Assembly (NCBI GenBank): GCA_030710605.1
Contig: CP092879.1
Location: forward strand, 46,458,222-46,522,221
Length of the DNA: 64,000 nt
DNA from: Cordylochernes scorpioides
Taxonomy: Eukaryota; Arthropoda; Arachnida; Pseudoscorpiones; Chernetidae
Direction: 5' to 3'
Below the pieces are notes generated by a model. It saw nothing but the letters and a program-made list of their open reading frames with translations. It did not search any database and was not told the origin of the DNA. A program made the translations under genes and the position numbers. Of the stretch, positions 1 to 64,000 are shown piece after piece (position 1 is the first letter of the stretch; the number at the start of each line of letters is the position of its first letter).

Positions 1-30
1 CAAAAATGTATATTATTAAATCAGTCTAAT

Positions 31-200
31 TCAATAGTAGAGAGGTATGGTAGATTAAACTGACAAAACTAATATATGGTTCACCACTGATGAGCCAGGC
101 CTCTCCACATTTTTTTTTCATTTTAGAAAAGGCAGTAGAAGGCTGTTTTATTCATAAAAATAGCAATTGCGCTAATACATAGTTTAAAATATCATGTAGA
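31..200 (+). mobile_element. Fold-back element, decayed copy with hammerhead-like block
   Basis: The CTGATGAG box lies at 87-94, preceded by TTCACCA and followed by GCCAGG, as in better copies near 49.1 and 40.9 kb. The GAAA box is decayed (ACAAAAC) and the GCGGT strand reads GAGGT at 41-45. The conserved tail GGCAGTAGAAGG follows at 131-142, then an arm unlike that of other copies. This is a degenerate member of the family described in the findings; the core is probably inactive. Confidence 0.6.
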
Positions 201-597
201 CATCTTGTTTGATTTCCATAATCGTGATGCACTAATTTTCCGCAGATAGGGAAGTCAAGTTTATGCTGCCTAAAGAATCAGCAGAGCTCAAGACTTCGAT
301 TTTAGGAGTTTATAATTTCTTTCACACAAACACACAGTATAAATAGTTAAATAACTCTAAATGTACTTCAAAAACAAATTAATATGCACGAAAAGAGACA
401 ACTCTTCCTTTAAATGAGTATCATAATGATGACACTGTGCATCACCCTAGTAAAAAACCTTACTAATGATGATAAAGAATGAGAAACAGCACCAGTTTTG
501 GCGATTTCAGACAAAAAGCCAACCTGTATACCATGGTTTCGGACTTTGGCCCTTATCAGTACAGGGACGCTTCGCTCTCTCTCTCTCTATATATATT
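201..597. other. Intergenic, no gene seen
   Basis: AT-rich sequence with stop codons in all frames and no recognisable element until the CT-rich stretch at 571-590 just before a Helitron-like 5' terminus. Confidence 0.6.
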
Positions 598-1289
598 TAA
601 TTAGCGGTTGTACTCGGCTTCGCCCGGGGTTTTACCCGAGTAAAGGTTTGTCTAACGAACATTTGCTAAAACAATTCTCTATAAACTTATAAAAAAAATA
701 ATAGATATATTTTGATAATTTGAAACTCGTAAATTTGAATCTCTCGATAAAGTGAACATTTTTTTCCGGTCCCTGTGTGCCGTGTCACCCTGAATTTTGT
801 CTTTCCTAATTTTCTACATTACAAAATCATCGTTTTATCTAGTGAACATTTTTTCCCGGTCCCTTGAAAAATACTCGATAAGTTGAATAAAATCAATATT
901 AATTGATTCCCTCGGTAATTGGAAGTTAAAGGAATAGTATCTTCGCCTTGGAATTGTATCATTATTCTTGTCTCAAATAAATTGCCGTGTCATCCTGAGA
1001 TAATCTTACTTTTGATAAATAATCTTTAAGATAATAAACTTAGTGATAATAAAACTTATAGATAAAAAAACTTGTTTTCATCGTCGCAATGGTGGCGCTG
1101 CTTGCGAGTTAAATCTACAAATCTGCAGATAACTCTAAGGATATTCAAGATATTCAAGAAATTATTTTTCAAAAACCTTCCCGGGGATATACCTAATAAT
1201 ATCCCAAAATTACACGGCGATTGGATGTATGGTTTTTGAATCTATAGAGTACAGACAGACAGACATTCAATTATATATATATATATAGA
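598..1289 (+). mobile_element. Short non-autonomous Helitron-like element
   Basis: The 5' end carries a GC-rich hairpin (CTCGGCTTCGCCCGGGG) followed by TTTTACCCGAG, and the 3' end carries ACAGACAGACATTCAAT followed by a TA run. The same pairing of ends is seen at 1747-8665 around helicase remnants and at 41051-43085, which is why I call it Helitron-like. The interior has no ORF. It contains two copies of a GTGAACATTTTTTYCCGGTCCC block (about 750-780 and 841-865) and the reverse complement of a repeat also found at 27.4 and 39.9 kb. Confidence 0.5.
775..1010 (-). repeat. Dispersed repeat, GACACGGCA family
   Basis: Read on the minus strand, 775-835 gives TAGAAAATTAGGAAAGACAA followed by a GACACGGCA box, and 940-1005 repeats GACACGGCAATTTATT. 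The same blocks occur on the plus strand at 27415-27560 and 39925-40060. No coding potential; family not recognised. Confidence 0.5.
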
Positions 1290-1744
1290 TTACTAGACGA
1301 ATGACCCGGCTTCGCCCGGGAATTCCCCCGAGTGCAATTTCCTTCATACTGAAAGAACATTACTAATAAATAGTATTAGAGCCATAGAATAGCAACACCG
1401 AAGTAATACATAGTTCAAATAGTTGGCAGATTTTCCACCCAACCTCCGAGGTACCCGCCCCAGCGTGTTAACTCTTATATATAGTGGTGCATCCTCTGTA
1501 GGTCTATTACACTATTTGGGTAAAAAGGGATAGGGATTGAAATTGCTTGAGAAGAGTGACCGTGATTGACCAAGCCTAGCCAGCAGCCTGTAATCTAATG
1601 TTTTCAGACCCCAATCAAACATTCGTAGATGTTTTTCTGAAAAATAATATAAAATAAAACTAATATTAATATAAATAATAATAATCTGCAACTGTCCTTG
1701 AATATTCTAATTCTAGAGATTTTACCTTTCAAATATATACAAAT
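1290..1744 (+). mobile_element. Second Helitron-like 5' terminus and short body
   Basis: A new 5' terminus (CTAGACGAATGACCCGGC then TTCGCCCGGG) begins immediately after the previous element ends. It resembles the terminus at 41051. No matching 3' end is visible before the next terminus at 1745, so this is a truncated copy without ORFs. Confidence 0.4.
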
Positions 1745-2062
1745 ACTAGCGGGTGTACCCGGCTCCGCCCGGGTTTTACTCGAGGGAATGTTTGTAGTCT
1801 AGTATGTTGATATAATAAATCTATCTGAATATTAGGAAAGGTCAGGTAATTTTTTTGTAGGGTGATGCTCTGAAAAAGAACGCTATACCACTTTATCACT
1901 AAACAAATTGGCGAGTCAAAAATAAGCAACCTAAACAATCCATTAGCTTTGCAAGATAAGAAAAGAAATAGAGAAATGCATGCAAAATTCTCAACACAAA
2001 TCAAAATCTTTAATCCTCAGAAGTAATGTATATTAGGTAGGATGAGGTTTATTTTGTTTCTA

Positions 2063-2491
2063 TTACATTACATCATCTTTAAATCTCAAAGCAGAGCAAA
2101 ACTGGCATACCCGAGACATTTGGCCTATATCGACAGATGAAACAGCTTTATAATCAATATGGGCATTATACTGCAAACCTGAAAACGGCTTATGAGTCCA
2201 AAGCTGAATACGCTGAACAGGAACTTGCATAGTTTGTGTAGCTGCGACGCGGGCTTCAGAATACCTGAGACGGCGAAGCGCACGACGCGTCTCACTTTGA
2301 AGTGGTGTCTCAATAGCTCTAGCATTCCTATATCTCCTGGAAGCAGCCGTATTCCTACCAAGTAAACGTCGGCTGTGGCGAGGCATATTCTCTGAAGAAA
2401 AAAATAGATTGAGATTAATAACAAAAGCTTCAAAACCAGCAATTTCTAAACAAAGCATAAAAATTTCCTGTCTTTTTGAGGTAAAAATCAA
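2063..2491 (-). pseudogene. Helitron N-terminal zinc-finger region (remnant)
   Basis: The 142-codon frame has a real start near MPRHSRRLLGRN, then an Arg-rich segment with repeated RRLR/ETPLQS motifs and a segment DIGQMSRVCQFCSALRFKDD. The CxxC pair after IGxM and before ALKF/ALRF is characteristic of the N-terminal zinc finger of animal Helitron replicase-helicases. The frame stops right after it, so the HUH Rep nuclease and helicase are missing. A second, better N-terminus of the same type lies at 5078-5695. It may be a 5' piece of another Helitron copy. Confidence 0.6.
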
Positions 2492-2779
2492 AATTTTTAA
2501 ATTTTTTATTCAAAATAACCTTCAGATATGTTAAAAAGATTTAAAAAAACTAAAATCATAATATTATATTACAAAAAATTAATGTACAAAACCAGTTATC
2601 ATTAAAAAGCTTCAAAAATAGACCAACCGCTGGATACGGCAATGAAAAAGCATGCTTTTTTTTGAGGTAAAAAATAGAAATAATTTTCTAAAATACAAAA
2701 TACAACCCCTATATGTTAAAAAAAACTATAAATAATCTACTTTTAAAATATTTAAGCAATTAATTAAAATTTTGTTAAG

Positions 2780-3020
2780 GTCCTCAAAAAAGACATAAAA
2801 TTGAGCACATTAATGAAATTTCAAGCTTTTTAGTGAAAAAAAATAGAAATAACCCAATTTTTTTTACAAAACAACCCATATAAGTGGAAAACACCATAAA
2901 TAATCTGTTATTAAAATATCTAAACAATTAATTAAAAATTTTGTTAAGGTCCTCAAAAAAGACATAAAATTGAGCACATTAATGAAATTTCAATCTTTTT
3001 TTTGTAAAAAAATAATATAA
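2780..3020. repeat. Imperfect direct duplication, about 168 bp period
   Basis: The block GTCCTCAAAAAAGACATAAA with the following ATTGAGCACATTAATGAAAT occurs at about 2781 and again at about 2949. Non-coding AT-rich spacer of the Helitron region. Confidence 0.7.
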
Positions 3021-3111
3021 ATAACCTTAGTCTTATAAAAATACTAACCACGTAAGTTAGAAATAGCATATATAATCTGTATATAAAATAAAAAAGAAAT
3101 AAATTAAAATT

Positions 3112-3470
3112 AGCCTAAAAATTTATCTAAAATATAAAATTGATCTCATCAAGTAAGGCTTCAACTTTTTTTGGTATAAAATATGAAAACTATAAAATAA
3201 AAGTATCTTACCATGTATAAAAGTTATTAAAATATATATAAAAAAGATTAAAACTAATTTTCCAAGAAGCGCAAAAGTGTAAACACTTTCGAAAAGCCTA
3301 AAAATTTATCTAAAAAATAAAATTGATCTCATCAAGTAAGGCTTCATCTTTTTTTGGTATAAAATATGAAAACTATAAAATAAAAGTATCTTACCATGTA
3401 TAAAAGTTATTAAAATATATATAAAAAAGATTAACACTAATTTTCCGAGAAGCGCAAAAGTGTAAACACT
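3112..3470. repeat. Tandem duplication, about 183 bp period
   Basis: 3114-3287 and 3297-3468 share nearly the whole sequence, including ATTGATCTCATCAAGTAAGG and AGAAGCGCAAAAGTGTAAAC. Only a few substitutions separate the two units. No ORF. Confidence 0.8.
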
Positions 3471-3773
3471 TTTGAAAGTGTGAACACTTTAACTCTGTTG
3501 AATTTTTTTGTATTTTATCGATAACAGCAAAGTTATGTATGTTAAAGTTAGGAAAAATATTTTGATGTTAAGCAAAACCTGCTCCATCTCGTTTTACATA
3601 AATGTTGAAAATTTGGTCGAAATTGATGCATTGTAACGAAAGTTTTTAGTGATGTCCACTTATGAAATTTGCATTTTATTAATATAGATATACATATATA
3701 GAAAGAATTATGAAAATAATATACCACTCAAACAACAAAAAAAAAAAGACTAAAATAGCACTAAAAATAAAAT

Positions 3774-4471
3774 TCATGACAACACAGAAGAATACACAAA
3801 ATTTGAAGTCTTATTTTCTGAAGCCAAAACATAAAGATTTCTTCCTGAGCCAACTCTAGAGCAGGCAACATACAATTGCCCATGCGAGAAACAGGGTTGC
3901 TCCAAGTCAATGCCAGCAATTTTGAGGGACTGACCTTGAGCCTTGTTAATCGACATGGCAAAAGAAACTCGAATGGGGAACTGCAATCTTTTAAAATGCA
4001 AAGGAGAATGTTTATCATCATGAATCAGAGGAATCCGGGGGAATAAAAGCCTCTTCATTTTGAAAACAACCAGTAAAAATGGTTGCCTCTACCACATGAG
4101 GCCACAATCTTTTAACACAGAGACGGGTACCATTGCAAAGGCGGGGTGCATCAATATTTCTCAATAAAATAATGGGAACACCAACTCTAAGTTCTAAGTG
4201 ATGTGGTGGCATCCTAGAAGGTTCTAAAGAATTTAAAAACTCTGTAGTATATTCCACGCAATCCTCAGCATCAATGGTGGAATTCACAGAAGTATATAAA
4301 ATGCTTTGCCCTGGTATTTCTTTCAAAAGCTGAGCATTTATGGCATCAACTACACAATTCCTTGGGGCCAAAATTGCCCGCTCACAAAGCCAAGGATAGT
4401 AATTCGCCCTTCCCCGGTTAAACATCTCCCCAATGTTAGGAAAAACACTATTCTTTAGGCCAGAGAGGGAG

Positions 4472-4507
<36 letters not shown>

Positions 4508-5126
4508 CAGTGTTAACCAATTCATTTGAAAAATTAACATTACCATCCGTATCATTAAGTTGGCCACTTCCAAGTTGAAGCAAAAATTGTGAAAATAACA
4601 GTGAGTTAGGATCTCCTGAATTGACAGCCCGCATATTTGTTGAAAGAGTAAGTCTTTCAACAAATGACCAAAGTGGGGATGCCTTTAAGCAAGCATGCAA
4701 CTCATCTGCTATTCTACCTCTAGGGATAATGGGCAATATCTGCCTGAAGTCACCGGCCAACAACAACACTACACCTCCCATTGGTCTCTGATCCTGCCTA
4801 CAATCTTTAAGTGTTATATCAACTGCCTCTAAAGCATGCCTGTGTGCCATAGTACATTCACCCCAGACAATAAATTTGCATTGTCTAAGAACTTCGCCCA
4901 TTGCTGAATCAGCATTCAAATTATAAACTGGTACCTCATCCCTGGTCAAATCTAAGGGTAATTTGAAAGTCGAATGAGCAGTTCTGCCACCATGCAACAG
5001 AGTGGCCGCAATACCAGAAGAAGCTGTAGAAAGAGCAATGTCCCCAGTACTTCGTACCTTTGTAAGAAGAAGATTGATCAGAAAAGTTTTTCCTGTGCCC
5101 CCCCCCGGAGCATCAAGAAAGTACAA
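3774..5126 (-). pseudogene. Helitron Pif1-type helicase domain, broken into three frames
   Basis: Reading leftwards: Walker A (GGGTGKTF) at the start of the 4455-5126 frame, the Walker B region, a DFRQILPIIPRG motif and the segment AILAPRN in the 4018-4503 frame, then NKAQGQSL and YVACSRVGSGRN in the 3774-4058 frame. These are the conserved motifs of SF1B Pif1-like helicases that unwind donor DNA in Helitron rolling-circle transposition. Two breaks separate the frames. The first sits at a (CA)n microsatellite (4472-4506) inside the coding region, the second at about 4020-4058. The domain ends at 3774 with no further domain, so a classic Helitron C-terminus is plausible. Not functional. Confidence 0.85.
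4472..4506. repeat. (CA)n microsatellite inside helicase frame
   Basis: About 17 CA units interrupt the helicase between the ELVNTV and DSLSGLKN segments. The repeat length decides the frame downstream. Confidence 0.95.
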
Positions 5127-5695
5127 TCCGCCAGCATTGTTATGTGACGGATACGTTGCATGAACTCAGCCGAGTGAGGAGAAGACCCATCGAGCAGAGT
5201 TCTGAGAGCTTCTGGGGGTACAGGTAAATCAGGAATTCTGACCTTCCCTGCAGAACAGCACATTCCAGGCCGCTCACCATTGTACTTAAAGGCAGTACAA
5301 TGTAGACATTGTATATCCATATGGCCAATCTGAAGAAAAGTAAATTGTTCATAATTCAGGGCCGGATTGTAATGGAAAGCAGCATTGAGCATATCAGCCC
5401 AAGTGCTAGCTCGTCGCCTGAAGTGCCGCAACCGGTCAGCCTCCTGTCATGTTTGGGACTGCTGGGGAGTCTCTGATGCGCGTTGAACTCTGTGGCGCAG
5501 CCGGTCACTTTGGAGGCGGGCTTGAGACTGTTGGGGATTCTCCAATGTGCGGCTACTTTGGCCTCTAGCAGCTCGGGCAGCCATGCGGCGAGCTGCAGGA
5601 GTTCTTACTCCAATTGCAGATCTTTTGCGAGGCATATCAAATGGGATGATATTAAATTTGAAAATATGCCCTAAAAAAAAACAGAAATAGCACAA
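5078..5695 (-). pseudogene. Helitron N-terminal zinc finger joined to helicase by internal deletion
   Basis: Frame 5447-5695 starts at MPRKRSAIGV and encodes an Arg/Ala-rich N-terminus. Frame 5078-5431 continues with ADMLNAAFHYNPALNYEQ and a zinc finger (HMDIQCLHCTAFKYNGE, then CCSAGKV). After FMQRIR the reading jumps out of frame and within about 40 bases enters the Walker A region of the helicase (NAGGLYFLDAPGGG). The HUH Rep nuclease normally between these two parts is absent, so this is an internally deleted Helitron. A stop near 5435-5447 also separates the two N-terminal frames. Confidence 0.7.
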
Positions 5696-6827
5696 TCAGT
5701 ACCAAAAATAATTTTGTATATATAAAAAAAGCTTTTAAGGAAAACAGTGCAGACCCAAAACAAATCCAAAGTATCAGAATAAGTTACAGAACAAAACTGA
5801 TTATCTAGTAGAAAAGGCAGAAGTATGTTGGAAATATATATAGATAGGGAGATGGGGCGCACTCAACTATATGAAAAAAAGCATACTACCCATCTTATCA
5901 ATAAGGTCTGCCTTTTTAATAATAGTATTATCTCATATTCAAGGAAAAGTAACAAAACAAAGGCCATCACAACAATAACTAAACATAAGAACCCATTGTC
6001 CACACATAGCATCATTAAGTTTGTAAATATCAAAACTACATTGTTCACTAACCATAACTTGGTAACTAAAACAAATTTCTCTCTCAACATTTCAGCAGAA
6101 AAAAAAGGCTAAAAAAAACTAATGGCAAAACATGTCAAACAGGTCAATCTTTAGAATGCTCAACTATTTTTTTCCCTAGCCTAATATCTGCGTAGACAAA
6201 AAGAAAGCAGCATAATAGAACTACCACCAACAAAATATACAGAAATGGCAAGCGAATAAAACAGTAAAATAATTGGAAGGGTGAGGAGACAGGCTCTCTA
6301 ATATAATTCCCCATCTCTCTCAGCAAGAAAAAAAAAGGCTTATAAAAATGCAAGCCAAAATACAGTCATGTTAATAAATGTCAATAAATGTTCAGTAAAA
6401 AATAAAAGGGCACATGGAACTTAGGCAAATATATGACAACAACAGACTAAATTTTAAACTATCAATGAAACATATGATTTTTTAAAAAGAATAACAAAAC
6501 AAAGGCCACTCCAACAATGACAAAACATAAGCCCATTGTTTACATACAGTAATAAAAGTTTGTAACTATTGTCAAATCTGCATTGTTTACTAACCATAAC
6601 TTTGTAAAATGTAGTGCCCTATCAACATGTCAGAAAAAATAATAATACTAAAAAAAACTAATGCCAAAATAGCCATGTTAATATTTTAGGCTGATAAAAA
6701 CCAAAGGGTATATGGATTATAGACAAACACATGTTTTGGCTGTTAAATGAGACAGTAATTCATATTAAATTTTCACTACTGTATTTTTTGCATATTGACT
6801 ATTGTTTGTTTAATTTTAAGAATTATC
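5696..6827. other. AT-rich spacer with diverged internal duplications
   Basis: No gene. The stretches near 5940-6110 and 6485-6660 are diverged copies of one another (both hold ATAACAAAACAAAGGCCA-like text and GCCCATTGTTTACATACAG-like text), and a third copy lies near 8210-8270. They are part of the Helitron region. Confidence 0.5.
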
Positions 6828-7009
6828 ATATTAGTAAATTAAATTTTATTGCCATCTATCGTTAAAATTTTACACAAATAAATTTACTGGCAATGCGTTT
6901 CTTTTAAATATTATCTCTACAGACCTTACTGCAAAGAAACGCATTGCCAGTAAATTTATTTGTGTAAAATTTTAACGATAGATGGCAATAAAATTTAATT
7001 TACTAATAT
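6828..7009. repeat. Perfect palindrome, 77 bp arms with 28 bp loop
   Basis: Arms at 6828-6904 and 6933-7009 are exact reverse complements by eye. Each contains GCCATCTATCG and GGCAATGCGTTTC (or complements); the loop contains the conserved AGACCTTACTGC, the complement of GCAGTAAGGTCT at 8123. This is a core-less mini version of the fold-back family whose fuller copy lies at 7930-8190. The arms run 22 bases beyond GCCATCTATCG into what looks like flanking DNA. Confidence 0.9.
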
Positions 7010-7340
7010 ATATTGGTTATGAAAACATATTTTGCGGAAGAGCTTTGCTCGATGCAATACCTTGAAATTATATGTATATCGTAATATTATATGCGGGGAA
7101 ACCTTACTCTTGGGGTTGATGATTGTTGAGGTGGTGGCGCAGTCGTGGTGGCTGAGTGATAAGGTTTACACACAGGGGAAATAAGCCAGGACACTTGATG
7201 GGTTGAAATAAAAAGGCAACTGGTCGGAGGAAAGAAAGGCTTTGGAGAAGATGGAGCGGATTTTGACTATTAACTATCTGATCACATGGCGGTGATTGAC
7301 TTAGCTGGTAAGGATGAACGGGGGAGGTCTCTAGAGCAGA

Positions 7341-7540
7341 TGTTACCTCGTTGGGATCGAAGTGAACACTATAGGTGCTATCTCGATGGGAGCGAGTCGA
7401 TGACTATAGGTGCTATCTCGGTGGGAGCGAAAGAACAACTATGTGCTATCTCGGTGGGAGCGAAGTGAAGACTAGATGCTATCTCGGTGGGAGCGAAGTG
7501 AAGACTAGATGCTATCTCGGTGGGAGCGAAGTGAAGACTG
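7341..7540. repeat. Minisatellite, 33 bp unit, about six copies
   Basis: The unit TGCTATCTCGGTGGGAGCGA plus AGTGAAGACTAGA repeats with increasing identity rightwards; the last three units are nearly identical. It creates spurious open frames on both strands. Confidence 0.9.
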
Positions 7541-7929
7541 ACAATCCTTGGTTCTCCATTTAACACGAAGACCTTTCTTACTTCCCATTGGTGGAAAGGT
7601 GTGACGTGGCGGTTCTCTATTGGCTGACCTTCTGAGGTACTACTCTCTGGTTGGTCTACGCCACTTCTTTTGTCTTAAGACATGTCCTAACCTGACCAGG
7701 AAGTAATAGTTCGTTCAACTCAACTTTTATTAGTTCCGCGATAATAAAATTGGATGTAATTTTGCTAATGGTTGTGCTAACTCTTAAGCCTCTTTTCTAG
7801 GCCTTGCTTCTAGGCCTTTCTGTCCTCCAGTGTTACCTTTGTTCTTTTTATTGAAACAAATCATACATTTCATACATATTTGGATTAGGTTGGCATCTAA
7901 TTATACAAATTATGACATGTATGTACCTC

Positions 7930-8190
7930 TACAGACCTATAAGCTTATGTCCATAGTTCCTTAAACACCCCTAAGCTGCCTTCCATAGAAAATGCAGGGT
8001 TTATAACAAAACCAGTCCAATACAATAGTAGAGCGGTCTAGAGATTAATTTGGCGAAACCGCTGAGAGGGTTCACTACTGATGAGCCAAGCCCTCTCATT
8101 CAATAACTCATACCATTGCAGTAAGGTCTGTAGAGATAATATTTAAAAGAAACGCATTGCCAGTAAATTTATTTGTGTAAAATTATCATA
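7930..8190 (+). mobile_element. Fold-back element copy with intact hammerhead-like core, left arm lost
   Basis: The interior (AAGCTTATGTCCATAGTT at about 7940, then AGCTGCCTTCCATAGAAAAT) matches the copy near 52.36 kb. The core block lies at 8032-8097. After it come GCAGTAAGGTCTGTAGAG (8123) and the arm AAAGAAACGCATTGCCAG (8148), identical to the arms of the palindrome at 6828-7009. The match stops at about 8188, and no left arm is visible, so the copy is truncated. Confidence 0.75.
8032..8097 (+). ncRNA. Strand-reordered hammerhead-like motif
   Basis: AGCGGT (8032-8037) pairs with ACCGCT (8058-8063) as stem III, and C8038 is the would-be cleavage nucleotide (GTC triplet). TAG (8039-8041) pairs with CTA (8075-8077) as stem I. 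TTGGC (8050-8054) pairs with GCCAA (8085-8089) as stem II. The boxes are GAAA (8055-8058) and CTGATGA (8078-8084). GAGAGGG (8064-8070) pairs with CCCTCTC (8091-8097). Relative to the 49.1 kb copy the stem I, stem II and outer stem pairs change together. The strand order is not that of a natural hammerhead, so activity is unproven. Confidence 0.6.
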
Positions 8191-8929
8191 TTGACTGTAA
8201 AAAAAAAACAAAGGCCAGAACAAAAATCAATAAAAAATAAGAAAGCCATTGTTTACATACAGTTACGCTAATTTTGTAAAGTTTTTTTTTTTAATTGCAT
8301 TGTGTGCACTTACTGTAACTTATAATATAAATTTCTCTCTCAATACTTTTGTAAAAAAAGTGACACTCGCGTATAAAAATATATTTAAAAAAAAGTACTC
8401 AAGCAACTTGAAAAGAAATGCAGAACGCTCATTGGTCGCTTAATTGGCCTCGTGTTGTTACTTTGCCTCGTATTTACTCCGCGTAAAAAAAAAGTTCTTC
8501 AAATGAAAAAAAGAAATAGCCAAAAATACTAAGCAAAATGTAGCCGAAAATTTTCCTCAGGTTTATAAAAAGCGACATGCAAAATTTGGTACCAATTGGT
8601 TCAGTAGTTTTTGAGTTTATCGCGAAAGAGACAGACAGACATTGACTTATATATATATAGAGATAGAGAAAGTTTCACTTAATAAATCCAGTGGCTTCTA
8701 CTGAACAATTAGGAAAATGAAATAATTAGGTAAAACATTAGGTTTTATATCCCGGCTATAACTAATTCTCTATCCTATATCCATCCATGTATAAAACTAT
8801 AGATGTCTGATAATTATTTATAATACATTGTTCCTTTTTCAATTGTACTAATATAAATTTTAATCAGAATTACTAAAAATTGTTCTTTAAGAAAAGGAAC
8901 TGCTTGTTCTCGATTACTTGTGTATAAGT
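8191..8929. other. Helitron-like 3' region and AT-rich spacer
   Basis: No gene. 8595-8665 holds the presumed 3' terminus of the Helitron-like element (CAATTGGTTCAGTAGTTTTT, then the ACAGACAGAC motif). The remainder is featureless AT-rich DNA. Confidence 0.5.
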
Positions 8930-9822
8930 TTATCGATGGCCGCAAAATGGCGCTGGTTCAGCAAGGTGAGGTGCGGTGGAGCGACGAGGCGAAGTGTGGG
9001 CCGCGGGACCATTACTTAGAACCTCCACAGATGGAGTAGGGGGCGCTGGTGCAGAAGGCGCGGGAGCTAGCTGTCTGGGCAGCTGAGGTGTGGTCGGCGA
9101 TGGGAAATAAGTGGGGGAGGGTGATGATGCTTGCTTGGGGCCGATGGTCTGCCTGGCAAGCATGGGGCAGTTGGCTCTGCGGTGACCCTGGTTGTTGCAT
9201 TTGTAACACCTTATCCCGAAGGTCAGGAACGCCGGCAAGGTGTCGCCTTTAGTCTTTATATCTAGGCGGGTGGGAAGCCTCTCGACTTTTATGCCGTCGT
9301 GGAGGAGGATGTAGGCTTCACGGCGGCCGTTAGTGTAGTCGTACTCGCCAGCTTTGAGTTGCTTGGGGGCGATTCACGTAACTCGACCATCAGGCCGCAG
9401 GGCGTCGATGATGACGGCATCCTCTACGTAGAAAGGGAGATTTCCGATGGTTAGTTTCTCCGACCTTTTACGGAAGGGGAAGGTCTTGAGGATCACGCCC
9501 TCGATTTCAAGGCCTTCGTCAATAATGCGTTCTGCAAGGGTCAGACCCACCAGGACGTGACCATTCATCCTGGTGAGCTGGATGATGTGCCTGGCCCCTC
9601 TGACCACTTTATCTATCGCCTGAAGGTAGTGATAAGGCGCAAATTCAGGGCAGTGCTCGATATAGACGCACTGCTCCTCCGGGGGGAGGACGCCTGCCGC
9701 GCCCTAGCTTCCGCGATGTGTGCTTTCGTGGCCTTCGCCTCCTGCACCCGCGGTGTCCATCCTCCCGACGATTGCCCTCGCCGAGTAGCCCCGGTGGTTC
9801 CGACGCTGTTGGACTGCGCCAC
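8930..9822 (-). pseudogene. LINE ORF1-like (gag) remnant with zinc knuckle
   Basis: Three minus-strand frames run in order. 9613-9822 is a basic N-terminal region. 9374-9607 contains RMNGHVLVGLTLAERIID and LTIGNLPFYVEDAVIIDAL, which resembles the RRM-like and linker region of LINE ORF1 proteins. 8930-9238 contains one CCHC knuckle (CYKCNNQGHRRANC) and a Pro/Ser-rich tail. Stops and shifts separate the frames, so the gene is dead. GC content is higher than the surroundings. No matching reverse transcriptase follows; this is an isolated ORF1 fragment, clade uncertain. Confidence 0.65.
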
Positions 9823-10339
9823 TGTGATGCCTGGTGCTCCCGAGCCGCGGCGCCTTTTCTTACTTAATCATTCAAATTAACAACAGTACATATACTGGTT
9901 GTGGATAGGGCTTCGTTGTGACTCAATAATATCCTATATATGCTGGATGGGAGAAAGATCTGGAGATCAGGCCAAAGGAACTTGTCGACATTCTGTAGAA
10001 TACGTTGTAAAACAGCATTTGGATGATGTTAACTAGCTTTGAGTCAAGGATGCTCTAAAGTTGTTACCAGCACCACGTGGAGGATCGCTGTCACGAAAGG
10101 AAACATTTAAAGAACTGTACTTCTACCATTTTGTTTTTAATTTAAAATAATAAAAATGTTACAGATACACTAAAGATATGATGATAGTAGTCTCATCACA
10201 CACACAGCTCACTGATATGGAGCGAGGTGGTGTAATAGAGCTATGAGATGGTTTCTTTTCGCAATATTAAATATATAATTGTCAGAGAGAAGGAGAGAGA
10301 GAGAGATTTTGAGATTGAATATACTTTTTATTGATCTAT
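9823..10339. other. Intergenic
   Basis: No gene. Nothing recognisable except AG-rich low complexity at 10284-10304, upstream of the inverted Penelope-type repeat. Confidence 0.5.
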
Positions 10340-10429
10340 TGGAATAAATATAAGCTATTCGTGGATTTTTAATTATTCCAGAATTGGCCAAATACCCATT
10401 CTTGATTAATGAAGAAAAGCTAACCATGT

Positions 10430-10458
10430 ACGCGTTTCGGGCTGTTGGCCCTCGTCAG
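10430..10458 (-). ncRNA. Minimal hammerhead core, Penelope type
   Basis: On the minus strand: CTGACGA, stem II GGGC-CAACA-GCCC, GAAA, then the palindrome CGCG starting a self-complementary ACGCGT that could form stem III between two molecules, followed by A. All core nucleotides are canonical (position 7 may vary). Confidence 0.65.
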
Positions 10459-10517
10459 CGTGGTGCAAGCTGTATGACCAGTTTTTTTTTGGTCGTTGAG
10501 ATACAACTTGCACCTCG

Positions 10518-10547
10518 CTGACGAGCGCCAACAGCCCGAAACGCGTA
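10518..10547 (+). ncRNA. Minimal hammerhead core, Penelope type
   Basis: Plus-strand partner of the preceding core: CTGACGA (10518-10524), GCGC-CAACA-GCCC as stem II with one mismatch, GAAA (10538-10541), and the palindromic ACGCGT. It lies in the opposite arm of the inverted repeat. Confidence 0.6.
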
Positions 10548-10681
10548 CATGCTTAGCTTTTATTCATTAATCAAGAATGGGTATTTGGCCAATTCTTGAA
10601 TAATTAAAAATTCTCAATTCACAATTCTATTGTGACATCTGGCTCCCCCTTTACAAGAGCCAAGACGGCGTGGATGATAAA

Positions 10682-10878
10682 TGTTGTGTTTTAACTTTAA
10701 AAGCACACAAAAAATATAATAACTTGAATTTGTTTATTCAAGTATCAAAAAACAAAGCTTTACATATAGAACAAATAATAATCAAGAAGAAGAAAGAAAC
10801 ATTTTAGGAAAAGGCAAAAACAAACAAAAGTACTGGTCAAAAAGAAACATTTAAAATCACAGATTAATATCTTCAACA
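10682..10878 (-). repeat. Copia 3' LTR
   Basis: 197 bp, starts TGTTGTG and ends CTTCAACA when read on the plus strand. Preceded by the target duplication ATAAA. Confidence 0.95.
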
Positions 10879-10890
10879 CTTCCCCTTAAT
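10879..10890 (-). promoter_or_regulatory. Copia polypurine tract
   Basis: On the minus strand TTAAGGGGAAG directly abuts the 3' LTR, as expected for the plus-strand primer. Confidence 0.8.
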
Positions 10891-10896
10891 CAGATT

Positions 10897-13180
10897 TCAA
10901 ATGTCCCTCATACCCAGTAGATATCTCAGCATTTGGAAACGCGGCTTAGGGAGCCCTTTGGTCATAATGTCAGCAACTTGATCTTTTCCAGAAATATGTT
11001 CTACATTGAAAATACCTTCTTTATACTTTTCTCTCACAAAATAGTGCCTTACTTCTATATGTTTGGTTCTCTTATGAAAGTCAGGATTTTTGATCAATTT
11101 AATTGTACTTGCATTATCAACTTTTATAATTGGTTGTTCTTTTAGTGGAGAAATTTCACTGAAAAGTCTATTTAACCAAATGACTTCCTTTGCTGTATTG
11201 CTTGCAGCCACGAGTTCGGCCTCAGTTGTTGACAAAGATACTGATCTTTGTTTTTGGCTAAGCCAAGAAATAGCACCACCAGCCAGTTTACACACAACTC
11301 CACTGGTAGATCTTCTAGTTTCTGGGTCTCCAGCAAAATCTGCATCACTGAAAGATTCCAAAACTCCTACTTTATGACCCTTTTGGTACATAATTCCATA
11401 TTCAGTTGTTCCTACAAGATATTTGAAGATTCGTTTAACTGCTTCCCAGTCATATTTTGTTGGTGCTGCAAGTTTTTGAGAAACTTTATTCAGTGCAAAA
11501 GTGATATCGGGTCTTGTTAAGCAGCTCAGATGCATCAGACTACCAATCGCTTCACGAAAGGGAACATTTTCTAAAATCTCTGCTTCCCCAGGAACAGTAG
11601 AATTATCTGTTGGTGTTCCCACTTTATTCGCTTGAGACATATTGAATTTCTCAAGAATTCTTTTTATATATGCCTTTTGATTTATAAAGATTGACCCATC
11701 CGGTTGCCGCTCTATCTCAATACCCAAAAAGTAATTTAATGGTTCACTTGTGATCTTAAATGAAAACATTAGTTCATCAAGAAATTCTTTGATTTCCTGT
11801 TCATTTGTACCAGCAATGATTCCATCATCAACATATATGGCAATAATGAGTAGATGATCATTTGTTTTTCTGAAGAATAAACAGGGGTCAGCTGTACTTT
11901 CCTTCAGACATCTTTCTTTCATGAAGTTGACTATTTTCTGATTCCAGCATCTTGGTGACTGTTTAAGTCCATAGAGACTTTTCTTCAATTTCCATACAAG
12001 ATCTGTTCCATTGTTGAATCCTTCAGGTTGTTTGATATAAATTTGATCTTGTAAGTCTCCATAGAGAAAGGCTGTCTTTATGTCAAACTGTACCAATTTT
12101 AAGTCTTCATTAGCAGCAATTGCTAAAAGAGTTCTTATGGTGTCATGTCTTGCCACAGGACTAAATGTTTCTTCATAATCTATACCCTTCTTTTGTGCAA
12201 ACCCTTTTGCCACCAGTCTTGCCTTATATCTTGTAATCTCTCCTTTAGAATTCAATTTGGTCTTTAATACCCATTTACAATCAATTGGTTTTTGGCCAGG
12301 TGGTAATGTTGTGCATTCGTATACATTATTTTCCGTTAAAGAATTCATTTCTTCATTCATTGCTTCTTTCCAAAATTGTGCATTTGGAGAATCCATTGCT
12401 TCTTTGTATGTCTTGGGTTCAAGACCTTCTGCAATATTTATTTCAGCATCAATATACCTTTGAGGTTTTGATATATTTGATCGATCTCTTAGATTGTATA
12501 CGTCTGATGTTTGAACATTGCTTTCAATTTTCTCAATATCTTGAGTATCATTTTGTTCATCAATCTGGTTACTTGAAAGTTCCTTATTTCTCTTTTCAAT
12601 ATCAAGGCTAAATGTTGGTAAAGTTTCCTTGAATATTACATCCCTACTTGTGACAACTTTGTTTGAGTTCGGCATCCAGATTCGATACCCATCCTTGTTA
12701 CTGCAATAACCAACTAAAATACCTTTTTCGCTTTTGGCATCTAACTTTCTTCTCTTTTCATCAGGCACATGAACAAAACATTCAGTTCCAAATATTCGAA
12801 GATGATCAACTGCTGGTTTTTTATCAAACCATAGTTCATAAGGTGTCTTTCCCTCAATTTGTGTTGGTCCTGTTCTATTCAAAATATATGTAGCAGTATT
12901 AACTGCCTCTGCCCAAAGCTTTAGGCTCATATTTTTGGCATATATCATTGAACGAGCTGCTTCTATTAAAGTCCTGTTTTCCCTTTCCGCTGAACCATTC
13001 TGTTGTGGAGTATATGGCATTGTGATCCTATGATTAATACCATACTTGTTTGTAATTTTTGAGGTTTCTTTATTTACAAACTCCTTTCCTCCATCTGTGA
13101 GAATTTCTTTCACTATATGTCCAGTAGTCTTTGTTTCCAAGAGAAATTGTTCTAGCTTTTCAATGACTTGTGACTTTTCT
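10897..13180 (-). pseudogene. Copia pol, C-terminal half: integrase end, reverse transcriptase, RNase H
   Basis: The frame enters from the insertion junction at 13180 (first internal Met at 13140). It holds the end of the integrase catalytic core (ILTDGGKEFVNK, then MPYTPQQNGSAERENRT), a linker, the copia-type RT (KWVLKTKLNSKGEITRYKAR; FDIKTAFLYGDL) with the YVDD site at about residues 436-439 (about 11824-11835), and RNase H (SDADFAGDPETRRSTSG, SLSTTEAELVAAS, ending HISGKDQVADIMTKGLPK). All motifs are intact over 747 codons without a stop. The only damage is separation from gag by the nested insertion. Confidence 0.93.
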
Positions 13181-13185
13181 TTTTA

Positions 13186-14042
13186 TGTTGAATTTGAAAA
13201 AAAAAATAAATGTGGGGAAGGTCAATCTTACCAAGATTGAAAATAGAGATTCACCAGTTGTGTTTGCACAAGTTGTAGAAATAAAATTTAACAAAAATGG
13301 CCTAAAGATATATTTTATTTTGCTTATCAACAATGACTGGGCAATAAAAATAAATAAACAGATAAAAAGGGTGATAATCAAATTGGCCAAAAGGTTAGAT
13401 ATATTTAAAATTAGAATAAACAAAACAAGTGATACAAGTTAAATATACATAAAAACAAATAATGTAGAGAGCAAAATAACTTGGGTTGGAAAGGCAAAAT
13501 CTTTTTCAATCAAAGTTTAAAAATACTTATCTAAGCTTCTGTTTATAAAAACAAATCTTGTTTTCGATTCTGTCGATAAATTTGATCAAGAGTTCACTTG
13601 AAATAATTCTTCACTTGAGATAATTTTCCAGATTAATTCTTCTGTTCCTTAATAGGAAACTATATCGCAACCCACTTAATTGGTGCGCAATTCTATAACA
13701 ACTCCCCTCTCGTTATCTTCCTTGTTTCATTCACGCGTGGTTACTCATTCCTTCTGAGGCGGGAGCTCATATTTCCCGGGAGCTCATATTTCTCAGAGCC
13801 TATACACCAGCGCTGCCGGTTGTCCTTTTCTTCTTTTTTCTCCCCGTCACCGCGCATAGGTGCTCGCGCATGGGATGGGGGGGCGATGTCTTGTTTGTTC
13901 ACAAATCTTGCTCTTTCCATTCTTTATTCCTTTCCACCCATTAAGAGAAAGAGGCAACAAAAATAAAATAAAAATATATATACATAATAATAATAGAGGA
14001 AAATCTATAAAGCATACAATTATAAATTATCTATTTTTAACA
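13186..14042 (-). repeat. Presumed BEL/Pao 3' LTR
   Basis: On the minus strand the purine tract AAAAAGGTGGGAGTA is followed by TGTTAAAAATAG (14042), and the segment ends CAAATTCAACA (13186), giving TG...CA termini over about 857 bp. TTTTA just outside (13181-13185) matches TTTTA at 22419-22423. No second LTR was found, so the assignment rests on position and end motifs. Confidence 0.6.
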
Positions 14043-14084
14043 TACTCCCACCTTTTTGTATGGGAATACAAAAAAAAATCTTAA

Positions 14085-16505
14085 TTAGGAAAGATTATTG
14101 GTGTACACCCCCAATCTCGTAGGTTTTTTCACTTCACTTCCAGACCTAGTAAAAATTGACTGTTCTCCATCTGTTGGAATCTCCTGGGCTTTGATCCCTT
14201 CTGTCTTAGGTAATCTCACCTCCCTGGAAATATCAGAGCCAAGTTCCAAAGAGAAAAGTCTCTTTAACGGTCTTACAAATTCACCCGTAGCAGTCCTAAC
14301 TCTAGCTACACGTTCTCTGCCATCCTTCCCGGGGTACAGTTCCAAGATTCTGCCTAGTGGCCAGAATATTCTTTTTTGATCATCTCGACCAATCAGCACA
14401 ACTTCGTCTGGAGGAAACCTTCTACCCTCTGTTTCATTCCTCTTTTGTACGAGCATGGCGAGGTATTCCTTGTGGAATCTTTCCTTCTCATCTATACCTA
14501 CGGTCTGAAAAGCTTTGCGGATGTCAGCGATGGCTCCTATTTTCTTTTCCCTAAATCTTATCAGGATTTCAGGTAAAAGTTCAATCAGATTAGGTCCAGT
14601 CTCTAAACATTCATTTAGAGACAAACTTCTCTTACTTGCTTTACATGATGCATCGTAAACGGGTCTAATAGGAGTAGTCTCACTCTGAACCTTATATATT
14701 GGGCGATGTGGTAGATAATGTCCAATAGGTTTGATGTCTTCCCTGTCAACTTCTTCAATAAGGTTTTCCCTGAACCAGGATCGGAAGACTTCATCATAAG
14801 GAACAAACTGACCCTTTTGTGTCAACTTTTGAGTCATAGCCTCCAAGCGCCTTTTGGCTATTTCCAAGTTATTAGATATCGTCCCAATTCCTTCCTTCCA
14901 TGGAAGAGATACAAGATAACGTCCATCCTGGCCTCGACAGATTTTCTCACGAAACTTTTCTTGCATGAGAACATTTTTCTCTTTCACAGAGATGACCTCT
15001 GTAGGATCTCGTATCCCTATTGTTTCTAATTCCCATAAGGATGCTACTCTCTGTTGGGTTGTAAGTAAGGTGATAACCATTTGAGCACTTGTCTCTGGTC
15101 TCTCTGATGAGGTATTACCTATTAAAGTCCAACCAAGAACTGTTTGAATTGCGGTCAATCCTCCTGCCAGCTGTTCAATTTTTCCTGTGAGAAGTTGCCC
15201 ATAATAGTCTCCACCGATCAGGATGTCTATTTCGGTTTTATTATTGTCTACCTTGGTCAAAGTGATTCCTTTCTTATCCAATTCCCATTGCCTGGGTCCT
15301 GTTTCAACGGGTGAAATATTGCCACAAATTATTGTTTCCTCTAACGCTTCCATTTTGAAAGCCTTTCCCTCATCAACATTGTCCAACTGGAAATAAAATA
15401 TTGAATGAGCCTTTTCTCCTGTGGTTTGCCCTCCAAACAAAAATTTATTCAATTTGACTTCTCCCACCTTGGGTAAGTCTAACTCCTTAGCTAGAGACCT
15501 TCTGATGTAAGATTTTTGACTACCAGAGTCTAAAAGCACTCTTACCATTTTGGAACGTTTCGGCCCTTTAAGTTTTACAATGAGAGTCATTAAAGAGATA
15601 TTATTTGTGCATACTTGATTCGCCATTGCTGTTACAGGCTCATTGTTCCCCTCATTCTGCTCTGCTGAACTATTGTGAGATCTGTTATCTGACCTCCAAT
15701 TTAAATTTTCCTGACTATGTGAGGTTCCTCTGCACATTATCTCAAAATGAGGTCCTTGGCAACGCTTGCATCTTACAAAAGACCGACAATCCTTCTTTAA
15801 ATGATTCTTTCTCAAGCATTTAAAGCAAACTTTCGCATCCTGTACCCTCTTTAATCTGTCTGATTCCAACATCTTGGCTGCCTTAAAACAGTTTTGGCTA
15901 AGATGGTTATCTTTGTCACAAAATAAACACGGTAAGTTGGTCTTTCCAACAAATAATGCAGACGCTGTGTGGATCTTAGGGGGATTATTTTCTCTCTTTC
16001 CCTGTTTTAGAGGAAGGGAAGGTTCAAATCCTTCAGCAACAAAGGAAATGCGTTCTGCATTTTTAACTTCCTGCTTTAAAAATTCTATCAGACCCTCTAA
16101 TTTATCAAAAGCTTTAGCCCCACTATGTTCAATTCCCTCTTCAATCTCGGAGTAATCTCTTTCTTTGAAAGGTGTACGGGAACGTTGCCATATTTTGATA
16201 AGTTCAAGTGGCAAACTTGACTCCACCAACGGGTACAAGAAAGCACCACCCCCAGACTTAGTATCCACTCCCAGAGATCCCAAAGAATGGAGATGTGCAA
16301 CCAAATCATCATAAAGTTGAGCCAAGGTTCTTTTTTCAGACCTGGCACTGGCAATGACTAACTTTAAAAGCTTGCGCACATACAACTCAGTCAGCATATC
16401 TCTGTCTCCAAACCTATCTTTTAAATCTCCAATGACTTTGTTGTAATTTTTTTGGGTAAGAGGGAAGCTAGTCACAAGTCTGTGGGCCTTTGACCCAACA
16501 ACCAT
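14085..16505 (-). pseudogene. BEL/Pao Gag-protease with fused integrase C-terminus (internal deletion)
   Basis: An 806-codon uninterrupted frame. Residues 1-200 are Gag. Two or more CCHC-like knuckles follow (CLFCDKDNHLSQNC; CFKCLRKNHLKKDC). The aspartic protease motif LLDSGSQKSYI lies near residue 328 and the start of a BEL-type RT (RPVYDASCKASKRSLSLNEC, then AIADIRKAFQ with the first catalytic Asp) near 616-660. At about 14480 the frame switches to a segment typical of the BEL integrase C-terminus (LIGRDDQKRIFWPLGRILEL, GEFVRPLKRLFSLE). The RT YVDD region, RNase H and integrase core are missing, yet the fusion is in frame. Such an element would need enzymes in trans. Confidence 0.85.
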
Positions 16506-16689
16506 TTTAAATCAATTGCTGTGTCATTCTGAAGTTTGAAACCTGAAGTTAGTCTCAAAAATTCTGCTTATTCATTTAACTTTTTAGAAATTAGAAAATT
16601 AAAAAATATATATATATATAATTTTTTTTTTTTTTTTTTTTTTACAACGACTGACTACCATAACAACCACGAAGAGACAAGATACAAGA
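16506..16689. other. BEL leader remnant, T run and LINE 5' edge
   Basis: Short segment upstream of BEL Gag without LTR or recognisable primer-binding site, then a TA run and a run of about 23 T ending near 16643. The LINE 5' untranslated region begins after it. Confidence 0.5.
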
Positions 16690-17952
16690 TGGTCTTTACT
16701 CGCCGGCAGACGCGGGCCATGTCAGCTGACGACCCATTCCCACCTTTGGAGCCCTCCACAAGTCCTGGGACCGTGGCCGAAGAGGTCTCCGCTCCTATTA
16801 ATAGGACTGCCCAAGGTAAGATCCCCCAGGCCCCTACTTCCATTCCTTCCTGTACCCATTCTGGATCCTCTGACTGCTGGGAAGAGATAGATTCTCTTTT
16901 CAACAAAAATTTTCATGAGGTAGCGGATATCGCTGCCTCTAACCTTCCTGCTACCACCCGCACTGGGTTATCTGACTCAGTGAAAGACGATGTAAGGCGT
17001 ATTTTTTAACGCTTTACAAACTGAAGTGTTAAGAATCTTCAAAAAAAATGTAAAAATAGTTGAAAATGAGGTCATCCAACTTAGGAAAAGGTTGGCCAAG
17101 CCTCCCTCTCCTCCTAACCCCGTTAAAATGATCCCCCAACCTGATACTTCTGCTATCCAAATTAGGTCCAACCAACCCACAACTGTACACCCTAGAGTGC
17201 CAGCGCGTTCAACCTACGCGCAGACGTTAAAGAACAGTGTAAACCATGTAAAAATTGGCTCAGACACCTTATCTTTCGAGGCCATCAGAGCCAAAATTGC
17301 CAAGACTCCACAGTTGAAGAGTTGTGATGTGACGGCGGTAACTGGGAAGGACAAAAAACTTGTCCTTCACTTTCCCAATTCTGCAGAATCAAAGCGGTTT
17401 GTGGACGGATTTAAGACCGCCAACATTGACGGACTTAAAGTCCTACCAAACCCGACATTCAGGCCCAGGTTGGCAATTTTCGGCATCCCTGTCGAAAAAT
17501 CTGAATCTGATCTGGTGTCTGATCTGATGGAAAACCCTGTGATAGCCCCGCAGTTAATTAATAACAGCGGCGGCTTGAAGCTGGTTAAATTGATTAGGAA
17601 GGAAGGTTTGCCTTCCACCGCTATCATAGAGGTCAATAAGGGTATCGAGGAAGCTCTCCTTGCACGCGGCCGCGTCACTGTTGACTTCCTGTCCCTCAGG
17701 CTCGCCCAGGCGAAACGCGTCTTCCCATGTGGTATCTGCGGTAGCCTCTCTCACAGGACGCACACTGATGGTAAAAAGTGCACCAATGCGCCCAAGTGCG
17801 CCAATTGTGCAGGTGCACATCTTACCACTGCCTGTGAAAATAAAAGCGCGCTTAAGTGTCACAGGTGCGGTGACAAGCACAATGCCAACTCCATGATGTG
17901 CAAGCACATGCGAGATGCCCAGGATCAGTTCAATAAGTCGATAGTCAAATGA
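16690..17952 (+). pseudogene. LINE ORF1 (gag-like protein), one frameshift
   Basis: It starts MVFTRRQTRAMSADD at 16690. The frame closes at 17009 just after a T run (CGTATTTTTT), and the continuing frame (17026-17952, entered before its first Met) runs to the end. The likely cause is a single extra T. The C-terminal part has three cysteine knuckles: CGICGSLSHRTHTDGKKC, CANCAGAHLTTAC and CHRCGDKHNANSMMC. These bind element RNA in the RNP. The stop overlaps the ORF2 start (ATGA at 17949), which suggests termination-reinitiation for ORF2 translation. Confidence 0.85.
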
Positions 17953-20900
17953 TTGTTTTCAAGTGCCTACAAATCAATATAAGACGCTCTCAGCCTTGTT
18001 TGTATTCAGTATTGAATGATTGTCGTGAGGAGAACATAGATTTACTACTTTTACAAGAGCTCCCAGCCGCGCGCGGCAAAATCCCTTCGCTGCCAATCCC
18101 ATCTAACAGAGTTTGCTATGGCCCTATTACAAACTCTAGGTTGGGAGCTATGGTCATTGTAGTAAATCCTAGCCTTAAATTTGTCCATTTGTCTCATTTG
18201 TCCAGTGTTAATGTCGTGTTTGTCATGTGTGAATTGAGTGGTAAAAGTATTCTTCTTTGTAATGTTTACCTTCCGCCATCATGTGATCCCTCCCCTCTTC
18301 TCGATAAGATAAATTTTAGCCTTAATTCTCTGAACTATGACGAGGTCATTTTTTGCGGCGATCTAAATGTTGAATCTTTTAGGTGGTCGGATAAACCTCT
18401 GCTCCTCAGGCATCACTCACCTAAGAGAGATCTAGTTGAAAACTTTATTGATGCCAACTATTTGCATGTGCTCAACACTCACGGCGCGGTGACGTGGGAG
18501 GAGGGCAACCGCTCTTCTTCCATCGACGTCACTTGCTGTAGTGCTGGCCTTGTAAATAGCGTTACCGATTGGCATCCTGAGTACCAGGAGTTGTCTGACC
18601 ACAAACGCCTCGTCTTTAACCTCAATTTTGCTCCCTCTTCACAGGACAACACCAGATTTAAATTAAACAAATTTAGCGAAATATACTTCAGCTTTGGTCG
18701 CGCTGACTGGGATAGAGTTTTTGAACATTTCAGCCAAAAAATAGAAAATATTAATCTTTTTTTAGAAAATGTGCGTGACTCATCCTCCCTCGACGATGTA
18801 ATTAATTTACTCGGCGAAGAGATTTTTCACACATGTCTAAACACCATTCCATCCCGTCCCAGAAGTGATAAATACCTCAAGTCCATCTCTTGGTGGAAAT
18901 CTGATTTGAATCCTCTCAAAAGAGCCACTCAAAAGGCACAGCGGGCCTTTATAAAGGCACGCGGTGTCGTTAAGGGTGTGCTGGAGGTCTTTTACAAAAG
19001 ACTGAAGGCAAGATATCGCCGTGCGAGGAGACTGGCTAAGAAAGAAGCATGGAGGGCAGCCTGCTCGCGTTGCGAAATCAGCCCTTGGGGTGGAATCTAC
19101 AGTTTCATCAAGGGAAATTTTAAGCGCAAACCCCTCTCAGCTCTCCCAGTTGGTAGCGGCTTCACTGAAGGTCCGCGGGACACATTAAATCACGTATTAG
19201 ATTACTATTTCGGCCGCGTCCCGCCCGATACCATGTTAGAACACAAAGATTTAAGCAAAGTCATCGCATCGTCATCTGATAACGACCCTTTGTTTACAGA
19301 TAACGAGTTGTTGTTGACAGCGGATAAGGTAAACTTATCTTCTTCTCCTGGTAGTGATGGCATGCCACCTCTTCTTATCGTAAAACTAGTTAAACATTTT
19401 CGGACGTTTTTTCTAAGTATTTTCAACATGTGTTTAACCACTGGCCACTTTCCATCTACATGGAAGCTGGGGGACGTCGTTCTCGTCCCCAAGCGAAGTG
19501 GGGAGGACTTTCTCGCATCACACCGTCCAATCACGATGCTGCCTGGTTTGGGCAAGATCCTTGAGCGTCTAATTCTTGCTAGGCTGTCGTGGATGGCCGA
19601 TAGGATGTGTAAAGCGCCTCCAAACCAGTTCGGATTTAAGCCTTGTAGATCTACTACAGCCGCACTCTTAAATCTAAAATCTACTATAACCCGGACGATT
19701 AAAAATAGGAAATCTTGTCTTCTTCTTTCTTTTGATGTTAAAGGCGCTTTTGACAACGTGCTCCACTCCAGTATCTTGAGAGCGTTGCACAAAAGCGTCT
19801 GTCCCAGAAACATTTATCACCTGATAAACTCGTTTCTATGTAACCGTGTTGTGAGACTATCTATGAATGGTTGTACTGTGTCGAGACGAATTTCCAAAGG
19901 ATGTCCCCAGGGTTCAGTTCTCGGCCCATTCCTTTGGAATATTGTCTTTGATGAACTCCTCACGCTGGACTACAGGAATAATGTTTTCCCGCAAGCCTAC
20001 GCGGATGATCTGGTCGTGGTGGTCTCGGGATGCCGACCTAGTCAACTTCCCGCGGCCCAACACACCATAGATATGATCGCTAGGTGGTGCAGTTTGCATA
20101 AACTGGAACTCAGCGTGGGGAAGTGCCAGGCTATGGTTCTCCTCAGACCACACGGGAGACTGCCTGAACCGCGCCGGGATCTGGTTATCCACGGACGGCC
20201 AATCCAATGGTGCGACTCAATTAAGGTGCTGGGAGTGAGATTTGATCAACGTCTATCTTTCTACCAGCACGTAGTTGAAGTCTGCGCCAAGGTCCGCGGC
20301 ATGTTGCCGCGTTTGACCGCAGCCGCTAATCTCAACTTTGGTTTTGGTTACCGCGCCTTGAGAACTCTGTATCTGCAAGTGGTTGTTCCGGCCATTGCCT
20401 ATGCCTCGGCGGTTTGGTTTCCTAATCTTTCTCAACGCTCCTTGAATGTTCTACTGAGTGCTCAAAGGCCTTTCCTAGTGAGAGCTTGTAGAGCTTTCAG
20501 ATCAACCAGCAACGCTGCTCTAATCTCCCTCTCCAGAGTCCTTCCTCTCGATCTGGAAATCTTGGCTAAAACTGAGCTATACCTTAAAAAGTATGGATTG
20601 GTTGACGCTGAAATTCCACTCGAGCCTCCTCCCTTTCCACATCCTCTCCCCTACCCCCCCTATTACTCCGCTCCCAGTAATATTCCTGCTCTTTTCTTCC
20701 ACGTGGCATACTATACAGATGGTTCCAAAACCAGAGATGGAGTTGGCGCCGGCGTGTACAGGTTCTCTTGTCTCGATTGTGCACCTGAAATACGTGAATC
20801 TCATGTTCTGTCCCCTCATTGTTCTGTCTTTCAGGCGGAAGCCCTTGGATTGGTTAAGGCTCTTGAAAACGCAACCACTTTACCTAATCATCTAACCTTA

Positions 20901-21629
20901 GGATTCTTCCTGGACAACCTCTCAGTCGTGAAGTCACTTCTGAACTCTAAGACTGGTAATTACCTTATTGACAGAGCTCTGCTACTGATTTCGCGATTGA
21001 ATCGCAACGGGAACAGATGCACCATACAATGGATCAAGGGCCACAGTGGGAACGTGGGTAATGACATTGCGGACACACTCGCAAAGCGGGGTGCTGAGTC
21101 TGCTGACCCAAGCTGTTACAAACTCGCTCCTTTGTCGTTTGTAAAATCGGCAATCTACGGCCGGGCGCGTGAAGCATGGGAAAGCAGATTCCTCTCTCTA
21201 GCTCCTTCTATCCACACCCGCTTTGGCCTTACTCCAATGAGTCTTTTAGACAAAAGGTATGCGTACATCGTCCCTAGCGAGCACATTGTGGTAGGCCTGC
21301 TAACGGGACACACGTGGACGGACAGTTTCGCCCACAGGATAGGCGTCATTGACGATCCTTCCTGCCCTTACTGCGACGCCGACAGGGAAGAAACTCTGTC
21401 TCACATCGTGCTTGAGTGCAGCAGTCTTGATGCCCTTAGATTCCCCCTTCTTTCCACCTGTGCAGAAGAATTAGGGTACACTCCGCGGTCACTCAAAGAC
21501 TTTATTTTCAACAGGAGCACTTGGCGAGCCTGCCTGGAGTTCCTAAAGGCCTCTGATAGACTTAAGCCACGCGTCCGCGCGGAGGATTCCGATCACCTAA
21601 GTGACCTGGACTCCTCACCTCATGGTTAA
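17949..21629 (+). CDS. LINE ORF2: endonuclease, reverse transcriptase, RNase H
   Basis: An intact 1226-codon frame. Residues 1 to about 220 are an apurinic-type endonuclease (LQINIRRS, LLLLQELP, IFCGDLNVESFRW, SSIDVTCCS, LSDHKRLVFN). The RT follows with LSFDVKGAFDNVLHS, CPQGSVLGPFLWNIVFDE and the catalytic YADD at 19998-20009. RNase H starts at YYTDGSKTRDGVGAG (near residue 921) and includes FQAEALGLVKAL and IKGHSGNVGNDIADTLAK. A C-terminal CCHC-like motif CPYCDADREETLSHIVLEC closes the protein. No stops or shifts, so this copy is recent and may still supply enzyme. Confidence 0.95.
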   Translation: MIVFKCLQINIRRSQPCLYSVLNDCREENIDLLLLQELPAARGKIPSLPIPSNRVCYGPITNSRLGAMVIVVNPSLKFVHLSHLSSVNVVFVMCELSGKSILLCNVYLPPSCDPSPLLDKINFSLNSLNYDEVIFCGDLNVESFRWSDKPLLLRHHSPKRDLVENFIDANYLHVLNTHGAVTWEEGNRSSSIDVTCCSAGLVNSVTDWHPEYQELSDHKRLVFNLNFAPSSQDNTRFKLNKFSEIYFSFGRADWDRVFEHFSQKIENINLFLENVRDSSSLDDVINLLGEEIFHTCLNTIPSRPRSDKYLKSISWWKSDLNPLKRATQKAQRAFIKARGVVKGVLEVFYKRLKARYRRARRLAKKEAWRAACSRCEISPWGGIYSFIKGNFKRKPLSALPVGSGFTEGPRDTLNHVLDYYFGRVPPDTMLEHKDLSKVIASSSDNDPLFTDNELLLTADKVNLSSSPGSDGMPPLLIVKLVKHFRTFFLSIFNMCLTTGHFPSTWKLGDVVLVPKRSGEDFLASHRPITMLPGLGKILERLILARLSWMADRMCKAPPNQFGFKPCRSTTAALLNLKSTITRTIKNRKSCLLLSFDVKGAFDNVLHSSILRALHKSVCPRNIYHLINSFLCNRVVRLSMNGCTVSRRISKGCPQGSVLGPFLWNIVFDELLTLDYRNNVFPQAYADDLVVVVSGCRPSQLPAAQHTIDMIARWCSLHKLELSVGKCQAMVLLRPHGRLPEPRRDLVIHGRPIQWCDSIKVLGVRFDQRLSFYQHVVEVCAKVRGMLPRLTAAANLNFGFGYRALRTLYLQVVVPAIAYASAVWFPNLSQRSLNVLLSAQRPFLVRACRAFRSTSNAALISLSRVLPLDLEILAKTELYLKKYGLVDAEIPLEPPPFPHPLPYPPYYSAPSNIPALFFHVAYYTDGSKTRDGVGAGVYRFSCLDCAPEIRESHVLSPHCSVFQAEALGLVKALENATTLPNHLTLGFFLDNLSVVKSLLNSKTGNYLIDRALLLISRLNRNGNRCTIQWIKGHSGNVGNDIADTLAKRGAESADPSCYKLAPLSFVKSAIYGRAREAWESRFLSLAPSIHTRFGLTPMSLLDKRYAYIVPSEHIVVGLLTGHTWTDSFAHRIGVIDDPSCPYCDADREETLSHIVLECSSLDALRFPLLSTCAEELGYTPRSLKDFIFNRSTWRACLEFLKASDRLKPRVRAEDSDHLSDLDSSPHG

Positions 21630-21960
21630 CACCGGTCATTGGCGGCCGCTCGTAGACGTAACTCTGGCATGTGCCGCTGTTTAAGATCGGTTTCGCGACC
21701 TGCCCTGCGTATGTGATCGCCCCTGACGCTGTCTCTGTAACCCAAGGACAGAGGGCAAATGGTTTGGCGATTCGACGGCGCAGGCTGCTCGAGAAATCGA
21801 CTTACGCAGCGACCCATTTGAACGCGCTATGCAATCCATGGTGTACTTTTCTGGTTGGTCGTCTTAGCACTGGTACCCCACCAGTATTCTTATCCAAAAC
21901 TTTAATATATTCATTTTTACAAAAAAAAAAAAAAAATAATAATAATAATAATAAATAAAT

Positions 21961-22411
21961 AAAAATAAAATAATAATCTATCTTTTCCCATCAGTTGCTG
22001 AATCATTCTCGCTTTATCTAATATTCTTATCTAAACAACAGTTGTCTTTCTTTTATTTTCCCTGGCCTGGGGAATCTAACCTTTTTGAACAGCCTTGGTT
22101 GCGTGCAGCACCTTGATACTTTACATCGTGCATTGCGGCTTGTCTGCCTGCTACAAACCTGCTACGCCTGCTTCAACACCATTGAACCCGTCTCTGCCAC
22201 CCCCTGAACTCCGCGGATCACCACCCTGCTCCCCCCCCCCCCCCCCCCCGGTCCTCCTCTACATCCCGGCTCTCCTGGCCTCACCTGGCGATGATCCCTG
22301 GCCACCCATCCCCAGGCCCCTCCAACTATGCTTTGTATATATTCCGCTTTATGCGTCCATCGGGGCTCAAAAATCATTCATTTTGGTTAGCAGCCCCGTA
22401 AAATAAAGATA
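21961..22411. other. Unassigned segment ending in a LINE-like 3' end
   Basis: No gene. It contains a run of 19 C (22231-22249) and a C/T-rich stretch, and ends CCCCGTAAAATAAAGATA directly before copia sequence resumes. The end looks like a LINE 3' terminus, so the R1/I-type LINE may sit inside an older LINE, or this may be an extended 3' region. Confidence 0.4.
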
Positions 22412-24071
22412 TTTTCTCTTTTAGGAAATACACTGATCGGTATTTTGTAAAATCATCTTTGAAACACACAAAGTATCTCATCCCTCCTTTCGAAACCTCC
22501 TGCATAGGGCCACATACATCTACATGAATTAAGTTTCCAGGTTGAGTAGAAGCATATTGTTCTCTTGATCCAAAACTCAGTCTATGTTGTTTGCCATAAA
22601 TGCATGCCTCGCAAGGTTCATTGTCCATGACTGCATCTATTCCTTGTTCTTTAAGCCATTTTTGAACATGCCTTTTATTTTGATGTCCAAATCTTTCATG
22701 CCATAGTTGTAGCATATTGACATTTTGGGTTTTGGCTAAATTGACTTCTGCAGCATTTTCAGGTTTGATACTTGTTATTAACATACCATACAAGCCTCCT
22801 GGTAGTCTTTTCCCTTCTACAATAACTTCTCCAGTTGTTGTCTTAAAAAGTTTACAACCTTTTTTATCCATTTTCATTTCAAACCCTTTATCCAATGTGG
22901 ACTGTAATGACATCACATTACGACTGAAATTGGGAACATACCATACATCAGTTAGGTAGTGAGTTTGCCATTTACCTTTTACGCAAGTTTCAATTGTTAT
23001 AGTTCCACTTCCATAAGCTATCAATTTTTCATTACTTCCAACTTTAACAGTCTGTTGGGTAGGAAAATCCTTATAAGAAGTATAAAAACTTGCATTTCTT
23101 GTAATGTGGTTAGTAGCTCCTGAGTCACCAATCCAAATGTCTTCATCTTGTTCATTGAATCTTTCACTGATTAAACTTTCACTTAATTTTGAATTAAGTT
23201 TTAATTTAGTTTCATCCTTTTCTTTTTCCTTTAGTTTCTTCTGTTTTGCATACCTACAATCTTTGGCCAAGTGTCCTTTTCTATGACAAAAGTAACATTC
23301 TCTTGTTTCTCTTGTTTTCTGAAAATTTTCATTACTTTTGGTAGCTTTTCCTTTCATATTTTGCTTATTTTCATATGCATTTGCCATTAGTGCTGTCGAA
23401 CTTGATGCGCTGCATTCATCTCGCTGTTGAATTCTTATTTCGAGTAACCGAAGCCTTTGTGTGAGATTGTCTACAGAACGTTCTTCTTTAGACACTGATT
23501 CCCAAACACTTTTAAAATCAAAATATTCATCAGGCAAGGTGTTTATGATTCTGCACATCAGCATGGATTCTGGCAATTTCAAATTTTCTTGTTTAGTAAG
23601 TTCATTTTGCATATCATTCCATAAACTTTCTAGTTTTGAAATGTGCTTTGAAATATCATCTGTAGGATCCTTCTTAAAATTAAAGAATTGATTATAGAGC
23701 ATGTCTAATCTTTGACCAGAGCTTTGCTCATAGACACTTAACAATTTGTCCCACATATCTTTAGCACTTGAGCAGGGAATGATTAGTTGACTCACATCAG
23801 GCATCACACTTGTTGTAAATAACAATTGGGATATTGCATCTTCACTTTCCCATTTTACATATGCCTCTTTTTCTTCATTTGTTTCTTGTTTTATTGGCTT
23901 TCTATATGTTCCATCAACAACGCCTATTACTTTGTTTATTGTTAAAAGCAATTTTATATTTTTCTTATATTCTGGCCAGTTTATTAATCCTTCCAATTTA
24001 GGAATATTCATACCCATTTTAATATTATCCATTCCAGCCATTACTAATATAAATTTTAACGTAATAAACAA
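22374..24071 (-). pseudogene. Copia Gag, protease and first part of integrase
   Basis: A frame of 565 codons; the likely start is MAGMDNIKM at residue 11. It has the copia-type Gag (UBN2-like region with FFNFKKDPTDDISKHISKL), a CCHC knuckle CYFCHRKGHLAKDC (about residues 256-270), the protease motif IWIGDSGATNHIT (about residue 314), the integrase HHCC zinc-binding region (HERFGHQNKRH, CEACIYGKQHRLSF) and the first integrase Asp region (LIHVDVCGPMQEV, FVCFKDDFTKYRSVYFLKEK). Copia homology stops after FLKEK at about 22418; the last 13 codons are insertion sequence. Confidence 0.93.
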
Positions 24072-24123
24072 AATAGAATTCTTTTTAGGCTTACCGTTGC
24101 TTCGTTTTATTTATATTTCGCAG

Positions 24124-24148
24124 TGAATGCGTGGTTGGGTCCATAACC
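24124..24148 (-). promoter_or_regulatory. Copia primer-binding site
   Basis: On the minus strand GGTTATGGACCCAACCACG directly follows the 5' LTR. It resembles the Drosophila copia primer-binding site, which pairs with an internal part of initiator tRNA-Met rather than the 3' end. Confidence 0.7.
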
Positions 24149-24345
24149 TGTTGTGTTTTAACTTTAAAAGCACACAAAAAATATAATAACTTGAATTTGT
24201 TTATTCAAGTATCAAAAAACAAAGCTTTACATATAGAACAAATAATAATTAAGAAGAAGAAAGAAACATTTTAGGAAAAGGCAAAAACAAACAAAAGTAC
24301 TGGTCAAAAAGAAACATTTAAAATCACAGATTAATATCTTCAACA
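24149..24345 (-). repeat. Copia 5' LTR
   Basis: 197 bp, TGTTGTG...CTTCAACA on the plus strand, followed by the target duplication ATAAA at 24346-24350. One difference from the 3' LTR by eye. Confidence 0.95.
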
Positions 24346-24944
24346 ATAAATAAGAAAGTACGAATGGCCCAGGGTAACCGTGGGGTCAGCGGAGGAAGAA
24401 ACAGGCGGGGAAGAACAGGCGGTCTGGGACATCGGCAGTACGAGAAGAAGCGGCAAGTTGTCTCCGGGAGTGTCGCAGTGTGGATGATCCTGGAAGAGGG
24501 TGCTAGAGAAGTTAACCCGACCTGGACGGAAGCCGGCTGTTGGTGAGGAAGATCCTTCTGGTGGAGGACATTGGAGCCAAGTGTATTGTAATCCACAAGA
24601 TATCCGAGAGATAGGGATCCCAGGGTGAAGTTGTGGAAATATGAATGGACTCCACCAGCTACGGGAGGATGGCCCACGTGTGTGTGGGGGAGGACAGGCG
24701 CCACGACGGCATTCCAATGTGGGAGGAGAAGGACAGTTTTAGACAGATCTGCGGTGACAGGAGACGTGGCAAGTTGGCTACGGGAAGTGGGCTCCGGGCG
24801 TGTGGCCGGCCGTATGGACTGACCGGGAAGACGGTGACGAGGAGGATCCCTCTGGTGGCGGTCAATGGAGGCAAGTTTATCTACTGTATATAGTTAGTAA
24901 TCTCATTTTTAAAGCTCTTATAATAAATATACCGTACTAAGCTG
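24346..24944. other. GC-richer segment of unknown nature
   Basis: Open frames occur on both strands (longest about 126 codons, minus) but none has recognisable motifs, and the overlapping frames are equally poor. Together with 10620-10681 it is the pre-insertion target of copia. It contains loosely repeated GGCCCAGGGT/CGGCAAGTTG/GGAGGACA-like text at about 24.36-24.55 and 24.66-24.86 kb. Confidence 0.4.
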
Positions 24945-25146
24945 TATCCACAACGAACCCACATTGTTTTCTTAGAAACCTTGTACGCAAACATCGATGG
25001 CTAAGAAGCGTCGTAACAGTATCCTTAATTCCACTAGCAGCTGCTGGTAAAAAAGTGGGTCGTGCTAAGTTGTATCTACATAGAACCCCAACCTTGTTTT
25101 TTAGAAGCCTTGTACGTAAACAACGACAGCTGAAAAAGGTCGTAAC
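24945..25146. repeat. Diverged direct duplication, about 75 bp units
   Basis: 24945-25017 and 25070-25146 share AAGCTGTATCCACA/AAGTTGTATCTACA, TTAGAARCCTTGTACG and GTCGTAAC with about 20 percent difference. Confidence 0.65.
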
Positions 25147-26150
25147 TATATATATTCCGTTCTCTTCAATTAACTATAGATTGAAACCACTGATGTCGAT
25201 GGCTTGGAGCCAGTGGCATGAACGCAACTGGAAGACTGGCTCGGGGCTGTCCCTCGAGCAACCGATTCCTTACAGATCCTTGTTTCACTCTGGGGCCAAC
25301 AGAATTTATCCTAAATATAGAGTACGATGTGTGATATAATATAAATGCTTTAAATAGATTTGACCCTTGACCAATGTTATTATTGTTTTTATAAATATGT
25401 AAAATAAGTCTAGATGATTTTTAATATTAGGTATGTTGTACTCTGTTAATTAAATAAATAAGTCTTTTATAGAGATATATCTTTCTTCAGTAAAAATAAT
25501 AAACAAAACATATTACAGGATGCATCACAGCAACGCGGCGAATATGAAGGTCTTCTCTTTCAGTAGTGGTCCATGTTGGGACAGACCCCGATTTATATTT
25601 TCAGGACAGTATCTTACCATAACCAATGATATCATGCAGAGTGGATATATATCTCTCTAACAAATCTTTCTGAAATATAACGAAAAGAAATTTCACCATT
25701 TCATAGCCTTATTACACGGCCTCGTTCAAACTTTGTTTCCATAAAGATATCTCTGTGACCGTTAGTATAATTATTTTAAAATTTGAAGATAAAATGGTAA
25801 CATACTAGTTTGCAAGTGTTGAGAATTGAGTGGAATGACCTTAGTTGTAGGAAATAAGCTAACGCAGACGTCAGGGGACGAGACAAAGTGTTTTATCTAA
25901 TTGCTATAATTATTCGCCGTAAAGCATTGAGGTGAGAAATGTGTTGGAAGATAATGATGGCATAGAGTTCCAAATTGATTGCCACTGCTGATTTGACTGA
26001 TCATGTGTGACCGGCATGGAATCCCATCCTTCAAATTGATATACGGAACCTGTATAACACAATGCTTGCACGCTTGGATGCTTGCATTACTAATCGTGAT
26101 TATATCACAGCTTATTGTACCACCGTTTTACACTTGAAATGAATTTTATC
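25147..26150. other. Intergenic
   Basis: No gene or recognised element. Only short random frames occur. Confidence 0.5.
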
Positions 26151-26760
26151 GCGTCCTATTTTATCTGTGACCTTGATACTATATAACAGATTGCCTCTGT
26201 CTCTCTTTTAAAAAATACACGGAGGCATCAAGACTTTCCACTTCCTTAAGTTTGTCCATGAGTGTATACATAAAAAATTCAATACTACGGACGGAACTCA
26301 AAAAGGTACTGTACTTAGCGAGGCCAAACGGAGTCCAAAACGGGAGGGCTCGGACAGCAACCTGGCCATGAACTCTCGTAGAAGTCTGTGGGTTGATTGG
26401 TCGACCCCATGGATCCAGACCATAAAGGCGGGCGCGAGGGGCCAAACAATGGCCGCTCGGTGCATGGAGAATGCATCATTCCTTTGGCAAGGTGGCTAGA
26501 GAAAATGGAACGGCTTATGGACCGAAAGGTCTGGGTGGCCATTACTCCTAGGATGTACTTAGCCAGGCGAACAGACTTCGGTCTTGGTAGCCCACTATCC
26601 AATGGTTCCAGGCGTTCAAGCAATACTAGTTTAGGTAGTCATTCCATCCAACGATGTTCTTATTAGCTCCGGCTTAGGGACCGAAAGGTCTGGGAAGCAA
26701 TCTGCTTCTAGGATATACTTATTAGCCCCGCAGTCCCTGCTGGGCGTATTATGTCTCCTT
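26151..26760 (+). mobile_element. R1-type LINE 3' fragment(s)
   Basis: The block GACCGAAAGGTCTGGG with CCATTACTCCTAGGATGTAC (26519 onward) recurs at about 26670-26725 and at 60707-60755, where it lies just downstream of an R1-type LINE coding region. I therefore read this as the 3' region of the same LINE family, in two partial copies. No coding frame survives. Confidence 0.5.
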
Positions 26761-26856
26761 TTATGAACAAGCTTGTTGCGGCTAAAGGCCATCGATATAC
26801 AAAACCATTCTAACTCGTTGATGAAGAGGGCGGGCTTTTCTACTGTCTGGTTAGTG

Positions 26857-27010
26857 ATCAAGTACATAGGACATGTACAAGAGAGTGTGTGGCCTTGCAT
26901 GCAGATTCTCAAAAGACGGCAAGAAAACTTGTCAGCTTCAACACTGAGTTATGGGGAAGTGGAGGGAGGGAGGGGGTTCCCTGCCCCGGTTCATTCCCCT
27001 GGTATGGTAC
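26857..27010 (+). repeat. Dispersed repeat also present at 28733-28880
   Basis: Shared text includes GCAGATTCTCAAAAG / GCAGATTCCCAAAGG, AAGAAAACTTGTC, CTTCAACACTGAGTTA and GGTTCCCTGCCCC. In the second copy this sequence sits inside a fold-back element, upstream of its hammerhead-like block. Confidence 0.75.
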
Positions 27011-27060
27011 AAGACGATGAATATAAATTCGCCCTCCTACCTACCAGGGAGCTGTAAGGT

Positions 27061-27819
27061 TCGCTAAGCTAGAAAGACATTTTTTTTGACAATTTAAACA
27101 ATTTTATTGATTATTCTAATCAATTTTTACAAAGGTTGGAAAAAATATATAATAAAATAGTAAATAAAGGGTAGATAAAATGTAAGGTAATATATATAGT
27201 TGTGTATGTGTACACATTTCTTCAGCAAGGAAGGTTTCCCCACCTTGAGAGAGTCCTCCTCCAGACAAGGTCTTCTTGAACACTCCTCAGTGTTCCTCAA
27301 TGAACACTCCTCTAGCTAAGCTCGAAATAAGGCTACCAACTTATAGACCTTCTAGGTCTGGATGATCAATCGATCTTAAGATTTTTTTTATTAGCCACAG
27401 GGAACCATAATAATGCCACGTGGAAAATTAGGAAAGACAAACTTCGGGATGACACTCTTCTCTCTTTTAAGGTAACCCGAATTCCTGGAGTGATGATGAC
27501 ACAGCAATTTATTCAAGGCAAGAACAAACTATGAATGATAAAAAAAAATAAACAATAAGGGAAGTTTACATACCCTGATACTCTGTTAATAAAATAATAA
27601 ATACTTTTCTACAATATCATAAAGATAAATTTATCATAAAAAGGAAGACTAATATTTGTGCAGAAAAGCTCGAAGCATGTATATTTATAAATATTCCCAG
27701 TTTGTTATTTACTGTAATCACATAGCCTCAATAGAGAATTAGCATTAACCAATAATTCATTTTTTAAAACTGTACTATGTAAATCAGTTTTTGCATATCT
27801 GTCTTATATTTCCTGCTTC
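27061..27819. other. Intergenic with a GACACGGCA-family repeat
   Basis: No gene. 27415-27560 carries GGAAAATTAGGAAAGACAAA and CAATTTATTCAAGGCAAGAA, shared with 775-1010 (reverse) and 39925-40060. Confidence 0.5.
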
Positions 27820-27930
27820 GGGAAAACTTCAGTAGTGTAGGTATACCTGTCGAAGGGCTGTTGAGTCCGAAAACTTGTATTGCCGTTATATATAAATAAA
27901 CTTTTCCCTCAGCGAATTGTCTTTTATTAA
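27820..27930 (+). mobile_element. Penelope-type terminal repeat fragment
   Basis: TCGAAGGGCTGTTGAGTCCG then AAAACTTG (27842 onward) looks like a decayed minimal hammerhead (CTGTTGA for CTGATGA; GAAAA), followed by AATAAACTTTTCCC. It parallels the better copies at 33.0 and 34.1 kb. Confidence 0.45.
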
Positions 27931-28069
27931 TATTTATAAATATATTTATATGTGTTTCTACTATCGTCAGAAGCTTATATCCATAGTTCTATCTCTCTCT
28001 TAAACACTTTTACCAAGGATTCCTACAAAGTACTGGATATTTAAAAGCAAAATAACCCAAATCAATATT

Positions 28070-28160
28070 TATATCTGTATGGTAGATTAAACCGCTGGTA
28101 GGGTCCATAGTTTATTAGCCTGGATATCAATATTTTTAAACATTGCAGTAAAAAAAGTAG
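28070..28160 (+). mobile_element. Fold-back element, internally deleted decayed copy
   Basis: GTATGGTAGATTAAACCGCTGG joins the cleavage-strand region directly to the CCGCTGG region, skipping the GGCGAAA box; GAGCC is then replaced by TTAGCCTGG. A 3' CATTGCAGTAA tail follows. Core lost. Confidence 0.5.
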
Positions 28161-28661
28161 AAATTTGTTTTGGCTGAAAAAAAATAAAAAAATCTGAAGA
28201 TTGGAAGTTGATTCAGAGAAAAACATAGTCACATCAAACCAGTTTAACCAGTTTTTAAACTAGTTTAGAATCAATAAAATTGTTTAAATTGTCAAATTGT
28301 AAACCAATAGTTTATTTAAACTCCTGACTTTGAAGAGAATGACAGGAATTCACTAGGAAAGAAATTATTTGGTTGATGTAGCTGTGCTTTTCTCTAAAAG
28401 AAAAATAATTCCTCAAAAGCCTTTATATTTCGAAATATAAAAGAAAGGCGTCAATACCTTGATAAGGAGAAATGTAGAAATCATCAAGGGCGGCTTCTAA
28501 ATACGAGGCGGCCATGTTGAGTCAACAGGAAAAATATGGCATTTGACAGATGGGACACTTGACCTCAAAGAAACCTCAATACGCGCGAGAAGAAGGACAG
28601 AAGGATCAACTAAGTAATAAAACATTTTGTTCATACCAACATACCATAAAGATAAATATAT

Positions 28662-29017
28662 ATAGCGCGCCATCTGTTATGAAAATTAGAAACTATTTTA
28701 GACGCGTAAGATTCTACCGTCTGATTAAGGATCAAGGACATAGGACACGAGTGTGTGGCCTTGTGTGCAGATTCCCAAAGGCGGCAAGAAAACTTGTCTG
28801 CTTCAACACTGAGTTAGGGGAAAGGGGGAGGGGCGGAGGTTCCCTGCCCCAGTTCATCCCCCTGATATGGTCCAAGATGATTAAACTGGCGAAACCGCTG
28901 GGAGGGTTCACCACTGATGAGCCAGGCCCTCCCATTAATTTTTCCATTGCAGTAAGGGCAGTAGAAATTTTTTAATTTCAAAAGAATCTTACGCGTCTAA
29001 AATAGTTTCTAATTTTC
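28662..29017 (+). mobile_element. Fold-back element copy with 10 bp target duplication
   Basis: ATAAATATAT flanks both sides (28652-28661 and 29018-29027). The 5' end reads ATAGCGCGCCATCTGTT. The arms at about 28679-28714 and 28982-29018 match exactly, including bases (TATG..TTAG) that differ from the other copies. The interior includes the dispersed repeat 28733-28880, then CTGGC-GAAA-CCGCT, GGGAGGG, ACCA-CTGATGA-GCCAG and CCCTCCC (28886-28933). The AGCGGT strand is replaced by TATGGTC, so this core lacks a complete stem III. Confidence 0.75.
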
Positions 29018-29039
29018 ATAAATATATCTGTAAATAGTT

Positions 29040-29490
29040 TATTTCATTCAAAAAAGGAAAGCATGCTTTAACGCGGTCGCGTTTCATCAGTCCACTAGCT
29101 CCGCAAAGAGGTGTAACATACAATGTAGATTCACATGAATAAATTTAAAACAAAATAAAAAAATGAATACAAATTTCAACTGTAGAAGGTTAGGAGACAA
29201 TTTAAATGAATTATCTGCATTGAATATGCTGGAACTGTTGGGGTAGATCAATTCTTCTGTTTATGCTGTTATTCTCTTTGGAGATTAAAGATTGTAGAAT
29301 GAGTCTATTGTATATGGAGAATATGTTATGGAAATGACATCTTGTAGGTTGAATTGATCTGTAGAATTTTCGTGCTGGAATATTAAGGATTTGTTATCTT
29401 GGTTTCTGATATTACGGCTATGTTCTTTAATTCTTATGTCTATTGATCTGCTGGTCTCTCCTATGTAAGAGACGGTGGTGTGTCGCTTTA
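29040..29490 (-). mobile_element. Penelope-like element fragment: GIY-YIG end plus terminal repeat
   Basis: On the minus strand, the text from about 29490 down encodes VSYIGET-like and RSIDIRIKEHSRNIRNQD-like residues of the GIY-YIG endonuclease that ends Penelope proteins. Downstream lies a terminal repeat with a hammerhead core at 29067-29090. The reverse transcriptase is missing. The second fragment at 32540-33075 has the same endonuclease segment on the plus strand. Confidence 0.65.
29060..29090 (-). ncRNA. Minimal hammerhead core, one core change
   Basis: On the minus strand: CTGATGA, stem II AACGCG-AC-CGCGTT, then TAAA in place of GAAA, followed by palindromic GCATGC. Long, perfect stem II; the altered G12 should reduce or abolish cleavage. 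Confidence 0.55.
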
Positions 29491-29725
29491 TTAGTCCAGC
29501 GATGGCCCAGAAAGTATTTCGAAGTTAGTGTTTATTGGTATTACTTAATAGCCACATTTTTAGAGGAAGACAAGAAGACAACACCCTAGAATGTCTATTA
29601 GGTTCTCATTGACTTCCGCCGATCTGCCGCGCCACGCAGCGGTGGTCATCTCCAGGCTGGAAGGAAGTCTCTCGGCCCCCCACAAGACATTGTCGGCAGG
29701 AGATGGAGTATATGACGTTCTGCTT
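29491..29725 (-). repeat. Dispersed repeat, inverted relative to 49711-49985
   Basis: The reverse complement contains TGGCGCGGCAGATCGGCGGA, AGACATTCTAGGGTGTTGTC and TTTCTGGGCCATCGCTGGAC, all nearly matched at 49.8-49.97 kb. Frames through it are short. Origin unknown; possibly a retroelement 3' region. Confidence 0.7.
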
Positions 29726-30185
29726 GTTTATCGACTCTGTATTATTGGATTTGGGATTTATGATGATCTGTGTGTGAATTATATAAAAAAATCCATAACC
29801 AAATCCAATAATAAATCTAAAATGCTCATATGAGCTGTCAGATATGCCAATTTTATTTTTAATATCACCACATGACCTTTTTATATTTGTTTCTTAAAAT
29901 TTTCACATACACATAGATATAAAGAATATAAATACAAATCTATATCTGCCTGAAGGTATTTGAAACAGAATATTGAAGTATAATATATAAATTACTATTT
30001 ATTTTGAATTTTGACCGTTTTATTTTTGCTTGTAATCCTAAGGATATTTGAGATAAGAATCTGGTTATTTGAATTTCTCTTCTTTCTTTGAGATCTTAAA
30101 CAATCCATTAAAGTCTCCATTCTCAACAGTTTACGAGATGTGAAATCCTGCACATAGACATCGTATATTTAAAGAGTTTGTATAT
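29726..30185. other. Intergenic
   Basis: No gene. AT-rich sequence leading into the truncated Penelope reverse transcriptase. Confidence 0.5.
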
Positions 30186-31378
30186 ATAGAATCTCTCTAC
30201 ACCTCAATCCCGCACGATGAAGCACTCCTGGCCCTCCAATCATTTCTTGAAATCCACCCAGAAATAGTTCTGCCCCTCTCTAAAGAAGCATTAATAGATT
30301 TAATCAAACTTTGTTTAGACAATAGTTATTTCAGTTTCAAAGACAGATTCTTCCGGCAAATTAAAGGCCTACCAATGGGCAACCCGATTTCATCTGCATT
30401 AGCCAACATATTTATGAACGAAATAGATGAACAAATAATTAATTCAAACCAATTTAAAATAATATTATGGCTACGATATATTGATGACATTTTTTGTCTA
30501 ACAGAAATAGACATTGACAGCTTCATACGCTTTCTCAATAGTCTCAAACCTTTTTTAAAGTTCACATATGAAAAAGAAAGCAATAATTCCCTAGCCTTTT
30601 TGGACATCCAGCTTAAAAGGAATCAATATAACATCGAAACATGCATTTACAGGAAACCCACTCACACCGGAAACTATTTAAATTTCAGTTCCTTTGGTCC
30701 CATACATAACAAAATAGCCGTAGTGAAATCTTTTTCTAAAAGAATAGAAACACACCACTCAAATAGAAATAATGCAACAGAAGAAAGAAATAGAATTTTC
30801 AAAGAATTAATAAATAATAATTATCCAAAAAAAAATATTGAAAAACATTTTTATAAACAGAGAGATATACCTTCAAATAATAGTCGTGATCAGTCTCAAA
30901 AAAGATATTGCTCTATTCCATATAGCTACGGTTCGGAGAGAATTGTCCGAATTTTAAAGAGATATAATATAATTACAACATATCAATCTGCACAAAATCT
31001 ACGACAAATCTTACGCCACTCAGATACAAAAAAAATATTTCAAACCAAGAAAATACAACCAATGTAATTTACAAAATTCCCTGCCAGACATGTCAAGCTA
31101 CATACATTGGAGAAACAGGAAAATCATTTAAAGATCGTATCAATCAACATAAAGCAGCTTTAAAAAACTACAAGCCATTATCCCTACTAGTAGACCACTC
31201 CCTAAACAATAGCCATATACCAGATTTCAAACAGACCACAATTATATACAAAAATATAACAGAAAAGCATAGTAGACTGTTTTTAGAAAGTTGGGCTTCT
31301 GCCGAAGATAAACAGAGTATAAACAGAAAATTTGATTTTCCAGAAATTTATAAAGAATTCATAATTATTTATAAATAA
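30186..31378 (+). pseudogene. Penelope-like reverse transcriptase and GIY-YIG endonuclease
   Basis: The open frame enters at about 30186 with SLYTSIPHDEALLAL, a typical Penelope RT motif, then RQIKGLPMGNPISSALANIF, the catalytic YIDD at 30477-30488, and FLDIQLKRNQYNIETCIYRKPTHTG. The frame stops at 31067; after a one-base shift the GIY-YIG domain follows (VIYKIPCQTCQATYIGETGK, FKDRINQHK, ending FPEIYKEFIIIYK near 31378). The N-terminal half of the RT is missing. In Penelope-like elements the RT copies the RNA and the GIY-YIG nuclease nicks the target. Confidence 0.88.
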
Positions 31379-31559
31379 CTATGTATATACTTTTAATTTA
31401 CTCATTTATTTTGCTTTCAAAAATTTTTAAATTTAGAATTAACATGTAAAGACACAATTTTTTACAATTACACTGTTGTATATAAATCTCTATATCTTTC
31501 ATAGATAAAATAATAATATATAATATTAAATATAATTATTTGCTGTATATAAACTGAAT

Positions 31560-31770
31560 ACAATAGTTAAATCAAAGATACAATTCTTTCATTGGCCTTG
31601 TAGAACGAGAGTGGTGTACGCGTGCGCGCATGTTCTAGTGAAAAACACAAACATCCTCGATAAAGAGAGGCGAGTTGCCCCTCGAAATATTGGAACAATA
31701 AAATAATTAGAAATCCAATATATGCATCTTTTAAAAAATATATATATATATTTCCCATTTCCTTGGATTT
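31560..31770 (+). mobile_element. Penelope 3' terminal repeat (probable)
   Basis: It lies just downstream of the GIY-YIG domain. GAGGCGAGTTGCCCCTC then GAAATATTGG (about 31667-31695) has the stem II-GAAA-palindrome layout of the other terminal repeats but lacks CTGATGA. It is followed by AATAAAATAATT and an AT run. Confidence 0.4.
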
Positions 31771-32539
31771 ACCCAGATTAATATATTAGCTTAATTGTCT
31801 TAATTAAGAGTTTTCTTGTATATGAATTTCATATTACCTTTATGTGATTATCAAAAAAAAAAAAATTGCTTATTATATACTGGTATTTTTAATGTTATTC
31901 CTGCATGTAACCTACATTTCTACTCGGAGAATCTGTATAAGACTGAAAGGTTTTAATAAAGCTTTTTGTTGTTGTTGTTGTTGTTGTTGTTGTTATATTC
32001 AAACAGGTGATTGTACACAATGTTGGATTTGTGTAAGAGGATAAGAAATGCCATGGAATCCGCTACAGAATAATATAATAACAGCGTCTGTCATCTCATA
32101 CTGCAGTCAGGCGTGACTACACTCGAAAATTAAGTCCAGCCCACCCAAGCCGTAATCAGCGAACCATAAACGCAAGAAATATTAATTCATACGTTAAATA
32201 TAGCTTCAAATAATTATAATTAAATATAAATAAAGATAAACATATATTTGAAGCGTTTCTTTTATTCAAAAAATGGGAGACAAGCTTTCACCTGGTCTCG
32301 TTTTGTTGGGAAAAAATTATATATTTGTAGAAGAGAAAGATCCTTATTACACCTAAATGTATAAAACTATAAAAGAAGGACAAAGAGATCAAATTATATG
32401 TACATCAGCAGCTCACGCCGGCCTGTCCTATTCAATAACCACTAGCCTCCTAAAAAATCCAACAAGGCCGCGCTATATAGCAGATATGTCAATTAACATA
32501 GACAATACTAAAGTGCTATGCAAATAACAAGAGTATTCT
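31771..32539. other. Intergenic with LINE 3' end and (GTT)n
   Basis: Around 31930-31995 the text GAATCTGTATAAGACTG then AATAAAGCTTTTTGTTG runs into a (GTT)n microsatellite (31967-31996), resembling the 3' end of the LINE at 36.76 kb. No coding frame survives. Confidence 0.5.
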
Positions 32540-32565
32540 ATCGTATAAATATCTGGAATTGTCAC

Positions 32566-32583
32566 TTTCAACATGTTCATCAG
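32566..32583 (-). ncRNA. Minimal hammerhead core
   Basis: On the minus strand CTGATGA, ACATGTT (short self-complementary stem II), GAAA, then GTG. Stem II differs completely from the 33.0 and 29.07 kb copies yet remains self-pairing. Confidence 0.5.
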
Positions 32584-33008
32584 GCCACTGGCTCTGCAAA
32601 GGCGTGCAACACACATACAATACAATATACCAGCAGATCAATAGACACAATAATTTATAAAGAACATAACCGTAATATCAGAAACCAAGATAACAAATAC
32701 TTAATATTCCAGTACGAAAATTCCACAGGTCATCAATTCAACCGACAAGATGTCACATAGCATATTCTCCAAATACAATAGACTCATTCTAGAATCTTCA
32801 ATCTCCAATAACAGCATAAAAAGAAGAATTGATCTACCTCAGCAGTTCCAGCATATTCAACGCAGATAATCCTACCCCCATAGAAACTGTCCTCCCAACC
32901 CTCTACAGTTAAACACTATTTGTATTTATATTTGATTTAGTTTTAAATTTATTTCTGTGAATCTCTCTATTGTATGTGTGTTGCACGCCCCTTTGCGAAG
33001 CCAATGGA

Positions 33009-33040
33009 CTGATGAAGCGCGACCGCGTGAAAGCTTGCCT
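33009..33040 (+). ncRNA. Minimal hammerhead core, Penelope type
   Basis: CTGATGA (33009-33015), A, stem II GCGCG-AC-CGCGT, GAAA (33029-33032), then GCTT, giving a self-complementary AGCT that could be a dimer-type stem III with U at the cleavage position. Confidence 0.6.
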
Positions 33041-33486
33041 CTCATTTTTTGAATACAAATAATACTTTTTATATAAGTACGCTCCAGGAACCTGGGTTAC
33101 TTAAATAAATAATATATAAAAAAAATAGACACTTCGGCCAGGCAGCCTCTATCTTTACGACAAATAATACTGTTAGAAACATGTTAGTGCCGAGAAAATT
33201 TTCTAAAATACATACCTTATCATAAAGAAAATTACATATTTATCGTGTTGAAAGGACTAACTTTTCCAATACAAACAAACCTGTTTTATATATGTTCCTT
33301 TTTTATTACAAAAGAAAATAATAAAATTCGAAGGAATGTTAATTTTAATTAATTTTAGGCTTTTGGTATTTTTTACAAATGTATATTTTAAATAAAAAAG
33401 TAGTTTCAAATCCGAATAAACGCCTATCAGCAAAATGCCTAGTACAGTTTTGTCCGTATGAATGCTAGAAAAGTCATTTTAAATAT

Positions 33487-33624
33487 AAAGGATGTATGAT
33501 GCACTAGCGCGCCATCTGTTATCAAAATTCGAAACTATTTTAAAGGCGTAAGTAGAAATTGTTTAATTTCAAAAAAAATTTTACGCCTTTAAAATAGTTT
33601 CGAATTTTGATAAAGGATGTATGT
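33487..33624. mobile_element. Core-less mini fold-back element with 12 bp target duplication
   Basis: AAAGGATGTATG occurs at 33487-33498 and 33613-33624. Between them are ATGCACTAGCGCGCCATCTG and a hairpin with 32 bp perfect arms (33520-33551 and 33581-33612). The loop holds only GTAGAAATTGTTTAATTTC and an A run. GCGCCATCTG lies outside the hairpin, on the left only. Confidence 0.85.
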
Positions 33625-33810
33625 TACAAAGGAAAGAACAACCTCTATTATTTCATATGGTTTTACGAACTACTTACCAAAGTGTAGAGCAATCCCCATA
33701 TATATAATACATCAATGGTAATAAGGTTATCTTGAATCAAGATTATCTTGAGAGATTTTTTGAAGACATGTTCATCATGTTATTGACATGTATAGACATG
33801 TATAAGACAT

Positions 33811-34168
33811 TTATAACACGAATAAAATTATAAAGGATAAGCTTCTTTATTGGTAATAACCGTTTCGAGCTTTCGGGCGCAAGCAGTCCTTCTACAGGAA
33901 TAAAAGGAAAGAAGTTAATCAGACATGTATATATACATATATATAGGCTAAATTTTTTGCATACCTAGGATTATTTATAATTTTTTTATTTAAAATTTTA
34001 TAAATAATCCTAGGTATGCAAAAAAAGTTAGCCTATATATATGTATATATACATGTCTGATTAACTTCTTTCCTTTTATTCCTGTAGAAGGGCTGCTTGC
34101 GCCCGAAAGCTCGAAACGGTTATTACCAATAAAGAAACTTATCCTTTATAATTTTATTCGTGTTATAA
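33811..34168. repeat. Large inverted repeat of Penelope-type terminal sequence
   Basis: Arms of about 170 bp (33811-33980 and 33998-34168) with very few differences and a 17 bp AT loop. Each arm has GAAGGRCTGCTTGCGCCCGA then AAGCTCGAAACGG, related to minimal hammerheads (GAAAGCTC with palindromic AGCT) but with CTGCTTG in place of CTGATGA. On a single strand it would form a very long hairpin. Confidence 0.85.
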
Positions 34169-34259
34169 TATATTGAAAGGATTACTCGTCTTAAATGTAT
34201 AAGACATGTTATTGACCACGAAAGTCAATGGCAGAAGAAAAACAAAAACAAGATCAAAA

Positions 34260-34380
34260 TAATATACAGTATATATTTTATTAAATAAATAAAGCTTCCA
34301 GGGCTAAGTTTCTTGTTCAACTTTTTATTTTCAAGCTTTCAGTCCTTCAACAGGAGTATCACGATAATAATAAAGTATAT
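34260..34380 (-). mobile_element. Penelope-type terminal repeat fragment
   Basis: On the minus strand CTCCTGTTGAAGGACTGAAA then GCTTGAAAATAAAAAG (about 34318-34352) resembles the neighbouring terminal repeats with stem II deleted. Confidence 0.4.
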
Positions 34381-34549
34381 ATTTTTATTATTCCTTATAC
34401 ACATGATACAGGTGGAAATCATTTCGAATTTTGTACTTTCAAGTGTGTTAGAGATCTGTTTAGATACTTGTATTCACTGGTGGGGTTGAAATTTTGCAAG
34501 AATCGGGAGCCATTGAAGAATTTTTTTAATTAGAAAAAAAAAACAATGG

Positions 34550-36565
34550 TTGCCTGTAAAGTCGGTTTTACGGGCGAAGATTTTACGTGACAACGGTAGA
34601 ATATTTATTGATATGAATATAATTAAATTGCACAATAGGAACAAGGAATTGAATGAAAATAAGAATTGCACAAATTTTAACTATAGAAATATATTTTGTT
34701 TACTAAAACATTGTAATGAAGTATTAAAAACACTCCCTGATTCGTACATACTGCTGTTGAAACAACTCTACAATAGTGTTATGACGACTGGAAAATACCC
34801 AGCAATTTGGACTAATTCCACTATACACCCAATCTTTAAAAATGGTTATAAGAACAGCCCCTCCAACTACCGAGGTATTGCACTGATTAGCAATGTATCA
34901 AAGCTTTTCACATCAATCCTAAGATCACGACTGGAGGAATGGGTCGAAGGAAGAAGGGTTATACCCGAAAACCAAGCGGGATTTAGAAAAGAAAGATCAT
35001 GTATTGACCACATATTTACACTAACTACTTTAATCCAACTATCATTAAGAAAAAAGAGGGGAAAACTATATGTCTTTTTTGTCGATCTAAGGAAGGCATT
35101 TGATACTGTACCCCACTCACTACTTTGGAAAAAACTTTACAACCTAGGCATAAGTTACCAATTCATAAGTACGATCAAAAGTTACTACGAACAAGCAACT
35201 ATAGCTATCAGATGGAAGGGATCATTTACGGAAAGTATTAAGATAAACTCGGGAGTCCTCCAGGGAGAACCACTTTCCCCACTGCTATTTATATTATTTA
35301 TCACGGACTTAATCGAAATTTATAATAACTCAGACCTGCCGAGTGTAAATTTGCCAGAATTTGGAGATATCCATTTATTGCTGTACGCCGACGACATAGC
35401 AATTATAGGTGAGTCCAGGATAAACCTCCAAAAGAAGATCAAAATACTGAAAGAATATCTCGATGAGAACTTAATGACACTAAATGAGTCCAAGTCAAAG
35501 ATTATGGTGTTCCGTAATGGAGGTAAACCCTCAAATAAGGATAGATGGTTCTGGAATGATAAACCCATAGCAATAACTTCAAGATATACATACTTGGGAT
35601 TCCCTCTGACACCAACAATAACAACTACTCACCCGGCAAATTACTTTAAAGGAAAAGCACTTACAGCAATTAACGCCACACACCCAATATTAATAAAATC
35701 AAAAGCAAAGTCAATAAATTTATCAATCAAACTCTTTGATACAATAGTGAGAGCTGTCCTGATGTATGCCGCTCCATTATGGGCAACAGAGCATAAAGAC
35801 TTACTGGACAATATACAAGACATATTTATCCGTAGGTTCCTGAATCTGCCCAGATACACTCCAGGTTACCTAATCAGATTAGAAACCGGTCGTATCTTAT
35901 TGAGTGTAACAGCCTTAAAATTAACCCTGAAGTATTGGCTGCGGGTGTTGAATATGAGCAGTGACAGATTGCCACGTATATGTTTTAATAGAACACGGGA
36001 ACTCTCTAATGCTTCGGGCACACCCATCGGTTTCATTAAAAAGCTCACTAATCTGCTTAACGATAATGGATCCCCTGCACTTGTTTCCTGTGATGACCCT
36101 GAAACGCTGAGGAGCGCGATTACAGGGCTCTTAAAAACAGCGGCAGACCAATCTATACAAAACGACCTTACAAGAATGGATAAATCTAAGCTATACTCTC
36201 ACTACAAAGACATTCACATATCTTTCATGACGGAGGGATACCTTTTAGGGGATTTTCCTTTCCCGGTTGTAAGACTACTCGCACAAGTTAGAATACTTTC
36301 AAGTTTTTTTAGAGAAAACCACACCAAGATGCTCTGCGGTGAGGACCCGACTTGTACCTTCTGTAATTCAAAACTACAAAATGAAATCACTCACTATATT
36401 TTTGATTGCTCTGCTCTGAAAGAAGAAAGAAGAACCCTTATGCTCAAAACTGGGCAACTCTGTGCTTCACTTCCATCAATAATTGACAATATGACCCAGA
36501 ATAAGTATATTGCTACGGCGTTTTATGGTTTCCACAAGTCCATATCTCAGAAGAAGGCCAAGTGA
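34550..36565 (+). CDS. LINE reverse transcriptase fragment, open over 671 codons
   Basis: RT motifs run in order: IHPIFKNGYKNSPSNYRGIA, QAGFRKERSCIDHIFTL, VFFVDLRKAFDTVPHSL, SGVLQGEPLSPLLFILFITD, catalytic YADD at 35384-35395, then ATRYTYLGF-like thumb motifs (SRYTYLGFPLTP). A C-terminal zinc-like motif CTFCNSKLQNEITHYIFDC precedes the stop. The endonuclease is missing, so the first 30-40 codons are probably non-native sequence in frame. The 3' end GGGTCAGTGACCC with AATAAAGGC and (TTG)n suggests a CR1/L2/jockey-group element; clade uncertain. No RNase H domain. Confidence 0.85.
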   Translation: MPVKSVLRAKILRDNGRIFIDMNIIKLHNRNKELNENKNCTNFNYRNIFCLLKHCNEVLKTLPDSYILLLKQLYNSVMTTGKYPAIWTNSTIHPIFKNGYKNSPSNYRGIALISNVSKLFTSILRSRLEEWVEGRRVIPENQAGFRKERSCIDHIFTLTTLIQLSLRKKRGKLYVFFVDLRKAFDTVPHSLLWKKLYNLGISYQFISTIKSYYEQATIAIRWKGSFTESIKINSGVLQGEPLSPLLFILFITDLIEIYNNSDLPSVNLPEFGDIHLLLYADDIAIIGESRINLQKKIKILKEYLDENLMTLNESKSKIMVFRNGGKPSNKDRWFWNDKPIAITSRYTYLGFPLTPTITTTHPANYFKGKALTAINATHPILIKSKAKSINLSIKLFDTIVRAVLMYAAPLWATEHKDLLDNIQDIFIRRFLNLPRYTPGYLIRLETGRILLSVTALKLTLKYWLRVLNMSSDRLPRICFNRTRELSNASGTPIGFIKKLTNLLNDNGSPALVSCDDPETLRSAITGLLKTAADQSIQNDLTRMDKSKLYSHYKDIHISFMTEGYLLGDFPFPVVRLLAQVRILSSFFRENHTKMLCGEDPTCTFCNSKLQNEITHYIFDCSALKEERRTLMLKTGQLCASLPSIIDNMTQNKYIATAFYGFHKSISQKKAK

Positions 36566-36810
36566 TACTCACTCCTCACTTTCTTACTGCTACTCTTTTT
36601 GTGTTGATTTCTTGCTTCCCTCTTTCTTATTATTATTATTTTTTTCCTTTTCTTGTTTTTTTTTTTTTTTTTTTTTTCTTTCTCTTTTTACTCTCTATAT
36701 ATCGCTATTTCCGTTGTCTCACTGCTTTGTTCTTATGCATACCTCTGGTGAATCCTGTATAGGGTCAGTGACCCTAAATAAAGGCTTTTTGTTGTTGTTG
36801 TTGTACTAAA
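36566..36810 (+). mobile_element. LINE 3' untranslated region and microsatellite tail
   Basis: T-rich tract (T run about 36654-36677), then a hairpin GGGTCAGTGACCC (36762-36774), TAAATAAAGGCTTTTT and (GTT)n to about 36803. The same end, reversed, is at 45076-45145. Confidence 0.75.
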
Positions 36811-36833
36811 ACATTGTACATGTAAACTTAAAC

Positions 36834-37980
36834 TTAACTAATTCCTATTTGAGTGATTTTGTTGAGGATAGGACGATGATAGGAGAAATATGAAATGAAA
36901 GGAAGTGTTTCTGCTGTAATGTGTCTTGCGAAAGTCAAGTCGATAGTTGTTCCTTTTAACGTAGTTGACTTAGAAACGTTTGATACGCAATCAAGATTAT
37001 ACGTATTTTTCATGAATTTAAGAAACGAGTTGTCAGGTTTTACGTTTTTGTTAAAATCACCACACAGAAGAATCGGTATACTAGAATCAATTTGCACAAA
37101 CGGTGGCACGTACTGGCTGTTGTGAATGTACGGACCGAGTCCTTGCCATAGTAACATTCCAATATCCTGCATACTAGCTCCTGGATGAATATATACAGCA
37201 CCGAGTATAAACTTGAAGCTAGTATTAGCGGCGAAGCAAGTAACTTCAGTCATGCACATGTCACCCTTGGTTTTAATGACACGAGTTACGTCTGTAATCG
37301 CAACTTGGAACACTTCCGCCGTAGATGTCGATGATAATTTACGATAGATCGCCACTCCACCAGCCGCGTTGGTATCTGAGTTAGGTCGATTATTTTCCCT
37401 GGAAACGCACTCATAACCCTTGATTGGAGTTGGTTCACAAGTGTCGCGCATCCACGTTTCAGTCAATACTAAATAGTCTGATCGTGGTATCACTGTATCT
37501 GTTTCAATGTCCGCGGCATGGGCACTTAAACTTTGACAGTTGATGTTCGTTACAATAAGTTGTCCAGCGTCGGTTGCGTCGTCACAGAATTTTACGGCTT
37601 GTTTGGTAATTGTGTCTAGAGTGTGTCCACGAAGTCGTAAGTATTCATTGCGAATATCTCGAGTAGTCTGTGAGTCGTTTCCATCTCGGCCATGTTTGAA
37701 AACCAATGGAGAGTCCTTTTCTGTTATGATGTACAATCCGTCGATACTTGTGACGCGGCTCATGGCTACATATACCAATTGCTGTGGTTGTTTTGAGGAG
37801 TACTTGTAAACAATTGTAGTAAACGTCCCACCCTGGGCCTTGTGGATCGTAATTGCACAAGCAGGCACGCAAGGAAATTGTTTTCGCTTGCACTTCACTG
37901 TTTTTGTCAACGAAATGTTTACCACTTTCTTGTGCACTGGCACCCAATCGACGGATAAGGTGTTTGTAATTGTAAATGAT
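36834..37980 (-). pseudogene. Helentron C-terminus: helicase end fused to endonuclease
   Basis: The frame (first Met at 37943, preceded in frame by SVDWVPVHKK) begins with the last Pif1-type helicase motifs (ACAITIHKAQGGTFTTIVYK; LVYVAMSRVTSIDGLYI). A linker leads to an apurinic-type endonuclease (VTNINCQSLSAH, DYLVLTETWM, GVAIYRK, FILGAVYIHPG, LLCGDFNKNVKP, TTIDLTFARH, SYHRPILNKI). Helicase plus endonuclease defines Helentron-type rolling-circle elements, unlike the remnant at 3.8-5.7 kb, which ends after the helicase. The Rep and most of the helicase are missing upstream. Confidence 0.85.
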
Positions 37981-38821
37981 GAAGTTGAAAATTAAAACAT
38001 TTACTTATATTAGATGTTAAAATTCTTGCTCAACACAGTTTAAATAAAGTTTTCTTATATCTGCCACTTTTTCTTAATATTTGTAATTTTAAATAATCAA
38101 TTCGAAAATCAAAACATTTATTCAGATCGAAGGTTCAAATTTTTGCTAAATATAAATTTGAAACTATTTAAAATTTGTAAAATAATAATTAATTAATTAA
38201 TTAATTTTAAACTAATAATTTACTTAACACTATCAACATTTATCAATAGTATGACATAACGTATAAACTCAGTTTCTCAACTTTTGTGTCAATCTAACAA
38301 TTAATCAATCAATCATAGTTTACGATAATGAAATATCAGTGTACAATTATTTACCTTTATTGTTGTAGTTGTTGTAAATGACGAATCTAAGCACTCCACA
38401 TTTTCACTACAGACACAGCTGACGATACTTTAACCACACGTGTGAACTTGTATTATGACGCTTTCTTGTTTTTCCAACGCCAAGAACGTTCGAGAAAGAC
38501 AAAGACAGAGACAAGCATGCGCCGATTCAATGCGCCTAATTCTCTAGCGCTGCGCGCGCAGCACTCTCGTTCGGTGACTCATCGTAACGTTACCGGGCGT
38601 TACACTTTTTCATAAGTGACTCCCAGCCGCAACCTAATTTAAGACGTTGTCACGTCAATAAAACGTACTGGCAATGGTCACCTAAGGTACACTATGGCAA
38701 TATTGCTTTGTATATATCAGGGATGTCTATGTGTCTATTAATACTATTATGTCTTAAAGAGAGCAACGCCTCGACGACCAATTCCATATCTAATTACTAT
38801 TACTAATTTGTGTGTTAAAAC
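37981..38821. other. Intergenic, with a CpG-rich patch
   Basis: No gene. Repeated short text near 37.98-38.1 kb (AAAATTAAAACATTTACTTA / AAAATCAAAACATTTATTCA). 38530-38620 is GC-rich (GCTGCGCGCGCAGC palindrome) and may be a promoter or an element 5' region. Confidence 0.4.
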
Positions 38822-38833
38822 ATATCTGCTTAT

Positions 38834-39025
38834 TAACACAAAGCAATAACGCGCCATCTATACATATAAAATGAAAGGATTTAAAAGCACGAATGTAATA
38901 CAAACTTCTACTGTCCTTACTGTGACGCAAAAATATATTGGGAGGGTTTGGCCAACATATTTTTTCGTCACAGTAAGGGCAGTAGAAATTTTTATTACAT
39001 TCGTGCTTTTAAATCCTTTCATTTT
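38834..39025. mobile_element. Core-less mini fold-back element with 12 bp target duplication
   Basis: ATATCTGCTTAT at 38822-38833 and 39026-39037. The 5' end is TAACACAAAGCAATAACGCG with CCATCTATAC. The arms (about 38864-38930 and 38961-39029) include TTTAAAAGCACGAATGTAAT and TTCTACTGTCCTTACTGTGA and their complements. The loop keeps only a GGGAGGG trace of the core. The arm sequence is unlike any other copy. Confidence 0.85.
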
Positions 39026-39037
39026 ATATCTGCTTAT

Positions 39038-39536
39038 GTTGATGCTTATTTGTTTGATGTATATGTTTATTTAATGCTTTTTTTCTTAATTGTTTATTTT
39101 CTTTTTGATAATTCTGTTACCTACTCTACTACAATATGAATTATTGTAAATAGTTTCATGCGCAATTATCCAGATCGGATATAGCGTGTCTTATTTGTAA
39201 CTGGTAATAAAATAAAATATTCATTCACTCGGTCAGAACCCGGGTGAAGATGAGTAATTCGTCTAGTTTATAAGATCCATAATACGCTACAAGACTCTAA
39301 TTGCATCAGAGTTATGGCATAGTGATGTAGTGTTGTGTTTTCTTACTAAAAATAATTTCAGATTCTAAATGTTTTATTATAAGATGGCGGCCACACTGGG
39401 GCTGTCAGTGAGAACTTATGGGCGCCTGCGCGTATCGCCACAGAAACCGACCAAGCGATGTGGCCATGGAGACCAGGTTCACTCCGACCTGCAACCCCAC
39501 CTAGTGGTTAAAATAGGAATTAATATAGGGCATATA
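39038..39536. other. Intergenic
   Basis: No gene. 39385-39505 is GC-richer (ATGGCGGCCACACTGGGG) without motif support. Confidence 0.4.
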
Positions 39537-39699
39537 CAGTAGAACCTCCCTGTAAATGACAACACCTAATTGCAGAGCCAAAGTATCCTTTAGGGAGAGG
39601 TGTCCTCTTACCAGAGAATTGCTAAATTGTAAAAATAGTAATTTTGCAAATGAAAACTGTCCTTTGTGGAGCGGTGTCCATTAAAGGGAGGTTTTACTG
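39537..39699. mobile_element. Small pogo/Tigger-like inverted-repeat element
   Basis: Ends CAGTAGAACCTCCC and GGGAGGTTTTACTG with TA on both sides. The interior (AGGAGAGGTGTCCTCTTAC-like) is shared with 50920-51101 and 51935-52100. A TA target and CAGT ends suggest pogo-type mobilisation. Confidence 0.75.
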
Positions 39700-40790
39700 T
39701 ATATGCAAATAAGATGGGAAATCAAAAAAGATATCAGGATATTAAAATAATGACAAAAGCATCCACTGAATATGTATCTAAAGGTATATTCTCTGCTATC
39801 TAATGGTATACAAGAAACAATTCGAGGAACAATGGAAAAAAAAGACCTTCCATGCGAAATTACCCCAAAAACCGTAGATACTTATATAAAGGTTCATCCC
39901 CTGACTTATAATTTATAATATTGTAACATAGAAAATTAAGAAAGACAAACTTCAGAATGACACGGCAATTTATTTAAGGCAAGAATAAAATCAACATTTA
40001 TAAGATACAAGATAAGCAATGAGGGAAGTTTCCAGAGTAGCAAAATATAAATATTATAAATATAAAAAAAGTATCTGTACATAAAATCTAATGAATATTT
40101 TGCCGCATAGCTCCTTCCCTATGGGAGCTGTGACCCACAGCTTGCAAATATTGTAGTTACTGACATGGATCTGACGTGCTTCTGCCAAGGATTCCCTTAG
40201 TATTGAAACTTTGTCTTTAATAGCTTTGCATCTTTTCTCTTGCGGCGTTAAGAGCGACTTCTCGGCGTCGTATCGTCAATACGGACATCGTCTTCTCATA
40301 ATTAATCTGTATATAGAAAACATAATGAATACTTTGCTACAATATTATTAAATAGATACTTCTGGTCTCTCCTGTAAATGGTCTCTTTTTGGAGGTTGAG
40401 TTAGTTCAGGTTGAAGTTTTGATTATAAAATTGGCTTCTAAAGTAGATGGTCACTCATCGGAGGGGTCGCTCAGTGGAGGTGACATATTTAGATTTATAT
40501 ACCTATAGATGGAAATTTTTGACCCAACCACTTAGCCAGCTAAACACCTCTTTGGCAGATTGTCACGGTTCCATTAGATCCCTTTAGGATCTCTTGGAAT
40601 AAAGTCCGTCCTAGACTTAAGAGAGACATTAGCCCGAAACCATGGTCTATAGATGGACGCTTCTCAGTTTGCCAAAGCTGGTGTTGTGGCTTTGTCACCG
40701 ACCCGAGGACGCTAGTGTGGGGCGACGGTCAATAGATGGCGTCTAGTTTTGACATCTATTTTGACGGGAGAGGCGACCTTTTTTTTTTTT
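39700..40790. other. Intergenic with dispersed repeat
   Basis: No gene. 39925-40060 carries the GACACGGCAATTTATT repeat (see 775-1010). 40360-40480 resembles the interior of the pogo-like elements (GGTCTCTTTTTGGAGG, GGGTCGCTCAGTGGAGG). Confidence 0.45.
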
Positions 40791-40794
40791 AGAT

Positions 40795-41048
40795 ATATAT
40801 ACCACCCTTCAGTGTAGCATATAAAGGCAGAATGATCCAATAGGGTATTAGAGCTCTAAAGAAGCGGTCTGGTGGATTAAATTGGCGAAACCGCTTGGAG
40901 GGTTCACCACTGATGAGCTAAGACCTCCCAATATATTTTTTCATCGCAGGAAGGACAGTAGAAGTTTGTTTTATTTGTGAAAAGAAACACTCACGTCTTA
41001 ATGTCTTCATTTGTTATTTATAGATGGCGCGTTATTGCTTTATATATA
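40795..41048 (+). mobile_element. Fold-back element copy, arm type C
   Basis: Interior CAGTGTAGCATATAAAGGCA and TATTAGAGCTCTAAAGAAG (shared with the reversed copy at 44.6-44.87 kb), core at 40863-40929, tail GGAAGGACAGTAGAAG, then arm GAAACACTCACGTCTTAATG and the end ATAGATGGCGCGTTATTGC, the complement of the 5' end seen at 38841. The left arm is not visible, so the copy is 5' truncated. Confidence 0.75.
40863..40929 (+). ncRNA. Strand-reordered hammerhead-like motif
   Basis: AGCGGT (40863-40868) with ACCGCT (40890-40895); C40869 in a GTC triplet; TGGT (40870-40873) with ACCA (40906-40909); TTGGC (40882-40886) with GCTAA (40917-40921, one G-U); GAAA 40887-40890; CTGATGA 40910-40916. GGAGG and CCTCC form the outer stem. 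All core positions are intact. Confidence 0.6.
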
Positions 41049-41742
41049 CCTACTAGCCGAATGACCCGGGCAACGCCCGGGTTTTACCCAATTAAATGTT
41101 TTTATTCAAATACTATTCGTTACAATTATAAATTGGCGCCGTGGATGTCACTCTTGTGAAACGTCCCGCTCCAAACTTTGTGTCTGAGAAGCGATATTTT
41201 TATAGAGAGATGATCTGGCTTTGTGTCTTCTGCTCGAATGAATGTTTTTCTGTTAGAATTTTGTTCCTGCATACTAAAAATGAACTGGCTTCACCCGTTG
41301 TCTCTGCTTTTTGGAATTTTTCCCGTTATAATTTTGTATCTGATAATCAAACATGATACAGAAATATTGTCATCATCATTTTCTGACTATAAAACAACTA
41401 TTTTTGCCCAGAACCTGTCAATTTAAAATTTTCTTGGCTAAAAATCCGATAAATATATCTTCCAGATTTTTCTCTATGTTCTGTTAAAACACGCTTTACA
41501 TGTACATTAGGTCAGCTGATATTACCTCCCATCTTCACCGCTAGAGGCGCTGTTTGTGAGCGAAAGGGCAAATTCGCAACGCAATTTGCAAATAACTCGA
41601 AGAATATTCGGGATAGAGACCTGAAAATTTCACTATATGTTTTTCCAGATTCTACTCTATATACTGCTAAAATTTCAGGCAGATTATTTACGTATTGTGG
41701 ACGTGTATAGCCGACATAGGAACAAACACACATACATACATA

Positions 41743-43062
41743 CGAGGTGTGTTCAAAAAGTATCGCGACTTTTGTGTTTTTTCAAAAATTATTTATTTAT
41801 TCATGAATACCTATTTTGTCCCCTTCAAAGTAATCCCCATGAGATATTATACACTTGTGCCAACGGTTTTTCCAATCTTCGAAGCACTTCAAAAAATAAT
41901 TTTTTAAAAATCTTTTCAGCTCCTCCTTCGATGCCGTCTTTATCTCGTCAAGCGTAGCGTAACGTCGTCCTTTCATGGGCCTCTTCAGTTTAGGGAACAA
42001 GAAAAATCACAGGGGGCCAGATCTGGGGAATACGGTGGCTGCGACATCATTAGTGTGTTGTTTATGGCCAAAAAGTCGCGCACAAGCAACGATGTGTGAG
42101 CAGGGGCGTTATCGTGGTGCAAAAGCCAATTTTTGTTCTTCCACAAATCCGGGCGTTTCTGGCGGATTGCTTCGCGCAAATTGCGCATAACTTGCAGGTA
42201 ATATTCCTTATTGACCGTTCTACCCTGTGGCAAAAACTCATGATGCACCACCCCCCTGCAATCGAAGAAAACTGTCAGCAAAACTTTCACATTCGACCGA
42301 ACTTGGCGCGCTTATTTCGGTCTTGGTTCGTGCGGCAGCTTCCATTGAGATAATTGAGCTTTGGTTTCCACGTCATAACCATAAACCCACGCTTCGTCAC
42401 CAGTTATGACCCTCTGGAGCAAATTTGGGTCGTCGCGGACAGAGTCCAACATCTCATTAGCAATGTTCATGCGATGCTGTTTTTGGTCGCAATTGAGCAA
42501 TTTTGGTATGAATTTCGTGGCGACCCGTCTCATGCCCAAATCATTGATAAAAATCGAATGGCACGAGCCAATCGATATGTTTAGGTCCTCAGCAACTTCC
42601 CTAACGGTGATTCGACGATTGTCCAATATCATTTTCTCCACTTCATTAATTTTTTCGTCTGTTGTTGAAGTGCTCGGGCGTCCGTCACGCTCTTCGTCGT
42701 TCACATCTTCTCGGCCTTCTGAGAACATTTTGTACCACCGATAAACGTTGCTTCGGTCCAAGGTAGCTTCTCCGTATGCCACAGTCAACATTCGGAATGC
42801 ATCCGCGCACTTAATTTCGTTTTTCACACAAAATTTGATACAGGTTCTTTGATCCATTTTTTTAATAGGTAAAAATCGAAGACGATCCAAAACACCTGCA
42901 AGCAAAGCAGCTGTCAACAATTAAGTGAACATTCAAAATGGTCGAGCTTGTTGGAATAAGTGAGAGACATGAGTACCAACATAAGGCCACAAAAAGATCG
43001 AAATTCGAATATACGTAACCCGCGAAAATTCAAAATTCGCGATACTTTTTGAACACACCTCG
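41743..43062 (-). mobile_element. Mariner transposon, 1320 bp
   Basis: Terminal inverted repeats CGAGGTGTGTTCAAAAAGTA (left) and its complement (right), at least 26 bp identical, flanked by TA on both sides. It contains one transposase gene on the minus strand, now in three frames. Confidence 0.95.
41797..42920 (-). pseudogene. Mariner transposase, two frameshifts
   Basis: The start is probably MDQRTCIKFCVKNEIKC within frame 42312-42920, which has two helix-turn-helix DNA-binding regions (CIKFCVKNEIKCADAFRML; ITVREVAEDLNISIGSCHSI), the linker and the first catalytic Asp (VITGDEAWVYGYD). Frame 41985-42290 has the second Asp (HHDNAPAHTS) and, 34 residues later, the third (SPDLAPCDF), so it is D,D34D mariner. 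Frame 41797-42000 has the C-terminus. Single-base shifts near 42300 and 41990 inactivate it, although the inverted repeats are intact, so it could still be mobilised in trans. Confidence 0.93.
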
Positions 43063-43086
43063 TACACTGACTTTTATATATATAGG

Positions 43087-43457
43087 GATTGCCCTTTCTT
43101 CATGCTAAAATATACAGATGTCTGAGCCTACATGTCTACGGGATAAAGGTTTTTCTGATAAGTTTCTTATCTAACTCGGAGCTTAGCTGAGGATTTCGTA
43201 TTATCGCGAACTCTTCTAACTGTACCACGACGTCTGACAGAATGGACTTTGGCTTCTGACAGGAAGTTGATATACGGTTTAAACTCTCTTGAACGAAACT
43301 CTTACAATAACGAAACTAAGTCATGGAGCCTTCAATGGAATATATATATAAACAAACTCGTTATAGAGAAAAACTGAATATAGCGAAACTAAGTCATGGA
43401 TCCTTCAATAGACAGAGAGAGCATTTATATATAATCTAACAATTTTATAACGAAATA
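43087..43457. other. Intergenic
   Basis: No gene. A diverged duplicated unit (CGAAACTAAGTCATGGA.CCTTCAAT) occurs at about 43310 and 43388. Confidence 0.5.
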
Positions 43458-44147
43458 CACTCATGAACAAAACATAAGGAATTTGTACCTTTTAGCATGT
43501 ATATCTGGATTCAGGCAATAACTCTGAAAGCTAGACTCATGGACAAAACTTAAGGAAGTTGTACCTTTTAGCATGTATATCTGGATTCAGACAATAACTC
43601 TGAAAGATAGACTCATGGACAAAACTTAAGGAAGTTGTACCTTTTAGCATGTATATCTGGATTCAGGCAATAACTCTGAAAGCTAGACTCATGGACAAAA
43701 CTTAAGGAAGTTGTACCTTTTAGCATGTATATCTGGATTCAGACAATAACTCTGAAAGATAGACTCATGGACAAAACTTAAGGAAGTTGTACCTTTTAGT
43801 ATGTATATCTGGATTCAGACAATAACTCTGAAAGATAGACTCGTGGACAAAACTTAAGGAAGTTGTACCTTTTAGCATGTATATCTGGATTCAGACAATA
43901 ACTCTGAAAGATACACTTATGGACAAAACTTAAGGAAGTTGTACCTTTTAGCATGTATGTCGGGATTCAGACAATAAATGTGAAAGCTAGACTCATGAAC
44001 AAAACTTAAGGAAGTTGTACCTTTTAGCATGTATATCGGGATTCAGACAATAACTCTGAAAGATACACTCATGGACAAAACTTAAGGAAGTTGTACCTTC
44101 TAGCATGTATATCAGGATTCAGACAATAACTCTGAAAGATATTTGAT
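43458..44147. repeat. Tandem array, 76 bp unit, nine copies
   Basis: The unit includes ACTCATGGACAAAACTTAAG, GAAGTTGTACCTTTTAGCAT and GATTCAGACAATAACTCTGA. GTACCTT recurs nine times at 76-base steps. Units differ by a few bases; the first and last are the most diverged. Confidence 0.95.
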
Positions 44148-44284
44148 ACACAGTGACCTTTATTGAAAACACGCGAAATAACAAAGTGTGAACAAATGGT
44201 AATAGAGAAAATTCCCATCCAACACATCTCTCTTCTATAATTTAATCTTATCATGTAAATCCATATAAGAGATGAATAGCACAC

Positions 44285-44380
44285 AATTGTAGCAGCGGTA
44301 TGGTAGATTAAGTCAGCTGAACATTGGGGAAACAATGGGAGGTAACCACTGGTGGCTCTCCCGATATTTTTCATCTAGAG
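44285..44380 (+). mobile_element. Fold-back element, decayed core
   Basis: AGCGGTATGGTAGATTAAG (44294 onward) is intact, then GGGGAAAC, GGGAGG, AACCACTGGTGGCTCTCCC. CTGATGA has become CTGGTGG and stem II is lost. It lies 140 bases after the 76 bp array. Confidence 0.55.
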
Positions 44381-44599
44381 CATTTTTTTTTTATTGTCGA
44401 GAGGTTTTTAGTTTTTTCTTATATTTAACTACTGTACTATATTTACGTATAATTGAATAATTGATAGATTGCCTTTCATCTTAAATAAAATATTTGTTTC
44501 GAAATATTATAAATTTTTATGAGAACGCTGTAAAAATAAAGATTGGGAATGTGAATGAAGATATTGTGAAATACATTTTTTTAGTGCCCATATTATATA
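44381..44599. other. Intergenic
   Basis: No gene. AT-rich. Confidence 0.5.
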
Positions 44600-44875
44600 A
44601 TATCTATATTATTATATGTAAGAAATTAAGACGCGAATGTTTCTTTCACACGTATATCAAACTTCTACTGTCCTTATTGCGATGGAAAAATATTGAGAGG
44701 GCTTGGCTCATCAGTGGCGAACCCTCCCAGCAGTTTCGCCAATTTAATCTACCAGAAGGCTTCTTTAGAGCTCTAATACTGATCATTCTGCTTTTATATG
44801 CTACACTGAAGAGTGGTTCTCTTAGAAATTATATTTAAGCAAACTATGGACATAAGCTTTAAGGACAGTAGAATT
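44600..44875 (-). mobile_element. Fold-back element copy, reversed, arm type C
   Basis: On the minus strand: CTTAAAGCTTATGTCCATAG (44.86 kb), TAGCATATAAAAGCAGAATG, TTAGAGCTCTAAAGAAG, then TGGTAGATTAAATTGGC, GAAA (44734-44737), CTGCTGGGAGGG, GCCACTGATGAGCCAAG (CTGATGA 44708-44714), CCCTCTC, TAAGGACAGTAGAAG and arm GAAACATTCGCGTCTTAATT. Stem III has diverged (AGCCTTC against ACTGCT). Confidence 0.75.
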
Positions 44876-45075
44876 ACATTTAAATATTTGCATCGAGCAA
44901 TGCTCTTTCGGAAACAATAATTGCAAGTTAGGCATAAATTAATACAAAGCGCGTTATATATTGCTTTGTATTATTATATGTAAAGATTTTAAAAACTTTT
45001 CTCTCCTTTCGTTGATTTATTGAACTTCGAGGTGTAGGACAATGCATCTTAATTAAGGCTTTGTGGGTGATTAGT
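44876..45075. other. Intergenic
   Basis: No gene. GCGCGTTATATATTGCTTTG at about 44956 resembles the GCGCGTTATTGCTTT end of the fold-back family. Confidence 0.4.
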
Positions 45076-45145
45076 CAACAACAACAACAAAAAGCCTTTA
45101 TTTAGGGTCACTGACCCTATACAGGATTCACCAGAGGTATGCATA
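45076..45145 (-). mobile_element. LINE 3' end, truncated copy
   Basis: (CAA)n, AAAAAGCCTTTATTTA, the hairpin GGGTCACTGACCC and ATACAGGATTCACCAGAGGT are the reverse complement of 36740-36803. Only about 70 bases of the element remain. Confidence 0.85.
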
Positions 45146-45299
45146 GAGTGGGTGATTAGTCCATTGCATGTCTTTGCAATTATACAGCTCTGTCTATAGG
45201 CTGTCTTCACTATGCTCTCTTGGACAATGGCCTACCAAACGTGGACTATACCACGCTCTCTTATACATTGATCCACCTAGACATGGTCTAAACGAGACG

Positions 45300-45575
45300 C
45301 ACCTTCTTGGCCAGCCTTGCTGTGGCCTCGGCAGCGTGTCTGAGATCGTCGTATTGCAGTTCCCCGTCCTCCGAGCTCTGCACCCACCACACCAGGTCAC
45401 CGGGGGGCACCACAGTGGTGTTACAGTACTGACGAAGGAGGGGAGTTCCAGTTCCGAGGTCCCCGGCTGCAGCAGGCGGGTGAAGGTGACGGGAGGGGGG
45501 TCGAGGGGCGGGGGGGTGAGACTCACGGTGCGGGCGTGGCGGGGGGCGCACTCCTGACACGTGGGGATCACACAA
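45300..45575 (-). other. GC-rich segment, candidate host exon
   Basis: An island of high GC in AT-rich DNA, open in several frames. In one minus frame (45288-45575) the end reads GDLVWWVQSSEDGELQYDDL then RHAAEATARLAKK, followed by GTGCGT, a good splice donor; CTCCCCTCCTTCGTCAG upstream is a possible acceptor. Another minus frame reads CAPRHARTVSL and WCPPVTWCGGC with cysteine spacing (C-x5-CGGC-x7-C) reminiscent of PDGF/VEGF cystine knots. Both cannot be right and neither is proven. The frame with the splice sites is the better exon candidate. Confidence 0.3.
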
Positions 45576-45599
45576 TTACATACTCTCAGCTACAGACAA

Positions 45600-45785
45600 T
45601 TGACAATTAAAATAATTTTATTTACCTCTTGTCAATACATACAAAAATGCACAGTCTGCACTATTTAAAAAATATAACATATATATATGCATGATACTAT
45701 GTACAATGAATATGGCGCCTCTGCCAGCGCTGCAGAGTTTGGTGGAGAATCGCCAGCGGGTCTTCAACAACACCACGTATTTCGA
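45600..45785 (+). repeat. Repeat shared in inverted orientation with 57650-57840
   Basis: Common text: TTAAAATAATTTTRTTKAC, TCTTGTCAATACAT, ACTATGTACAATGAATATGG, CGCCTCTGCCAGCGCTG and TTTGGTGGAGAATCGCCAG. Here the frame from ATGAATATGGCG closes after about 28 codons; in the other copy it stays open for 61. The unit includes upstream non-coding sequence, so it is a repeat and not just a shared exon. Confidence 0.7.
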
Positions 45786-46115
45786 GATCTAAAGCTCTCA
45801 TCTAAAGACAGGAAAGGGGGAAAAAAAGAGACTTTGTACAATTATGGATAGTCTATGAAGCTAACCCAATGACGAAGAATCCTTTTTCAGACCATCAGCG
45901 GTCTTTGTAAACTCCTCTCACCTTAAGTTTAGGTAAAAAATTGTAAATGGATATCTCACTCTTGGTTAACGCGAGAATTGAGAGATTGAAACTTCTTTAT
46001 TAAAACGTACGTATTTTTCCTTAAATACAAAAATGAATTAACATGATTATATAGAGATAAATTGAGAAAAGGGGCATTTCCTGATCCTGCAACTAAAAGT
46101 TGCTGATAACTTGCG
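45786..46115. other. Intergenic
   Basis: No gene. Confidence 0.4.
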
Positions 46116-46560
46116 CCATCTATCGGAATAAATATCAACTAATCGTTGATTTTCAATTATTCCAGAATTGGCCAAATACCGTTTCTTGATTAATCAAGAA
46201 AAGCTAGCCACGTTCGTGTTTAGGGCTGTTGGCCCTCGTCAGCGTGGTGCAAGCTGTACTTCAACGACCACAAGTGGACATGGCATCTGCCCGGTAAGCG
46301 GAACACTGTGGGTTCGATTCCCATCCCTGAACACTTTTATTTTTACGTTTATCATTACTCTTCACAATTCATCCTTTCACACTTCATCCCTAAGGTTAGA
46401 AATAATCGTTATTTCTCCTTAAAATAAATTTCGATTTTTCGTTCAAAAGAAACACATGCGGGATAATTTTCAAATGTCGTTCAACAATCATAGGCCACAT
46501 TATATTGTATTATAAATATACGAATAAATAAATGTAAAAATATAAATAATTGAGAATTGA
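46116..46560 (-). mobile_element. Penelope-type terminal repeat plus tRNA-like segment
   Basis: 46120-46260 matches the left arm of the inverted pair at 10.34-10.49 kb. The minus-strand core has CTGACGA (complement 46237-46243), GGGC-CAACA-GCCC, then TAAA (decayed GAAA). Beyond it, 46275-46320 contains TGGCATCTGCCCGGTAAGCGG and a perfect B-box-like GGTTCGATTCC, and 46324-46514 matches the arms of the inverted repeat at 48.29-48.61 kb. Confidence 0.55.
46275..46320 (+). promoter_or_regulatory. tRNA-like internal promoter (A box and B box)
   Basis: GGTTCGATTCC fits the pol III B-box consensus exactly; TGGCATCTGCCCGG upstream is a weak A-box. The spacing is shorter than in a tRNA gene and no anticodon arm can be folded, so it is not a functional tRNA gene. 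Confidence 0.45.
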
Positions 46561-46829
46561 GAGAGCATCGTCATCCGTTGAGCGAGTTACCAGCTCTCCA
46601 GGTCGGGCGGACGAAGACCTCCCGGATGAGACAACAGCGATATGACTGGCGGTGTGACATCACCATGGTATGTAGGCCTGTCCGGTTGTCACAGTTATCT
46701 CTGACACACTGGAAATCTATCTTGGGAAGAAGTTCGATAACATTGGTGAGTCATCAGGAGGAAGGTTTCCTAGAGAAGATTGGTGTGGGTCAAGCTGGAC
46801 TTATTCCAAAGAGATAGAGTGGTTTAGAC

Positions 46830-47374
46830 CAGGAGTTGACAAACTGCGGCTCACGAGCCACATGCGGCTCTTTGGATGTGAAGCTGTGGCTCTTTATATA
46901 GTTCCATATGACTTAATGGATAATGGGTCAGCTATTTTAAAGTTCTTTAATTTTTTCAAGACTTCAAGGAGGAAAAAAGACCTAACAAAGTAACTGAACT
47001 GTGTGGAAATATTTTTTATTCACAAGATGCAACCATTTATTCAATAATCTACTTCTTCACTGTGTTCTATGCACAAAAACGATGTATATAGTCTTTTATA
47101 CATAGATAGTCTTTCCCTTTATCCTTTTTCTCTTTTCTGAGCGAGGATTCAGTTTCTTCCCCTGCTTCTCATTTCTTTTTAGATTCATTTCTAACAGGAG
47201 AATCGTCTGTATAACGGAATGTCTTAATAAAGGGTTGTGTGTATATAGTTCCATATGAAAATATTATTTATGTGAGTACTATTTATTATTAGCAAGAAAA
47301 AATGTGTGGCTCTTTAAAAACTTTGAAATTTTGTAAATTTTGACTCTTCCGACTCAAAAGTTTGTCTACCCTTG
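46830..47374. mobile_element. Non-autonomous hAT-like element
   Basis: Starts CAGGAGTTGACAAACT, ends AGTTTGTCTACCCTTG; the subterminal GCGGCTC...GAGCCACATGCGGCTCTT text is typical of a widespread hAT-like repeat. GTTTAGAC (46822-46829) and GTCTAGAC (47375-47382) form an 8 bp duplication with one mismatch. No transposase. 47100-47230 resembles a LINE 3' end (TCTTAATAAAGGG). Confidence 0.7.
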
Positions 47375-47382
47375 GTCTAGAC

Positions 47383-48290
47383 GGTGGGAATGACAAACCC
47401 TGTGAACCAATGTTGTTGATAATCATCTACTATACGGTTTAAGCTGAAAAACGAGATATGAGGAGGGCGATATAGACCTAACCCGGCTTACTTGAGTACA
47501 ACCAGCTACTCGGGCTGTCCAGCTAACTAGCACATACTAGTACTATAGTACATATTAACTGTTCTCTTCTTTCTTCTTTCTTATCTCCTCTCAATCATAT
47601 TAGGATATCAAGTTGTGACCCTTGATGGTGTCTGCTTGACAACCATCATGACTGGGTGAAGTAGAATGCGTCTACCTTTGTCATTAAGAATAGCAGCACT
47701 ACTCAGTGGCAGGCCGACTTAGCTCCAAAGAAATGGCCGCCTCTGACACGAGGAACAGACACCATGTGCAGCTGCTCCTAACATGAAGTATAAACGCTGC
47801 CTATCAGGAGCCCTTACAGGGTACTATGAACCCAGGTTTTTTAGCGAGCTTTTTACTGCTCCCCCTCCTCCTTTTTCATCTGGGCTTGGGACCTGCAAAG
47901 GCGGAGTTACTAGCTGTTCTAATCTCATCTAGTGCGGTTTGTCAAGCAAAACTAGTTGACCAGAAAGTTTCCTGTTGCGGTCGAGTTTATGAGACTGTCC
48001 ATAAATATAGGAATGAGGTGGGACAGTTCAAGCAGTAAGAACGTCTGCATCCAGTATTTCAGAAAATCAGAAAAGTCAAAGAAAAGGTAATCATAATAGT
48101 AAAACAGTCATAAAATAATTTAAAAAGTCGCTTTCAGGAGATTAATTCAATAGAGCAGATTTCGGGAGATCATTTTAAAAAGAACACCAGTTATGTTTTT
48201 AGATAAGAAGTTATAAAGAAGAAATCTCTTTTAGGGGGATCACATTGAGGAGGTTTAACTGTATTTAGATATAAAAACAGAACGATACTT
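47383..48290. other. LINE-like 5' remnant and spacer
   Basis: On the minus strand 47826-47960 reads GGTCCCAAGCCCAGATGAAA with AAGGAGGAGGGGGAGCAG, text I associate with LINE 5' regions in invertebrates. A plus-strand frame (47826-48038) looks like a signal peptide but is probably the shadow of this. 48150-48262 ends GAGGAGGTTTAACTGTA, resembling a pogo-like element end. Confidence 0.35.
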
Positions 48291-48291
48291 C

Positions 48292-48610
48292 TAATTTTGT
48301 AGAAACGACATTTGAAAATTATTCCGCAAATGTGTTTATTTTGAACGAAAAATCTCAATTTAAGGGGAGAAATAACAATTATTTATAACCTTAGAGATGA
48401 AGTATGAAAGGATGAATTGTGAAGAGTAATGATAAACGGAAAAACTGGACACTTTATTTTTCCGTTTATCATTACTCTTCACAATTCATCCCTAAGGTTA
48501 GAAATAATCTTTATTTCTCCTTAAAATAAATTTCGATTTTTCGTTCAAAATAAACACATGCGGGATAATTTTGAAATGTCGTTTCTACAATCATTAACCG
48601 CATTATATTG
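48292..48610. repeat. Inverted repeat, about 150 bp arms
   Basis: 48292-48445 and 48450-48610 are imperfect complements (TAATGATAAACGGAAAAA against TTTTTCCGTTTATCATTA; GGGGAGAAATAACAATTATT against the other arm). One arm equals 46324-46514. The centre has almost no loop. It parallels the inverted Penelope terminal repeats at 10.4 and 34.0 kb. Confidence 0.8.
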
Positions 48611-48949
48611 TATTTAAACTTCTAATTTTGATAAATTGACGAGGGAATATGTGAACATTCAATGACCATCATAACAGCGTGGAATGTAATTTAGATGTCA
48701 GACAACTGGATCAGATAACTTTCCTCGTCTGATTCTAGGTCAAGATAGAGCGAGCCGCCATCAATCTCTTGGCCGCAGATACCGACAGAGATAGCAGCTT
48801 CTTGGACATCGTCTGATGTAACATCCAAATGACATGTTTTACATACCACCTATTTACATATATAATATTTTCAATATACATCCAACTTCATAGTTTTAGA
48901 ATTAAAAGACATTTCGGCCACAGTAAATCATTTTATTATCTCGACAAAC
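48611..48949. other. Intergenic
   Basis: No gene or clear element. Confidence 0.5.
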
Positions 48950-48965
48950 ATATTTATCTTTATTA

Positions 48966-49209
48966 TTGCATTAGGGCGCCATCTGTTATCAAAATTCGAA
49001 ACTATTATAGACGCGTATGATTCTTTTTGAAAATAAACCATTTTATCGAAAAATGCTATATAACAGCGGTATGGTAGATTAAACTGGCGAAACCGCTGGG
49101 AGGGTTCACCACTGATGAGCCAGGCTCTCCCATTAATTTTTCCATTGAAGTAAGGACAGTAGAAATTGTTTATTTTCAAAAGAATCATACGCATCTATAA
49201 TAGTTTCGA
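48966..49209 (+). mobile_element. Fold-back element, most complete copy, 16 bp target duplication
   Basis: ATATTTATCTTTATTA flanks it at 48950-48965 and 49210-49225. 5' end TTGCATTAGGGCGCCATCTG; left arm 48986-49039, right arm about 49168-49209 (GAATCATACGCATCTATAAT), matching each other, including the copy-specific TATTATAG, with one or two mismatches. The core lies at 49065-49131 and the conserved tail CCATTGAAGTAAGGACAGTA follows. No ORF, so it is non-autonomous. Confidence 0.85.
49065..49131 (+). ncRNA. Strand-reordered hammerhead-like motif (best copy)
   Basis: AGCGGT (49065-49070) and ACCGCT (49092-49097) form stem III; A49071 is the would-be cleavage base (GTA). TGGT (49072-49075) with ACCA (49108-49111) is stem I; CTGGC (49084-49088) with GCCAG (49119-49123) is stem II. 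GAAA 49089-49092; CTGATGA 49112-49118. GGGAGGG (49098-49104) pairs with CTCTCCC (49125-49131). It would fold as two adjacent hairpins whose loops pair to build the hammerhead junction. Confidence 0.6.
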
Positions 49210-49225
49210 ATATTTATCTTTATTA

Positions 49226-49710
49226 ACATTCTATAACGCGATATCCCAAACTCAGGAATATTTGCGTCAATACATTTCTAACATCATAAAAATTTGCTAT
49301 ATACAAGGAGAAAGGTCAAGGAGAAAAAAGACAAACATACAAAAGCAATTCTCTCAAAATTTCCTTCCCTCTCTTTCCCAGTTCAAAAGATAGTTGTATA
49401 TATATCTACAAAATTGATTAAAAATATATGTTCTTTTATCACCTACGAATTTATGCAGCTGCCCAAACATATTTGACAATTTTTTTTTGTCGAAACGTCG
49501 AGAGAATAAAAAAGATTCACTTCCCGAAGTATCTCTTAATTCTAAAACTTTGAATGCCGGTCAGGCAACTTCTATCTTCGTGTGATATCCAACTTTATGA
49601 TTAACTTAGTTTTTCATCCTCCTCTATTCTGAACCTTTCTCTTTATCAGCATATAACTCAATCTATTCCAGTTCTTAAACAAATTGGTTCGCATTCTTTT
49701 TTCTTGTATC
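49226..49710. other. Intergenic
   Basis: No gene. AT-rich. 49484-49510 (TTTTTTTGTCGAAACGTCGA) may be an element edge. Confidence 0.4.
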
Positions 49711-49985
49711 TGTAGGGGCCGAGAGACTTCTTTCCAGCCTGCTGGGATAACAGACCACGGCAAACATACAAGCGGGGCCTGGAAATAGTACGGATGGCCA
49801 CCGCTGCGTGGCGCGGCAGATCGGCGGAAGTCAATCAGAACCCAATAGACATTCTAGGGTGTTATCCTTTTGTCTTCCTTGATGGACTTCTCATAAAAAT
49901 GTAGCTAATGTGTAAAACTAATAAACACTAACTTTGAAATACTTTTCTGGGCCATCGCTGGACTTAATAAATTTACACACCACAT
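49711..49985 (+). repeat. Dispersed repeat, inverted relative to 29491-29725
   Basis: It contains GGGGCCGAGAGACTTC, TGGCGCGGCAGATCGGCGGA, AGACATTCTAGGGTG and TTTCTGGGCCATCGCTGGAC. A short plus frame (about 60 codons, ending near 49900) crosses it but has no motif. Confidence 0.65.
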
Positions 49986-50919
49986 ATCCTTTTTTCCAAA
50001 TATTGAATTAAGTTTTCGACTGCTCTGTATTTTAATTCTCAATTTCAATAGGACATTCATCGATTGTAGATGATTTAAGAAATGATGCGCGACCACCCAC
50101 CATTGTATAAATTTATTGGTATGTCCATAAATAAAAGATTCCTAGACCGATTTTTCTTTATCTTCGATAAAAATCAAAATTAGGTATACTTCATCAATGC
50201 CTTCAATTTCGACACCAAACAAGATCTTAATATATTCTATAAATGTTTGTATATATTTCTTTTCTGTGTATATATATTTATTTTTGTATATATTCATTTT
50301 TCATGCGTAAGACTTGGAGGCTTTTGGGTTCTGCGCTGCATGGAATATAGGAGCTCCATTTATGCTTCCTTCCTATGGTGTATCTGTAAAAAATCAGAGA
50401 GGAAAAAAATAGAAAATAAATAAAAGAATAAAAAACGCTGCAATTTATATATGATACATTCATAAAAGACCAAAGACTATCTTCCAACCTTCAAACGGTA
50501 AAAAAAAAATCACTTCTTTTTCAGAAGTATTCATTCAATTTGTTTTCTTTTTGGATGGAAGACTCTTTTGACCAAGTAGAGGTCGTTAACACATTAGGAA
50601 CAATTGGAAAAGAATTTATTAAGGACAATGTTTTGTTTCGATATTTTAGGGGAAACTCTGCAATTTAGGTCACGTCGGCTTTCCCGTGGCCAGAGGTACA
50701 TCTACATACAGGATGGAGCAGGATAAACATTCACTCACTATAACGGAATTGTATTCAAACTTGGTTAGTTTTTAATATTTCCCATACATTGGCTGCTGTT
50801 GTTTGTGTGTTGGTTTTTTTTATTATTGTCAGTTATTAAGATAAATATAAACAAAGTACGCAAATGCCAATATATATATACGTATATTTGAATATTATTT
50901 ATTAAATACATTTAATATA
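49986..50919. other. Intergenic
   Basis: No gene or recognised element. Confidence 0.5.
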
Positions 50920-51101
50920 CAGTAAAGTATCTGTAAAGGATATTTAATTGCAGAACCAAAGTCTCCTTTAGGGAGAGGTGTCCTCTTACTGGAGAGTTGC
51001 TAAATAGTAAAACTTTACCAGTTTACCATTTTACAAATGAAAACTGTCCTTTATAGAGAAGTGTCCTCTAGTGCGAGTGTCCTCTCGTGGTAGTTCTACT
51101 G
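50920..51101. mobile_element. Small pogo/Tigger-like element
   Basis: Starts CAGTAAAGTATC, ends GGTAGTTCTACTG, with TA on both sides. The interior matches 39537-39699 (TTTAGGGAGAGGTGTCCTCT; AATGAAAACTGTCCTTT) and extends it by a CTAGTGCGAGTGTCCTCTC block. Confidence 0.75.
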
Positions 51102-51182
51102 TATATATATTAGATAATATACATTTAAATTTTAATTGATAAAAGTATAAAGAGAGATATATAAACGGAGGGATCTTCAGAT

Positions 51183-51503
51183 ATGAAGGTCAGCTGCGAA
51201 ACAAGCAGAATAACTCTGACAAATAAGCAGTCGCAGACCACAAACAACAGAAGAATTGTTAGAAAGAGGAGAAAGACCTCTTTAAAAATCCTGAGTTTAA
51301 CTGATCCGGTTGATAGACCTCAGCAAGGGTTCACTCTCCAGGGATACAGAGGAACTGAGTCTGTACTCATGTTAGAGTCGGCAGCAAAGACTTCCATGTT
51401 AGGAACAGCCTCAAATTACAGGCAAAGTCAGACTTTCACCAAAGTGTTCCTGAATTATGGTGCCATGATCAACGAATCCATGAGATCAGCTCGAGGAACA
51501 TGA
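51183..51503 (+). CDS. Unrecognised 106-codon ORF
   Basis: MKVSCETSRITLTNKQSQTT at the start, a basic RRIVRKRRKTS stretch near residue 25, and a Ser/Thr-rich remainder. No domain, signal peptide or membrane segment is apparent. Codon pattern and length do not exclude chance. AAGGGGATAAGAAACAACAA just downstream resembles a LINE tail, so it may be the C-terminus of a LINE protein. Confidence 0.2.
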   Translation: MKVSCETSRITLTNKQSQTTNNRRIVRKRRKTSLKILSLTDPVDRPQQGFTLQGYRGTESVLMLESAAKTSMLGTASNYRQSQTFTKVFLNYGAMINESMRSARGT

Positions 51504-51889
51504 ACTCATTGAATTCGTGTAATTTTTACATAAGGGGATAAGAAACAACAACAACAGGTGTTAGAGCTCAATTTAAAACCTTGCAGCTCGACGGGTGGAT
51601 TTGGATTTATGAAAGAATCGAGGGAAGTTGAGGCAGTAAAAGTTCTGATGTCAATATATTAGAAAGAAGTATGAAGAGAAGACAGGGAAAAGAAAGGCCG
51701 ATAATGGAATCCATGGACAATTTCGGGAGAAGACATAATGTCTTCAAAAGATTGGCCATGGATAGAAATACTAGAAGGATAATAATATTGCCAGATACCA
51801 ACCAACAGATTGAAGATAAATTGAAAGAGATTGAATAATGAACATGAAACAATTGATAAAAGTGGGTTGTATTAAGTTTATATTTATAC
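51504..51889. other. Intergenic
   Basis: No gene seen. Confidence 0.4.
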
Positions 51890-52248
51890 AAGGTTGTCCC
51901 AAACGTTCGTAAACACTTTCGAAAAATTGAATTTCAGTAGAACCTCCCAGTAAAGACAGCTGATTGCAGAGCCAAAGTGTCCTTTAGGGAGAGCTGTCCT
52001 CTTACCGAAGAATTACTAAATAGTAAAAATGGTCATTTTGCAAATGAAAACTGTACTTTGTAGAGATGTGTCCTCTAGTGTGAGTGTCCTCTCATGGAAT
52101 GGACTCCATATTATTCGCCGTTATGTATAATGTATTTGTATTATGTATAAAGTAATTGAATTATTATGTATTCGCCGTAATAATATTATTCACCAAGTAA
52201 TAAGAAAAACCACGTTTAAGAAAAACACGAACTTTTTGGACAACCTTA
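51890..52248. mobile_element. Mariner-like small element containing a pogo-like insertion
   Basis: Ends CAAGGTTGTCCCAAACGTTC and GAACTTTTTGGACAACCTT are imperfect inverted repeats next to TA. Inside, from 51935 (CAGTAGAACCTCCC) to about 52100, lies a pogo-like element of the 39537 type with its right end eroded. It also holds ATTATTCGCCGTTATGTATA and related short repeats. Confidence 0.65.
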
Positions 52249-52254
52249 TAAATT

Positions 52255-52620
52255 CAATTGCCATCTATCGAAAAAATGTGTAACAAATAAATTTACTGGA
52301 AATGTGTTTCTTTTAATAATATATCTTCAAAAATATTATCTAATATATCAAATATATAATGTCCATAGGTTCCCTAAACACCCCTAATCTGCCTTCCTTA
52401 GAAAATACAGGCTATATAAGAAAACCAAACCAATACAATAGTAAAGCGGTCTGGAGATTAATTTGGCGAAACCGCTGAGAGGGTTCACCACTGATTAACC
52501 AAGCCCTCTCATTCAATAACTTACATCATTGCAGTAAGGTCTGTATATAGAGATAATATTTGATGCTATTATTAAAAGAAACACATTGCCTGTAAATTTA
52601 ATTGTTGCAAAAAATAAGTT
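52255..52620 (+). mobile_element. Fold-back element copy, arm type B
   Basis: Left arm from TTGCCATCTATCG (52258) through AACAAATAAATTTACTGG, right arm AAAGAAACACATTGCCTG to about 52612. The interior matches 7930-8190. Core at 52445-52507. Confidence 0.75.
52445..52507 (+). ncRNA. Strand-reordered hammerhead-like motif, inactivated
   Basis: AGCGGT-C (GTC), TGG with CCA, TTGGC with ACCAA, GAAA 52468-52471 and GAGAGGG with CCCTCTC are kept, but CTGATGA reads CTGATTA (G8 to T) at 52491-52497. G8 is a catalytic base in hammerheads. Confidence 0.55.
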
Positions 52621-52698
52621 TATCTATTTTATAAAAAAAAATGCTTAAACCAGATTTCAAACGTCACGTTTAAGTAAGAATCGTAAAATAAATATATA

Positions 52699-52875
52699 CA
52701 GTTAAACCTGTCTATAGCGCCCCCTCTAAATAGCGCCTTCCTCTCTATAGCGCCCGATTTTAAACATTAAAATGTAAACATTGTACATTAAAAGTGACCT
52801 GTCTATAGCACCCCCTCTCTATAGCACCCTATTTTGGTGAGTCCCAAGAGGGGTCGCTATAGACAGGTTTAACTG
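52699..52875. mobile_element. Tigger/pogo-like small element
   Basis: CAGTTAAACCTGTCTATAGC at left and its complement at right, with TA immediately on the left and near on the right. The interior repeats TCTATAGCGCC/TCTATAGCACC four times. Non-coding. Confidence 0.75.
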
Positions 52876-53280
52876 ATATTGAAATTTAACTATATTTTCT
52901 TCACTTTCAAAAATTTAGTGCATGATTTTAAATTTCCAGTATTAAATATACTGTAAAAAGATGCATTTCTAACTACTTTATAACTAAATTTTAATTTTAT
53001 TTTAAAGTTCTTTAGATTTTTCAGCTTAGGTCATGCTCTCATGTTAATTTACTGGCAAAAACGCTGTTATTTTGTCAGGAAAATATGTCGCGAAATTGTG
53101 TCATCAAAATACATCCTGGGGCATTGCCCCCTACAATTATTATTTAAAGAAAGATGATCTTGTCTCAATTGGAACCTCTAATCTTCTGATCTATAATTAC
53201 TGATCCTAATTCTGTAATGGGAAATATCAGCGGTGGAAGTATAGAGCGGTTTTATCATACCGACACAGTTTTAATTATTG
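52876..53280. other. Intergenic
   Basis: No gene seen. Confidence 0.5.
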
Positions 53281-53813
53281 TGTTATATTGTCGCGCTTGA
53301 CCTCTCCGGTTCTTCGCGACGACGCCGCTTCTTCCTTCCTGGATCACCTAACCCAGGCTCCCGTTGCTCTCCTCTGCAGCTCTACCCTGCAGACCACCCA
53401 AAGACCTTCTGAGAACCACCACTCAAGTGGATCTCCTTTCCTCTGTCAATATCTCTCGGCCTTACCACTGGTGGGGGGACACGAGACTTACCAGAAGAGC
53501 AGCGACTGTGATGTTGGAGAAAGAGTAACAACAGCAACCGGCACCGAGACTTCTAACACTCCTCTTTTTATTGTCAACTTTAAACCACACACACACACAC
53601 ATTAAATATAACTCGAACAACAATCAACAGGTATTTACACTATTTTACATCCCAGGGCCAATATCAACGGATATTTACAATCATTTGCCCCAGGAAACAG
53701 GACCACAGCAGTCGGCGATTCCCACACTAGTTCCAGACGGGAAATAGACGAAAGCGCCATCTATTGACGGAGGTTTTAGGTGTTTTTCAGGCACATATAC
53801 GCGACAATATACA
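53281..53813 (-). mobile_element. Solo LTR (probable, Gypsy-like)
   Basis: About 533 bp with TG...CA ends that form an inverted repeat (TGTTATATTGTCGCG at left; CGCGACAATATACA at right). On the minus strand ACAATAAAAAGAGG supplies a polyadenylation signal. It contains a (CA)n run at about 53587-53602. No internal region or second LTR. Flanking five-base duplications do not match, so one flank has been altered. The plus-strand open frame 53288-53605 is a by-product. Confidence 0.6.
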
Positions 53814-55690
53814 GGGTGATCCAAAAGTCCCGCACTATTTTAAAAATTAATAACTCCGCGAATATTTGCGCTAGAGCAATGCGGTAAACACCATTGTATT
53901 CAGGATGCAATGGGATTTTTTATGGCAAATAATGAAAATTTCGAAATTGATTTTAGTTACAATTTTATTCGCCAGATGGCGCTCTACCAGAATCAGAGAT
54001 TCAGCGGCCAAATTGTTTGATAAATTGAAAAATATAACTGATCGACACGTATTTTTACTTTTTGAATACCAGGAAAGAACCCTAATAATATCAAATAGCA
54101 AATTAATAAAACACCACTTCGCCAAAAGTATGAAGAATTGGTTAACGATTTTCAAATACAATCAGAGATATGTAAAATAGGTAAATGCAAATTAAAACAT
54201 GTAGCAAAAATATTTATATTTTATATGGAGTTTTGTGAAATAGATTGAATGTTTGAAAAACACTGCTGATATCAATACACGAATTTTTGAAATGTTAATA
54301 TAGTACCAAAAATTATGATGGCACTATTAATAGGATTTCTTGCTATAAGAAATGTGTAGTTTCTTGACTGATTGGCGACACTTGACTATTTAATTGGATA
54401 TTTGTCATGATCCAACAAATGAAATATAGAGGGGAGTGACAAAATATATTTGTCGTACTTTATTCCAAATATCCTATGGGCTTGTCAAATGTTATCATTG
54501 TTTATTATACTGTACACAATTTTTAAAAATGTGTCCCCTCATATAAAAATAATTTTTAAATCGACCTTTTGCGTTGAAAAACGTGGTAGTAAAATCATTT
54601 TGTATTTTTTTTTCCACAAAATTTCTAAAGTTATTGGTGTAAAGAAAATATTCCTTATGCTATTTCTTCTAATGAGCGAAAAGCGAAAACTAAACATAAG
54701 GGGAAAAATTGTGTGTACCAGTGTTATTCGAGAAGTTATAACACTCTGGTTTGCACGACATAATATGTGAGCAAATGACAAACAAAATATTACTGTTCAC
54801 AAAAAAAAAAAAGAGTCAAGATGTGAGGGCAGCATTTATTATCCCCATATCCCAACACAAAGAGCTGCAAAATATTGGTAGATAATATAATACATGGCGG
54901 CTTATATAACACATGAGGTAACTGCCTTCTCTCTTGTATTAGGTCACAATTCTTGCTCAATGTGGCACCCTTCATTCTCAATCACCGCCTGCAGACGATA
55001 AATGACAGAATGGACAGCATTAAATAACATATCTGTTGAAATTGATAAAACGTGCCATCTGATAGAAGCCTTCAACATGGCCAATGTGGTAGGCCAGCAT
55101 CGATAAACACACGATTTAATGTACCCCCATAGACAAAAATCGCAAGGCGTCAAGTCTGGTGATCTTGGAGGCCACTGGTATATAAAGTGGCGACTTATCA
55201 CACGATTTTCACCGAACGTATCCTTCAGCAATTGTTTGGCACCTCGGGAGATATGAGGAGGTCCTCCATCTTTCATGAATGTTATTTCGCTCAGTGCTTT
55301 TGCCCTGCAATATGGGAAATACCTTTTCTCTCAAAAGTTGAACATAACGTTCACCAGTTACAAAAACGGTTTTAAAAGTTCTTCCATTGATTTTTCAAAG
55401 AAAAATGGCCCAATAATAAAAGAATGAACCCACACAAAACTGTAACTCTAGGCTGGTAAAGTGGCATTTCTGTATAAACCCTAGGGTTTTCTGTTGCCCA
55501 AATGCGGCTGTTTTGAATGTTAAATTCTCCGTTTAGAGAAAAGTGAGCATCATCTGTCCACAGAACATTCGACAGCCAGTTTTCATCAATATCAATTTGC
55601 CGGAAAACCCATGCAGGGAATTCTTGACGCATCTCAAAATCGCCAACTTTCAGCTCGTGAAATCTTTGAATTTTGTATGGGTACACACAA
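53812..55690 (-). mobile_element. Mariner-superfamily DNA transposon, 5' end lost
   Basis: The left end CAGGGTGATCCAAAAGTCCC resembles terminal repeats of this type of element, and minus-strand transposase pieces lie at 54944-55686. The right end is missing, cut by a LINE at about 55690. Association of this left end with the transposase is inferred from order and distance only. Confidence 0.5.
54944..55686 (-). pseudogene. DDE transposase (mariner/IS630 type), broken
   Basis: Frame 55372-55686 has MYPYKIQRFHELKVGDFEM and the first catalytic region NVLWTDDAHFSLNGEFN. Frame 54944-55276 has the second Asp region (MKDGGPPHISRGAKQLL) and the third (WPPRSPDLTPCDFCLWGYIK). At least one shift and stop separate them near 55280-55370. 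The N-terminal DNA-binding part is missing. The sequence style resembles transposases that I recall from arthropod genomes with a DUF4817-type N-terminus, a memory-based comparison. Confidence 0.8.
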
Positions 55691-58156
55691 TAGAGACATT
55701 AAGTGAAGCGTCTTCGGATATCACAATCATACTCGGCGAATTTAACGCCAAAAGTTCAATTTGGAATCAACTGTCCAGGATAACAAAAGTCAGCAGGTTG
55801 AGGACATGCTAACCGACCTTACACCGTTAAATAACGGAGAGAACACCTACCTATCTAAGTCCACAGGCACAGAATCCGCAATAGACATCACAGCGATAAA
55901 TTACAACATCGCACCCACAACACAATGGAAAATCCTGAGAGGTGCAATCAGTGACCACAGAAATTGAGAATGTCCATTAGAATAAATGAACATGGAACTT
56001 TAGGAAAGCCGACTTGAAAAAAATTCACAGAAACGCTTGAAGAACTGTGCAACGAAAAATTGAATTACAGAACGCTTGACAAAAACTTGGAAAATTTCTC
56101 TTCGAACATTTCAAAAGCTGCAAAAGCATCGATACCTAGAGGTAGACGTAAAGACCTGTGGATACCTTACTGGAAGGACCACAACATCGAGGCAATGATT
56201 TCAGAGAGAGAGACAATATCAATGAACCTCTTAAAAAATAAAACAGAAGAAAACAGAAAGGAACTCATTGAAATTAGTCGCAAAATAGAACAAGAAATTT
56301 GGATATGCAAACAAGAAAAATGGCAGAATTCTGCGAAAAGATGGATCCAAGAAAGGACAGCCAACACTGGAATATGATTAGAGTGTTAGAGAACAATCAA
56401 AACCAACACCAATCCTCCAATACTCTAACCGATATGAATAGAACAGCGAGAACGAGAACAAACAGATGGCTGACATAATTGCTGAATATATTTCAAGCAC
56501 TTCCATACTCAACTATACGAATGAAGACAGGACTCTAAAAATAATATAAACCAGTTAGTTAAACAAGCAAGAAACTTCCATCAACAAGATATATTCTCGA
56601 GAGACTTCACACTGAATGAGCTAAACTTTTCAATAAAAATATTCAAGAGGTCACCAAGAGATAATCTAATCTTTGGTCAAATGATTAAACACTTTGAAGA
56701 CAAAGCTAATAACCAACTCCTACGAATACTGAACATTCCATTGCAAACTGGTAAACTACCAAAGAATTGGAAGATATCAATTATAGTGCTAATACTGAAG
56801 CCAAACAAAGATGCCAAGGAATACAAGAACTATCGGCCAATTGCTCTCACCAGCATACTTTGTAAAACACCAGAACGAATTATCCACTCTAGGCTCATAG
56901 TCTGGCTCACTAACAATAATAAAATAAACCTCTACCAAACGGCCTATAGATCCCAGCACTGTACGACTGATCAACTGTTCTACTTCTGTCAATCAATAAT
57001 AGATTCTTTCCAGGAAAAACCGCCAAAGAAGACCACGGCTATATTCCTAGATATGACCTCAGCTTTTGATCGAGTGTGGAGGGAGAAATTACGGGAAAAG
57101 CTGCACAACATCGGAGTAAGAGGAAAAACCTTAATCTGGATTGCAGACTTCTTGAGGGTAAAGAAGGTTAAAGGTTCGGGTCAATTGAGAATTTCCCAAG
57201 GAAGGAAGAACATGGACTGGTGTAACTCAGGGATCTGTGCTCAGTCCTCTACTCTATCTGCTATATATTAACGACATCCATCCTTACCTCACTGAAGACA
57301 CAAAGGTTGCCTGTTTTGCAGATGATATAGCCATATGGCACACAAGTAGCAGCATAGAAAAATCGTAAAAAATACTGAACACATCAATGAGAGGACTGGA
57401 GAAGTGGGCAATGGAACTCCAAATGACCATAAACCCAATAAAACCAAACCAATGCGTCTTCTCCACTCACAGGGAAAAAGGCATAAATATAACCACAAAA
57501 TAAGCATAAACAAACAAATAATTGATAAAATTATAAATCCATAATACCTAGGTGTGATACTGCAGTCCTGGATCTTTCAAGTTGGTCTCGAGGACCACGA
57601 CATCACCATCTCCTAAGCGGCGAAGTACGCTATCTCCGTATTCATCGTAGATCGCAAAATGCGTGGTGACGCTGGAGACACACTGGCGATTCTCCACCAA
57701 ATTCTTCAGCGCTGGCAGAGGCGCCATATTCATTGTACATAGTGTATATAATGCATATTATCTTTTTTTCAATAGCGCAGACTGTGCATGTATTGACAAG
57801 ATGTCAACAAAATTATTTTAATTATTATTGATGAGGAATTGGAATTTTCAGAACACATAATTAGCATCTCAAATAGAGATATCAGAAAACTAAACATTCT
57901 GAGAAGGCTATGTGGAACAAATTGGGGAGCAAAACCCAGAATTCTCAGAACAACATATACCACCTTAATAAGGCCGATAATGGAATATGCAACACCGGTC
58001 TGGGCTCCCTCAAGCTCATCACTAAAAGTAAGACTAGACAGTGTTCAAGCAAAAGCGGCCAAAATAATCACTGGTGCTGTTTCATCCACCAACAATGAGA
58101 AAATTCAGAGAGAATGTGTTCTAGACCTACTCGCTCGAAAGCGCAAGACAAAATAA
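55690..58156 (+). pseudogene. Jockey/X-element-type LINE, multiply broken
   Basis: Endonuclease end (TIILGEFNAKSSIWNQ, 55.71 kb), a linker with GRRKDLWIPYWKDHNIEAM (56060-56377), RT from MIKHFEDKANNQLLRIL (56681) through YRPIALTSILCKTPERII, TTAIFLDMTSAFDRVW, a FADDIAIW site near 57316, KYLGVIL at 57545-57560, then after an insertion DEELEFSEHI and RRLCGTNWGAKPRILRTTY (57839-58156). Many stops and shifts. The first and last parts belong to one element interrupted at about 57562-57832. Confidence 0.82.
57562..57832 (-). mobile_element. Insertion in the LINE carrying the MNMAPLPAL repeat
   Basis: It splits ...YLGVI from DEELEF... On the minus strand it starts in AAT-rich sequence, passes through the segment shared with 45600-45785, and has a frame (57548-57733) MNMAPLPALKNLVENRQCVS then FAIYDEYGDSVLRRLGDGD and VVVLETNLKDPGLQYHT. 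The frame has coding-like composition but I do not recognise it. A processed gene fragment or part of an unknown element are both possible. Confidence 0.5.
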
Positions 58157-58163
58157 AAACAAC

Positions 58164-60482
58164 TTGGATCGGCACTTCGGAAACGAGGAACCAGAGGACG
58201 AGATCTCTCTGACCACTTGTGGTTTGGTTGATCCGCCCTTTTCTGAGAATGAGGTGAAACTGACGGCTTTCAAGTTCGGGAAAAGGAAATCTCCTGGTCC
58301 CGAAGGGATCGATAACACGGTCGTGAAAGCCCTGGTAAGGATGCATCCATCGCTTCTTTCCAGGTTATTCAATAGGTGCCTGGACACTGGTACATTTCCT
58401 GAGGCATGGAAGGTTGCCCGAGTAGTGCTTCTCGAAAGGTCTGGTAGAAAGGGTAATTCTCCTAATGATTATCGTCCGCTTTCTTTACTAGTGTGTCTAG
58501 GTATGGTCCTGGATAGCCTACTAGCTCAGCGACTGAAGCATTGGCTAGAGAGTAATGAGCTCCTTTCCTCTTTCCAACATGGTTTTAGGGAAGGGAAGTC
58601 CACAACCACAGCTCTGAACGAGGTGTTAGAGGGGGTTGAGATGGGCTTAAATAAGGGTGCTTGGGTTCTTTTCGTGGCCCTGGACATTGATGGCGCGTTC
58701 AACTCCTTGAACTGGAACAAGCTGATGAGAAATTTGATGGACATGGGTTGTCCTGATAATTTGTGCAGAGCTTGGTTCGTGACTTCCTGAGGGATAGACG
58801 GATTAGCCTCAGTTTTGGTGGGCGGAAGTTGGAATGAAACTGTGCTAGGGGTTGCCCCCAGGGCTCTTGCTGCGGACCTATTCTGTGGAATATCCTGGTA
58901 AACACCGTTTTCCAGGAGGAGCTCCCTGAGGGAGCCAGGCTGGTTCTCTATACTGACGACCAGTTCCTCATCATTGAGGCTGCTTCGAGAGCGAAGGCTG
59001 AAAAGTGTGTTGAAACTTCTCTCCAAATTCTCTCGATCTGGGCCCATGACTCTGGCCTTAAGTTCAATGTCTCCAAAACTAAAGCCCTCAGCTTTAAGCC
59101 TAGGGACATAAGACCTAAAAGGAAAGGGATCAAATGGGAACACAAGCCGGCTATCCGGATGGAAGGACGGAGGGTAGCGTTGGTCAATAGGATGACCATC
59201 CTGGGGGTGGTCATTGATGACAAGATGGGTTGGCAATACTAGGCGGAGGAGATGGTGGCGAGAGGCAGGGAGGCGTTGTGCAGGCCTGTCCTGGTTGGCT
59301 CTCAACAGGGGGGGAGGAGAAGGAGGGTACTATTTTTAGGAACCTCTGCCTCTCCTGTGTCGAGCCAATCTTGCTATATGCTTCCGGGGTTTGGTGGCGC
59401 CGAAACAGGGATCAGAAGGTGGCAACAACTCTAGAGAGAGTGCAGAGGACAGCGGCACTCAGAATCACAGGGGGATATCGCACTACCAGCAGTGAGGCCT
59501 TTTTGGTCCTCGCTGGGCTTATTCCCCTGGGATTGAAACTAGAGGAGGAGACCATCAGACAGAAGATCTGGAAAAACAGGGAATATGCCCTGGGACTTGA
59601 AGCGGGGGCCCTGGAATCGAAGAGGGATCCAAGGAAGCCTCCGCAGTGGTTGCCAAAGTGGAATTAGAGTCCTGGAGGGCCGACAGGGATTGGCACGGAG
59701 GTTTTCACTGATTGTAGTAAGTCTGGAACCAATACTGGAGCTGGGGTAGTGATATTCACTAATGGAGAGCTGATCTTCCAAGAAAGTTTAACACTCAGAG
59801 TGGACGAATTGGTCTTTTCAGCCGAGCTGGTTGCGATCAGGGTAGCCCTCAGAGTGTGTGCCGAGAAGAACTTCAGCCCGGACCGCCTCTATTCAGATTG
59901 TATGTCGGCCCTCGTCGCCATCAATCTGGAGAAAGGGCAACTCGCGCATCAAATAATCCAGGAGCTGGAGATGATGACGCGGGCTCCGGAGATCCCTTGG
60001 TTTAGGAGACACAGCCTCATCGAAGGTAATGAGTTCGCAGACAGGATCGCTAAGGCAGGATGCTTTAGAGGTAGATCACTGAGGACCCCAGTGACCAAGA
60101 AAGAAGTTTATAGGAGGATCAGGGGGCACGTCCAGGACTTATGGTTGGACAGACAGTGAAGGGGAGAGAGGTATTCAATGGGGTAACAACACCCAAGTAC
60201 CTCTGTAAGGTAATGTCACACAAACTCATTAGCGTAGTTCGAGACATGGGCTCTTCCCCAAGTCTCCACAGATTTGAAATTAAGAGAAACCCTGATTGCG
60301 TCTATGGAGAAAGGGATGTGAATGCACGCCACTACGTCTTGGATTGTCCAAGGGTAGTGGGTGTGCAGGAAGAGAGAAGGAGAGCGAGGGGCGTGATCGA
60401 GGGTAAGCTGCTGAGAAATCACAGCAAACTTCTTGAGAAAGCCCACGACGTGGAGGCTGAGCTTTTCCTCAGCTGTGAGTGA
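58164..60482 (+). pseudogene. R1-type LINE ORF2 fragment: RT, RNase H, C-terminus
   Basis: RT in frame 58164-58790 (KRKSPGPEGIDNTVVKAL, YRPLSLLVCLGMVLDSLL, FQHGFREGKSTTTALNEV, VALDIDGAFNSLNW). After shifts, a YTDD catalytic site occurs near 58960 instead of YADD, then TILGVVIDDKMGW, the thumb region (59230-59667: EPILLYASGVWWRRN, LERVQRTAALRITGGYR), RNase H (GTEVFTDCSKSGTNTGAGV, ELVAIRVALR, YSDCMSALVAI, EGNEFADRIAKAG; 59690-60159) and a C-terminal part with NPDCVYGERDVNARHYVLDC (60141-60482). At least four frame breaks. Confidence 0.85.
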
Positions 60483-60770
60483 ACAGAGTCCACCGGTGGC
60501 CGCCTCCCCGCGGTCCATGCTGTACACAGTAGATTGTTTCCTATTTTGCTATGATTAAAGGCCACCGGTATAGAAATCCTTCCAGACACGTTGTCTGGGA
60601 GGTGGTGTTTCCAGGTACAATGTCCAAGCACTAGCTTGGATACCGTTACTTGGCTTATGAGTTGAACAGAATAGCAGCGAAGGGCATGCTTCGCATGCCG
60701 GCTTGTGGACCGAAAGGTCTGGGTGGCCATCTGCTTCTAGGGTACACCAACTGTGCTTAGGTGGGATCCT
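60483..60770 (+). mobile_element. R1-type LINE 3' region
   Basis: Downstream of the R1-type frame. It holds the hairpin GGACCGAAAGGTCTGGG (60706) and CATCTGCTTCTAGGGTAC, matched twice at 26.5-26.73 kb. Confidence 0.6.
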
Positions 60771-60779
60771 CCAGTTCTT

Positions 60780-63700
60780 GTTTATTTTGGCTACTGTTTC
60801 TATTTCTTTAAAAGTAAGTTTATTTTTCTGTAGCAAGGGTTCTTTTGTGCCTTTTTTCGCTAGCGCATCAGCAGCTTCATTGCCTTCAATGCTAACATGT
60901 AAGGGTATCCATTGAAGGTGAATTTTTGAGGTATTGAGAGTTTTTGGAGATAACCAATTATGTTCCTGCTTACTTTGTCTCTAAGTTCCCCTGTGTGACT
61001 CAAGTGTTGTATGGCACTTCTACTATCAGTATGAATCCATATATCGTGATGTTTAATGTTTCTGATGGATTTTAAGACTTCATAGATGGCTATAAGTTCT
61101 GATCTGAAGACTGAGCAAAATTCTGGGTTTCTTCTGTTTATTTTCTCATTGCCATTTGTGGTTTTAATGAGAGAGCCACTGCTAGTGTGTCCCAACTCGT
61201 CTCTGCTACCATCGGTATAGATAGTTATTGCATTTTTAGGAATTTTATTAATTATTTCTAATGATAATTGTTTTAAGTATTCTGGATTTTGGTATTGTCT
61301 GTTGGTGGGTTCATTTAAAGTGGCATTAAAAATAACATTTTGTTAGTGGTTCGCATGGAGATATTTTTTCAGCTAAATAATATTTTTCCACTTTATATTT
61401 TGAAAATCCATTTCTTTTGGCCAGGTGGAGAGGGCCTTCTTTTTTGAGTCTTATATTGGGTTGCCAATTAAGTATGTAATTGAAAGTTCTGTGTTTGTTT
61501 TCATAACTCTTGATTTTGTTTATATATTTTGGCAGATTGTAGCTTATTCTATCCTTTAAGGGCATAATGTCTGCTTCGTAAAGTACAATATTATTAGGGC
61601 AGGTTTTTCGAAGACCTGCAATAATTCTAGCTGCATTTAGTTGTATTCTTTCCAGTGTTTTTAGAATTGTTTCAGATGCTGTACCATAGATTTGATATCC
61701 ATATTCCAAGATAGGTCTCATTAGAGATGTGCAATTTAATTTTAGTATTGTTGCTTCAGCTCCCCACTCTTCCTGAAATATATTTCAAGATTTTTAGTCG
61801 GTCTCTTCCTTTTCTAACAACTCCTTCAATATGCTTACTGGAGTTAATTTCTGGATCCAGGGTGTAGCCCAGATATTTAGGATGTTTATTATATTGCAAT
61901 TGTTGTTCTTTCAGAATAATATTTGGTCTTATTTTGTATAGTTTCTTATCGGTAGTAAAAAGACATATTTCAGATTTTTGGGGGTTAAATTCTAATTTAT
62001 GTTTATTAGCAAATATTTATAGGTGGAGAAGAGTCTTGTTCAAATCTCTTTCAGCTTTTTTCCAGTTAGTGTTGCTGCTTCATAGAATAATGTCATCAGC
62101 GAAAAGTCCAATATTGGTTTTATCTGAAAAATTTTCTTCTATGCCTGCAATAAATAGGGTGAAGAGAGTTGGGCTAAGGATTGATCCTTGTGGTAATCCT
62201 TGGTACAATTTGAAGGTTTTAAATAGAGTTCTATTATATTTGACCCTGATGTATCTATTTTTAAGGAAATCATTTATCCAAGTGATAGCATTTCCATTAA
62301 TTTTGAAATGTTTGTATAATTTTGTAATTAACTTGTTTTTCCATACCTTATCAAAATCTTGTGTAAGGTCTAAAAAGCAGCTATGGTGTGGTTAGTAGGT
62401 TTTTTGTTTTGTGCATCTTTTACCTTTTGTGTGAAAAATAAGAGTTGGTCTATTGTCCCATGTCCTTTCCTAAATCCATATTGTTCTTCTGGTAGGAGAT
62501 TTCTTGTGTCGGGGTGGTAGGTAAGTCGTCTGAGTATAATTTTTTCCATTAATTTGCAGCAAATATTTGTTAGGGAGATAGGTCGGTATTTTTTTGGGTC
62601 ATCAGCAGATTTGTCGTTTTTTAATGGGAATTATTGTTGCATTTTTACAGTCTTGAGGCAATTTTCCAGTTTTCCAGGAGTTATTGAAAATATTAAGAAG
62701 TCTTTCTTTGCCAATTTTGCCCAAGTTTGATATCATTCGGCCATGGATTCCATCTGGCCCAGAAGTCTTGTTTAGGTCAGTGTTTTCTAATGCATAAGCT
62801 AGCTCTTTCATATTGATTTTTTTCATGGAAAATATTATGAGTGCTGGTGTCATTTTTACAGTCATGAATAATCTTTCGGGCCTTTTTTCAACCTTGATTT
62901 TACTACTTATTTGATATGAATTACCTAAAAGATTGGCAGCAATTTTGTCATTAGGTGCTGGTGTACCATCTGTATTCTTAATCATATTTGTGTTTTCAGT
63001 TTGTGGCTGGACTCTGTCAATTTGTTTTGCCAAATGCCAGAATTTTGTATTTGGGTTTCTTGGGTTCAGGTTTTCACAAGTTTGTTTCCATTTTTCCCTT
63101 TTCACATTTACGTATAATATTTTTATTTTTGCATTCACAATGTTCAGTTCAGTTCTACAATTTGTTTTGTTTTGGGTGCTCTTTTTTGTAGTTCATTTCT
63201 TTTAGTTATAAGTGTTTGAATATTTTTTGCCTGGTGTGTATAATTTGGAATCCATTTCTTAATATTACCTCTTGGTATTGAAACTGTGGCTGCTTTAATA
63301 ATGGTGTTTTTGAAAGATATCCAATTAGCCTTTTTGAAGTTCCAGAATTTTTCTTAATTGAGCTAGTTTTGGTCTTGGTGCTAATTTCTATCAAGTTAGG
63401 CAAATGATCACTTCCAATACTTTATAGTATTTGCTATTTGCATTTGTGGAAAATGTCAGGATAGTAAAAACTTATATCAAGGGCTTGTGCAGTATTATAG
63501 CTGTATGAATGATGAGTAGGATTCCCATCATTTAAGCACATGATGGCATTGTCGTCAAATATGTTTGAAAGTATTTTGCCTCTTGGGTTTGGCGTGGAAC
63601 ATCCCCATAGTTGATGTTTGGCATTAAGGTCACCTACAATAATAGTGCTGTCTGTAAGAAATTGAGCCATTGTCCCATCGTCAATAAGTGTATTGTTTGG

Positions 63701-63830
63701 AGGGTGATACATATTGTATATGTTGATGGCTTTGTTTTGATTGAGGAAGACTTTGATATCTTGGGCTTCGAGGTCTAATGTGTTTGAAATATTAACGGCT
63801 ATGTCCTCATAGTACAAATTATTGATTAAA
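60780..63830 (-). pseudogene. LINE (jockey/CR1-group) with RNase H, broken
   Basis: Read right to left: endonuclease part (63434-63817: INIYNMYHPPNNTLIDDG, STIIVGDLNAKHQLWG, ALDISFYYPDI); linker and RT start (62602-63138: NTDLNKTSGPDGIHGRMI, SWKTGKLPQDCKNATIIPI); a broken RT middle (61900-62600) with QYGFRKG-, AFLDLTQDFDKVW- and FADDIIL-like text near 62090-62480; thumb (61326-61721: MRPILEYGYQIYGTASETI, IQLNAARIIAGLRKTCPNNI); and RNase H (60860-61195: NPEFCSVFRSELIAIYEV, IWIHTDSRSAIQHL). Many stops. Its opposite orientation to the flanking LINEs suggests an independent insertion. Confidence 0.8.
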
Positions 63831-63851
63831 AATGCTAGGCCACCCCCTTTA

Positions 63852-64000
63852 ACAGCATATACAGATGGATCTTCAGACCTTACCCTGAGTTATGGAGGGG
63901 CCGGAATTAACATAATACTGCAAGATAGAACACAGATCAAAATCAAAGAAGGAGCAGGACAGATTTCGTCAAACGTCACTTGTGAACTGACAGCTATCTG
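63852..64000 (+). pseudogene. LINE RNase H fragment at window edge
   Basis: Open to the edge: TAYTDGSSDLTLSYGGAGIN then IILQDRTQIKIKEGAGQISS and NVTCELTAI. YTDGS and the Glu of CELTAI are catalytic-site motifs of LINE RNase H domains. It continues beyond the window and is unrelated in frame to the minus-strand LINE next to it. Confidence 0.75.

Follow-up and report, generated by a model that had tools for sequence, protein, structure and literature searches.

At positions 49065 to 49131 (forward strand) of the DNA analyzed here, a 64,000-base stretch of the 2.62-Gb Cordylochernes scorpioides assembly (C17:46458222-46522221; hereafter, the window), the parts of a hammerhead ribozyme occur in an unusual strand order, which raises the questions of what kind of ribozyme this may be and why a pseudoscorpion genome should carry it. 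Following Eckert, Friedrich, Weinberg, and Weinberg (2023; PMC10085705), who named the building blocks S, G, and C, we divided the segment into three blocks plus a helix IV, all on the forward strand. The S block (49065-49075; AGCGGT-A-TGGT) consists of a helix III strand, AGCGGT (49065-49070), the cleavage nucleotide A (49071), and a helix I strand, TGGT (49072-49075). The linker AGATTAAA, which lies between TGGT and CTGGC, joins it to the G block (49084-49097; CTGGC-GAAA-CCGCT), composed of a helix II strand, CTGGC (49084-49088), GAAA (49089-49092), and a helix III strand, ACCGCT (49092-49097). The C block (49108-49123; ACCA-CTGATGA-GCCAG) contains a helix I strand, ACCA (49108-49111), the core CTGATGA (49112-49118), and a helix II strand, GCCAG (49119-49123). 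Helix IV is formed by 49098-49104 with 49125-49131 (GGGAGGG/CTCTCCC), with TTC between GGGAGGG and ACCA and a single G between GCCAG and CTCTCCC, and the cut is predicted to fall after A49071. The results described below lead us to propose, with a probability of roughly 0.7 and on the basis of sequence comparison, that the segment is a type-SGC hammerhead present once per unit of a 371-372-bp, retrozyme-like, nonautonomous retroelement in the pseudoscorpion.

The window was searched with a descriptor that admits all six block orders and demands at least 3 bp in helix I and at least 4 bp in each of helices II and III, within a span of at most 120. Three matches were obtained, all in the order S-G-C and all at copies already named in a preliminary description of this DNA (8032-8097, 40863-40929, and 49065-49131). 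For these, the descriptor confirmed the core (CUGANGA, GAAA, and NUH with A15.1-U16.1), the helices, and the contacts, and it bore out the 5'-to-3' block order given there. No match of any order was found in 40 dinucleotide shuffles of the window, and the core pattern matched six times in the window versus 0.00 expected; a chance origin was therefore rejected. When applied to 568,241 bases of unrelated sequence (72 phage and prokaryote loci), the descriptor returned a single match, a type II (G-S-C) hammerhead on the viral contig IMGVR_UViG_3300014501_000005 (L006, positions 1262-1326). This match, which also fits the Rfam model RF02276 (28 bits, below the gathering score of 37), served as a positive control. 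Since the shuffles gave nothing and a type II hammerhead was recovered from unrelated loci, the descriptor is both specific and able to see ordinary hammerheads. The pattern for the family itself retrieved 0 loci from viral contigs, and a looser pattern retrieved 11 loci from viral contigs and 61 from prokaryote genomes, none of which is S-G-C by the descriptor. Within 225,830 bases retrieved from the C. scorpioides genome, all 50 places found by the strict descriptor are S-G-C. These bases include ten 10-kb stretches taken at fixed positions, where the strict descriptor found 0 and a looser sequence pattern found six.

Rfam gave no match at the gathering score anywhere in the window and no hammerhead match up to an E value of 10 in 48900-49300. 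A tRNA or other known RNA was considered and rejected, and a misread canonical hammerhead was rejected on the S-G-C block order together with the lack of a match to the Rfam hammerhead models. Because these models miss the window copies, other genomes may contain permuted hammerheads that have escaped notice. A weak SNORD64 match at 29754-29825 (27.9 bits; gathering score, 40; E value, 0.017) is probably due to chance.

The preliminary description held that no known hammerhead uses this order. That claim proved wrong, because the same noncircular order is described for the type-SGC hammerheads (the HRIMA-1 motif and its variants), published in 2023 with demonstrated cleavage (PMC10085705). In these RNAs, a further helix ties together the free sides of stems I and II. 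According to that report, 583 sequences were predicted, five were shown to cleave at the predicted site, mutations in all four helices of one ribozyme abolished an activity that was then rescued, and the rates, which include those of shortened constructs, ranged from 0.007 to 0.19 per minute. The copies described here share with them the S-G-C order, the conserved core, helices I to III arranged as pseudoknots, and the extra helix on stems I and II; likewise, zero nucleotides separate helix III from the extra helix, as in a few of the published ribozymes. They differ in the linker between helices I and II, which is 7 to 8 nt here versus typically 3 nt in the published ones; the comparison is one of architecture. 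They differ also in setting: the report places none of its ribozymes in the genome of a known organism and gives environmental RNA samples as the sources, whereas here the ribozyme is found in animal DNA, once per unit of a dispersed repeat. A literature search, with preprints and most subscription journals outside its scope, found no later report of type SGC in an animal genome. With the canonical types I, II, and III, the segment has in common the catalytic core and three helices, but S-G-C is no circular permutation of them.

How these blocks would come together had been read in the preliminary description as two hairpins pairing through their loops or, alternatively, as a hammerhead that assembles only from tandem or dimeric RNA. 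The kissing-hairpin reading stands: both hairpins, AGCGGT/ACCGCT and GGGAGGG/CTCTCCC, are present, and the second sits where the extra helix of type SGC sits. Dimeric assembly is unneeded for type SGC, because RNAs of approximately 80 nt carrying a single ribozyme cleaved in vitro in the published work (PMC10085705). The same result weighs against a canonical nested hammerhead formed across two units of a multimeric RNA, to which one unit would contribute its S and C blocks and the following unit its G block, the monomer being inactive. The blocks would then stand in their classical order, head-to-tail arrays of units exist, and compensation in helices I and II fits the two-unit and the single-unit fold alike. 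Nevertheless, helix IV, which is part of the monomeric fold, is also kept with compensation, and loops of about 300 nt would be needed, so we consider the two-unit arrangement unlikely.

Conservation was compared among five window copies representing three subfamilies. Between subfamilies, the ribozyme is 86 to 88% identical, the 60 nt upstream are 43 to 49% identical, and the 60 nt downstream are 61 to 75% identical; within two subfamilies, all parts of the window copies are 85 to 94% identical. Two tandem units agree at 63 of 67 ribozyme positions (94%) and at 48 to 84% in the other bins, and the four ribozyme differences lie at the cleavage nucleotide, at one linker position, and on both sides of one helix II pair. 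The copies at 8032 and 49065 differ at nine sites, six of which make up three compensated pairs (in helices I, II, and IV), with no pair broken. At least three compensated pairs arose in a fraction of 0.0004 of 5,000 random placements for this comparison; the fraction was 0.012 to 1.0 for the other nine, and 6 of the 10 pairwise comparisons do not exceed random placement at 0.05. When seven window copies were set against 500 shuffles, 10 shuffles reached the percentage paired and 9 the number of cells with a two-sided change; the number of pairs with a two-sided change was reached by 161, the covariation score by 88, and the further pair types by 498.

MAFFT alignments placed subfamily C badly and were replaced by a covariation table of 39 distinct copies with an S block; 19 of 93 copies were left out as lacking an S block, which was scored as absent when it matched at fewer than 4 of 6 letters. 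In this table, 783 of 852 cells pair (91.9%), versus 36 to 55% when the partners were displaced by one to three columns. Two-sided changes occur in one pair of helix I and in two pairs each of helices II and IV, the second pair in II, and likewise in IV, coming from a single row. The helix IV pair 35-66 is G-C in 28 and A-T in 6 of the 39 copies. No two-sided change was seen in helix III among the copies with an S block, and covariation therefore does not bear on this helix; an A-T at helix III pair 5-29 appears in two rows of the MAFFT alignment and in none of the copies with an S block. The preliminary description had offered its proposal for rejection should the helices covary no more than controls. 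What was observed instead is two-sided change in helices I, II, and IV and pairing well above the slid-partner level, with some of the seven-copy shuffle controls weak.

Among 74 copies with an S block, the core is intact and no pair is broken in 48; in the remaining 26, the core is damaged or a pair is broken. This distribution bears on whether the stretch might be conserved for some other role, for instance, as a protein-binding hairpin pair in priming, and no longer cuts. Cleavage here is a prediction, and two more blocks of the repeat unit are well conserved (82% and 84%); both points would be compatible with such a role. Plain hairpins, however, would not need the loop-loop helices, which are kept along with the core and with compensation in helices I and II, and the core and pairs are intact in the 48 copies mentioned above. 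We regard another role as very unlikely.

The two other complete ribozymes in the window differ from the 49065 copy in detail. That at 8032..8097 (forward strand; subfamily C) has the compensated helices I, II, and IV described above, and its helix I is only 3 bp by the descriptor before it is interrupted, a correction to the preliminary description; that at 40863..40929 (forward strand; subfamily B) has a helix I of up to 8 bp. Six decayed or partial copies had been overlooked earlier. They comprise a subfamily C ribozyme with the damaged core CTGATTA at 52445..52510 (forward strand), a subfamily B ribozyme with a damaged helix III at 44694..44760 (minus strand), a decayed ribozyme at about 41..112 and a decayed copy of the unit at 27936..28181 (both forward strand), a further decayed or partial copy at 44264-44373, and a copy without an S block at 28879-28933, within a partial unit spanning 28879..29015 (forward strand) that is joined to another repeat at 28712-28884. 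This separate repeat recurs at 26838-27021 with 81.5% identity and is joined to a partial unit in one of the two places. In three retrieved loci (L074 at 974, L082 at 982, and L085 at 2358), a unit fragment that has G and C blocks and no S block is found in another repeat. Copies that appeared to have a different block arrangement proved to be unit fragments of this kind, embedded in another repeat and lacking the S block.

The repeat unit, the head-to-head arrays, the genome-wide number, and the retroelement context were all absent from the preliminary description. At C1:7156000-7163500 (L103), 12 minus-strand units are followed by 4 plus-strand units in an array with a period of 372 bp, 98 to 99% matches between units, and one ribozyme in each; in a second subfamily, the unit is 371 bp. 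Among the listed matches, same-strand neighbors less than 1 kb apart are spaced by 371 or 372 in 9 of 10 distinct cases, and most of the listed copies are not tandem. The two subfamily units have a GC content of 0.34 and 0.37, and a TATAAAA motif, perhaps acting as a promoter, begins 32 and 42 nt upstream of their ribozymes. With phase 1 of the unit set at the first base of AGCGGT, the plus arm at 49065 is joined at phase 353, and this insertion consequently lacks the TATA-like motif. No open stretch longer than 63 and 95 codons was found in the tripled 371- and 372-bp units, respectively, and circular folds of the units have no excess stability (z, -0.6 and -0.7). Two blocks at unit phases of about 88-102 and 268-282 (L103 and L105), conserved at 82% and 84%, have complementary sequences (AAGGACAGTAGAA with TTCTACTGTCCT) and could pair into a stem around the region that holds both insertion ends.

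Throughout the genome, a core pattern of 34 places has at least 121,433 matches when up to three mismatches are allowed (60,553 forward and 60,880 reverse), and the same pattern read backwards, as a control, has 0. The exact 67-nt ribozyme of one subfamily occurs in at least 5,863 copies (2,902 plus 2,961; control, 0), the counts for large families being lower bounds. Most of the genomic copies analyzed in this work are from the beginning of one chromosome or from loci retrieved because of a motif match.

The unit matches of the window and the retrieved loci form 77 groups. Of these, 31, with the array among them, are minus-then-plus, 42 have a single arm, and 3 are mixed; the remaining group is plus-then-minus and is truncated where its locus ends. 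These numbers overstate independence because some insertions look like segmental copies (apparently L074 with L107 and L076 with L081). When 95 of the 100 listed core matches were taken in, the last 5 being left out, opposite-strand neighbors less than 1 kb apart were head-to-head in 13 of 14 listed cases, and the exception is a locus with two adjacent insertions. For 22 of the 29 minus-then-plus insertions that are distinct in size or phase, both outer ends fall within phases 130-205. In 17 of these 22 (the left end at L105 is counted as phase 169, scored against the other unit, and is 186 against its own), one end has a phase of at most 170 and the other a phase of at least 175, and in 20 the two ends are at least 18 nt apart (18 to 42 nt). 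In 17 of the 22, one or both arms extend far enough to cross the cleavage site. The inner junctions of the arms are scattered, and an arm can contain up to 12 whole units. Flanking duplications of at least 10 bp, which are 83% A+T, border 13 of 21 two-armed insertions (11 to 19 bp) and 2 of 37 single-arm pieces. In controls that combined the left flank of one insertion with the right flank of another, such duplications appeared in 6 of 420.

The insertion that carries the 49065 ribozyme (48966..49209, forward strand) has a minus arm at about 48972-49044 and a plus arm at 49046-49206, and the same 16-bp sequence, ATATTTATCTTTATTA, flanks it on the left (48950..48965) and on the right (49210..49225). 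Its inverted arms are thus read as two opposite-sense cDNAs between two copies of ATATTTATCTTTATTA. Two further head-to-head insertions in the window consist only of 3' parts, one at 33495..33619 with no ribozyme and a 13-bp flanking duplication and the other at 38832..39029 with no full ribozyme and a 12-bp flanking duplication. A long ribozyme-free palindrome at 6845-7000 has the 3' part of the unit in both directions and continues into apparent flanking sequence. Inverted arms around a ribozyme, as well as short ribozyme-free palindromes, could also be produced by a MITE or a fold-back DNA transposon with terminal inverted repeats, in which the structured sequence would be accidental. Such an element is difficult to reconcile with ends that do not coincide in unit position in 20 of 22 insertions, with duplications that vary from 11 to 19 bp, or with arms of up to 12 whole units and scattered inner junctions, and we hold it to be highly improbable.

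The features of the proposed type-SGC retroelement resemble those of two known groups of elements. Metazoan retrozymes are described by Cervera and de la Pena (2020; PMC7229834) as sequences of about 170-400 nt with type I hammerheads that are found as circles. Like them, the unit described here is nonautonomous, within 170 to 400 nt, low in GC, equipped with one hammerhead, found in tandem copies, and associated with duplications of more than 4 bp; unlike the type I hammerheads and head-to-tail tandems of that report, it has type-SGC hammerheads and head-to-head, two-armed insertions. For one Penelope-like element, the protein is reported to cleave and extend both target strands, to prefer AT-rich DNA, and to start inside the RNA (PMC11167929). 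The points of likeness are that a hammerhead lies within the element, that the targets are AT-rich, that both target strands would be cleaved and extended, and that reverse transcription would start internally, whereas those elements encode a reverse transcriptase and a GIY-YIG endonuclease and the 371-372-bp unit has no open stretch of more than 95 codons. By analogy, a Penelope-like enzyme that used unit RNA in circular or multimeric form would yield the observed head-to-head arms, internal starts, AT-rich duplications, and multimers.

Thus, the element probably moves through a circular or multimeric RNA. Its units would be transcribed, perhaps from the TATA-like motif 32 to 42 nt upstream of the ribozyme, and the helix III and helix IV hairpins would pair through their loops as helices I and II, forming the hammerhead core. 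A cut after H17 in each unit, as shown for the published type, would release unit-length RNA from tandem transcripts, and this RNA could be closed to a circle or left multimeric. A reverse transcriptase supplied in trans, possibly from a Penelope-like element, might then prime from both strands of an AT-rich target and begin at two RNA sites about 20 to 40 nt apart, sometimes for more than one round, and the two cDNAs, whose end products are seen in the genome, would be joined head-to-head between flanking duplications. We lean slightly toward the full form of this route, in which RNA circles of unit length are produced by the SGC ribozymes and are then copied from two sites by a reverse transcriptase that is primed on both target strands, leaving head-to-head and sometimes multimeric arrays. 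If it is correct, the orphan type-SGC ribozymes would gain a genomic home, and a rolling-circle, double-sided, target-primed integration route would be shown. Type SGC is here a conserved part of a mobile repeat with at least 121,433 core matches in a named animal, a setting that may reveal the purpose of such RNAs. Should the ribozyme cut, the function of a permuted hammerhead could be tested directly in a collectable organism, whose many natural variants would serve work on structure and kinetics. The insertions, for their part, may record how small ribozyme-bearing RNAs integrate, with two start sites, head-to-head arms, and multimers.

The window holds a reverse transcriptase open reading frame of 1226 residues that matches a C. 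scorpioides protein with 99% identity across its entire length. Remains of two Penelope-like elements lie in the window at 30375-31385 (forward strand) and at about 29120-29560 (minus strand). The open reading frame at 30375-31067 matches RVT_1 with an E value of 8e-06, below the cut-off, and GIY-YIG-like reading frames were recognized by eye. Motifs near 29060-29110 (minus strand) and at 31660-31700 resemble decayed canonical hammerheads and have no Rfam hammerhead match at an E value of 5. A location of the ribozyme inside a Penelope-like coding element was considered first, a reverse transcriptase open reading frame lying 1.4 kb from the 28879 copy, and was rejected, the units being insertions with ends of their own.
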